Positions 1 to 39,206 of a stretch of 39,206 nucleotides of DNA are shown piece by piece (position 1 is the stretch's first letter; every line of letters begins with the position of its first letter). The notes below the pieces were generated by a model, which was not told the origin of the DNA, did not search any database, and worked only from the letters and a program-made list of their open reading frames with translations. The DNA lies in NCBI GenBank assembly GCA_002709085.1, contig PAPR01000035.1, positions 1 to 39,206 of the forward strand. Reading direction: 5' to 3'. Both the position numbers and the translations under genes were made by a program. Source of the DNA: Pseudooceanicola sp. Lineage in GTDB: Bacteria; Pseudomonadota; Alphaproteobacteria; Rhodobacterales; Rhodobacteraceae.

Positions 1-127
1 CGCCTGTTGGCGATAGCGTCATCAGGCCGTTGGGATCAACTTCCAGCCGATGCCCTTGATCGAGAGCGGCCTTCTTGTCCTCCAGCATCTCCAAGCGTCT
101 GTCAAAATGTGCGAACCCGTCTTTCAT
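1..127 (-). CDS. Unknown protein, N-terminal part only
   Basis: A minus-strand reading frame starts at the ATG at 127 and runs off the left edge of the window without a stop, giving 42 residues. A strong ribosome binding site (AGGAGA, complement of 137-142) lies nine bases upstream of the ATG. The visible protein is charged and probably cytoplasmic, with a helical start (MKDGFAHFDRRLEMLEDKK). I do not recognise the family. It lies 93 bases downstream of prmA on the same strand and could be cotranscribed with it. Confidence 0.6.
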   Translation of the reverse strand, partial: MKDGFAHFDRRLEMLEDKKAALDQGHRLEVDPNGLMTLSPTG

Positions 128-220
128 ATCCGTCTGTCTCCTGCGGACCTTCTGCCTGGAGACAATTTTTATCAAATGAATGCGGCTAGAGTTGGGCGCA
201 GGACGAATGATCGCCCTCAG

Positions 221-1090
221 TCAGGTTTTGCGCAGCAACAGCGTGGTCCACTCGCCGATTTCTGTGGCCTCGATTTGCGTGATGCCGACCGCCTCATAGG
301 CCATGGCCACATCCGCCGCCTGTTCGTTCAGCAGCCCCGACAGGATCGCGTGACCGCCCGGTGACAAATGCTCGGCCATATGGGGGGCGAGATCGACCAA
401 CGGGCCCTTTAGGATGTTGGCAAAGATCAGATCGAAGTGCGCTGCGGCGGCGATCTGCGGGTGATCGAACCCCGTCGCCTCCAGGCAGGTGACACGGCCC
501 TGCATATCGTTGGCGGCGAGGTTCGCCTCGGCCACCTCCACCGCGACAGGGTCGATGTCGCTGGCCAGCGGCGTTCCCGGCCAGACGCGGGCTGCCGCCA
601 TGGCAAGCACGGCTGTGCCGCAGCCGATATCGGCCACCTTCTCGGCCGTGACGCCCTGTTCGAGCAACCGGTCGAGCGCGCGCAGACAGCCCTGTGTGGT
701 CCCGTGATGCCCGGTGCCAAAGGCCATCGCCGCCTCGATCAACAGGGGCACGCAATCCGCCGGCACCGTCTCGGCGTCGTGGCTGCCGTATAGATAAAAG
801 CGGCCCGCGCGGATCGGGGCCAGCTCCCGCTTCACCTTTGCGACCCAATCGGTTTCGGGCAGCTCCGATACGGCAAAGGGTTTTGCCCCGTGGATCGTTG
901 CCAAAAGCGCGAGACCGGCTTGATCGGGGCTTTCGGTGAAATAGCCACCGACTTCCCAGAGGCCGGAGCCGTCCTCGATCTCGAACACGCCGACGCCATA
1001 AGGCTCGGGGCTCAGGCTCTCCATCGCCTCACCCAGCGCTTCGGCGGGAGCTTTGCCGGGAAGGGTGGTCAACGCGGTGAATGTGGGCAT
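221..1090 (-). CDS. prmA: Ribosomal protein L11 methyltransferase PrmA
   Basis: A 289-residue class I SAM-dependent methyltransferase expected to trimethylate ribosomal protein L11 in the cytoplasm. The C-terminal half carries the SAM-binding motif VADIGCGTAVLAMAAARVWP near residues 152-171, an acidic SDIDPVAVEVAE motif that would contact the SAM ribose, and the substrate-side motif FDLIFANILKGPLVDLAP, typical of PrmA. The N-terminal domain is divergent, as is usual in alphaproteobacteria. A Shine-Dalgarno AGGAG lies just upstream of the ATG. The MFS gene upstream ends 60 bases before it on the same strand, so the two may share a transcript. Confidence 0.9.
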   Translation of the reverse strand: MPTFTALTTLPGKAPAEALGEAMESLSPEPYGVGVFEIEDGSGLWEVGGYFTESPDQAGLALLATIHGAKPFAVSELPETDWVAKVKRELAPIRAGRFYLYGSHDAETVPADCVPLLIEAAMAFGTGHHGTTQGCLRALDRLLEQGVTAEKVADIGCGTAVLAMAAARVWPGTPLASDIDPVAVEVAEANLAANDMQGRVTCLEATGFDHPQIAAAAHFDLIFANILKGPLVDLAPHMAEHLSPGGHAILSGLLNEQAADVAMAYEAVGITQIEATEIGEWTTLLLRKT

Positions 1091-1150
1091 GGTGACTCCT
1101 GTCTGAACGCTTCGCGACTAGTTGGCGGCGTCGGTGGCGTCAAGCGCGGG

Positions 1151-2383
1151 CTACTCAGCCGCGGCGGCGAAGGGACGGGCAAATATCGTTTCGCGACCCG
1201 GTTCGGGATGGCGCGGGATCATCAGCGACAGCACAAGCGATCCAGCCGCCATGCCCGCCGCCGTCACAAAGACCGCCGACGGCGAGATCAGCCAGAGATA
1301 ACCCAGTCCCGCCGGTAGAAACACAGCCGCGATATGGTTGATGGTAAAGGCCACCGCCGCCGTAGGGGCGATGTCGCCGGGATCGGCAATCTTTTGAAAA
1401 TAGGTCTTCAGCGCCAGCGCGAGGGCAAAGAACATATGATCTACCACATAGAGGACCGAGGCCAGCAAAACCCCCCACCCGAAATAATAGATACCCCCGT
1501 AGAGCGAAAAGACCACGACCAGCCCGGTGTATTCGACATTCAGCGTGCGCCGCTCACCATACCTCGCCACGGCGCGTCCCAGCAACGGGGCAAAGATCAT
1601 GTTGGCCACGAGATTGATGAGAAACAGCGCCGTCACCTCATGCACGTCAAAGCCAAAGCGTTCGACCATCATGAACCCGGCAAAGACGACAAAGATCTGT
1701 CGCCGCGCCCCCGACATGAACTGCAACAGGTAATAGAGCCAGTAGCGCCGACGCAGTACCATCCTCTTTAATTGCGGATTGGGCGAGGCGAACTGCGGAT
1801 AGGCAAGCAAGGCGAACAGTGCAATTGCAGCCGTCAGGCCTCCCGCCAGCAGGTAGACCGTCATATAGGTCAGGCCGAGCGGCTCCCAAAGCATCACGAT
1901 CAACCCGTAAGAGCACAGCGTCGCGGCCGACCCGACCGCCAGCAGCAAGCCTAGCACCTTTGGCGCCTCGGCCTTGGGGAGCCATTGCAACTGCAACGAC
2001 TGGTTGACCGTTTCATAATAGTGAAATCCGATCGACGACAGCATCGTGATCGTCAGAATGCCGCCCAGAGACGGAAACCAGGCGGTGATGGCCGTCGCCA
2101 CGCCCAGCAGGATCAGCGAGACCAGACCCAGAACCTGCTCGCGGATAAAGATGATCAGGGCGATCACGCCGATCGCCAGGAATCCCGGAATTTCGCGCAC
2201 AGTATGCAGCCAGCCAATGTCCGAGCCGTCGAATTGCGCGACCTCGATGACAAAGTTGTTCAGCAGCGCCGACCAGGTCGCAAAGGCGATGGGCATGGCG
2301 GCGGCCATCAGGAACAACAGGCTGCGCGGTCTTTGCCACAGGGGCAGCTGTCGCGCATCCGCAAGGGCGACGGTTCTGGTCAT
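1151..2383 (-). CDS. MFS transporter
   Basis: A 410-residue integral membrane protein with about twelve hydrophobic segments. The first begins near residue 22 (LLFLMAAAMPIAFATWSALL) and the last ends near residue 390. A basic stretch near residues 205-215 (LKRMVLRRRYWLYYL) marks the central cytoplasmic loop between the two six-helix halves. The substrate cannot be told from the sequence. There is no convincing Shine-Dalgarno at the ATG at 2383, so the start is less secure than the family call. prmA follows 60 bases downstream. Confidence 0.8.
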   Translation of the reverse strand: MTRTVALADARQLPLWQRPRSLLFLMAAAMPIAFATWSALLNNFVIEVAQFDGSDIGWLHTVREIPGFLAIGVIALIIFIREQVLGLVSLILLGVATAITAWFPSLGGILTITMLSSIGFHYYETVNQSLQLQWLPKAEAPKVLGLLLAVGSAATLCSYGLIVMLWEPLGLTYMTVYLLAGGLTAAIALFALLAYPQFASPNPQLKRMVLRRRYWLYYLLQFMSGARRQIFVVFAGFMMVERFGFDVHEVTALFLINLVANMIFAPLLGRAVARYGERRTLNVEYTGLVVVFSLYGGIYYFGWGVLLASVLYVVDHMFFALALALKTYFQKIADPGDIAPTAAVAFTINHIAAVFLPAGLGYLWLISPSAVFVTAAGMAAGSLVLSLMIPRHPEPGRETIFARPFAAAAE

Positions 2384-2644
2384 CCCAAAGCCATTACGCC
2401 CAATTTGGTGACAAGGCGAGAGGCTCGTGCAGCCAGTCCCGGCGCGTTACCACCCTCTTTTTTTGTTGAAACTATCGAACTTGGCGGTGGCCGGGTAGGG
2501 ACATGGATCACGATGCCAAGCTGGCGATACGTTTGTGGGCGGGTAGGTCGCCCAACTGTTCCGTTCCGGATATCGCCCTGAACCGACTCTGCCATGAAAA
2601 GTACAGCTCGCCGAGCGTACGTATAATCATCAGCGCTGGACCAC

Positions 2645-4870
2645 CTAGTAAAACGACTGCGGATCAATATCGACCGCGACGCGCAAATCCCTGTCGGGGC
2701 GCAACTGCCCCACCCATTTCGCCATCGCCGTTTGCAGTGCAACGCCCCGCTCCGCCTTGACCAGCATGCGCACGCGGTGCCGCCCCCGGACGCGCGCGAT
2801 CGGTGCTGCGGCGGGGCCAAAGACCTGCGCGCCGACGGAATGCAAGGGGCCGGCATTCCGCGCCAGGTCCTGCCCGGCGCGAAAGGCGCTTTGCGGGTCG
2901 GTCGCGGACAGGATCACCGCGGCGAGTCGTCCGTAGGGCGGCATCCCGGCGGCGCGGCGCGCGTCGGCCTCGGCGGCCCAGAACGCCTCCTCATCCCCGG
3001 TCAGGATCGCGCGGATCACCGGGTGTTCGGGCTGATGGGTCTGCAACAGCGCCTCGCCTGGTGTTTCGGCGCGCCCGGCCCGCCCCGCGACCTGCCGCAT
3101 CAGTTGGAACGTCCGCTCTGCGGCGCGCAGATCCGATCCCTGCAACCCGAGGTCGGAATCGATCACGCCGACCAGCGTGAGCCGGGGGAAGTTATGCCCC
3201 TTGGCCACCAGTTGCGTGCCGATCACGATGTCAATGTCGCCATCCGCAATGTCCGCAATCGCCTGTTTCAGCGCGCGCGCCGAACCGAAGAGGTCCGAGG
3301 ACAGCACCGCCGTCTTCGCCTCGGGGAAGGCTCCGGCGACCTCTTCGGCCATCCGCTCCACGCCCGGCCCGATGGGGGCGAGCTTGCCTTCGACCTGACA
3401 GCTTGGGCAGGCCTCGGGCATGGGCTTGCCCTCGCCGCATTGATGGCAGACCAGACGCTTGAGGAACCGATGCTCGACCATACGGGCGTCGCAATGCTCG
3501 CACCCGATCTGCTCTCCGCAAGCCCGGCAGAGCGTGATAGGGGCGTAGCCGCGCCGGTTGAGGAACAGCAGCGACTGCTCACCGCGCGCGATCCGCCCCT
3601 GCACGGCGGCGGCGAGGCTGGGCGAAATCCAGCGCCCCGGCTCCATCCGCTCGCCCCGCATGTCGATCGAATGCATCGCGGGCAACACCGCCGCGCCGAA
3701 CCGTGCGTCCAGATCGACGCGGTCGTATTTGCCGGCATCCGCATTGGCCCAGCTTTCCAGCGACGGCGTGGCCGAGGCCAGCACCGCCCGAGCGCCCGCG
3801 ATGGAGGCGCGCAGCACCGACATATCCCGCGCGTTGTAAAGCGCGCCGTCCTCTTGCTTGTAGGAGGTGTCGTGTTCCTCATCCACCACGATCAACCCGA
3901 GGTCGCGGAACGGCAGGAACAGCGCGGAGCGCGCGCCGATCACCAGTTGCGCTTCCCCCCTGCCGACCATCTTCCACGCCCGGCGGCGTTCGGTCATCGT
4001 CACACCCGAGTGCCATTCCACCGGCTTCGCGCCGAACCGCTGTTCGACCCGCACGAGGAACTGCTCCGACAGGGCGATCTCGGGCAGCAGCACCAGCGCC
4101 TGCCGTCCGGCGGAGAGACACGCCGCGACCGCTTCGAGGTAAACCTCGGTCTTGCCCGACCCGGTGACGCCGCGCAGCAGGGTCGTGGCATAGCGCCGCT
4201 CCGCATAGCCCGTAGCGAGGCGCGCGGCGGCCTCGGCCTGACTGTCGGTCAGCGGCTTGCCGCGCCGGTCGGTGTCCATCCGTGGGTAGGGCGTGTCGCG
4301 GGGCGATTGCTCCTCGCGCACCGCGCCGTGCTGCACCAGCCCCTTGACCACCGAAGAGGTCACGCCGGCCATCTCGCTCAGCTCTTTCAGGGTGAAGGAC
4401 AACCCGCCATATTCCTCCAGCACCGACAGCACCCGGCGGCGGGCGTCTGTCATCCGCTCCGGCTCCTGCGCGCCCAGACGGTAGACCTTTTGCATCGACG
4501 GCGGATCGGACAGCCCCGGCGCACGGGTCGCGAGGCGCAGCATCGCCGATAGCGGCGTCAGCGTGTATTCCCCGGCGCGGATCAGGAATTCGCGCATCTC
4601 GGGCCGCATCGGCGCGGCGTCCAGTACACGCGTGATGGGGCGAATCCGGCTGAGGTCGTAATTCCCCTCACCCGGCCCCCAGACCACCCCCAGCACCTGA
4701 CGCGGGCCCAGCGGGACCGAGACGACAGCGCCCTCCGCGCAGCCCCCTGCGGGCGCGCGGTAATCCAGCAGGCGGTCGATGGGCTGTGTGGTCAGAACCG
4801 AAACCAGTTCCCCTTGGGCATAGTGGCCCTGATCGTCGCGGCCTTGGTTGTCGTGGGATAGCAGGTCCAA
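2645..4870 (-). CDS. priA: Primosomal protein N', replication restart helicase PriA
   Basis: A 741-residue 3'-5' superfamily 2 DNA helicase that reloads the replisome at collapsed forks. It has an N-terminal 3'-DNA binding domain ([16 protein letters not shown]), Walker A GVTGSGKT at residues 234-241, a DEEH box at 330-333, and a zinc-binding insert with eight cysteines (448, 451, 457, 460, 475, 478, 488, 491). The length is normal. No ATG is available upstream of the conserved region. A TTG at 4870 has GGAG seven bases before it (complement of 4878-4881), so I take TTG as the start. It diverges from the transaldolase-like gene. Confidence 0.93.
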
Positions 4871-5014
4871 GGCGGGTCTCCGGGGCGGATGATGTTTGCG
4901 TTATCGGTTCTGGGGTTTCGGAACGCCCCCCTATCGGGTAAATCGCGGGCGACGTCTTTCCAACCCCCGAGGTGCGCATTGCCCGCGCCCGGGTCAAGCC
5001 AAAGAGGCCTGCCC

Positions 5015-5668
5015 ATGAAATTCTTTGTCGATACCGCCGATGTGCCCGCGATTGCCGAACTCAACGACCTCGGCATGGTCGACGGGGTCACGACCAACCC
5101 CTCGCTCATCAAGAAGTCGGGGCGCGACATCCTCGAAGTGACCAAGGAGATCTGCGATCTCGTCGACGGACCGGTCAGCGCCGAAGTGACCGCCACCGAC
5201 GCCGAAACCATGATCGCCGAGGGCCGCAAGCTGGCCAAGATCGCCGACAACATCGCCGTCAAGGTGCCGCTGACCTGGGACGGTCTGAAGGCCTGCAAGG
5301 TGCTGACGGACGAGGGCAACATCGTCAACGTGACCTTATGCTTCTCGGCCAATCAGGCGCTGCTGGCGGCCAAGGCGGGCGCGAGCTTCATCAGCCCGTT
5401 CATCGGGCGGCTCGACGACATCAACCTCGAAGGGCTGGATCTGATCGCGGACATTCGCACGATTTACGACAATTACGGCTACGAGACAGAGATCCTCGCC
5501 GCCTCCATCCGGACGGTGAACCATATCTCGGATTGCGCCAAGATCGGCGCGGATGTCATCACCGCCCCCCCCGCCGTGATCAAGTCGATGATCGCTCATC
5601 CGCTGACCGACAAGGGGCTCGATGCCTTCCTCGCGGACATCAAGTCGGCCAATATCTCGATCCTCTGA
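5015..5668 (+). CDS. fsa: Transaldolase / fructose-6-phosphate aldolase-like (small TalC/FSA type)
   Basis: A 217-residue cytosolic TIM-barrel enzyme of the short transaldolase family. It carries the signature [10 protein letters not shown] at residues 23-32 and the Schiff-base lysine K83 in [14 protein letters not shown]. The family transfers dihydroxyacetone units (transaldolase) or cleaves fructose 6-phosphate, and the sequence alone does not settle which. The start is the ATG at 5015, preceded by AGAGG at 5003-5007; an in-frame opening further upstream is not supported by a ribosome site. The gene ends before a rho-independent terminator at 5731. Confidence 0.88.
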
Positions 5669-5730
5669 GCGGGGCACAAACCCTGTCGCAATCAGGGCGC
5701 ACCCGGTCATAACCTCGGGGCGGAAACGAA

Positions 5731-5764
5731 AAAGGCTGGGCCAACGCCCGGCCTTTCTGTTATC
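5731..5764 (+). terminator. Rho-independent terminator after the transaldolase-like gene
   Basis: An eleven-base-pair stem (5731-5741 with 5746-5756, one T-G wobble) has a four-base loop, CAAC. It is followed by a modest T-rich tail (TCTGTTAT). It sits 62 bases after the stop of the transaldolase-like gene and ahead of the DUF484 gene. Confidence 0.7.
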
Positions 5765-5794
5765 TGGAGGGCAAATAAAAAATCCGAGGCAGGC

Positions 5795-6502
5795 ATGAGC
5801 AGCAACCCGAATATCGACGAGTCCCTCCGCGCGAAGATCATCGCCGAACCCGCGGCGATTCTGGATGACCGCGACCTGATGCACGCGCTGATCGCGGCGA
5901 ATGACCGTGAAATCGGCGCCAATGTGGTCGATCTGCGCGGCATCGCCATGGAACGGCTGGAGGCGCGGCTCGACCGACTGGAGGACACGCATCGCTCTGT
6001 CATCGCGGCGGCTTACGAAAACCTCGCCGGGACCAATCAGGTGCATCGCGCGGTCCTGCGGATGCTGGACCCGATGGATTTTGAGGCGTTCCTGTCGGAT
6101 CTCGATGGGGAAGTCGCCGATACGCTCGGCGTCGATCACATGCATCTGGTGCTGGAAACCGTGCAGACCGACGATGACCCGACCGTGGGCAAGCTGGGCA
6201 CCGTCCTCAAGGTCGTGCGCCCCGGTTTCTGCAACGAATACGCCGATGGCGGACGCGGCGCGCCGCCGCGGCAAGTCACGCTGCGACAGGTCCAGTCGGG
6301 CAGCCTCGCGGTCTACGGCGAAATGGCGCAATACGTGCGCTCGGAAGCCTGCCTGCGGCTCAACTTCGGGCGTGGACGTCTGCCGGGCATGCTGGTCATG
6401 GGGTCCGAGGATCCACATCAGTTTACGCCGCAACACGGCACGGACCTTCTGGGCTTTTTCGCCGGTGTGTTTGAGCGGACAATGCGGCGCTGGCTGGACT
6501 GA
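5795..6502 (+). CDS. DUF484 family protein (GAF-like) upstream of xerC
   Basis: A 235-residue soluble protein of the DUF484 family. It has an N-terminal helical part (HALIAANDREIGANVVDLR, then a predicted coiled coil MERLEARLDRLEDTH near residues 50-65), followed by a GAF-like domain ending in FFAGVFERTMRRWLD. DUF484 genes are frequently found directly before xerC, as here, where its TGA overlaps the xerC ATG by one base (TGATG). The biochemical role of the family is unknown; the position suggests a link to chromosome dimer resolution. An AGG-containing ribosome site precedes the ATG. Confidence 0.85.
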   Translation: MSSNPNIDESLRAKIIAEPAAILDDRDLMHALIAANDREIGANVVDLRGIAMERLEARLDRLEDTHRSVIAAAYENLAGTNQVHRAVLRMLDPMDFEAFLSDLDGEVADTLGVDHMHLVLETVQTDDDPTVGKLGTVLKVVRPGFCNEYADGGRGAPPRQVTLRQVQSGSLAVYGEMAQYVRSEACLRLNFGRGRLPGMLVMGSEDPHQFTPQHGTDLLGFFAGVFERTMRRWLD

Positions 6503-7434
6503 TGTCCCTCGCGATTTCGGAGGCGGCCCGCGCAGCCCTGACGGAATGGCTGTCGGGCCTGACCTCTCTGCGCGGAGCTTCGGACGCGACGGTCGAGGCC
6601 TATCGCCGCGATCTGGTGGATTACCTGTCCTTCATGGCCGTGCATCACGGCGGGCCACAGGGGATTGCCGCGCTCGGGCAGGTGACGACCTCGGATATGC
6701 GGGCCTGGATGGCGCGGGAACGCGGCGATGGCCTTGGCGCGCGCTCGCTCGCCCGGAAATTGTCCGCGGTCAAGACGTTCCACCGCTGGCTGTCGCAGCG
6801 TGAGGGGTTGGAGGTCACGCCGATCCTCTCGGCCCGCGCGCCGAAGTTCCAGCGCAGCCTGCCGCGTCCCTTGGCCGAAGACGCCGCGCGCGCGATGATC
6901 GACACCGTCGGGTCAACGGACGCGCGGCCATGGGTGGCGGCGCGCGATGCCGCCGTGGTCACGTTGCTTTATGGCTGCGGCTTGCGGATCTCCGAGGCGC
7001 TGTCGTTGACCACCCACCACCTGCCCCTGGGGGATACGGTGCGCATCATCGGCAAGGGCGACAAGGAACGGATCGTGCCGCTCATCGCCCCGGCCCGCCG
7101 CGCGGTGGAGGCCTACCTCGATATTCAGCCGCACCCGATGAGCCTTGGCGATCCGATCTTCCGCGCCATTCGGGGCGGACCGCTGTCGCCGCGCAGCGTG
7201 CAAAAAGCGATGGAACAGGCGCGCATGGCGCTTGGCCTGCCGGCCACGGCCACGCCGCATGCGATGCGCCATTCCTTTGCCACCCATCTGCTGAGCGCGG
7301 GCGGCGATCTGCGGTCGATCCAGGACCTTTTGGGGCACGCCTCGCTGTCGACCACGCAGGTTTACACAGCCGTCGACACCGCCCGCCTGATGGAGGTCTA
7401 CGAGGCCAGCCATCCGCGCGCCGCAAAACGCTAG
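6502..7434 (+). CDS. xerC: Site-specific tyrosine recombinase XerC
   Basis: A 310-residue tyrosine recombinase that acts with XerD at dif to resolve chromosome dimers. The N-terminal SAM-like core-binding domain spans about residues 8-100. All catalytic residues are visible: R162 in GCGLRISEAL, K185 in GKGDKERIVPL, H253 and R256 in HAMRHSFATHLL, H279 in LLGHASLSTTQ, and the nucleophile Y288. The start codon overlaps the stop of the DUF484 gene, so the two are probably translated together. Coupling to a DUF484 gene is a conserved housekeeping arrangement, so it is not likely to be an integron or phage integrase. Confidence 0.93.
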   Translation: MSLAISEAARAALTEWLSGLTSLRGASDATVEAYRRDLVDYLSFMAVHHGGPQGIAALGQVTTSDMRAWMARERGDGLGARSLARKLSAVKTFHRWLSQREGLEVTPILSARAPKFQRSLPRPLAEDAARAMIDTVGSTDARPWVAARDAAVVTLLYGCGLRISEALSLTTHHLPLGDTVRIIGKGDKERIVPLIAPARRAVEAYLDIQPHPMSLGDPIFRAIRGGPLSPRSVQKAMEQARMALGLPATATPHAMRHSFATHLLSAGGDLRSIQDLLGHASLSTTQVYTAVDTARLMEVYEASHPRAAKR

Positions 7435-7459
7435 GGCGGCGAGACCCCCTGCACGAGAG

Positions 7460-8185
7460 TCAGGCCAGGGCGGGACTCTTCGTTAACCAATCCGAGAGGA
7501 TGGCCGAGACCTCCTCCGGTGCTTCGAGACTCGGCAGATGCCCGGCGGTTGCGATCACCGATAGCTGCGCCATCGGGGCAAGGTCCGCCATGAAGGCCTG
7601 CCGCTTTGGCGTGATCACCTGATCGTGCTGTCCCGCGATGATCCGCACCGGGCATTGCGCATGAACCAAGGTGGATTGATGATCGCGTCGCCGCTGCATC
7701 GCACGCGTCTGACTGAGAAATCCGGCCTGACCGTAGCTGGACGCCATTTCGGCATGAAAGGCGATCACCTCTGCGCGTCCCGGACCGGGGGCCAAGGCCT
7801 CGGCGGGCAGCGTGCCCCGGATTGCGTCGTCCAGCCGTCCGACCTTGGCCTGCACCAGCAGCGGTTCGCGCGCGGCCGAAACCAACGGCGCGTCAGGGAA
7901 CACGTCCGTTGCAATCAGACACAGGCGTTTGACCCGGTCCGGCGCCTTGCGCAATATCTCCAGCGCCACGGTCCCGCCCAGCGACGCACCGACCAGCGCG
8001 AAATGGCGCGGCAATGTCAACAGCAGGTCAGAGGCGATCTCTTCGCAGCGCTCACCGCGCAAGGGCGCGTGGATAACCACATGCTCGCCCGACAGCTCGA
8101 ACGCCTGTGCCAGGAACATGCGCTGATCGCAAAGGTAGCCCGGCAGGAACACGACCGGCAGCTTGGTGGAGGAAGATTGCGACAT
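7460..8185 (-). CDS. Alpha/beta hydrolase
   Basis: A 241-residue alpha/beta hydrolase fold protein. The oxyanion region is VFLPGYLCDQRMF near residues 12-24, the nucleophile elbow GASLGG follows near residue 86, and the C-terminal histidine lies in ATAGHLPSLEAPEEV, which completes the catalytic triad. No signal peptide is visible, so it is probably cytoplasmic. The substrate is unknown. It is the last gene of a minus-strand set (MFS transporter, hydrolase, hydrolase) and converges on xerC with only 25 bases between the stops and no obvious terminator. Confidence 0.8.
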   Translation of the reverse strand: MSQSSSTKLPVVFLPGYLCDQRMFLAQAFELSGEHVVIHAPLRGERCEEIASDLLLTLPRHFALVGASLGGTVALEILRKAPDRVKRLCLIATDVFPDAPLVSAAREPLLVQAKVGRLDDAIRGTLPAEALAPGPGRAEVIAFHAEMASSYGQAGFLSQTRAMQRRRDHQSTLVHAQCPVRIIAGQHDQVITPKRQAFMADLAPMAQLSVIATAGHLPSLEAPEEVSAILSDWLTKSPALA

Positions 8186-8255
8186 TCAGGGCCTGCTCTG
8201 CCTCTATTTTTGCGGAATCGTCGCAGATCTGACGGGCAGGTCAAGGTTTGTCGAA

Positions 8256-9029
8256 TCACTCCCCCGCGATGGAGGCGGAAACCTGCATCACCTGCTCGCG
8301 GATCAGGCGCAGGCACTCGGGGGTGGAGAAGCGGTGATCGGCGTCCTTTACCAGAGTCAGGCGAATATCGGGCCCGCTTGCCCGCTCCATCAGGCGGTAG
8401 GCGACGCTGAGATCGACCGCTTCATCTGCGGTGCCGATCAGGAATCGCGTGGGAAAGGGCAGGGGGATCGGCGCACGCAACAGCAGGTGATTGCGGCCGT
8501 CCTCGATCAGCCGTTTCGTGATGATATAGGGCTCACCGTAATCCGAGGGCAGCGCGACCTGACCGTCGCGCGCCAATGCTTCGCGTTGTGCGGCGTCAAA
8601 TCCGGCCCACATGCCGTCCTCGGTGAAATCCGGTGCGGCGGCGATGGTGACCAGCCCGGCGACCCGTCCCGGCAGGCGTTGCGTCATCAACAGCGACAGC
8701 CAGCCCCCCATCGAGGATCCGACGAGGATCTGCGGACCGTCGGTCAGCATGGTGATCGCCGCCTCCGCATCCTGGGCCCAGTCCCCGATAGAGCCATCGG
8801 TAAAGGCACCGTCGCTCTCCCCGTGACCGGAATAGTCGAACCTGAGGAAGGCACGGCCTTCGCGATGCGCCCAGTCTTCCAGATCAACGGCCTTGGTGCC
8901 ATGCATGTCCGATTTCAGACCGCATAGAAAGACGATGCCGGGCGTCGATACCGCCCCATGCGTCGCGGCAGTCTGGCGGTAGGCGATGCGGCGGCCTTGC
9001 GGGGTCGTCAGGAAACTCGGCTTGTTCAT
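8256..9029 (-). CDS. Alpha/beta hydrolase, ABHD10-like thioesterase/esterase
   Basis: A 257-residue serine hydrolase. Visible features are FDYSGHGESDG, the nucleophile elbow GSSMGG, an acidic residue in IGTADEAVDL and the catalytic histidine in VKDADHRFS. The layout resembles ABHD10-type esterases and thioesterases; the physiological substrate is unknown. Two in-frame ATG codons stand at 9035 and 9029. GGAG directly abuts the first but is six bases from the second, so 9029 is the better start. It lies 86 bases downstream of an MFS gene and 70 upstream of another hydrolase on the same strand. Confidence 0.82.
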   Translation of the reverse strand: MNKPSFLTTPQGRRIAYRQTAATHGAVSTPGIVFLCGLKSDMHGTKAVDLEDWAHREGRAFLRFDYSGHGESDGAFTDGSIGDWAQDAEAAITMLTDGPQILVGSSMGGWLSLLMTQRLPGRVAGLVTIAAAPDFTEDGMWAGFDAAQREALARDGQVALPSDYGEPYIITKRLIEDGRNHLLLRAPIPLPFPTRFLIGTADEAVDLSVAYRLMERASGPDIRLTLVKDADHRFSTPECLRLIREQVMQVSASIAGE

Positions 9030-9115
9030 GGTCATCTCCGCATCACTTCTGGACCGCATAATATCCGGCATTTCGGGTGTGCCATGCGGCGCGGCGCGGT
9101 GCAATGTCAGGCAGT

Positions 9116-10411
9116 CTACTCGGTTTCGGTGTCGTTTATCTGAACCTCCCGCAGGCTCAGCGCCAATGCACCACCGGCGGCGGCCATGAGGGCAAAACCC
9201 GCAATCGCCCATTCCGGCGCGAGCGCGCCCAAGCTGCCGCCAAAGGCCCCGACGGACAACAGGATCAGGCCGATAGAGAGGTTTGCAATCGCCGCGTAGG
9301 TCGCACGACCCTCAGTCGGGGACATGTCGACAAGGTGGGTGGAACGTCCCTGTCGAACTCCGTGATAGGCCAGCATCAGAACAAACAGGACCAGCGGTCC
9401 GGCCCAGAATGTTCCGGCAAGCCCCAGCCCCTTCAATCCCAGCATGGTCAGCAATGCGGCGGCGGCAATGACCCCGGAGAGGACCAGCACCCATCTGGAC
9501 GAGCGATCCGACAGGCGCCCCCAGACGAAGGAACTCAGAAACGAGGCAGCGGCGGAGGCCAGGACCAGCGCGCCGAGTCGGGTCAGCAAGGTCCCGTGCT
9601 CTCCGGTCAGCACGACGATCCAGGGCGGCGCCAGCGCCGTCGACACCAGCAGGCCCCGCACGAGGATAAAGCGACGCAAATGCCGGTCGTTGCGCAGGAC
9701 GGTTAGGACGGGGGGGAGGCCGGCGCCTGCGTCATGGTTTGCCTCGGGTTCGTTCACCGTGGCAAAGAGAGTTGCCGCGATGATCCAAAAGACCCCAGCC
9801 AGCGCAATGGCCAGCAGCACGGGTCCGCGGGTCTGCAACAGGCCCGACATCAGCAGAAGTGCAAAAATCACCACCCCGAACGAGGCGACCGACCCGGCCA
9901 GCCCGGTGACAGCGCCGCGCCGCCGCTTGGCGATGGTGCGCCCCAGAACATCCTTGATCGACACCGAGCAGGCCGCGCGCGAAATCGCCAGAACCGCAAG
10001 GCAAAGACAAATCACCACGCCCGCGGCCACACCCTGCATCAGCAGACCGGTGAGCGCGATGGCCAGAGCTGACAGGCCTTGCCCGACCGACCCCACGACC
10101 CAGATCCACTTGCGGTGTCGAGCCCTGTTGACGAGTGCCGCGAACAAGACCTGCGGCACCAGCGCGCCCGCCTCGCGGATCGGCACCAGCGCCGCCGCCA
10201 GATAACCCGGCGCGCCGAGGGCGGTCATCAACCAGCTGAGCACGAGTTTCGGATCAATCAGCCCGTCCGCGATCTTGGTCAGGATCAGGCTGGCGATAAA
10301 GCGCAACCCGTTGCGCCCCTCGACCTGATCGGGGACATTGTCCGCGCCCGCTCCGGCGATGCGGGCAAAGACACGGGCTGCGTGATCCGGCTTTGGGGCG
10401 ACATGGGACAT
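9116..10411 (-). CDS. MFS transporter
   Basis: A 431-residue membrane protein with about twelve hydrophobic helices, of the major facilitator superfamily. Recognisable landmarks are the loop NRARHRKWIWVVGSVGQGLS, with basic residues after the second helix pair, and the cytoplasmic IKDVLGRTIAKRRRGAVTGL loop between helices 4 and 5. No substrate can be assigned. The ATG at 10411 has no clear Shine-Dalgarno. The gene heads a likely transcript with the two downstream hydrolases and diverges from thrS. Confidence 0.78.
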   Translation of the reverse strand: MSHVAPKPDHAARVFARIAGAGADNVPDQVEGRNGLRFIASLILTKIADGLIDPKLVLSWLMTALGAPGYLAAALVPIREAGALVPQVLFAALVNRARHRKWIWVVGSVGQGLSALAIALTGLLMQGVAAGVVICLCLAVLAISRAACSVSIKDVLGRTIAKRRRGAVTGLAGSVASFGVVIFALLLMSGLLQTRGPVLLAIALAGVFWIIAATLFATVNEPEANHDAGAGLPPVLTVLRNDRHLRRFILVRGLLVSTALAPPWIVVLTGEHGTLLTRLGALVLASAAASFLSSFVWGRLSDRSSRWVLVLSGVIAAAALLTMLGLKGLGLAGTFWAGPLVLFVLMLAYHGVRQGRSTHLVDMSPTEGRATYAAIANLSIGLILLSVGAFGGSLGALAPEWAIAGFALMAAAGGALALSLREVQINDTETE

Positions 10412-10719
10412 CAGGCAGGCTTTCGGGTCGGGGTCAGGGGCAGGTTGGGGATTGCGCGCCCTGACGGATAACGATCTGGGGTACTTATTGCAGCGCGTCG
10501 TTCCATCAAGCTGTAATTGCGTCGCGTCCCCAATCCTTTGCGGTGGGGGGCGCGCCCGGTGTGATGACAGCGGCGGGTTGGAAGGACGCGGATGGGGAAT
10601 CTCCGGGCTCGGGCGGGTTTTCGGCGGTTGACAAGGCGCGCGCGGGCTTGCACCACTCGGCGCACAACATACCCCGCAACCGGGCGTTCCGTGGGCGCCA
10701 AACCGACGAGGAGGACAGC
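10412..10719. other. Intergenic region between diverging MFS gene and thrS
   Basis: This 308-base gap must hold the promoters of both diverging genes. A perfect -35 hexamer TTGACA occurs at 10628-10633 on the plus strand, but I see no good -10 hexamer 16-18 bases after it. A strong ribosome site, GAGGAGGA, precedes the thrS ATG. I see no T-box, and none is expected in this group. No other gene is evident. Confidence 0.35.
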
Positions 10720-12672
10720 ATGTCCCAGATCACCCTCACCTTTCCCGATGGCAATTCCAAGCAGGTTGACGCCGGCATCACCCCCGCCGAGGTCGCCCAA
10801 GGCATCGCGCCCTCGCTCGCCAAGAAGGCGATCAGCGCGACGGTGAACGGCGCGCACTACGATCTGCAATGGCCGATCACCGACGATGCCGCCATCGCCA
10901 TCAACACTATGCAGGACGACGCACCCGCACTGGAGCTGATCCGCCACGATCTGGCGCATATCATGGCGCGCGCGGTGCAGGCGATCTGGCCGGACGTGAA
11001 GGTCACGATCGGGCCCGTGCGCGATTTCGGCTGGTTCTACGATTTCGACCGCGAAGAGCCCTTTACTCCTGAGGATCTGGGCGAGATCGAAGCCAAGATG
11101 AAGGAGATCATCAACGCCCGCGACGCCGTGACCACCGAGGTCTGGTCGCGCGCCGATGCCATCGCGCATTACGAAAAGACCGGCGAGCCCTACAAGATCG
11201 AACTGATCAACCGCATTCCCGAAGGCGAAGACCTGCGGATGTATTGGCACGGCGACTGGCAGGATCTGTGTCGCGGCCCGCATCTGCAAAGCACCGGACA
11301 GGTGCCCGCCGATGCCTTCAAGCTGACCCATGTGGCCGGGGCCTATTGGCTCGGCGACAGCTCCCGCCCGATGTTGCAGCGGATTTACGGCGTGGGCTTC
11401 AGGAACCGCAACGACCTCAAGGCGCATATGACCATGCTGGAGGAGGCCGCCAAGCGCGACCACCGGAAGCTGGGCCGCGAGATGGACCTCTACCACATGC
11501 AGGAGGAAGCCCCCGGTCAGGTCTTCTGGCATCCCAACGGCTGGACGATCTACACGGAGTTGCAGGATTACATGCGCCGCAAGCAGCGCGCCAACGGCTA
11601 CGTCGAGGTCAACACCCCGCAGGTGGTGGATCGCAAGCTGTGGGAAGCCTCGGGGCACTGGGAAAAGTATCAGGACCATATGTTCATCGTAGAGGTGGAC
11701 GAGGAGCACGCCCGCGAAAAGGCCGTCAACGCGCTGAAGCCGATGAATTGCCCCTGCCACGTCCAGATTTTCAACCAAGGCCTCAAATCCTACCGCGACC
11801 TGCCCCTGCGCATGGCGGAATTCGGATCCTGCAACCGCTATGAGCCGTCGGGCGCTCTGCACGGCATCATGCGGGTGCGCGGCTTTACGCAGGACGACGG
11901 CCACATTTTCTGCGCCGAGGATCAGATCGAAAGCGAAACGCTGCGCTATATCGAGTTCCTCTCTGGCATTTACCACGATCTCGGGTTTGAGAATTTCAAG
12001 GTCAAGTTCTCGGACCGGCCGGAAACACGCGCCGGATCTGACGAGGTTTGGGACAAGGCCGAAGAGGCGCTGCTCTCGGCCACCCGCAAGGCCGGGATCG
12101 AACCGCAGTTGAACCCCGGCGAAGGCGCGTTCTACGGCCCCAAGCTGGAATTCGTGCTCACCGACGCCATCGGGCGCGACTGGCAATGCGGCACCCATCA
12201 GGTGGATTTCGTGCTGCCCGAACGGCTGGACGCGACCTATATCGGCGCGGACGGGGAAAAACACCGCCCTGTCATGCTTCACCGCGCCACTCTCGGGTCG
12301 TTCGAGCGGTTTATCGGCATCCTGATCGAGGAACACGCCGGGAAACTACCCATCTGGCTGGCCCCGCGTCAGGTGGTTGTGGCCAGCATCGTCTCGGACA
12401 CGGATGACTATTGCCGCGAGGTCGTCACGGCGCTCAAGGCCGCGGGCGTCCGCGCCGAGGCCGATCTGCGCAACGAAAAGATCAACTACAAGGTCCGCGA
12501 ACATTCGCTCGCCAAGGTCCCCTATATCCTCGCCTGCGGGATGAAAGAGGTTGAGGAGCGCACGGTCTCCGTTCGCCGCCTCGGGGAAAAGCAGACGTTC
12601 GGTTCCTCGCTGGAGGACATCGTCGCACGGCTGGGCCGCGAGGCGACCCCACCCGACCTGCGGCGCGATTGA
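10720..12672 (+). CDS. thrS: Threonyl-tRNA synthetase
   Basis: A 650-residue class II aminoacyl-tRNA synthetase that charges tRNA-Thr. Domain order is TGS (residues 1-65, [19 protein letters not shown]), the threonine-tRNA second additional domain used for editing ([16 protein letters not shown], with GPHLQSTGQ), the catalytic core with the zinc-binding cysteine motif [10 protein letters not shown] and class II motif 2 [20 protein letters not shown], and a C-terminal anticodon-binding domain. The length is standard. The start is the ATG at 10720, which has GAGGAGGA just upstream; the frame is open further 5' but without conserved sequence. It converges on the GMC oxidoreductase gene. Confidence 0.96.
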
Positions 12673-12792
12673 TCGGGCCACGGGGGCTGACTGACGCCAC
12701 GGGTCCCGCTGACGGATTTACGTGACGGAGATTTCGGCGCGAAGCCGTCGGCCCCCGGTGCCTTACGCGCATCGATGCCGGCGGCCGGACCC

Positions 12793-14574
12793 CTAGCCGG
12801 GACCCAAAGCCGGGTCCGCGCGCCGCTGCCGAAGGTGATCCGCCAGTCGAAATGCCAGCGCGGTAATCATCAGCGTGGGGTTGGCATGGCCGCTGGTGGG
12901 AAAGACCGAGGCCCCCGCGACGTACAATCCTTCGACCCCGTGGACCTTGCAATCGCGATCCACCACGCCCTTGGCCGGGTCCGTCGCCATGCGTGTGGTG
13001 CCCGCCGAATGGGCCATGTCGATGATCGCCGCCGCGTCGAAATCTCCGTCCCGAACCCAGGAGGCGAGGACCGGGGCGGGCAATCCGGCCCGTTCGAACT
13101 CTTCCGCGAGGATGGTTGCGAACCGGCTGATGCTGCGCAGCTCTGTTTCACCAAGGCGCCAGTTGACATGCGGTAGTGGCACGCCGTTGCGATCCATGCG
13201 CTTGGCCAAGGTGATGCGGTTGTCAGGGTCCGGCACCTGTTCGCAGATCACCTGCACCGAGACGCCGGTCAACTTGTGCGGCACGCCGCCGGTCATGAAC
13301 TCTTCGACCGCCATATTGGGGCGGAACCGCACCACTTGATTGACGATAAAGCGCGACAGGCCCGTCGGAAACCTGCGGTTTTGCAGCGCAAGCCGCCCCA
13401 GCCCCTTGCACACCAGACCGGGCGATTTGAGGATCGACAGGCTATCCGCAAGGTAGCTGGTGCTTTGGCGTTTCAGGATGCGCTTGGCCGCGTCCCAGGG
13501 ATCGTCGGGCGCACGTTCGCCGGGCATGAAGACGGCGCAATGCAACAGGCCCTCCGCCTCCTGCGCCTCATCCGTCAGGGTGAGGCCCCGCATATACATA
13601 TTGATGCCCTGGGGCGTCTTCAGCCCGTAAAAGCCGAACATCTCCACCATCTTCGTCACTGCCGGGGCGTCAAAGCTCGCGACCACGGAATTCGGGTGAT
13701 CCATGAGGTAGCGTCCAACCACGTCATTTGCATTGCCCAGACCCTCGGGGTTATGTGCCGTCGAGTTCAGCAGGATCCGCGCGTTCTCAATGGCACTGGC
13801 GGCCAGCACGACGGTTCCCGCCACGACGACATGCTGCTGGCCCGAGGCGTCCGTGACCCGTGCCCCGATCGCCTGCGCGCCGCTCTCCTTCGTCAGCACC
13901 TCTGTCACCGTCGCGCCCAACAGCACACGGCAACCGGCGGGGGGCGTATGGGCGAATTCGGCCCCGACGCGCATGACATCCATCGGGTCTATCGTCGAAC
14001 GGGCGAACTGCCAAAAGAACGACCGCAGGGTCTTGGGATCGGGGCGCGGTTCGGGCGGTGCGCGGTTCATCAGCGCCCAGAGGTCGTCGTCGTAGCAATT
14101 CACGCTGAGGTTCAAGCTTTTCGCCGCCCGGTCGAGATGGTCGGCCAGGTCGTGGTGGCGGATCGGCCAGCCGCTGTTCGCAACCCAGGGACGCGGCGCA
14201 TAGTCGATGTCACTGAACGCCGCCGACTTTCCGGCCCAGGCAGCTGTCGCGCCCCCCAGCCCACGACAGCGCACGCCGTATTGCTGCGTCTCGTGCGTCC
14301 ATAGTTCGGCTTGCGATCCGTGGTAGAGCTTGCGACGGCGCACCTGCTCGTCGGTCCAGGTTGTGGCATCCGCCAGCACCGCGTTCAACTCTTCGGCTTG
14401 CTCGCTCTGATGCCGCGCGCCGCTTTCCAGGATCAACACGTCGAGACCGGATCCCTCCAGCCCACGCGCGACCGTCAACCCGGCGGGACCGGCGCCAATG
14501 ATCAAAACGTCACAGGACAGGCGGTCGCGCGCCACCGTCTGCGATAGCTCCGAGATGTCGAGGTTCGGCGTCAT
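12793..14574 (-). CDS. GMC-family FAD-dependent oxidoreductase
   Basis: A 593-residue flavoprotein of the glucose-methanol-choline oxidoreductase family. FAD-binding GAGPAG occurs at residues 27-32, followed by an acidic strand end (VLILESG). The GMC-type substrate-binding region lies in the middle, and the C-terminal catalytic elements are MAHSAGTTRM and TSGHANPTLMI (His and Asn). The family oxidises alcohol groups, often on sugars or polyols. Its ATG overlaps the stop of the upstream aminotransferase gene (ATGA), so the two are translationally coupled and probably act on one substrate. No signal peptide is seen. The actual substrate is unknown. Confidence 0.85.
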   Translation of the reverse strand: MTPNLDISELSQTVARDRLSCDVLIIGAGPAGLTVARGLEGSGLDVLILESGARHQSEQAEELNAVLADATTWTDEQVRRRKLYHGSQAELWTHETQQYGVRCRGLGGATAAWAGKSAAFSDIDYAPRPWVANSGWPIRHHDLADHLDRAAKSLNLSVNCYDDDLWALMNRAPPEPRPDPKTLRSFFWQFARSTIDPMDVMRVGAEFAHTPPAGCRVLLGATVTEVLTKESGAQAIGARVTDASGQQHVVVAGTVVLAASAIENARILLNSTAHNPEGLGNANDVVGRYLMDHPNSVVASFDAPAVTKMVEMFGFYGLKTPQGINMYMRGLTLTDEAQEAEGLLHCAVFMPGERAPDDPWDAAKRILKRQSTSYLADSLSILKSPGLVCKGLGRLALQNRRFPTGLSRFIVNQVVRFRPNMAVEEFMTGGVPHKLTGVSVQVICEQVPDPDNRITLAKRMDRNGVPLPHVNWRLGETELRSISRFATILAEEFERAGLPAPVLASWVRDGDFDAAAIIDMAHSAGTTRMATDPAKGVVDRDCKVHGVEGLYVAGASVFPTSGHANPTLMITALAFRLADHLRQRRADPALGPG

Positions 14575-15731
14575 CCCCTCGACGAGATCGCCAAAACCGC
14601 GCGGCGCAGGGCCTTTTGCCGCTGTCGCATGATCGCGATGGGAAATTGCGCGCCAAGGGCGATGCGGCAGGTCCGCGCGAGGATATCCAGCGTCGTTTCG
14701 TATTGCTCCGCGCTGTAATCAATCTCGCGCGCGGCCCAGTTGTGGGGGTTCATCTTGGGATGGAAAGCGCGTTTCGTCAGCACCGCCTCCCAGTTGGTAA
14801 AGACATGCCGGTCCGTGTCGATCAACCGCTCCACCCCGCGGGCTTCTGCAAAGGCCTTGGCCTGTTCCGCGGTATCGAAAATCACGCTGAGCGCGACGGC
14901 GTTGTCCGGATCGCTATGCGGCGAAATCCGGCAATACTCGACCCCTTCAAAGGCGCTGGCCATCAACGGATAGCGCGCGCGCATCCGCTCAAGAAGCGGG
15001 TCGAGCCGGGATAGCTGCGCATGCAGCACCGCGCCTGTCAGCTCCGACACCTTGAAGTTCATGGCCGAGAACAGCGGTTCGTTCGACCTCTCGTGGCCAC
15101 GGATAAAGCTGCCGGGATCGTGATACATCCGCGCCCGAACGAACAGGCGCTCATCGTTGGTGAGCACCGCACCGCCTTCGCCCGAGGTGAGGTTCTTGAA
15201 ATGGTTGAAACTGAACGCCGCCAAATCCCCGATGGAGCCGAGGCGGCGGCCCTTGTATTCGACCCCCACGCTTTGGCAGGCGTCCTCGACGACGACGAGG
15301 TTGTGGCGTCGCGCGATCTCCATGATCGCATCCATGTCACAGGGTCGGTTGAGCATGTGAACCGGGATGATCGCCTTGGTCTGGGGGGTGATGCGACGTT
15401 CGATCTCTGCAGGGTCGATGGTCAGGCTGTCGTTGATGTTTACCAGAACGGGGACCGCCCCGACGGCGAGTGGCGCCAGCGCAGAGGACACCCAAGTGTA
15501 GGCCGGAACGAGGACTTCGTCCCCCGGACCCACGCCCGCAGCCGCCAGCGACGTGATCAGGGCGTTCGTGCCGCTGTTGACGGTCAGAACGTGATCCACA
15601 CCGATCTTGTCGGCCAGCTTGGCTTCGAATTTGGCGGTATAGCCTCGCTCTCCGCGTGAATAGCGCAACAACTGGCCATGCGCCAAAACGCGGCTCAACG
15701 AATAAAACTCACGGAAACCTACCCTGGGCAC
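14571..15731 (-). CDS. DegT/DnrJ/EryC1/StrS-family PLP-dependent aminotransferase
   Basis: A 386-residue sugar-type aminotransferase. PLP ligands are visible: the Schiff-base lysine K179 in AFSFNHFKNLTSGEGGAV, D150 in LVVVEDACQSVG (pyridine nitrogen), and VNSGTNALITSLAAAGVGPGDEV for the phosphate. Such enzymes aminate keto-sugars or keto-cyclitols using glutamate or glutamine. The start is the GTG at 15731, with GAGGGG a few bases upstream. Its stop overlaps the GMC oxidoreductase start by four bases. An oxidase followed by transamination would convert an alcohol to an amine, which is the inferred joint role. The product is unknown. Confidence 0.87.
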   Translation of the reverse strand: MPRVGFREFYSLSRVLAHGQLLRYSRGERGYTAKFEAKLADKIGVDHVLTVNSGTNALITSLAAAGVGPGDEVLVPAYTWVSSALAPLAVGAVPVLVNINDSLTIDPAEIERRITPQTKAIIPVHMLNRPCDMDAIMEIARRHNLVVVEDACQSVGVEYKGRRLGSIGDLAAFSFNHFKNLTSGEGGAVLTNDERLFVRARMYHDPGSFIRGHERSNEPLFSAMNFKVSELTGAVLHAQLSRLDPLLERMRARYPLMASAFEGVEYCRISPHSDPDNAVALSVIFDTAEQAKAFAEARGVERLIDTDRHVFTNWEAVLTKRAFHPKMNPHNWAAREIDYSAEQYETTLDILARTCRIALGAQFPIAIMRQRQKALRRAVLAISSRG

Positions 15732-15941
15732 GGCACCCCCTCATCAAAGGCATTTTATAATGTCGCCGAAAAGACATTGATTTGATCTTTGAGTAAAGCT
15801 TTGTCCGGCGAAGCAGAGGGGCTGAAACAAACTTTTTCGACCGTGTTCCTAATCGGTATGTGTGCGACCGGTCCCCTAGTCCGTATCTGGATGAGCTGTT
15901 TAATGGGGGATCAGCTCGCGCCGGGGCCTTCACAGCGCAAC

Positions 15942-15947
15942 ATTATA
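15942..15947 (-). promoter_or_regulatory. Candidate -10 element upstream of the aminotransferase gene
   Basis: On the minus strand the hexamer TATAAT is present. The best -35 candidate (TACCGC, 17 bases upstream) is poor. The element lies about 210 bases before the GTG of the aminotransferase gene, so a leader would be long. The rest of 15732-15996 holds no convincing gene. Confidence 0.25.
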
Positions 15948-15994
15948 CAATAGGCTCACTGGTCGCGGTAAACGACGCCCGCGGGGCGGGGGAT

Positions 15995-16028
15995 GGAAAA
16001 AAGGCCGCCTTGCAACAAGGCGGCCTTT
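15995..16028 (-). terminator. Rho-independent terminator of the BCCT transporter gene
   Basis: A perfect twelve-base-pair stem (16000-16011 with 16017-16028) has a five-base loop. On the minus strand it is followed by six T residues (complement of 15997-16002). It begins ten bases after the BCCT stop codon and is the cleanest terminator in the window. Confidence 0.9.
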
Positions 16029-16037
16029 CAATCCGGT

Positions 16038-17699
16038 TTAGCGGGTCATGATGCGCCGTTCCGAGGCCAGACCCCTGCCGATCGCGACGCACATCAGCAA
16101 CAGGATCACCGTGAACGGCAGCCCGGTCGAGATGACCATGGATTGCAGCGCCTTGAGGCCCCCTGCGCTGAGCAGCAGGACGATGGCGACCGCGCCCTCA
16201 AAGATGCACCAGAAGGCGCGCTGCGGTACCGGCGCGTCGATCTTGCCACCCGCCGTGATCGTGTCGATCACCAGCGAACCGGAATCCGAGGAGGTCACGA
16301 AGAACACCACCACGAGGATGATCCCGACCAGCGAGGTGATGCTGGCGAGGGGCAGGGCGTCGAGCATCTTGAACAGCTTGAGTTCAAGAGAGGCGTCCTG
16401 TGCCAGCGTATACCCGTCGTTGATCACCTGGTAGAGCGCTGTACCGCCAAAGACCGACATCCAGAGCACGCAGACCAGCGAAGGGATCAGCAGCACGCAG
16501 ATAACAAATTCCCGTACGGTGCGGCCACGGCTGACGCGGGCGATGAACATGCCGACAAAGGGTGACCAGCTGATCCACCACGCCCAGTAGAACGAGGTCC
16601 AGCCCTGGCTGAAGTTTACGTCCTCACGCCCGAAGGGGTTCGAAAGCGCCGGCAGGAACTCGAAATACGCGCCGAGCGAGCCGACGAAGAGTTTCAGCAG
16701 GTAGATGGTCGGTCCGACCAGCAATACGAAGGCCAGGAGCAGGAAGGCCAGCCCCATGTTGATTTCCGACAGGATCTTTACCCCGCCATCAAGGCCGCGC
16801 ATCACCGAGATCAGCGCAATTGCGGTGATGCCCGAGATCAGGATGACCTCTGTGGTTGCGCCGATCGGCACGCCAAACAGCTCGTTCAGACCGGCGTTGG
16901 CCTGGGTTGCGCCAAAGCCGAGCGATGTGGCAAGGCCGAACAGCGTGGCAAAGACGGCGAGCGTGTCGATCACGTGACCGACCCAACCCCAGACCGCATC
17001 CCCGAAGATCGGGTGAAAGGCGGATCGGATCGTCAGGGGCAGACCCTTGTTGTAGGAGAACAACGCCAGCGCCAGCGCGACGACCGCGTAGATCGCCCAA
17101 GGGTGCAGGCCCCAGTGAAAAATCGTGGCCGCCATACCCAGCCTCGCGGCTGCCACCTCGTCGCCCGCGGCACCGCCGAGCGGGGCCCAGTCGGTGCGCG
17201 CACCGCCTTCGGCCACTGTGCCACCGAGTGAGGAGGAGAAGTGGCTCATCGGTTCGGAGACGCCGTAGAACATCAGACCGATGCCCATCCCCGCCGCGAA
17301 GAGCATCGCGAACCAGCCGATGTAGGAATAATCCGGCGTCGCGTCCGAGCCGCCCAGCCGCACGCTGCCCCAGGGGGTCACGATCAAAACGAGGCAGAAG
17401 AGCACGAAGATGTTCGCAGAGCCGATAAAGAACCAGTCGAACCCTTGGGTCACCGCGCCAAAGAGCCAGGCAAACACGCCCCCCGCCTGTTCGGGCAGCA
17501 CCAGCGTGTAGAACACGAAGGCGATGATCGTGAGGCCGGAGATCATGAAAACCGGGTTATGAATGTCAAAGCCGAACGGCCCGACCGCACCCTCGACGTT
17601 GTTTTGCCCGATCTCGTAATCGGTTTGGATGATCTGGGCATCACCTTCCGGGCTGGGAATGCCCTCGGCGGTTCCCGAATTTTCCGTTCGGTCGTCCAT
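16038..17699 (-). CDS. BCCT-family transporter (betaine/choline/carnitine type)
   Basis: A 553-residue secondary transporter with about twelve transmembrane helices and an acidic cytoplasmic N-terminus of roughly 45 residues. The BCCT core motif with the tryptophan-rich substrate box is visible (WTSFYWAWWISWSPFVGMF), followed by ARVSRGRTVREF. The family imports quaternary ammonium or sulfonium solutes such as glycine betaine, choline or DMSP, usually with sodium. AAGGAC lies a few bases upstream of the ATG. It is monocistronic, with its own terminator. Choice among betaine, choline and DMSP cannot be made from the sequence here. Confidence 0.9.
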   Translation of the reverse strand: MDDRTENSGTAEGIPSPEGDAQIIQTDYEIGQNNVEGAVGPFGFDIHNPVFMISGLTIIAFVFYTLVLPEQAGGVFAWLFGAVTQGFDWFFIGSANIFVLFCLVLIVTPWGSVRLGGSDATPDYSYIGWFAMLFAAGMGIGLMFYGVSEPMSHFSSSLGGTVAEGGARTDWAPLGGAAGDEVAAARLGMAATIFHWGLHPWAIYAVVALALALFSYNKGLPLTIRSAFHPIFGDAVWGWVGHVIDTLAVFATLFGLATSLGFGATQANAGLNELFGVPIGATTEVILISGITAIALISVMRGLDGGVKILSEINMGLAFLLLAFVLLVGPTIYLLKLFVGSLGAYFEFLPALSNPFGREDVNFSQGWTSFYWAWWISWSPFVGMFIARVSRGRTVREFVICVLLIPSLVCVLWMSVFGGTALYQVINDGYTLAQDASLELKLFKMLDALPLASITSLVGIILVVVFFVTSSDSGSLVIDTITAGGKIDAPVPQRAFWCIFEGAVAIVLLLSAGGLKALQSMVISTGLPFTVILLLMCVAIGRGLASERRIMTR

Positions 17700-18090
17700 C
17701 CGCTGTCCTTTCGTCTTGTTTTTTGCTTTCGTTGACCGGTGCGCGCCAACCGGTCAGCGACGTTACACCGCGAGGTGTTAACGAAGTCTGACCGCAAGGA
17801 TCTGTGCGACACCTATTGGCGCAACAAGGGTGATTGGCAGCAGCGTAACCGCAATATGGGGCAAAAATCTAGGGGGTATCAATGAGTTGCCTGTAGGTCA
17901 GGTCGCGCGTCTCTGCACGGCGCTCGCCGGACCCGGCCACCGGGGCGGGTTTCGCTGTTCAGCATGTCAGGCAAACTACTCCTATTTATCGGTTTCCGGG
18001 GCAGATTGTGTGCCTCTTGCGAAAAGGCTAGAGTCGTATCAATACACCCCATTATGAATGCAGAACTTTGCGAATGCAGAAGGTCCGAAG
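17700..18090. other. Intergenic region between diverging BCCT and RsbQ-like genes
   Basis: About 390 bases contain no convincing gene. On the plus strand a sigma-70-like pair (TTGTGT at 18006-18011, 17-base spacer, TAGAGT at 18029-18034) could drive the RsbQ-like gene. An alternative ATG at 18058 is in frame with that gene but has no ribosome site. No EcfG-like motif (GGAAC with CGTT) was found here. Confidence 0.4.
18006..18034 (+). promoter_or_regulatory. Candidate sigma-70 promoter of the RsbQ-like/HWE kinase operon
   Basis: TTGTGT is separated by 17 bases from TAGAGT. Three or four of six positions match in each box, the spacing is ideal, and the site is about 55 bases before the preferred start codon. 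Confidence 0.3.
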
Positions 18091-18903
18091 ATGATCGAGC
18101 GCAACAACGTTGTCGTTTCGGGTTCGCCCCAAGGGCGGACGGTTGTTTTTGTGCATGGGTTCGGCTGTGACCAATCCATGTGGCGCGATGTAACGCCCGC
18201 CTTCGAGGCGGATCACCGTGTCGTCCTGTATGATCTGACTGGGATGGGTCAATCTGATCTCTCGGCCTATGATGTCGCGCGTTACGACCGTTTAGACGCG
18301 CATGCCGAAGATCTGCTGGCCATCCTGACGGAAATTGACGCTCACAATGCGGTCGTGGTCGGCCATTCGGTCGGGGCGACCATCGCGGTGCTGGCGGCCA
18401 ACGAGGTCATGACCGAGGGCACGGGACGCATTGGCGAATTGATCCTCGTGTCGCCCTCGCCCTGTTTTTACACGGATGAAGAGGCGGGCTATGCCGGGGG
18501 ATTTGCACGGCGCGATCTGGAAGATCTGGTAAAGATGCTGGAGGACAATCACCTCGGCTGGTCGATGCAGTTGGCCCCCACCATCGCCGGTCAGAGCGCT
18601 GACGAGGTGCAGGCCGACCGCCTGACCCAGAGCTTTTGCCGGACCGATCCGGGGATCGCACAACACTTTGGCCGTGTGACGTTTCTGGGTGACCACCGCG
18701 CAGATTTCGAACACCTCGCCGCGCCGTCGCTGGTGCTGCATTGCGATGCAGATGCCTTGGTGCCGATGACCGTGGCAGAGTGGATGCGCGACCGGGTGCC
18801 CGGAACGCGGGTGCACGTTCTGAATGCGACTGGCCATTGCCCGCATATGACCGTTCCGGCAGATGTCGTTGCGGCCATGCGCGACCATCTCGGGGAAGTC
18901 TGA
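18091..18903 (+). CDS. RsbQ-like alpha/beta hydrolase
   Basis: A 270-residue alpha/beta hydrolase that closely follows Bacillus RsbQ in layout and length (RsbQ is about 269 residues). The nucleophile is S93 in GHSVGATIA, the acid lies in DADALVP (probably D221) and the histidine is H249 in GHCPHM. RsbQ-type landmarks are VSPSPCFYTD, a GGF motif and SFCRTDPGIAQHFGR. RsbQ is needed with RsbP for energy-stress activation of sigma-B, and plant KAI2/D14 receptors share this fold. The start is the ATG at 18091, with AGAAGG seven bases before it. Its stop overlaps the kinase start (TGATG), so it very likely works with that kinase. Its ligand is unknown. Confidence 0.9.
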   Translation: MIERNNVVVSGSPQGRTVVFVHGFGCDQSMWRDVTPAFEADHRVVLYDLTGMGQSDLSAYDVARYDRLDAHAEDLLAILTEIDAHNAVVVGHSVGATIAVLAANEVMTEGTGRIGELILVSPSPCFYTDEEAGYAGGFARRDLEDLVKMLEDNHLGWSMQLAPTIAGQSADEVQADRLTQSFCRTDPGIAQHFGRVTFLGDHRADFEHLAAPSLVLHCDADALVPMTVAEWMRDRVPGTRVHVLNATGHCPHMTVPADVVAAMRDHLGEV

Positions 18904-20267
18904 TGCCTGATGCTGGCGGCGTGGATCGTCGCGAGGTCCTTGTGCAACTGATCGACGATGCGCCTTGCGGGATCGTTTCGACGGATCCGGACGGGCGGAT
19001 CCAATATCTGAACAGCACCTTGCGCAAATGGCTTGGGGGATCGCCCGAGGTCGAGTTGAAGCGGTTCCCGGACTTCCTCACCGGGGCAGGGCAGTTGTTT
19101 TACGAGACCCACATGGCCCCGATGATGCGCCTGCAGGGCTTCATTCGCGAGATTTCCTGCGCGCTCGACCGGCGGGACGCAGAGCCGCTGCCTGTCTTGT
19201 TAAGCGGAGTCGTCCGTCGCAACGAGGCGGGGGAGCCGACCCGGTTCGATTACACGATCTTCGATGCCAGCGAGCGGCATGCCTATGAAGAAGAATTGCG
19301 CGTGGCCCGGCGCAACGCCGATGAACTCGCCGCGATCATCCGCAGTTCGCCCAACGCGATTGTGCGGGTCGATGCCGGCGGACGTATCGGCAGCTGGAAT
19401 GCCGGGGCGGAGCGCCTGACCGGGCAGGGGCTGGCCAGCGTACTTAACAAACCGATACAGGATGTGATCCGCCTGGACGCGCGCTCTGCATGGTTCGACG
19501 AGGCGATCCGGGACTACGCGGGGAGTGGCGAAGTCGTCTTTGAAGCCCAGAGCGCGCTGGGGCTTGATTTTGAGGTCACGCTGACGCCGATCAATGAATA
19601 CAACCCGACGCAGACATCGGTGAACTGGTCGGTCGTCCTGCGCGATATCACGCAGCGCAAGCGCGCGGAACGGCATCTCAACGTGATGGTTGGCGAGATG
19701 AAGCATCGGGTCAACAACACGCTCGCCGTGGTTTCGGGTATCGCGCGCCAAAGCCTGCCCAAAGAGCATACGCCGCGCTTCATCGCCCGCCTGCGTGCCT
19801 TGGCGCAGGCACATGAAGCGCTGGCGCAATCCGGCTCCTCGGGCGCGGAATTGCGCCAGGTGCTGGAATTCAGCGCACAAGAGGCCGGCGGCGCAGAGCG
19901 TTTTGCCGTACACGGTCCCGACATCTGGTTGAGCCCGCAGCAATCCGCGTCACTCTCGATGGCATTTCACGAGCTGGTCACCAACGGGCTGAAATACGGT
20001 GCCCTGTCCGTCCCCGAGGGGCGGGTAGACGTGACCTACGAGTGGGAAGACGCGATGACCTCGCAAGAGGCAGATACGGCGCGGCGCTTGGCGATCACAT
20101 GGGTCGAGAGTGGCGGGCCTCCCGTCGCGCAACCCACGCGCCAGGGGTTCGGCACCAAGATGATTGGCACAGTGCTGGCCGCGGAACTCGATGCTGAGGT
20201 GACGTTCGATTATCGCTCCACCGGGTTTCGGTGTGAGATCGTGTTCGCGCCTCTCACCCCGGACTGA
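18903..20267 (+). CDS. PAS-PAS sensor histidine kinase, HWE family
   Basis: A 454-residue protein with no transmembrane segment. A first PAS domain occupies about residues 10-125 and contains FYETHMAPMMRLQGFIREI, a form often seen with PP2C phosphatases and HWE kinases. A second PAS domain spans about 138-255 (IIRSSPNAIVRVDAGGRIGSW). The phospho-acceptor is H268 in EMKHRVNNTLAVVSG. The ATPase domain has the HWE hallmarks: H356 in HELVTNGLKYGAL and W400-x-E402 in ITWVESGG. No receiver domain is attached, so phosphate must pass to an unlinked regulator. In alphaproteobacteria PhyR is a common partner of such kinases. It is coupled to the RsbQ-like gene. Confidence 0.9.
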   Translation: MPDAGGVDRREVLVQLIDDAPCGIVSTDPDGRIQYLNSTLRKWLGGSPEVELKRFPDFLTGAGQLFYETHMAPMMRLQGFIREISCALDRRDAEPLPVLLSGVVRRNEAGEPTRFDYTIFDASERHAYEEELRVARRNADELAAIIRSSPNAIVRVDAGGRIGSWNAGAERLTGQGLASVLNKPIQDVIRLDARSAWFDEAIRDYAGSGEVVFEAQSALGLDFEVTLTPINEYNPTQTSVNWSVVLRDITQRKRAERHLNVMVGEMKHRVNNTLAVVSGIARQSLPKEHTPRFIARLRALAQAHEALAQSGSSGAELRQVLEFSAQEAGGAERFAVHGPDIWLSPQQSASLSMAFHELVTNGLKYGALSVPEGRVDVTYEWEDAMTSQEADTARRLAITWVESGGPPVAQPTRQGFGTKMIGTVLAAELDAEVTFDYRSTGFRCEIVFAPLTPD

Positions 20268-20306
20268 AACGCGCGGCGTGGAAGCGGCGAGGGCAGATGT
20301 AGTTGC

Positions 20307-20355
20307 GGCCCCGCCCTCTGCGCTGCCGGATTGGCGGAGCACAGGGAGCGGGGCC
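20307..20355. terminator. Large hairpin between convergent genes
   Basis: GGCCCCGC at 20307-20314 pairs perfectly with 20348-20355, with further internal pairing (CCCT with AGGG, GCC with GGC). It lies between the kinase stop and the PRC-barrel stop. No T-run flanks it, so it may act as a bidirectional RNA end-stabiliser rather than a classical terminator. Confidence 0.45.
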
Positions 20356-20419
20356 ACGAAGTCAGCCTAACCTGAATGCCCGGCGGCTTCGGCTTTCCAG
20401 CCGAGGCCAACCCAGCAGA

Positions 20420-20773
20420 TCAGATCCAATACATAGGCACGCCGTAATGCTCGTGGGTCCGACGTTCCCATTCCCGGTCATCGAACCAAGAGTCGTGGCG
20501 ATCCGGGGCGCCCTTGACCTGTTCTTCGGTGATGTCGGTCACAAACCCAGACTTCTGGGTGTCATAGTTCAGCTTTTGCCACGGCACGGGATAGTGCTCT
20601 TCGCCCAGACCGAGGAAGCCTCCAAAGCCCATGACGGCGTAGGCAACCTTACCGGATTCCTTGTCGATCATCAGATGATCGATGGAGCCGATGTGCGTAC
20701 CGGTGTTGCTGTAGACGTCCGTGCCATTCACGTTGCTGGAGGAAACCAGCGGGGATGCATGTGTAGTAGTCAT
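20420..20773 (-). CDS. PRC-barrel domain protein
   Basis: A 117-residue soluble protein with a single PRC-barrel domain at about residues 10-80. The motifs are VYSNTGTHIGSIDHLMIDKE and VAYAVMGFGGFLGLGEEHYP, followed by the downstream PVPWQKLNYD typical of the stress-related PRC-barrel group. The C-terminus is charged and ends in YGVPMYWI. Function is unknown; such genes are commonly induced by stress. A ribosome site AGGAGG lies upstream of the ATG. An EcfG-like promoter motif lies 35-60 bases upstream, which fits a place in the general stress regulon. Confidence 0.88.
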   Translation of the reverse strand: MTTTHASPLVSSSNVNGTDVYSNTGTHIGSIDHLMIDKESGKVAYAVMGFGGFLGLGEEHYPVPWQKLNYDTQKSGFVTDITEEQVKGAPDRHDSWFDDREWERRTHEHYGVPMYWI

Positions 20774-20807
20774 TGCCCAATCCTCCTAATCAGGGATGTA
20801 CAAGGGA

Positions 20808-20833
20808 AACCAATATCCGGTCGTCGCAGTTCC
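20808..20833 (-). promoter_or_regulatory. EcfG-like promoter of the PRC-barrel gene
   Basis: On the minus strand GGAAC (complement of 20829-20833) is followed after 17 bases by GGTT (complement of 20808-20811). Alphaproteobacterial EcfG promoters have GGAAC, 16-17 bases, then CGTT or a close variant. The -10 is one mismatch from CGTT. The distance to the ATG at 20773 is appropriate. Confidence 0.5.
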
Positions 20834-20978
20834 CCACCCAACCCAAGGTGCGCCAAGTCCCGCCACTCATCGCGCGATACCTCTTCCTCGTGCGGGGGCG
20901 GTGTCCTAGGCGACCGGGCCAATTATCCCCGACTTCAGGAGATTGGCGCGCGAGGAAATCGGCAACTTTCCGCCATTC

Positions 20979-21003
20979 GGAACTTTTGCGTGGTGTTCAC
21001 GTT
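20979..21003 (+). promoter_or_regulatory. EcfG-type promoter of the small-membrane-protein operon
   Basis: GGAAC at 20979-20983 is followed after exactly 16 bases by CGTT at 21000-21003, a perfect match to the general-stress sigma factor consensus. It lies 63 bases before the first small ORF of the downstream operon. Confidence 0.65.
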
Positions 21004-21066
21004 GAGGTGAGCGGCGTGACTGCGCCGGAAACCTCCAATCAAAGCAAATGGAACGGAGAATTTGGG

Positions 21067-21141
21067 ATGCACGGAATAATCTATCTCGTCGGACTTGTAG
21101 TCGTCGTCTTGGCCGTCCTGTCGTTGCTCGGGCTCGGCTGA
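21067..21141 (+). CDS. 24-residue single-span membrane peptide
   Basis: A tiny ORF encodes MHGIIYLVGLVVVVLAVLSL followed by LGLG: one uninterrupted hydrophobic helix with almost no soluble part. A GGAG at 21053-21056 lies ten bases upstream of the ATG. It is the first gene behind the EcfG-type promoter and ends 35 bases before the next gene. Similar tiny stress peptides with an IIYLVGLVVVVLA-like core are, to my knowledge, common but usually unannotated in roseobacters. A role in the envelope is an inference. Confidence 0.6.
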   Translation: MHGIIYLVGLVVVVLAVLSLLGLG

Positions 21142-21176
21142 CGCCGGAGGTCGAATTAAGGGAGAGGAACGATATT

Positions 21177-21887
21177 ATGAGCGAACGCACGGAAACCATG
21201 ACCCAGGCCTCGGCCCCGCGGTTTGCCCACGATGGCAGCTATGTGGATTGGGCTTCGATCCTGGCCGGGGCCGCCGTGGCCACGGGAATTGCCTTTGTCT
21301 TCACCACATTCGGGGCGGCGATCGGTCTGTCGCTGATTTCGCCCTATACCGGCGAAGGCTCCGCGATGGCGGCATTGATCGCGACGGCCTCCTGGCTGCT
21401 GTGGACCACGATCTCCAGCTTCATGGCGGGCGGGTATATCGCCGGTCGCATGCGACGCCGGATGGACAACGCCTCCGCGGATGAGGTCAGCGTGCGCGAC
21501 GGTATTCATGGTCTGACGACCTGGGGTGTCGCGATCCTGCTGGGCGCGTTCCTCGTCAGCGCGACGGCAGATTCAGCGCTTCAGGCGACAGCCAAATCCG
21601 CAGATGCGGTGGCAACCGTCGCGCAGAATGTAGAGGTTCCGAGCGCCGATGCCGCTGCCGGTGACGGAAACGCCGCTGTTTCGCAGACCGCAACGGGGGC
21701 CGCAGCCCAGGTCGCTGAGGTCAGCGAAGCTGAGGCGGAAGCTGCCCGCAAATATTCCGTAATCTCCGCCTTTGTGGTGGCCGCATCGCTGATGATCGCT
21801 GCAGCCGGGGCATATTGGGCGGCCAATGTGGGTGGCCAACATCGCGACGAGGGGCGTGCCTTCGCCCGTTTCGGTCGCTGGACCTGA
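21177..21887 (+). CDS. Four-helix membrane protein, uncharacterised
   Basis: A 236-residue protein with four predicted transmembrane helices at about residues 25-54, 62-88, 110-130 and 194-216. Helix 1 begins VDWASILAGAAVATGIAF and helix 2 ends in the motif FMAGGYIAGRMRRRM. Between helices 3 and 4 lies a roughly 60-residue alanine-rich, low-complexity loop (AAAGDGNAAVSQTATGAAAQ). The start is the ATG at 21177, with GGGAGAGGA just upstream; the frame is open further 5' but overlaps the small peptide gene. It appears to belong to a conserved but unnamed alphaproteobacterial membrane family. Its place behind an EcfG-type promoter suggests an envelope-stress role. Confidence 0.85.
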   Translation: MSERTETMTQASAPRFAHDGSYVDWASILAGAAVATGIAFVFTTFGAAIGLSLISPYTGEGSAMAALIATASWLLWTTISSFMAGGYIAGRMRRRMDNASADEVSVRDGIHGLTTWGVAILLGAFLVSATADSALQATAKSADAVATVAQNVEVPSADAAAGDGNAAVSQTATGAAAQVAEVSEAEAEAARKYSVISAFVVAASLMIAAAGAYWAANVGGQHRDEGRAFARFGRWT

Positions 21888-21899
21888 GGAGGATTAACC

Positions 21900-21971
21900 A
21901 TGGGTGCGATACTTTTGTGGCTGATCGGTGTTCCTATCTGGATCATCCTGCTGATCGTCTTGCTGGCGTGA
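21900..21971 (+). CDS. 23-residue single-span membrane peptide
   Basis: A tiny ORF encodes MGAILLWLIGVPIWIILLIV followed by LLA, a single hydrophobic span. A near-perfect ribosome site AGGAGGA at 21887-21893 overlaps the stop of the preceding gene and sits seven bases before the ATG, which strongly supports translation. It is the last gene before the terminator at 22004. The function is unknown. Confidence 0.65.
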   Translation: MGAILLWLIGVPIWIILLIVLLA

Positions 21972-22003
21972 GACCAGCGACGACATGATGAGGTACAGAG
22001 ACC

Positions 22004-22031
22004 GGGCCGCCCTGAACAGGCGGCCCTTTTT
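22004..22031 (+). terminator. Rho-independent terminator of the stress membrane operon
   Basis: An eight-base-pair GC-rich stem (GGGCCGCC at 22004-22011 with GGCGGCCC at 22019-22026) has a seven-base loop and is followed by TTTTT at 22027-22031. It separates the stress operon from nasT. Confidence 0.88.
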
Positions 22032-22182
22032 GCGGCCCGGTCCTCGCCGCTGCCACGCGTGATGCAATGCGCCATGGTCGGGGTTCTGAAATGCCCAAAA
22101 ATGAGGCAGAAATCTGCTTTGCGACGTGCTAAACGGGCGGCATCGCTTTACATTCCTGCCGTGTGGCGACGTATCTCGGGAT

Positions 22183-22767
22183 ATGTCCGGCGTCCTGTCC
22201 ATCATCGTTGTCGAAGCAGATCGCGATCGCGCATTGCAGATTGTGGACAGCCTGCGACTTGCCGGTGATTTCGATATCCAGGTGATCGCAGAGCCGACAT
22301 CGCTGGCGCGTCAGATCCAGGCGCGACAACCGGATGTGGTCTTGATCGACATCGAAAACCCGTCTCGCGATATTCTCGAAGAGCTCGCCCTCGCCTCGGG
22401 TCCGATGGACCGCCCGGTGGCCATGTTCGTGGATCGCACAGAAGAGGGGTTGTCCACCGCCGCCATCGAAGCCGGGATCTCGGCCTATGTCGTGGATGGG
22501 ATGAAGCCGGATCGGCTGAAACCCGTGCTGGACGCCGCCATCGCCCGGTTTCGCATGTTCCAGCGGATGCGCACCGAACTGGCCGAGACTAAGAAGGCCC
22601 TGGAAGAGCGCAAGGTAATCGACCGGGCCAAGGGGATGATCATGAAAGCGCGCGGCGTCGGTGAGGACGAGGCCTATGCCCTGCTGCGCCGCACCGCGAT
22701 GGACCAGAACAAGCGTATGGCGGATGTGGCGCAGGCGCTGGTGACGGCGGCGGGGCTGTTGTCATGA
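22183..22767 (+). CDS. nasT: Nitrate-responsive ANTAR antiterminator NasT
   Basis: A 194-residue response-regulator-like RNA-binding protein. The receiver-like domain (residues 1-120) has an acidic EAD motif at 11-13 and a possible phosphorylation aspartate D56 in VVLIDIENPS. The ANTAR domain follows at about 128-185 (ERKVIDRAKGMIMKARGVGE, then AYALLRRTAMDQNKRMADVA). NasT is known to bind paired hexaloop hairpins in nitrate-gene leaders and prevent termination; NasS blocks it when nitrate is absent. A matching leader lies at 24171-24276. The start is the ATG at 22183, from the conserved N-terminus; there is no strong Shine-Dalgarno. Confidence 0.93.
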   Translation: MSGVLSIIVVEADRDRALQIVDSLRLAGDFDIQVIAEPTSLARQIQARQPDVVLIDIENPSRDILEELALASGPMDRPVAMFVDRTEEGLSTAAIEAGISAYVVDGMKPDRLKPVLDAAIARFRMFQRMRTELAETKKALEERKVIDRAKGMIMKARGVGEDEAYALLRRTAMDQNKRMADVAQALVTAAGLLS

Positions 22768-22886
22768 GGGCGTTGCGTGATGGGTTTGTCCTGCGCGCGA
22801 CGTCGGACCCTCTGGGACGCTGCCGGGCCGCGGCACCTACGCTCGAAACCGCCGCCGCGCGATGGAACGGTGGTTGCGCGCCATGA
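22764..22886 (+). CDS. 40-residue ORF bridging nasT and nasS
   Basis: A short ORF starts at an ATG overlapping the nasT stop (ATGA at 22764-22767) and stops at a TGA overlapping the preferred nasS start (ATGA at 22883-22886). The peptide begins MRALRDGFVLRATSDPLGRC and is arginine- and alanine-rich. I do not recognise it. It may serve only to carry ribosomes from nasT to nasS, or it may be a chance reading frame. Confidence 0.3.
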   Translation: MRALRDGFVLRATSDPLGRCRAAAPTLETAAARWNGGCAP

Positions 22887-24061
22887 GAGGGGTGTCCATC
22901 CCTGTCGGTTTCATGCCGCTTGTGGACGCCGCGCCGCTGATCGTCGCCCAGGAGATGGGGTTCGCCGCAGAGGAAGGGTTGACGCTCGCGCTCCGCAAGG
23001 CCCCCTCGTGGTCGTCATTGCGTGACATGCTGAGTTTTGGACAGGTCGACGCGGCGCATATGTTGTCACCGGTTCCGGTGGCGACCGCGCTCGGGCTTGG
23101 CGGGGCGGGCATGCCACTGTCGGTGCTTTCGGTCTTGTCGGTGAATGGCAATGTGATCGGCGTCAGCGCGCCGCTGGCCGATGCGCTGCGCGCCATGGGA
23201 CATGACTTTGCCTTTGGCGATGCAGAGGCCGCTGGTCAGGCCTTGATCGGCGCCGCTGCGTCACGCCTGCGGATCGGTGTGCCGTTCCCGTTCTCGATGC
23301 ATGCCGAGTTGCTCTATTACTGGTTAACCGCCCTGGGACTTCCGGCGCCGCAGAACGTCGACATCCGAACGGTGCCCCCGCCCCTGATGGCCGATGCGAT
23401 CCGCGCTGGCGAAATCGATGCCTTTTGTGTCGGAGAGCCTTGGGGTTCCATCGCGGTTGATCAGGGCCATGGCGCGCTGCTGCTGCCCGGCAAGGCAATC
23501 TGGAGCTTTGCCCCCGAAAAGGTCCTGGCCGTGCGTAGCGATTGGGCGGGCGCGGAGGCGGGATTATCCGGTCGGTTGATCCGCGCCGTGTGGCGCGCGT
23601 CCCGCTGGCTGGCCCGCCCGGAAAGCCGGGCGTTGACTGCGGAACTGCTGGCCCGCTCGGATTATCTGAACATTCCAGCCGAGGTTATCGACCGCGCCCT
23701 GACCGGCATGCTGACCATCTCGCCGGGTGGCGTGCTGCGGTCGGTGCCGGATTTCGTCGAATTTCACAAGGGCGCGGCAGGGTTCCCCTGGCGCAGTCAG
23801 GGCAGCTGGATCGCGATGCAACTCGCATCGCGCACCGGGCTGGACCGCAGCAGGGCCAAGGCCGCCGGAGCGGAAGTTTTCCGGAGCGATCTCTACCGCG
23901 CGGCGCTGAAAGAGACCGAAGCCGATCTGCCCGGCGCTTCGGCCAAGCTGGAGGGCGCGAACGCCCAAGCTCAGGAAGTGGCGAGCCAATCCGGCACACT
24001 GATTCTGCCGCGTGACCGGTTCTTTGATGGACGCTTTTTTGATCCCGCCGAGGATTTTTGA
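22883..24061 (+). CDS. nasS: Nitrate sensor NasS (NrtA/CmpA-like, cytoplasmic)
   Basis: A 392-residue homologue of nitrate-binding proteins without a signal peptide, as expected for the cytoplasmic sensor NasS. The family-typical start is IPVGFMPLVDAAPLIVAQEM, followed by SWSSLRDMLSFGQVDAAHML and later FCVGEPWGSIAVDQGHGALL. NasS binds NasT in the absence of nitrate and releases it when nitrate binds. The ATG at 22883 is preferred because it overlaps the stop of the bridging ORF and directly precedes the conserved region; an in-frame ATG at 22862 would add seven residues. Neither has a clear ribosome site. Confidence 0.9.
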   Translation: MRGVSIPVGFMPLVDAAPLIVAQEMGFAAEEGLTLALRKAPSWSSLRDMLSFGQVDAAHMLSPVPVATALGLGGAGMPLSVLSVLSVNGNVIGVSAPLADALRAMGHDFAFGDAEAAGQALIGAAASRLRIGVPFPFSMHAELLYYWLTALGLPAPQNVDIRTVPPPLMADAIRAGEIDAFCVGEPWGSIAVDQGHGALLLPGKAIWSFAPEKVLAVRSDWAGAEAGLSGRLIRAVWRASRWLARPESRALTAELLARSDYLNIPAEVIDRALTGMLTISPGGVLRSVPDFVEFHKGAAGFPWRSQGSWIAMQLASRTGLDRSRAKAAGAEVFRSDLYRAALKETEADLPGASAKLEGANAQAQEVASQSGTLILPRDRFFDGRFFDPAEDF

Positions 24062-24127
24062 TCAATGTTTGTGCATTTGATCCGCCACCATGCTGCCGCG
24101 CAGAAAAATTCACCACATTCTGGCCTT

Positions 24128-24142
24128 TGGCTCTTTATCCGC
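24128..24142 (+). promoter_or_regulatory. Weak sigma-54-like -24/-12 candidate for the nrtA transcript
   Basis: TGGC at 24128-24131 gives the -24 GG, and GC follows at 24141-24142 after the required ten bases. The -12 element lacks the usual TTGC. A start about 12 bases later would place the leader hairpins close to the 5' end. The match is weak and could be chance. Confidence 0.18.
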
Positions 24143-24170
24143 CACCGGTGATGCTGCAATCCTCATGTCA

Positions 24171-24276
24171 GGTCAGCAATGGCGCTGTCCGGTCGAATTC
24201 TCCCGTAGATTGGGTCTGAAGAGCAAAGCCGCTCAACCTCCGCTTGTTTCATGGCGGTGTGTTGTTGCGGCTTTTT
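24171..24276 (+). promoter_or_regulatory. ANTAR (NasT) antitermination leader with two hexaloop hairpins
   Basis: Hairpin P1 (24171-24190) is GGTCAGC, loop AATGGC, GCTGTCC: six pairs and one T-T mismatch. Hairpin P2 (24221-24234) is GAGC, loop AAAGCC, GCTC. Both six-base loops have A at position 1 and G at position 4, the hallmark of ANTAR-protein binding sites. P2 overlaps the 5' arm of the terminator beginning at 24225, so P2 and the terminator cannot form together. NasT is encoded just upstream. Binding of NasT to P1-P2 should let transcription continue into nrtABCD-nirBD-nasA when nitrate is present. Confidence 0.85.
24225..24276 (+). terminator. Conditional intrinsic terminator before nrtA
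   Basis: AAAGCCGC at 24225-24232 pairs with GCGGCTTT at 24267-24274. Further pairs are CAAC with GTTG and CCGC with GCGG. The T-run spans 24272-24276. The 5' arm is shared with hairpin P2 of the leader, making this terminator the expected target of NasT control. It lies 52 bases before the nrtA start. Confidence 0.82.
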
Positions 24277-24327
24277 GTATTTGTCCGGCGCCAAGGCCCC
24301 GGACGCATCTGACAAGGGATACGCCTG

Positions 24328-25695
24328 ATGAAGAAACTACTGATTGCCCTCGCGGCCTCGACCACCCTCGCTGGTCCTGTCGTCGCGGAAATGCTGGAAC
24401 TGGAAAAGGAACAGCTGACCTTTGGATTTATCAAACTGACGGACATGGCCCCTTTGGCCGTCGCCTATGAGCAGGGGTTCTTTGATGACGAAGGACTATT
24501 TGTTACCCTCGAGGCGCAAGCGAACTGGAAGGTCCTGCTGGACGGCGTGATCGACGGCACATTGGACGGCGCGCATATGCTGGCGGGCCAGCCCCTCGCG
24601 GCGACCATCGGCTTTGGCACCGAGGCGCATATCGTCACACCGTTCTCCATGGACCTGAACGGCAATGGCATCACGGTTTCCAACGAGGTTTGGGCGCAGA
24701 TGAAGCCGAATATCCCACTGGATGCGGAGGGCAGGCCACAACATCCGATTTCTGCCTCTGCTCTCGCCCCGGTTGTGGAAAAATACAAAGCCGAGGGCAA
24801 GCCGTTCAACATGGGCATGGTGTTTCCGGTTTCGACACATAATTACGAGCTGCGCTACTGGCTGGCCGCTGGCGGATTGAACCCCGGTTATTACTCCAGC
24901 GATAATATCACCGGGCAGATCGACGCGGACGTGATGCTTTCGGTGACACCGCCGCCGCAGATGCCTGCGACGCTGGAGGCCGGGACGATCTATGGCTATT
25001 CGGTGGGCGAGCCGTGGAACCAGCAGGCCGTATTCAAGGGCATCGGCGTTCCGGTGATCACTGATTACGAGCTGTGGAAGAACAACCCCGAAAAGGTGTT
25101 CGGCATCACCGCCGAATTCGCCGAAGAGTTTCCCAATACCACCCAGGCTGTCGTGAAGGCGCTGATCCGCGCGGCGATCTGGCTGGACGAGGATGACAAC
25201 GCCAACCGTGAAGCCGCCGTCGAAATCCTGTCACGACCGGATTATGTCGGTGCGGATGCCGAAGTGATCGCCAATTCGATGACCGGCACTTTTGAGTACG
25301 AAAAGGGGGACAAGCGCGACGTTCCCGATTTCAACGTGTTTTTCCGCTATAACGCGACCTATCCGTTCTATTCCGACGCGGTCTGGTACCTCACCCAGAT
25401 GCGCCGCTGGGGTCAGATCGGCGAGGCCAAGCCGGACAGCTGGTACGATGAAGTCGCGAAATCCGTCTACAAGCCCGATATCTACCTTCAGGCCGCGCGT
25501 CTGTTGGTCGATGAAGGCTTGGCGGATGAGGCCGATTTTCCTTGGGACAGTGATGGATACAAGGCTCCGACGCCGGCAAGCGATATCATCGACGCCATTC
25601 CCTACGACGGTAAAACTCCGAACGCCTACCTCGACAGCCTGCCAATCGGGCTGAAGGGCGAACAGAAAATCATCGGCACCGATGTGAAAGGCTGA
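24328..25695 (+). CDS. nrtA: Nitrate ABC transporter substrate-binding protein NrtA
   Basis: A 455-residue periplasmic nitrate/nitrite-binding protein of the NrtA/CmpA family. A Sec signal peptide ([20 protein letters not shown]) is probably cleaved after VVA at residue 20. The mature part resembles NasS but is exported: [40 protein letters not shown] and [20 protein letters not shown] are typical. AAGGGA lies about eight bases before the ATG. It is the first gene behind the ANTAR leader. A strong hairpin after the gene may give it higher expression than the permease and ATPase. Confidence 0.93.
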
Positions 25696-25700
25696 GGACC

Positions 25701-25740
25701 GGGGCGGGCGGCACGTGTTCTGCCGTGCCGCCTCCGCCCC
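25701..25740 (+). promoter_or_regulatory. Strong intercistronic hairpin between nrtA and nrtB
   Basis: GGGGCGG at 25701-25707 pairs with CCGCCCC at 25734-25740, and CGGCAC pairs with GTGCCG; the loop is about ten bases. No T-run follows, so it should not terminate efficiently. Such hairpins often protect the 3' end of binding-protein mRNA and raise its level above downstream genes. The rest of the 117-base gap is C-rich and empty. Confidence 0.55.
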
Positions 25741-25812
25741 ACGGGCGGCCCCCTTCCGCCCGCCCTTTCGATCCCCGCCGCGACCTGGATAACCCGCAAG
25801 GACCTGACCCAC

Positions 25813-26895
25813 ATGACGACGATCGACCCCCAATTTGCCGCTGCTGATGCGCGAGAGGCCCGACGGGCCCGGCGGTTCACCCGGATCAACAAGGCCGATG
25901 CCTGGTTTCAGGTCCTCGGGCTGGCATGGATCACGCCAATTCTGCGTGCCGCCGCCGGTGATAATCCGCGCGCTCAGATTGGCGAGATCTGGCGTCTGCT
26001 GGCGGTGCCGCTGATCGCCATAGGTGTCTTCCTGCTGCTGTGGGGGACGCTGGCACCGAAAGTGCAGACCTCGCTCGGCGCGATCCCCGGACCGGCTGCC
26101 GTCTGGACCGAAGCCGTCAATCTGCACGAGGATGCACTGGCCAAGGCGGTGAAGGAAGACGCGCATGACGAGCGGGTCGCAAAGCGCAACGACCGGATGA
26201 TCGCCCAGGGCAAGGCGGATCAGGTCAAGGACATCCCCTATACCGGCTCGCCCAGCTATTACACGCAGATCTGGACGTCGATCAAAACGGTGTTCTTCGG
26301 GTTCCTGCTGGCCTCTGTCGTGGCTATCCCCCTCGGGATCGCGGCGGGGCTGTCGGCGACGGCCAATGCCGCGATCAACCCGCTGGTGCAGATCTTCAAA
26401 CCTGTCTCGCCGCTCGCCTGGCTGCCGATTGTCACTATGGTCGTCTCGGCCGTCTACGCCACCAACGATGGCATGTTCGCGAAATCGTTCCTGGTCTCGG
26501 CGATCACGGTGACGCTGTGTTCCCTGTGGCCGACACTGATCAACACCGCCCTCGGCGTGTCGTCAATCGACAAGGACCTCGTGTCGGTCAGCAAGGTTCT
26601 CAAGATGAATACCTGGACCAAGATCACCAAGCTGGTTCTGCCTTCGGCCTTACCTTTGATCTTTACCGGTCTGCGCCTCTCCCTCGGGGTCGGCTGGATG
26701 GTGTTGATTGCCGCTGAGATGCTGGCGCAGAACCCTGGTCTGGGCAAATTCGTCTGGGACGAATTCCAGAACGGGTCGTCGCAATCGCTGGCCAAGATCA
26801 TCGTCGCGGTGCTGACCATCGGCATCATCGGCTTTCTGCTGGATCGTGTGATGTTCGCGCTGCAGTCCCTCTTCACCTTCTCCAACAATCGGTGA
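25813..26895 (+). CDS. nrtB: Nitrate ABC transporter permease NrtB
   Basis: A 360-residue inner-membrane permease with a cytoplasmic N-terminus, one early helix (VPLIAIGVFLLLWGTLAP), a charged stretch near residues 105-145, and then the five- to six-helix binding-protein-dependent transport core. The ATPase-contacting EAA-type loop lies around SKVLKMNTWTKITKLVLPSA. The C-terminal LSLGVGWMVLIAAEMLAQNP is typical of NrtB/SsuC permeases. The two-domain ATPase gene starts immediately after. It would form the nitrate channel as a homodimer. Confidence 0.93.
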   Translation: MTTIDPQFAAADAREARRARRFTRINKADAWFQVLGLAWITPILRAAAGDNPRAQIGEIWRLLAVPLIAIGVFLLLWGTLAPKVQTSLGAIPGPAAVWTEAVNLHEDALAKAVKEDAHDERVAKRNDRMIAQGKADQVKDIPYTGSPSYYTQIWTSIKTVFFGFLLASVVAIPLGIAAGLSATANAAINPLVQIFKPVSPLAWLPIVTMVVSAVYATNDGMFAKSFLVSAITVTLCSLWPTLINTALGVSSIDKDLVSVSKVLKMNTWTKITKLVLPSALPLIFTGLRLSLGVGWMVLIAAEMLAQNPGLGKFVWDEFQNGSSQSLAKIIVAVLTIGIIGFLLDRVMFALQSLFTFSNNR

Positions 26896-26900
26896 TCCCA

Positions 26901-28610
26901 ATGGCTGTGATTGAACTCAAGAACGTGTGCAAAATCTACGGTGACGGCCTGTCGCGCAGGGACGTGCTGAACGGCATCGACTTGAAGGTCAAAGAGGGCG
27001 AATTCCTTGTCCTGCTCGGCTTTTCGGGCACCGGCAAGACGACGCTGATCAATCTGATGGCGGGGCTGGAGAGGCCGAGCAGCGGCGAGGTCCTGTTCAA
27101 GGGCAAGCCTGTTACCGGGCCGGGACCCGAACGCGGGGTAATCTTTCAGACCTATTCGCTGATGCCCTGGCTGACGGTGAACGGCAACGTGCGTCTGGCC
27201 GTGGATACGATGTTCCCAAGGATGAGCAGGGCAGACAAGGCGGCCAAGGTCGATCGCTATGTCGAGATGGTCGGGCTGGGTCATGCCAGCGCGCGGCGGC
27301 CCGCAGAGCTTTCTGGTGGGATGCGTCAGCGGGTCAACGTGGCGCGGGCATTGGCGATGGATCCCGAGGTGCTCTTGCTGGACGAACCCCTGTCGGCGCT
27401 GGACGCTCTGACCCGTGCCAACCTGGCCGATGAAATCGAACAGATCTGGCGTCGCGACCAGAAAACCTGCGTGCTGATCACAAACGATGTGGACGAGGCG
27501 ATCATGCTGGGCGACCGCATCATCGCGTTGAACCCGGACGGCACGCTGGCGGAACATTTCCCGGTCAATCTGGAGCGACCGCGCGACCGTTCCGCGATGA
27601 ATACCGATGAGGGGTTCAGATCGCTGCGGGCCAGGATCACAAATCACCTGATGGACGTCGGGGTCAAGGCCCGCACCGAAGGCAGCCGTGTCTTGCCGAA
27701 CGTCTCGCCGATCCACGGTGTTCCGGCTGCGGTGACGGATGCGCAGAAAGGGCTGATCGACGACCGGTTCCTGACGTTCGACAATCTGCACAAGGTCTAT
27801 CCGACACCGAAGGGGCCGCTGACGGTGGTCGAAGATTTCAACCTCAAGTTGAACAGGGGGGAGTTTATCTCTTTGATCGGGCATTCGGGCTGCGGCAAAT
27901 CAACTGTGCTGACGATGACCGCAGGCCTGAACGCGATCTCCAAAGGGGTGATCAAGCTCGACGGCTATCAGGTGCGCGGCGCGGACCCCGAGCGTGCCGT
28001 CGTCTTTCAGTCGCCCAACCTCTTTCCCTGGCTCACCGCCAAGGAGAACGTCGCCATCGGGGTCGACAAGGTCTACCCAAAAGCTTCGATGGCGGAGCGC
28101 CGCGATGTGGTGGAATATTACCTTGAACGCGTCGGCCTGGGCGATGCAATGGACCAGCCCGCCACCTCGATGTCCAACGGCATGAAACAGCGGGTCGGGA
28201 TCGCGCGCGCCTTTGCCCTCTCCCCCAAGCTGCTGCTGCTGGATGAACCTTTCGGCATGCTCGACAGTCTGACCCGTTGGGAGCTGCAAGAGGTACTGAT
28301 GGAGGTCTGGTCGCGCACCAAGGTGACGGCGATCTGTGTCACTCATGACGTGGACGAGGCGATCCTGCTGGCCGATCGAGTGGTGATGATGACCAACGGA
28401 CCGCAAGCCACCATCGGCAAGATTGTCGACGTCGACTTGCCACGTCCGCGAACCCGCAAGGCACTGTTGGAGCACCCGGATTACTATCGCTACCGCGAGC
28501 AGGTCCTGTCGTTCCTCAAAGAATACGAGCATGGCGCGACGCCAAAGTCCGCTCCGTCCGACGAACCTGCTCAAAAACCCGCGACCGGCAAGAAGCAGGA
28601 GGCCGCATGA
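26901..28610 (+). CDS. nrtCD: Nitrate ABC transporter ATPase, fused NrtC-NrtD-like two-domain protein
   Basis: A 569-residue protein with two ABC ATPase domains in tandem. Domain 1 (about 1-240) has Walker A GFSGTGKT at 40-47, signature LSGGM at 137-141 and Walker B LLLDEP, but asparagine N195 replaces the H-loop histidine (ITNDVDEA). Domain 2 (about 290-530) has Walker A GHSGCGKS at 327-334, a non-canonical signature MSNGM at 424-428 and a normal H482. Neither half carries the NrtA-like regulatory domain of cyanobacterial NrtC. The ATG at 26901 precedes the conserved strand. A GTG at 26892 overlaps the nrtB stop and would add three residues. Confidence 0.9.
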   Translation: MAVIELKNVCKIYGDGLSRRDVLNGIDLKVKEGEFLVLLGFSGTGKTTLINLMAGLERPSSGEVLFKGKPVTGPGPERGVIFQTYSLMPWLTVNGNVRLAVDTMFPRMSRADKAAKVDRYVEMVGLGHASARRPAELSGGMRQRVNVARALAMDPEVLLLDEPLSALDALTRANLADEIEQIWRRDQKTCVLITNDVDEAIMLGDRIIALNPDGTLAEHFPVNLERPRDRSAMNTDEGFRSLRARITNHLMDVGVKARTEGSRVLPNVSPIHGVPAAVTDAQKGLIDDRFLTFDNLHKVYPTPKGPLTVVEDFNLKLNRGEFISLIGHSGCGKSTVLTMTAGLNAISKGVIKLDGYQVRGADPERAVVFQSPNLFPWLTAKENVAIGVDKVYPKASMAERRDVVEYYLERVGLGDAMDQPATSMSNGMKQRVGIARAFALSPKLLLLDEPFGMLDSLTRWELQEVLMEVWSRTKVTAICVTHDVDEAILLADRVVMMTNGPQATIGKIVDVDLPRPRTRKALLEHPDYYRYREQVLSFLKEYEHGATPKSAPSDEPAQKPATGKKQEAA

Positions 28611-28708
28611 TGACCCCACTGTCGCACCGAACACGCCAGAAGCTGCGTCATCACGCATGTCGCAGTCCAAGACACTATCGCCCGGAATGTCTGAGGAGAT
28701 TGAGATGA
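28607..28708 (+). CDS. 33-residue ORF bridging nrtCD and nirB
   Basis: A short ORF starts at an ATG overlapping the nrtCD stop (ATGA at 28607-28610) and ends at a TGA overlapping the nirB start (ATGA at 28705-28708). The peptide is very basic (MMTPLSHRTRQKLRHHACRS and onward). I do not recognise it. nirB has its own good ribosome site inside this ORF, so the ORF may only couple translation or may be chance. Confidence 0.25.
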   Translation: MMTPLSHRTRQKLRHHACRSPRHYRPECLRRLR

Positions 28709-31146
28709 AAAAGCTTGTCGTCATCGGTGCTGGCATGGCCTCGGGCCGTGCGTTGGAGCACCTGTTCGAAACCGACCCCGAGGCCTATGAGGTCACACTT
28801 TTCAATGCCGAAGCTCGGGGGAATTACAATCGGATCATGTTGTCGCCGGTCCTCTCCGGCGAAAAGAGCTACGCTGAAATCGTCACCCACGACGAGGCCT
28901 GGTATCGCGCCAACAAGGTGACGTGCCGGTTCGGCGAACACGTCGTCAAGATCGACCGTGACCGCAAGGTTGTCGTCGGCGAGGCGGGGGAAGTGCTTTA
29001 TGACAAGCTGATCATCGCAACCGGTTCCGCCCCCTTCATTATCCCGGTTGAGGGGCGTGAATTGCCGGGCGTCATCACTTACCGCGACCTCGATGACACC
29101 GAAGCGATGATCGCGGCGGCGGGTCAGCCGGGCGCCAATGCGGTGGTGATTGGTGGAGGCCTGCTGGGATTGGAGGCAGCGGCGGGCCTCAGATTGCGCG
29201 GCATGAACGTCACGGTCCTGCACCTGATGGGCCACCTGATGGAACGCCAGTTGGACGAAAGTGCAGGCTACCTGCTGCTGAAGGACCTGGAGAGGCGCGG
29301 CATCAAGGTGATGACGGGGGCCTCGACAAAGGCGATCCTCGGCAAGGACAAGGTCGACGCCGTGGTCCTGGAGGACGGCACCGTTCTCGACGCCGATCTG
29401 GTGGTGATGGCCGTCGGGATCCGGCCCGAAACGCGACTGGCCACCGATGCCCATCTGGAAGTCGGACGCGGCGTGGTGGTCGATGCGCAGATGCAGACTT
29501 CGGACCCGGATATCCATGCGGTCGGTGAATGCGTCGAATTCGATGGCGCGCTCTTTGGGCTGGTCGCGCCCTTGTACGATCAGGCCAAGGTGCTGGCGAA
29601 ATCGCTGCTGGGCGAAGTCGATGCCTATGCGCCGAAAGAGCTGTCGACCAAGTTGAAGGTCACGGGCTGTGATTTGTTCTCTGCCGGGGATTTCGCCGAA
29701 GGGCCGGAGCGCGAAGACATCGTTCTGCGCGACCCTTCGCGCGGCATCTACAAGCGCCTGGTGATCGAAGGCGATAGATTGGTCGGCGCGGTCCTTTATG
29801 GCGATACCGCCGATGGCAGCTGGTATTTCGGACTGATCCGCGACGGCACCGATATCGATGACATGCGCGAGACCTTGATATTCGGACCGGGCTTTCAGGG
29901 GGGCGCCTCTGCGGACCCTTTGTCAGCCGTTGCAGCATTGCCGCCTGAGGCGGAGATTTGCGGCTGCAACGGCGTTTGCAAGGGCAAGATCACCGAGGCC
30001 ATCACGGGCGGGGCCAAGGATCTGACCGCCGTGCGCGCGACGACCAAGGCCAGCGCGTCCTGTGGCACCTGCACCGGCCTCGTCGAACAAGTCCTGCAGG
30101 TCACACTCGGCGGCGATTTCCAGATGCCGGGGGCGCAGCCGATCTGCGCCTGCTGTGATTTGACCCACGAGGACCTGCGCCGTCTGATCAAACTCAAGGC
30201 GCTGAAATCCCAGCCGGCGGTCTGGCAGGAGCTGGGATGGAAAACGCCGAACGGGTGTCATGTCTGTCGGCCGGCCCTGAATTTCTATCTCTTGGCGGAT
30301 TGGCCGCTAGAATATCAGGACGATCCGATGTCGCGGTTTGTCAATGAACGCAACCACGCCAACATCCAGAAAGATGGCACATTTTCAGTCGTGCCGCGCA
30401 TGTGGGGCGGGCTGACCAATCCAAACGAGCTGCGCGCCATTGCCGATGCTGCCGAAAAGTACAAGGTGCCGACCGTCAAGGTCACGGGCGGTCAGCGTAT
30501 CGACCTGCTGGGTGTGCGCAAAGAGGATCTGCCCGCGATCTGGACCGATCTGAACTCGGCCGGGCTGGTGTCGGGACATGCATACTCCAAGGGGCTGCGG
30601 ACCGTAAAAACCTGTGTGGGCACCGACCATTGCCGGTTCGGAACCCAGGATTCCACCGGGCTGGGGGTCAAGCTGGAGCAGATCCTCTGGGGGTCGTGGA
30701 CTCCGCACAAGGTCAAGCTCGGCGTGTCCGGGTGCCCGCGCAACTGCGCGGAATCCACCTGCAAGGATGTCGGCATCATCTGCGTGGACTCCGGCTATCA
30801 GGTCTCGGTCGCGGGTGCTGCGGGGATGGAGTTGAAAGAGACCGAGCGTCTCGCCGATGTGGCGAGCGAGGCTGAGGCCATCGATCTGACCGTCGCCTTC
30901 GTCCAGCTATATCGCGAGAACGCAAAGTATCTCGACCGGCCCTACAAATGGGTCGCCAAGGTCGGGCTGGACTGGGTCAAGGCGCGCGTGGTCGACGACC
31001 TGGACGAACGTGCCGCGCTGATCGAGCGATTTGAAGTGTCGCAGTCGATCTACCGCAAGGACCCATGGGCCGTACCGGCACGCGAAGCCGGGGAACGCAG
31101 CCGTTACGCCCCTCTCGCTGATCTCACACTGGAGGCCGCAGAATGA
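28705..31146 (+). CDS. nirB: Assimilatory nitrite reductase [NAD(P)H], large subunit NirB
   Basis: An 813-residue flavo-siroheme protein reducing nitrite to ammonium in the cytoplasm; it corresponds to NasB in Paracoccus-type systems. The N-terminus binds FAD (VVIGAGMASGRALEHL), and GGGLLGLEAA at about 150-159 binds NAD(P)H. Two BFD-like [2Fe-2S] regions follow: C419, C421, C453, C456, then C481, C484, C518, C521. The siroheme and [4Fe-4S] ligands are C637-x5-C643 and C677-x3-C681. GAGGAG lies six to eight bases before the ATG at 28705. It overlaps nirD by four bases. NirB may also supply electrons to NasA. Confidence 0.95.
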   Translation: MKKLVVIGAGMASGRALEHLFETDPEAYEVTLFNAEARGNYNRIMLSPVLSGEKSYAEIVTHDEAWYRANKVTCRFGEHVVKIDRDRKVVVGEAGEVLYDKLIIATGSAPFIIPVEGRELPGVITYRDLDDTEAMIAAAGQPGANAVVIGGGLLGLEAAAGLRLRGMNVTVLHLMGHLMERQLDESAGYLLLKDLERRGIKVMTGASTKAILGKDKVDAVVLEDGTVLDADLVVMAVGIRPETRLATDAHLEVGRGVVVDAQMQTSDPDIHAVGECVEFDGALFGLVAPLYDQAKVLAKSLLGEVDAYAPKELSTKLKVTGCDLFSAGDFAEGPEREDIVLRDPSRGIYKRLVIEGDRLVGAVLYGDTADGSWYFGLIRDGTDIDDMRETLIFGPGFQGGASADPLSAVAALPPEAEICGCNGVCKGKITEAITGGAKDLTAVRATTKASASCGTCTGLVEQVLQVTLGGDFQMPGAQPICACCDLTHEDLRRLIKLKALKSQPAVWQELGWKTPNGCHVCRPALNFYLLADWPLEYQDDPMSRFVNERNHANIQKDGTFSVVPRMWGGLTNPNELRAIADAAEKYKVPTVKVTGGQRIDLLGVRKEDLPAIWTDLNSAGLVSGHAYSKGLRTVKTCVGTDHCRFGTQDSTGLGVKLEQILWGSWTPHKVKLGVSGCPRNCAESTCKDVGIICVDSGYQVSVAGAAGMELKETERLADVASEAEAIDLTVAFVQLYRENAKYLDRPYKWVAKVGLDWVKARVVDDLDERAALIERFEVSQSIYRKDPWAVPAREAGERSRYAPLADLTLEAAE

Positions 31147-31475
31147 GCTGGATCGACATTGCCGCCGTCGCGGACATCCCCCTCAGGGGCGCCCGCGTGG
31201 TCAAGACCAAACTCGGCTGCGTCGCCGTCTTTCGAACCGACGAGGCAGAGGTCTACGCCGTCTCGGATACCTGCCCGCACAAAGGCGGCCCGCTATCCGA
31301 CGGGTTGGTGCATGACCGCAAGGTAACATGCCCGCTGCACAACTGGGTCTTCTCGCTGGAGACCGGCGAGGCCCAGGGCGCGGATGAGGGCCGGATCGAG
31401 ACGTTTGCCGCAAGGGTCGAGAACGGGCGGGTCCTGCTGGATGGCACCGCCCTCGGGCGGCGGACCGCAGCGTGA
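31143..31475 (+). CDS. nirD: Nitrite reductase small subunit NirD, Rieske type
   Basis: A 110-residue Rieske-fold protein. All [2Fe-2S] ligands are present: C44-P-H46 in DTCPHKGGPL and C63-x2-H66 in TCPLHNWVF. Some enterobacterial NirD proteins lack these ligands, so this one is likely redox-active, like NasG of Paracoccus, which links the NADH-oxidising subunit to nitrite and nitrate reduction. Its ATG overlaps the nirB stop (ATGA) and its TGA overlaps the nasA GTG (GTGA). Confidence 0.93.
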   Translation: MSWIDIAAVADIPLRGARVVKTKLGCVAVFRTDEAEVYAVSDTCPHKGGPLSDGLVHDRKVTCPLHNWVFSLETGEAQGADEGRIETFAARVENGRVLLDGTALGRRTAA

Positions 31476-34105
31476 CCTTTCCCGGCCCCGTATCCGGAAC
31501 CTGCACGACCTGTCCCTATTGCGGAACCGGTTGTGGGGTCGTGCTGACGCAGACCGGCTCTGGTGGGATGGCGGTGACGGGCGATCCCGATCATCCTGCG
31601 AATTTCGGCCGCTTGTGTTCCAAAGGGTCGGCTTTAGGTGAAACCCTGGGCCACGAGGAACGCCTGATGACACCCCGCGTAAACGGGGCGGACAGCGATT
31701 GGGACAGTGCCTTGAATCTGGTGGCGGACCGCTTTCGTCGGGCGATTGCGGATCACGGGTCCGACAGTGTGGCCTTCTATGTCTCGGGCCAATTGCTGAC
31801 CGAGGATTACTATGTGGCCAACAAGCTGATGAAAGGCTTCATGGGCTCGGCGAATATCGACACCAACTCCCGGCTCTGCATGGCCTCGACCGTGGCAGGC
31901 CAGCGCCGTGCCTTCGGGACCGACACCGTACCGGGGACCTACGAGGATTTGGACGAAGCCGACTTGATCGTCTTGGTCGGATCGAACCTGGCCTGGTGCC
32001 ACCCGGTGCTGCATCAGCGTGTGTTGGCGGCGCAGGCGGCGCGCGGCACCAGACTGGTGGTCGTCGATCCGCGTCGTACAGCCAGCTGTGACGCGGCTGA
32101 TCTGCACCTGCCGATTGCACCGGGGGGGGATGTGGCGCTGTTTAACCACCTGCTGGCGCATCTGGCCAAGGTGGACGCGCTGGATCAGGATTTCCTGGCG
32201 CGTGTCAATGGGTTCCAAGAGACGATGGCCCGCGCCCAGGCTGACGACCCCGCCGCCACAGGGCTGAGCGATGATGCACTACAGGCGTTCTGCGCGCTAT
32301 GGACCGGGCACGAAAAGGTGGTGACGATCTTTAGCCAGGGGGTGAACCAAAGCTCCGCCGGGGCGGACAAGGTCAACGCCATCCTGAATTGCCACCTCGC
32401 AACAGGCCGGATTGGCAAACCGGGCTGCGGCCCGTTCAGCGTGACCGGCCAGCCCAATGCGATGGGTGGGCGCGAGGTTGGCGGGCTCGCCAATATGCTG
32501 GCCTGTCATCTGGAGCTGGAAAATCCAGACCACAGGTCGGCGGTCCGTGATTTCTGGCAAGCGCCCAGCATGCCCGAAAAGCCCGGACTGAAGGCCGTAG
32601 ATATGTTCCGCGCCGTCGGGGAGGGGCAGATCAAAGCGTTGTGGATCATTCATACCAACCCCGCCGTGACCCTTCCCGATGCGGATCGGGTACGCGATGC
32701 CATTGCAGGATGCGATTTCGTGGTGGTATCTGATATCACCGACCGGACGGACACCTGTCGTCTGGCCGATGTCGTGCTGCCAGCCACTGCCTGGGGGGAA
32801 AAAGACGGAACCGTGACCAATTCGGACCGCATCATCAGCCGCCAGCGCGCGGTTCTGCCTGCGCCGGGAGAGTCGCGGCCCGACTGGGCAATTCTGGCCG
32901 AGGTCGGTCGCCGCATGGGCTGGGTCGCGCAGTTTGATTACGAAAGCCCGGCAGAGATATTTCGCGAATATGCAGCCCTCTCGGGTGTGGCGGGCGGTTT
33001 CGGACGGGACTTTGACATCTCTGGCTGGTCGGATCTGGACGATCAGGGATATGCCGGGTTGAAACCCACACGCTGGCCGGTCACGGGCGCGCGTTCGGGG
33101 GGGCGGTTTTTCGCAGATGGCCAGTTTTATCACGCCGATGGCAAGGCGCGGATGGTGCCTGTGACCTGGCGCGCCCCCGTGGCCCGGACCGGTCGGCGCT
33201 ATCCATTCCGCCTCAACACCGGACGTATCCGCGATCAATGGCACACGATGACCCGCACCGGGCTGTCTGCGCGTCTGTCGGCGCATCTGGCCGAACCCTT
33301 TGTCGAGATTCATCCCGAGGACGCCGCGCATTTGTCGATTGGCCCGGCGGACCTCGTTTGGCTGCGCAGCCCCGAGGGGCAGGGTATCCTTCGGGCCCGG
33401 ATCACCGATTCCGTCCGGCGGGGCGATGTGTTTGCCCCGATGCACTGGACTGGCGAAACTGCACCCTCGGCGCGGATCGACGCGCTGGTCGCGGCTGTGA
33501 CGGACCCGGTCTCGGGCCAACCCGAAAGCAAGGCGTCGGTCGTTTCGCTCGCCCGGTTAAACGCTGCTTGGTACGGTTTCGCGATCTCTGCCGCCGGAAT
33601 AAGGCCGGACTGCGATTATTGGGCCCTGGCGCGGACCGAGGCGGGGTATCGCGCGGAACTGGCCGGGCTTGATACCGTCGAGGACTGGGAGAGCTACGCA
33701 CGCCGCTTGTTCAACCTGCCGGACGCCGAGATCCAGATTATCGAGGACCCGTCCCGTGGAATGGCGCGCGTGGCGCTGCGTGCGGGCGAGCGGCTGCTGG
33801 CTGCGCTGTTCATTGCATCTGAACCCGTGGCGGTGATGCGCGATTACGTGGCGACCCTGCCGGGCACGACCGCGCCCGAGGCCCTGTCCGGGATGACCCC
33901 CGCGGATCGCCCCGATCCCGGCCCCATGGTCTGCTCGTGCTTTGGCGTTGGGGTGAACACGATCCTCGCGGCCATCGAGGACGGCGGGCTGGTCAGTGTC
34001 GATGAGGTTGGCGCCGCTTTGCAAGCGGGCACGAATTGCGGTTCCTGCCGGCCCGAGATCACCGGTCTTCTCTCACGCGTCACCCTCCACGAGGCCGCGG
34101 AGTGA
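31472..34105 (+). CDS. nasA: Assimilatory nitrate reductase catalytic subunit NasA (NasC type)
   Basis: An 877-residue cytoplasmic molybdopterin enzyme reducing nitrate to nitrite. The [4Fe-4S] ligands are C14-x2-C17-x3-C21-x27-C49 near the N-terminus. The bis-MGD-binding core and a molydopterin dinucleotide-binding domain follow (the latter near FRLNTGRIRDQWHTMTRTG). A C-terminal BFD-like [2Fe-2S] domain ends the protein (MVCSCFGVGVNTI, then NCGSCRPEI). There is no twin-arginine signal. The start is the GTG at 31472 overlapping the nirD stop. No separate NADH-dehydrogenase subunit is encoded here, so electrons probably come through NirB-NirD. Confidence 0.94.
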   Translation: MTFPGPVSGTCTTCPYCGTGCGVVLTQTGSGGMAVTGDPDHPANFGRLCSKGSALGETLGHEERLMTPRVNGADSDWDSALNLVADRFRRAIADHGSDSVAFYVSGQLLTEDYYVANKLMKGFMGSANIDTNSRLCMASTVAGQRRAFGTDTVPGTYEDLDEADLIVLVGSNLAWCHPVLHQRVLAAQAARGTRLVVVDPRRTASCDAADLHLPIAPGGDVALFNHLLAHLAKVDALDQDFLARVNGFQETMARAQADDPAATGLSDDALQAFCALWTGHEKVVTIFSQGVNQSSAGADKVNAILNCHLATGRIGKPGCGPFSVTGQPNAMGGREVGGLANMLACHLELENPDHRSAVRDFWQAPSMPEKPGLKAVDMFRAVGEGQIKALWIIHTNPAVTLPDADRVRDAIAGCDFVVVSDITDRTDTCRLADVVLPATAWGEKDGTVTNSDRIISRQRAVLPAPGESRPDWAILAEVGRRMGWVAQFDYESPAEIFREYAALSGVAGGFGRDFDISGWSDLDDQGYAGLKPTRWPVTGARSGGRFFADGQFYHADGKARMVPVTWRAPVARTGRRYPFRLNTGRIRDQWHTMTRTGLSARLSAHLAEPFVEIHPEDAAHLSIGPADLVWLRSPEGQGILRARITDSVRRGDVFAPMHWTGETAPSARIDALVAAVTDPVSGQPESKASVVSLARLNAAWYGFAISAAGIRPDCDYWALARTEAGYRAELAGLDTVEDWESYARRLFNLPDAEIQIIEDPSRGMARVALRAGERLLAALFIASEPVAVMRDYVATLPGTTAPEALSGMTPADRPDPGPMVCSCFGVGVNTILAAIEDGGLVSVDEVGAALQAGTNCGSCRPEITGLLSRVTLHEAAE

Positions 34106-35046
34106 GCTTGGCGGAACACGTTCGCACACTTGGCCGCGGGCCGGGACGGGCGCGCAGCCTGACCCGGGACGAAGCGCGGCACGCCATGGATTTGATGCTG
34201 CGAGAGACCGCTGCCCCCGAAGCCGTCGGCGCCATCCTGATGCTGTTGCGTATGAAAGGCGAGACGGCAGACGAAATCGCAGGCTTCGCGCAGGCGGCGC
34301 AACAGGGGTTGCCGGAGCTGGGTCAGCCCGATCTCGACTGGCCATGCTACGCGGCGGGACGGACCCGAGGTTTGCCGTGGTTCCTGCTATCGGCGAAACT
34401 GATCGCCGCGCAAGGCCATGGCGTGTTGCTGCATGGCTGGAACGGGTCGGATCGCGCGGTCCGGGACGGGCTGTCGCGCTGCGCCATTCCGGTAACGGAC
34501 GTCGCCTGCGCGTCCGGGGTGCTGGCCGAGGCGGGCATTGCCTACCTGCCGTTGGAAACCTTGTCGCCCCGGCTGTTTCACCTGCTGACGCGCCGCGATG
34601 TGCTGGGCCTGCGGTCTTGCGTAAATACCGTTTGCCGGATGCTCAATCCCGGTCAGGCAAAGGCCAGCGTGCAGGGTGTGTTTCATCCCTCCTACCGGCT
34701 GTTGCAGACAGATGCGGCTGCCCTGTTGGGCCTGGACGAGATGACCGTGATCAAGGGTGGGGGCGGTGAGTTTGAGCGTCACCCCTCCAAGGCCATCGCC
34801 GGTTTCGGCCGTCGAGCCGGCGCGTTCTGGGAGGACGAGTTCCCGGCACTACATGCCGACACGCGACGTTTGGCGCAGGATGACCACCCCGCCGAAGCCT
34901 TGGCCGCGCTTTGGTCCGGCGACCTGCGTGACGCCTTTGCCGAGGCGGTCGTGATCGGCACGGCAGAGCTGGCGCTCGCGACGCTGGGTCATAAGGACGC
35001 CGACACGCGAGCTCGCGCACTTTGGGACGCACGCGTGATCCAGTGA
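34102..35046 (+). CDS. TrpD-like glycosyltransferase family 3 protein (YbiB/TrpD2-like)
   Basis: A 314-residue protein with the anthranilate phosphoribosyltransferase fold: an N-terminal helical domain (SLTRDEARHAMDLMLRETAAPE, then GAILMLLRMKGETADEIAG) and a C-terminal domain with TVIKGGGGEFERHPSKA. The phosphoribosyl-pyrophosphate loops of true TrpD are not preserved: the glycine-rich GTGGD element is replaced by YAAGRTRGLP and the KHGN element by LLHGWNGS. Tryptophan synthesis is therefore unlikely. The start is a GTG overlapping the nasA stop (GTGA). Related TrpD2 proteins bind nucleic acid; the role in a nitrate operon is not known. Confidence 0.85.
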   Translation: MSLAEHVRTLGRGPGRARSLTRDEARHAMDLMLRETAAPEAVGAILMLLRMKGETADEIAGFAQAAQQGLPELGQPDLDWPCYAAGRTRGLPWFLLSAKLIAAQGHGVLLHGWNGSDRAVRDGLSRCAIPVTDVACASGVLAEAGIAYLPLETLSPRLFHLLTRRDVLGLRSCVNTVCRMLNPGQAKASVQGVFHPSYRLLQTDAAALLGLDEMTVIKGGGGEFERHPSKAIAGFGRRAGAFWEDEFPALHADTRRLAQDDHPAEALAALWSGDLRDAFAEAVVIGTAELALATLGHKDADTRARALWDARVIQ

Positions 35047-35057
35047 TGTGATGGGTT

Positions 35058-35079
35058 GAGCCAAGTTCGAGCCAAGTTC
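35058..35079. repeat. Tandem 11-base repeat
   Basis: GAGCCAAGTTC is repeated twice back to back, twelve bases after the TrpD-like stop codon. A third copy is not present. It may be a replication slippage product. Confidence 0.6.
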
Positions 35080-35261
35080 GAACCACGTGGCGTTGGGCGT
35101 CGACCCCGACGAATCTTTCTTTGAAAATCGGAACCACATATTCGCGGCGGTCATCGAGTTATCCAGCTTTGCATCGCCCTAGGCGCGCTGAATATCCGCT
35201 AGCCGGTCGTATCCGAGGCCTGGGGTCAGCTCGGCAGGACCTTGCCCCAAAATTTTCAACA

Positions 35262-35290
35262 GGCCGCCATCACACAGGGTGACGGCGGCC
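35262..35290 (-). terminator. Hairpin terminator for the SDR gene
   Basis: A twelve-position stem (35262-35273 with 35279-35290, one A-C mismatch) has a five-base loop. On the minus strand it follows the SDR stop by 27 bases and is followed by a moderately T-rich TGTTGAAAATTTT. It also lies downstream of the convergent TrpD-like gene. The rest of 35047-35317 holds no gene that I can support. Confidence 0.6.
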
Positions 35291-35317
35291 GAGACAAAAA
35301 CAAACGTTAGATCGCCC

Positions 35318-36076
35318 TTACTTCGGCGCCATCCGAATACCACCGTCCAGACGGATGACCTCGGCGTTGAGGTATTGTGTCTCGATGCAGAACTTCACCG
35401 CATTGGCAAATTCGCCCGGATCGCCCAGACGCGAAGGGTAGGGGACCTGATGGCCCAGGCTTTGCTGCGCCTCCTCCGGCAGGCTGGCCAGCAGCGGCGT
35501 CTTGAAGATACCCGGCGCGATGGTGTTGATGCGGATGCCCGAGCGCGCCAGCTCGCGCGCGATCGGGAGGGTCATTCCGACGATCCCGCCCTTGGATGCG
35601 GAATAGGCGCCCTGACCGATCTGTCCGTCAAACGCGGCCACGGAGGCCGTGTTGACGATGGCCCCCCTTGCATTGTCGTCCAGCGGTTCCATGGCGGTCA
35701 TCTCGGCAGCGGCCAAGCGCATGACGTTGAAAGTTCCGATCAGATTGACGCGGATGACAGTTTCGAAATCGGCCAGCGGCATGGGGCCGTCGCGTCCGAC
35801 CATCTTTTGCGGCGGTCCGATCCCGGCGCAATTGACGACGATGCGCAGCGGCGCGGCATTGGTGGCGGTCTTGATGGCGGCCATCACGTCGGCCTCGCTG
35901 GTCACATCGCCGACGGCGGCCTTGCCCGACAGCTCTTTGGCCATGGCTTCTGCCGCGTCACCGTTGCGGTCCAGCACTGTGACAACGCCGCCTTCGGCTG
36001 CCAACATCCGTGCGACAGCCTGCCCAAGGCCAGAGCCGCCGCCGGTCACAAGTGCGCCCAGTCCATTGATTTTCAT
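35318..36076 (-). CDS. SDR-family dehydrogenase, 3-hydroxyacyl-CoA dehydrogenase type II-like
   Basis: A 252-residue short-chain dehydrogenase. The cofactor motif is TGGGSGLG at 11-18, NCAG lies near residue 83, the catalytic serine is in NTASVAAF and the catalytic pair is in YSASKGG. The arrangement (GDVTSEADV, then GPPQKMVGRDGPMPL) resembles the 17-beta-HSD10/3-hydroxyacyl-CoA dehydrogenase type II group, which oxidises short-chain 3-hydroxyacyl-CoA with NAD. A purine-rich GGAGG lies before the ATG. It lies between the nitrate operon and cysG on the opposite strand, so it is not part of nitrate assimilation. Confidence 0.87.
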   Translation of the reverse strand: MKINGLGALVTGGGSGLGQAVARMLAAEGGVVTVLDRNGDAAEAMAKELSGKAAVGDVTSEADVMAAIKTATNAAPLRIVVNCAGIGPPQKMVGRDGPMPLADFETVIRVNLIGTFNVMRLAAAEMTAMEPLDDNARGAIVNTASVAAFDGQIGQGAYSASKGGIVGMTLPIARELARSGIRINTIAPGIFKTPLLASLPEEAQQSLGHQVPYPSRLGDPGEFANAVKFCIETQYLNAEVIRLDGGIRMAPK

Positions 36077-36195
36077 TTCTTTTCCTCCAATTCAGATCCC
36101 GCGACCTTTACATCAATCGTCTCACAGGTTCGGTCCACCAGCCTGACGCGATACCGCAGCACCGCCCGCTGATTGACCGAACCCTTACCAGTCAC
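36073..36195 (-). CDS. Short ORF or gene remnant upstream of the SDR gene
   Basis: A 40-residue minus-strand frame from a GTG at 36195 ends in a TGA that overlaps the SDR start codon (ATGA). The peptide contains VNQRAVLRYRVRLVDRTCET and looks more protein-like than the surrounding sequence. Just upstream in the same frame, beyond one stop, is a second open stretch containing AGRIIAAGLPID. It could be the tail of a decayed gene, or chance. I cannot assign a family. Confidence 0.2.
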   Translation of the reverse strand: MTGKGSVNQRAVLRYRVRLVDRTCETIDVKVAGSELEEKK

Positions 36196-36521
36196 CCCGC
36201 CGTTGTCGAGACCCTATGGATCAATCGGCAGCCCAGCGGCGATGATCCGGCCTGCCTGATCGCTGGCACCTGCAAGCGGCTATAGGGAAACGCCATATGA
36301 TGCGGAGGAGCGGGGATCGGTTCAGGTGGGAGTTATGCTGAGGACCAGGGTCCATGCCCCCGCGGGTGAGGTTGGCTGAAGGACGGACAGGCCGGCGTCT
36401 GTCGACGATCGCGCGGCGATACCTGTCCTGAGTTGGGTCAGAGGCTGTAATTGAGCCGCCGCCGCGCCGCCCGCCCTGCCTGCCTGAAATTTGGGCAGAC
36501 ACCGAGAATTCGGGCCGCTCT
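36196..36521. other. Intergenic stretch with no supported gene
   Basis: These 326 bases between the SDR gene and cysG show stops in all frames at short intervals and no family match that I can recognise. They may contain decayed coding sequence. No terminator or promoter with a good match was seen. Confidence 0.4.
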
Positions 36522-36683
36522 CTAGCGTTTTCCCGGCGATAACGCGACTGGCCGCTTGAACCGGGTCTGGCCCGCGGTATCAAGAATATAGGCGGCAACG
36601 GCGCTGTCTTTTCCAAAACTTGGACCCTGTGAGCAAGGCTGCTCGACCAGATGCACGACAGTGCGTTCACGTCGGCGGCCCAT
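36522..36683 (-). CDS. 53-residue hypothetical ORF diverging from cysG
   Basis: A minus-strand ATG at 36683 opens a 53-residue frame. It begins MGRRRERTVVHLVEQPCSQG, continues GPSFGKDSAVAAYILDTAGQ and ends in the basic TRFKRPVALSPGKR. No good ribosome site is seen, and third-position GC is lower than in neighbouring genes, so it may be non-coding or a remnant. Confidence 0.22.
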   Translation of the reverse strand: MGRRRERTVVHLVEQPCSQGPSFGKDSAVAAYILDTAGQTRFKRPVALSPGKR

Positions 36684-36716
36684 TTGCGTTTCAACCTGTC
36701 AATGCGAGGTCGTTTC

Positions 36717-37829
36717 ATGAAAACCTTCCCGATGTTCTTGCGTATGAACGGGCGCCGTGTCGTGATTTGCGGCGGGGGCGAAGATGCCGCGCGCAAGGCG
36801 CGCCTCATGTTGAAAACCGAGGCTGAGATCGTGGTTCTGGCGCAAGACCTGGACCCCGAACTTTCCGCGCTGGTCGCTGTGGGGCGGGCGGTCCACCATG
36901 CTGCCTTGCAATCGGACACATTCGACAGGGCTGTGTTGGTCTTTATCGCATCGGGCGATGAGGAAAGGGATCGCGAATTGGCCGCTGTGGCCCGCGCGGC
37001 AGGCGCTGTGGTGAACGTAATCGACCGGCCGGAGATGTGCGACGCCTATACGCCGTCAATCGTGGATCGGGACCCAGTGGTTGTCGCGATCGGGACCGAA
37101 GGAACGGCACCGGTTCTGGGACGGGCAATCAAGACCGAGATTGAGACAATGCTTGCGCCGCGCCTCGGCGCATTTGCTGCCTTGGCGGGCCGGTTGCGGC
37201 AGTCGGTCGCTGACAATTTTGCCCCCCGCGACCGACGGGGATTTTGGGAATGGGCTTTCACCGCGGAGCCGTTCCGCGCCCATCTGGCAGGCCGCGAACG
37301 CGCGGCGGCCCAGTTGCTCAAATCCGCGATAAAGGAGGGCGGGGCGGGGGAAGCTCTGGGGCATATCGCCTTGGTCGGCGCGGGACCGGGGGCGCGTGAC
37401 CTTCTGACGATGCGGGCGGTACGTCGGCTGCAAGAGGCGGATACGATCTTTTACGACCGTACCATTGACCCCGAGGTCCTCGAACTGGCCAGAAGGGACG
37501 CGGAGCGTCGTTTCATAGGGCTGGAACAGGGTAAGATCGCCGGGTCGCAGGATCGCATTGACCGTCTGATCCTCGCCGAAGCGAAGCGGGGCCGGCGGGT
37601 AGTGCGCCTGTTATCGGGGGACCCCGCGGGTGCAGGCAGCGTCCCGCAGGGGCGCCCCACTGGATCAACTGACGGGATCGAGGTCGAGGTTGTTCCGGGC
37701 ATCAGCGCCGCACCGGCGACAGCCATTGCGGAGCCCTGCCTCACAGAGGCCAGGCGCGCAGGGCAGGGCCGCGACGGCACCCAATATACGGACACCGTTC
37801 CCACGGCCCAGATCGCGAAAACCCGCTGA
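36717..37829 (+). CDS. cysG: Siroheme synthase CysG with truncated methyltransferase domain
   Basis: A 370-residue protein, about 100 shorter than a normal CysG. The N-terminal precorrin-2 dehydrogenase/ferrochelatase domain (about 1-210) looks intact: NAD-binding CGGGEDAARKARLML from residue 18, VIDRPEMCDAYTPSIVDRD and VAIGTEGTAPVLGR. The uroporphyrinogen-III methyltransferase domain starts normally (VGAGPGARDLLTMRAVRRLQ). Its usual GGDPxxFGR motif has become SGDPAGAGSVPQG at 300-312, and the last hundred or so residues are missing. Siroheme is the NirB cofactor. GAGG lies seven bases before the ATG at 36717. The methyltransferase step probably needs another enzyme. Confidence 0.82.
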   Translation: MKTFPMFLRMNGRRVVICGGGEDAARKARLMLKTEAEIVVLAQDLDPELSALVAVGRAVHHAALQSDTFDRAVLVFIASGDEERDRELAAVARAAGAVVNVIDRPEMCDAYTPSIVDRDPVVVAIGTEGTAPVLGRAIKTEIETMLAPRLGAFAALAGRLRQSVADNFAPRDRRGFWEWAFTAEPFRAHLAGRERAAAQLLKSAIKEGGAGEALGHIALVGAGPGARDLLTMRAVRRLQEADTIFYDRTIDPEVLELARRDAERRFIGLEQGKIAGSQDRIDRLILAEAKRGRRVVRLLSGDPAGAGSVPQGRPTGSTDGIEVEVVPGISAAPATAIAEPCLTEARRAGQGRDGTQYTDTVPTAQIAKTR

Positions 37830-37871
37830 GGCCGCAGGGGACGCGCGCCGCATCAGCAGGCAGCGAGGCGG

Positions 37872-38867
37872 TTAGTCGACGGTAAAGACCAGCCGCCCAC
37901 GGATCTGACCGGCGATCAATTTGGGGGCGATCTCCGCGACGTCCTTGATGTCGGCCTCTTGGGTGATCTCCGCCAGTGCTGCGCGATCCATATGCTCCTC
38001 CAGCAAGGACCAGGCGGCCTCGCGCCGGGCTTTTGGGGCCATGACGGAATCGACACCCGCCAGCGTCACGCCGCGCAGAATGAACGGCATCACGGTTGTC
38101 GGCAGGTCGAACCCCTGAGCCAGACCGCAGGCCGCGATTACCCCGTCGTATTTCATCCTTGCGATCACATTTGCCAGGGTGGTGCTGCCAACGGAGTCGA
38201 CGGCCCCCGCATAGAGCTCGTTGTCCAGCGGGCGCCCCTTTTCGGACAGGGTTTTGCGATCGACGATTTCGGTCGCACCGAGGGATTTGAGGTAGGGTTC
38301 TTCCTCCACTCGGCCGGTCGAGGCGGCCACGGTGTAGCCGAGCGAGGACAGCAGGGAGATCGCGAACGACCCGACGCCGCCTGACGCACCTGTCACAAGG
38401 ATCGTTCCATCGCCGGGTTCGACCCCGGCCTGTTGCAGCCGCAGGACGCAGAGCGCAGCGGTGTAGCCGGCGGTCCCAATGGCCATGCAGTCCGCGCCGC
38501 TCAGCCCGGCAGGCTTCTTCAGCAGCCAGTCGGCCTTCATCCGGGCGTATTGCGCGTAGCCCCCCCAATGCACCTCGCCGACGCCCCAGCCGTTCATGAT
38601 GACCTCATCACCGACCGCATAGTCGGGGCTGTCCGATGCGACAACTTCGCCCGCGATGTCGATGCCCGGAACCATGGGAAAGCGACGCACAACAGGGCTC
38701 TTGTTGGTGATCGCCAGCGCATCCTTGTAGTTCATCGTGGTGTGGCGAACCCGGATGGTGACGTCCCCCTCGGGCAGATCGTCGGTGGATACTGACTTCC
38801 AGCTCGCGCTCTGCTCTTTCGTGGTTTCGTCGCGCTCGATCACGTAGGCGGTAAAGTCTTCGGACAT
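37872..38867 (-). CDS. acuI: AcuI/YhdH-family acryloyl-CoA reductase (NADPH)
   Basis: A 331-residue zinc-independent medium-chain dehydrogenase/reductase of the AcuI/YhdH family, which reduces acryloyl-CoA to propionyl-CoA. Typical features are TTMNYKDALAITNKSPVVRR and FPMVPGIDIAGEVV, WGVGEVHWGGYAQYARMK, IGTAGYTAALCV and the NADPH-binding VTGASGGVGSFAISLLSSLG. AGGAGG lies before the ATG. The enzyme detoxifies acrylate from DMSP and serves 3-hydroxypropionate metabolism in roseobacters. It follows an SDR gene on the same strand after 69 bases and converges on cysG. Confidence 0.92.
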   Translation of the reverse strand: MSEDFTAYVIERDETTKEQSASWKSVSTDDLPEGDVTIRVRHTTMNYKDALAITNKSPVVRRFPMVPGIDIAGEVVASDSPDYAVGDEVIMNGWGVGEVHWGGYAQYARMKADWLLKKPAGLSGADCMAIGTAGYTAALCVLRLQQAGVEPGDGTILVTGASGGVGSFAISLLSSLGYTVAASTGRVEEEPYLKSLGATEIVDRKTLSEKGRPLDNELYAGAVDSVGSTTLANVIARMKYDGVIAACGLAQGFDLPTTVMPFILRGVTLAGVDSVMAPKARREAAWSLLEEHMDRAALAEITQEADIKDVAEIAPKLIAGQIRGRLVFTVD

Positions 38868-38936
38868 CGGAGTTCCTCCTTCTGGTCAGACTTGCGTAGC
38901 GGGTTCGGCAGGCCGGGTCGAGGCCCCCTCCTTGGC

Positions 38937-39206
38937 TCAGACGTCGATCGAGGTTCCGATGCTGGCCCAGACCAGACCGCCATCCACCGCGATCGTTTGA
39001 CCGGCCACATAGTTGCCCGAGCGCGCCGCGAGATAGAGCGCCGCCGCCGCGATATCTTCGGGATTGCCGATCCGCCCGGCTGGAATACGTTTGCCGACGT
39101 CGTCGCCATGATCGCGTGCAGCGCGGTTCATGTCCGAGGCAAAGGCGCCCGGCGCGATGCAATTGACCACGATATTGTCCTTCAACAGCCGCCCCGCGAC
39201 CCGCCG
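38937..39206 (-). CDS. SDR-family oxidoreductase, C-terminal part only
   Basis: The last 89 residues of a short-chain dehydrogenase are visible; the gene continues beyond the right edge. The frame shows VNCIAPGAFASDM after the missing catalytic region, then IPAGRIGNPEDIAAAALYLA and the conserved C-terminal VAGQTIAVDGGLVWA. The substrate cannot be inferred. It is upstream of acuI on the same strand, 69 bases away, so the two may form an operon. Confidence 0.85.
   Translation of the reverse strand, partial: RRVAGRLLKDNIVVNCIAPGAFASDMNRAARDHGDDVGKRIPAGRIGNPEDIAAAALYLAARSGNYVAGQTIAVDGGLVWASIGTSIDV

Follow-up and report, generated by a model that had tools for sequence, protein, structure and literature searches.

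An RsbQ-type hydrolase and a PAS-PAS-HWE histidine kinase encoded by overlapping genes in Pseudooceanicola: a probable bipartite sensor with a plausible stress-response link

Gene pairs in which an RsbQ-like hydrolase stands beside a protein that begins with a PAS domain raise the question of what is sensed and what is controlled when the output is a histidine kinase. One such pair occupies positions 18091 to 20267 of the window, the whole stretch of 39,206 nucleotides of Pseudooceanicola sp. DNA that was analysed. Sections of the 2011 paper by Nadezhdin, Brody and Price (PMC3183031) describe 45 adjacent RsbQ/RsbP-PAS pairs with phosphatase, histidine kinase (in Gram-negatives) or diguanylate cyclase outputs, report that Bacillus RsbQ contacts the PAS domain directly and that RsbP F55A loses this contact, and call the cue of the module mysterious. 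Part of PMC12143880 presents an AlphaFold2 model of two RsbP and two RsbQ chains in which RsbQ is placed between the PAS domains and linkers. The RsbQ triad has been found by others to be required in Bacillus.

The first gene of the pair encodes a hydrolase of RsbQ type. Its mechanically called reading frame begins at 18058; the ATG at 18091 was taken as the start because the start of a related hydrolase (L008) supports it. Among solved structures the best sequence match is B. subtilis RsbQ (1wom, E 1.7e-67, residues 2-267), followed by Olei00960 and then by KAI2 and D14, and Foldseek with the predicted structure (mean pLDDT 92.5) returns the same order, with 1wom at rank 1 (TM 0.93, 41% identity). 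The plant KAI2/D14 proteins belong to the same hydrolase family and share the fold and triad (TM about 0.89-0.93), but their identity to the window hydrolase in Foldseek is only 27-34%. KAI2 and D14 signal via F-box partners, not a PAS kinase. The closest named hydrolases among the matches listed come from Limimaricola, Leisingera and Oceanicola, and Pfam assigns the protein to the alpha/beta hydrolases, nothing finer. The residues of the Ser-Asp-His triad are the same in all 99 aligned hydrolases, the window's included:

18091..18903 (+): RsbQ-type alpha/beta hydrolase, 270 aa (sequence, Pfam, RsbQ structure match, predicted model)
18367..18369 (+): Ser93, nucleophile in GHSVG (S in 99/99)
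18751..18753 (+): Asp221, triad acid (D in 99/99; aligns with RsbQ)
18835..18837 (+): His249, triad base in GHCPHM (H in 99/99)

The second gene starts within the stop codon of the first, as the hydrolase TGA (18901-18903) and the kinase ATG (18903-18905) share one base, and the RsbQ gene thus lies immediately upstream, as in the 2011 module. The elements of the overlap and of the kinase are the following:

18901..18905 (+): TGATG, in which the hydrolase stop and the kinase start overlap (ORF coordinates)
18903..20267 (+): PAS-PAS-HWE histidine kinase, 454 aa (Pfam, structure matches, predicted model)
18948..19265 (+): PAS1 of RsbP type, residues 16-121, the presumed site of hydrolase contact (class residues spaced as published, DIT absent)
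19083..19136 (+): F-alpha helix of PAS1, residues 61-78, with the equivalents of RsbP F55 and Y59 (model; contact role published for Bacillus)
19269..19346 (+): helix of 26 residues joining PAS1 to PAS2, residues 123-148 (predicted model)
19320..19679 (+): PAS2, residues 140-259, with DIT at its end (Pfam, alignment)
19695..19922 (+): HWE_HK dimerisation/phosphoacceptor domain, with His268 at 19704-19706 (Pfam, alignment)
19935..20252 (+): ATP-binding region containing Glu357 and Trp400-x-Glu402 (unchanged across the 15 kinases aligned)

Pfam finds two PAS stretches and HWE_HK in the kinase, the latter at E 8.9e-16 and 58.9 bits against a cut-off of 22.8. A W-x-E motif is a further mark of HWE kinases. 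The window kinase carries it as Trp400 and Glu402, together with the conserved Arg (Arg296) and the Glu in place of the first N-box Asn (Glu357) that part of PMC12148442 gives among the HWE marks, and all four residues are invariant among the 15 aligned HWE-module kinases. Only two chains among solved structures match the kinase, 5epv and 6ph4, both titled 'blue-light-activated histidine kinase' and both matching at the kinase core. These are presumably HWE LOV kinases. Of the six HWE_HK matches in its own genome (assembly 77% complete), the window kinase scores highest. Its predicted model has a mean pLDDT of 83.4 and a pTM of 0.47, so the placement of the domains relative to each other is unsure.

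PAS1 is the most N-terminal domain of the kinase, and its assignment depends on residues. According to sections of PMC3183031, nine class residues define RsbP-PAS, whose members are without DIT. By the published numbering and spacing, PAS1 carries C22, L59, Q64, F66, H70, P73, E83 and P97; it is identical to B. subtilis RsbP at C10 (as C22), L48, Q53, F55, E72 and P86, and the published spacing from L48 to P86 is the same in the window (L59 to P97). It departs from B. subtilis at L13 (V), C56 (Y) and Y59 (H), the last of which falls within the HY class published in the same paper. PAS1 is without a DIT end and PAS2 has one. In the surveyed set D[IV]T occurs near the end of 14 of 86 PAS1 regions, the window's lying outside those 14, so the published no-DIT mark is not strict; this set left out L024, L025, L026, L040, L065, L067, L083 and L092, where the reading frame picked was wrong or unrelated, and of which L040, L065 and L083 were later recovered. 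Sections of the 2011 paper also report a coiled coil, 21 residues or longer, leading to the output in 36 of its 45 proteins and an extra PAS domain in 5 of 45; the window kinase has PAS2 and, in the predicted model, the 26-residue linker helix.

These results bear out most of what a sequence-only reading had claimed for the two proteins: a full-length RsbQ homologue with its triad intact, a fold common to KAI2 and D14, an RsbP-like first PAS domain and an HWE kinase. Its phrase 'fused by operon' holds for the overlap of stop and start, and there is no protein fusion. The pair accordingly has several features of the 2011 histidine-kinase class as described in sections of that paper, namely the RsbQ gene immediately upstream, the RsbP-type PAS at the N-terminus, a histidine-kinase output in a Gram-negative and an extra PAS. 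With B. subtilis RsbQ-RsbP, the energy branch of sigma-B, it shares the hydrolase fold, the triad, the PAS contact residues and the gene order, but RsbP has a single PAS domain and a PPM phosphatase acting on RsbV-P, whereas the window has a kinase output. HWE/HisKA2 stress kinases, among them the LOV kinases and RT-HK, likewise join a PAS- or LOV-type sensor to an HWE core, but their sensor lies inside the kinase, whereas in the window sensing seems to be shared between two proteins.

Whether the hydrolase and the kinase belong together was addressed by a survey of relatives, made up of the best 80 of 561 confirmed relatives from a contig scan plus 14 loci that further searches supplied, 94 in total. 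Next after the hydrolase comes a domain resembling PAS1 of the window in 78 of the 80 named loci (best 80 of 561) and in 87 of 94 overall, the exceptions being L067, L092 and the five more distant hydrolases L022-L026; a control query with the window's PAS2 matches in 17 of 94. The distance from hydrolase to PAS gene, by first possible start codon, is at most 10 nt in 73 of 75 measured cases. Lack of conserved adjacency had been named beforehand as a possible refutation, and the pair was found to be kept. Plain co-transcription, in which the hydrolase would serve a catabolic step and the kinase would be an unrelated neighbour, is very improbable: the pair stays together in Pseudomonadota, Actinomycetota, Bacteroidota and other groups even though its output domain varies. 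In favour of plain co-transcription stand the unspecific Pfam assignment of the hydrolase and the two loci of the best 80 of 561 (L067 and L092) without a PAS gene directly downstream. Chance is excluded by the E-values and by the persistence of the gene pair among relatives.

The output domains fall, by similarity clustering of the 94 loci, into other histidine kinases (30), PPM phosphatases (21), HWE kinases (15) and GGDEF proteins (11), the remaining 17 being fragments, single cases or outside the output groups; four duplicate loci (L013-L016) were left out of this grouping. The class labelled HisKA is a similarity cluster whose representative, L041, shows HATPase_c and no HisKA in Pfam. 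Pfam checks of output genes covered 10 representatives, four kinases and 20 more. By these, L114 and L121, which had no assignment from the clustering, are HisKA kinases, L114 with a receiver at its start; L119 has GGDEF and no PAS at E 0.001; every HWE assignment stood; and the HWE_HK cut-off is passed by all 17 scanned of 18 tree-labelled HWE genes, L035 being the one outside the scan.

A quick tree of 99 hydrolases, with SH-aLRT support only and with L022-L026 (30-34% identity) and duplicate genomes left out, places the window in a Rhodobacterales-centred group of 18 rows with support 100. This group comprises 16 of the 18 HWE-output hydrolases, L019 and L118 standing apart, together with L028, whose kinase runs off the contig, and L034, whose kinase is interrupted by an unread stretch. 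L034 is the RsbQ of Oceanicola granulosus, a species listed in PMC3183031. Across the tree, 19 output-label changes are needed for five labels, and outputs differ even within a genus: in G588, from the same genus as the window, an RsbQ of 44% identity is paired with a HisKA output. Distances between hydrolases are correlated with those between PAS1 domains (Mantel rho 0.73, 82 pairs, 0 of 500 permutations), a result that common descent alone would give. Two records titled Nocardioides marinus (L031, JAHVJD010000006.1) and Flavobacteriaceae (L036, NZQO01000161.1) carry HWE modules nested among Rhodobacterales, and these titles look wrong or the assemblies mixed. Limimaricola soesokkakensis has two RsbQ-HWE modules on one contig, L030 adjoining a single-domain receiver and L032 adjoining a LuxR-type regulator.

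In the openly licensed literature, PMC3183031 is the only paper found that treats an RsbQ-like hydrolase together with a PAS domain and a histidine kinase, and no account joining RsbQ to HWE was found there. The words HWE, PhyR and EcfG are absent from the main text of that paper, and HWE members may still be among the kinases in its figures. The earlier suggestion that a histidine kinase replaces the PP2C output fits the HWE domain of the window, and this replacement is not new, since sections of PMC3183031 described it in 2011. Energy state, also put forward as the signal, is rejected as unsupported, following the discussion in parts of the same paper. What is added to the 2011 description is the adjacency survey, the tree group of HWE outputs and a well-defined HWE-output member; gating of an HWE kinase by the hydrolase and a connection to sigma-EcfG would be the novelties, and both are reasonable proposals.

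The pair is likely to form a two-part sensor of RsbQ-PAS type whose output is an HWE histidine kinase; contact between these two proteins, gating and the existence of a ligand are inferred. A small-molecule ligand would be bound, and probably hydrolysed, by the hydrolase, which would touch PAS1 through the F-alpha surface, to judge from the Bacillus contact. The altered contact may be relayed through the linker helix and PAS2 into the HWE core, where autophosphorylation of His268 would change in turn, and the phosphoryl group would then pass to a PhyR-type receiver or else to another response regulator. The hydrolase need not be the receptor. Two models are left standing in the relevant sections of PMC3183031, one of which (Model 1) has the hydrolase supply a ligand or cofactor to the PAS domain, and direct RsbQ-PAS contact in Bacillus is compatible with both. 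Such a ligand-making role for the window hydrolase, with the product handed to PAS1, is a possibility of roughly middling-to-low standing; the triad, invariant in 99 of 99 relatives, speaks for it, and the closeness to the KAI2/D14 receptors favours, by analogy, a hydrolase that is itself the receptor.

The remaining question concerns the target of the kinase. According to part of PMC12148442, HWE/HisKA2 kinases coordinate the alphaproteobacterial stress response, and RT-HK of R. thermophilum phosphorylates one of its two PhyRs. The cascade is present in the window's genome, where phyR, nepR and ecfG lie side by side with a HisKA_2/HWE kinase gene on contig C6. The window itself is contig C35, so the module kinase lies outside that locus (a place inside it is usual for some input kinases and not required), and the possession of its own kinase by the C6 locus counts against a PhyR link of the window kinase. 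In a family survey of 394 genomes, where a carrier has the hydrolase at E 1e-40 or better and up to six candidates per genome were scored, 17 genomes carry the module and 188 have NepR. With kinship ignored throughout, NepR occurs in 14 of 17 carriers versus 174 of 377 non-carriers (one-sided Fisher p 0.003), in 8 of 9 HWE carriers (p 0.012; the miss, G753, is 77% complete) and in 6 of 8 carriers with other outputs (p 0.10; the misses, G632 and G735, are nearly complete). This last count means that the enrichment is not HWE-specific. A count of 23 carrier genomes gives NepR in 20, the misses being G219, G537 (2.2 Mb) and G540 (2.7 Mb).

That the phosphoryl group goes to a receiver of PhyR type, in the simplest case the PhyR that governs the general stress response, has somewhat under an even chance. 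A route to PhyR through a single-domain receiver is also possible, because MrrA-type receivers are hubs of the Caulobacter stress response, as part of PMC5964349 reports. The single-domain receiver of L030, used as a query against the window's assembly at E 0.001, gives two matches, PhyR and a receiver encoded with its own HisKA_2 kinase. Elsewhere in the window's genome, the gene for a single-domain receiver resembling that of PhyR (L128, G000:C10:3764-4102) overlaps the gene for its own PAS-HisKA_2 kinase.

Likewise somewhat under even are the prospects of the rival proposal that the sensor module is the same and its kinase feeds a LuxR-type or single-domain regulator, and with it a specific gene set instead of the general stress response. 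In L028, L029, L032, L035 and L037 the gene immediately upstream of the module encodes a LuxR-type regulator (by Pfam in L035, by similarity in the others), which suggests another target there, and in L030 it encodes a single-domain receiver; all six, of 20 distinct HWE-type loci scanned, are Limimaricola. Against this, no such regulator stands directly upstream in the other 14 of the 20, the window among them, within limited and unequal flanks (down to 0.5 kb, in L028) and by similarity to four query receivers. The ANTAR regulator of the window (22126), about 1.9 kb past the kinase, was set aside as a partner because it lies beside NMT1-type proteins. In L034 a hybrid kinase that includes a receiver is encoded on the opposite strand, just past the module.

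Promoter motifs bear on the PhyR reading from another side. The sigma-EcfG consensus, as given in part of PMC12148442, is GGAAC-N16/17-C/GGTT. Control of the operon itself by sigma-EcfG was rejected, as GGAAC is absent on either strand between 17700 and 18090 and no promoter of this type lies upstream. In the wider form (C/GGTT) the window holds four matches against 1.43 expected, a number reached in 5 of 100 shuffles; one lies inside the kinase gene, and weight was given only to the pair in the intergenic region 20774-21066, whose members point outwards:

20808..20833 (-): sigma-EcfG-type promoter match upstream of the PRC-barrel gene, a neighbour not shown to be part of the module (consensus match)
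20979..21003 (+): sigma-EcfG-type promoter match that points away from the module, also a neighbour (consensus match)

Two or more matches occur in this region in a fraction of 0.0006 of 20,000 shuffles, in a test made after the matches had been seen. Genome-wide, GGAAC-N16/17-CGTT has 58 matches versus 89 for the reversed control and is not enriched, and the motif alone therefore does not mark regulon genes here. The region is divergent, with the PRC-barrel gene (20420-20773, -) on one side and, on the plus-strand side, a short hydrophobic ORF and a longer membrane-protein-like ORF without a Pfam match. In L012, two overlapping and oppositely oriented matches of the same type lie between nepR and phyR (7401-7433). 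On the other flank of the module, a BCCT-family transporter gene (16038-17699, -) is divergent from it; among the window and 16 related loci, BCCT (also in L027 and L031) is the only family found in at least three loci including the window, module genes and their antisense frames aside.

A link of the module to the stress response is plausible. If PhyR is fed, one sensor would serve two unrelated stress sigma systems. A wider proposal, put forward tentatively and with more doubt than confidence, is that a single kind of KAI2/D14-like hydrolase-PAS receptor has twice been connected to a general stress response by unrelated outputs: a phosphatase leads to sigma-B in Gram-positives, and an HWE kinase to sigma-EcfG in Rhodobacterales. 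If this is true, stress sigma factors of distant phyla would be under the control of one conserved ligand. The natural ligand of KAI2 is described in part of PMC10504578 as still undiscovered. The kinase-ended version of the module, with two genes in culturable marine bacteria and an autophosphorylation that can be read in a tube, is a convenient one for a ligand hunt.
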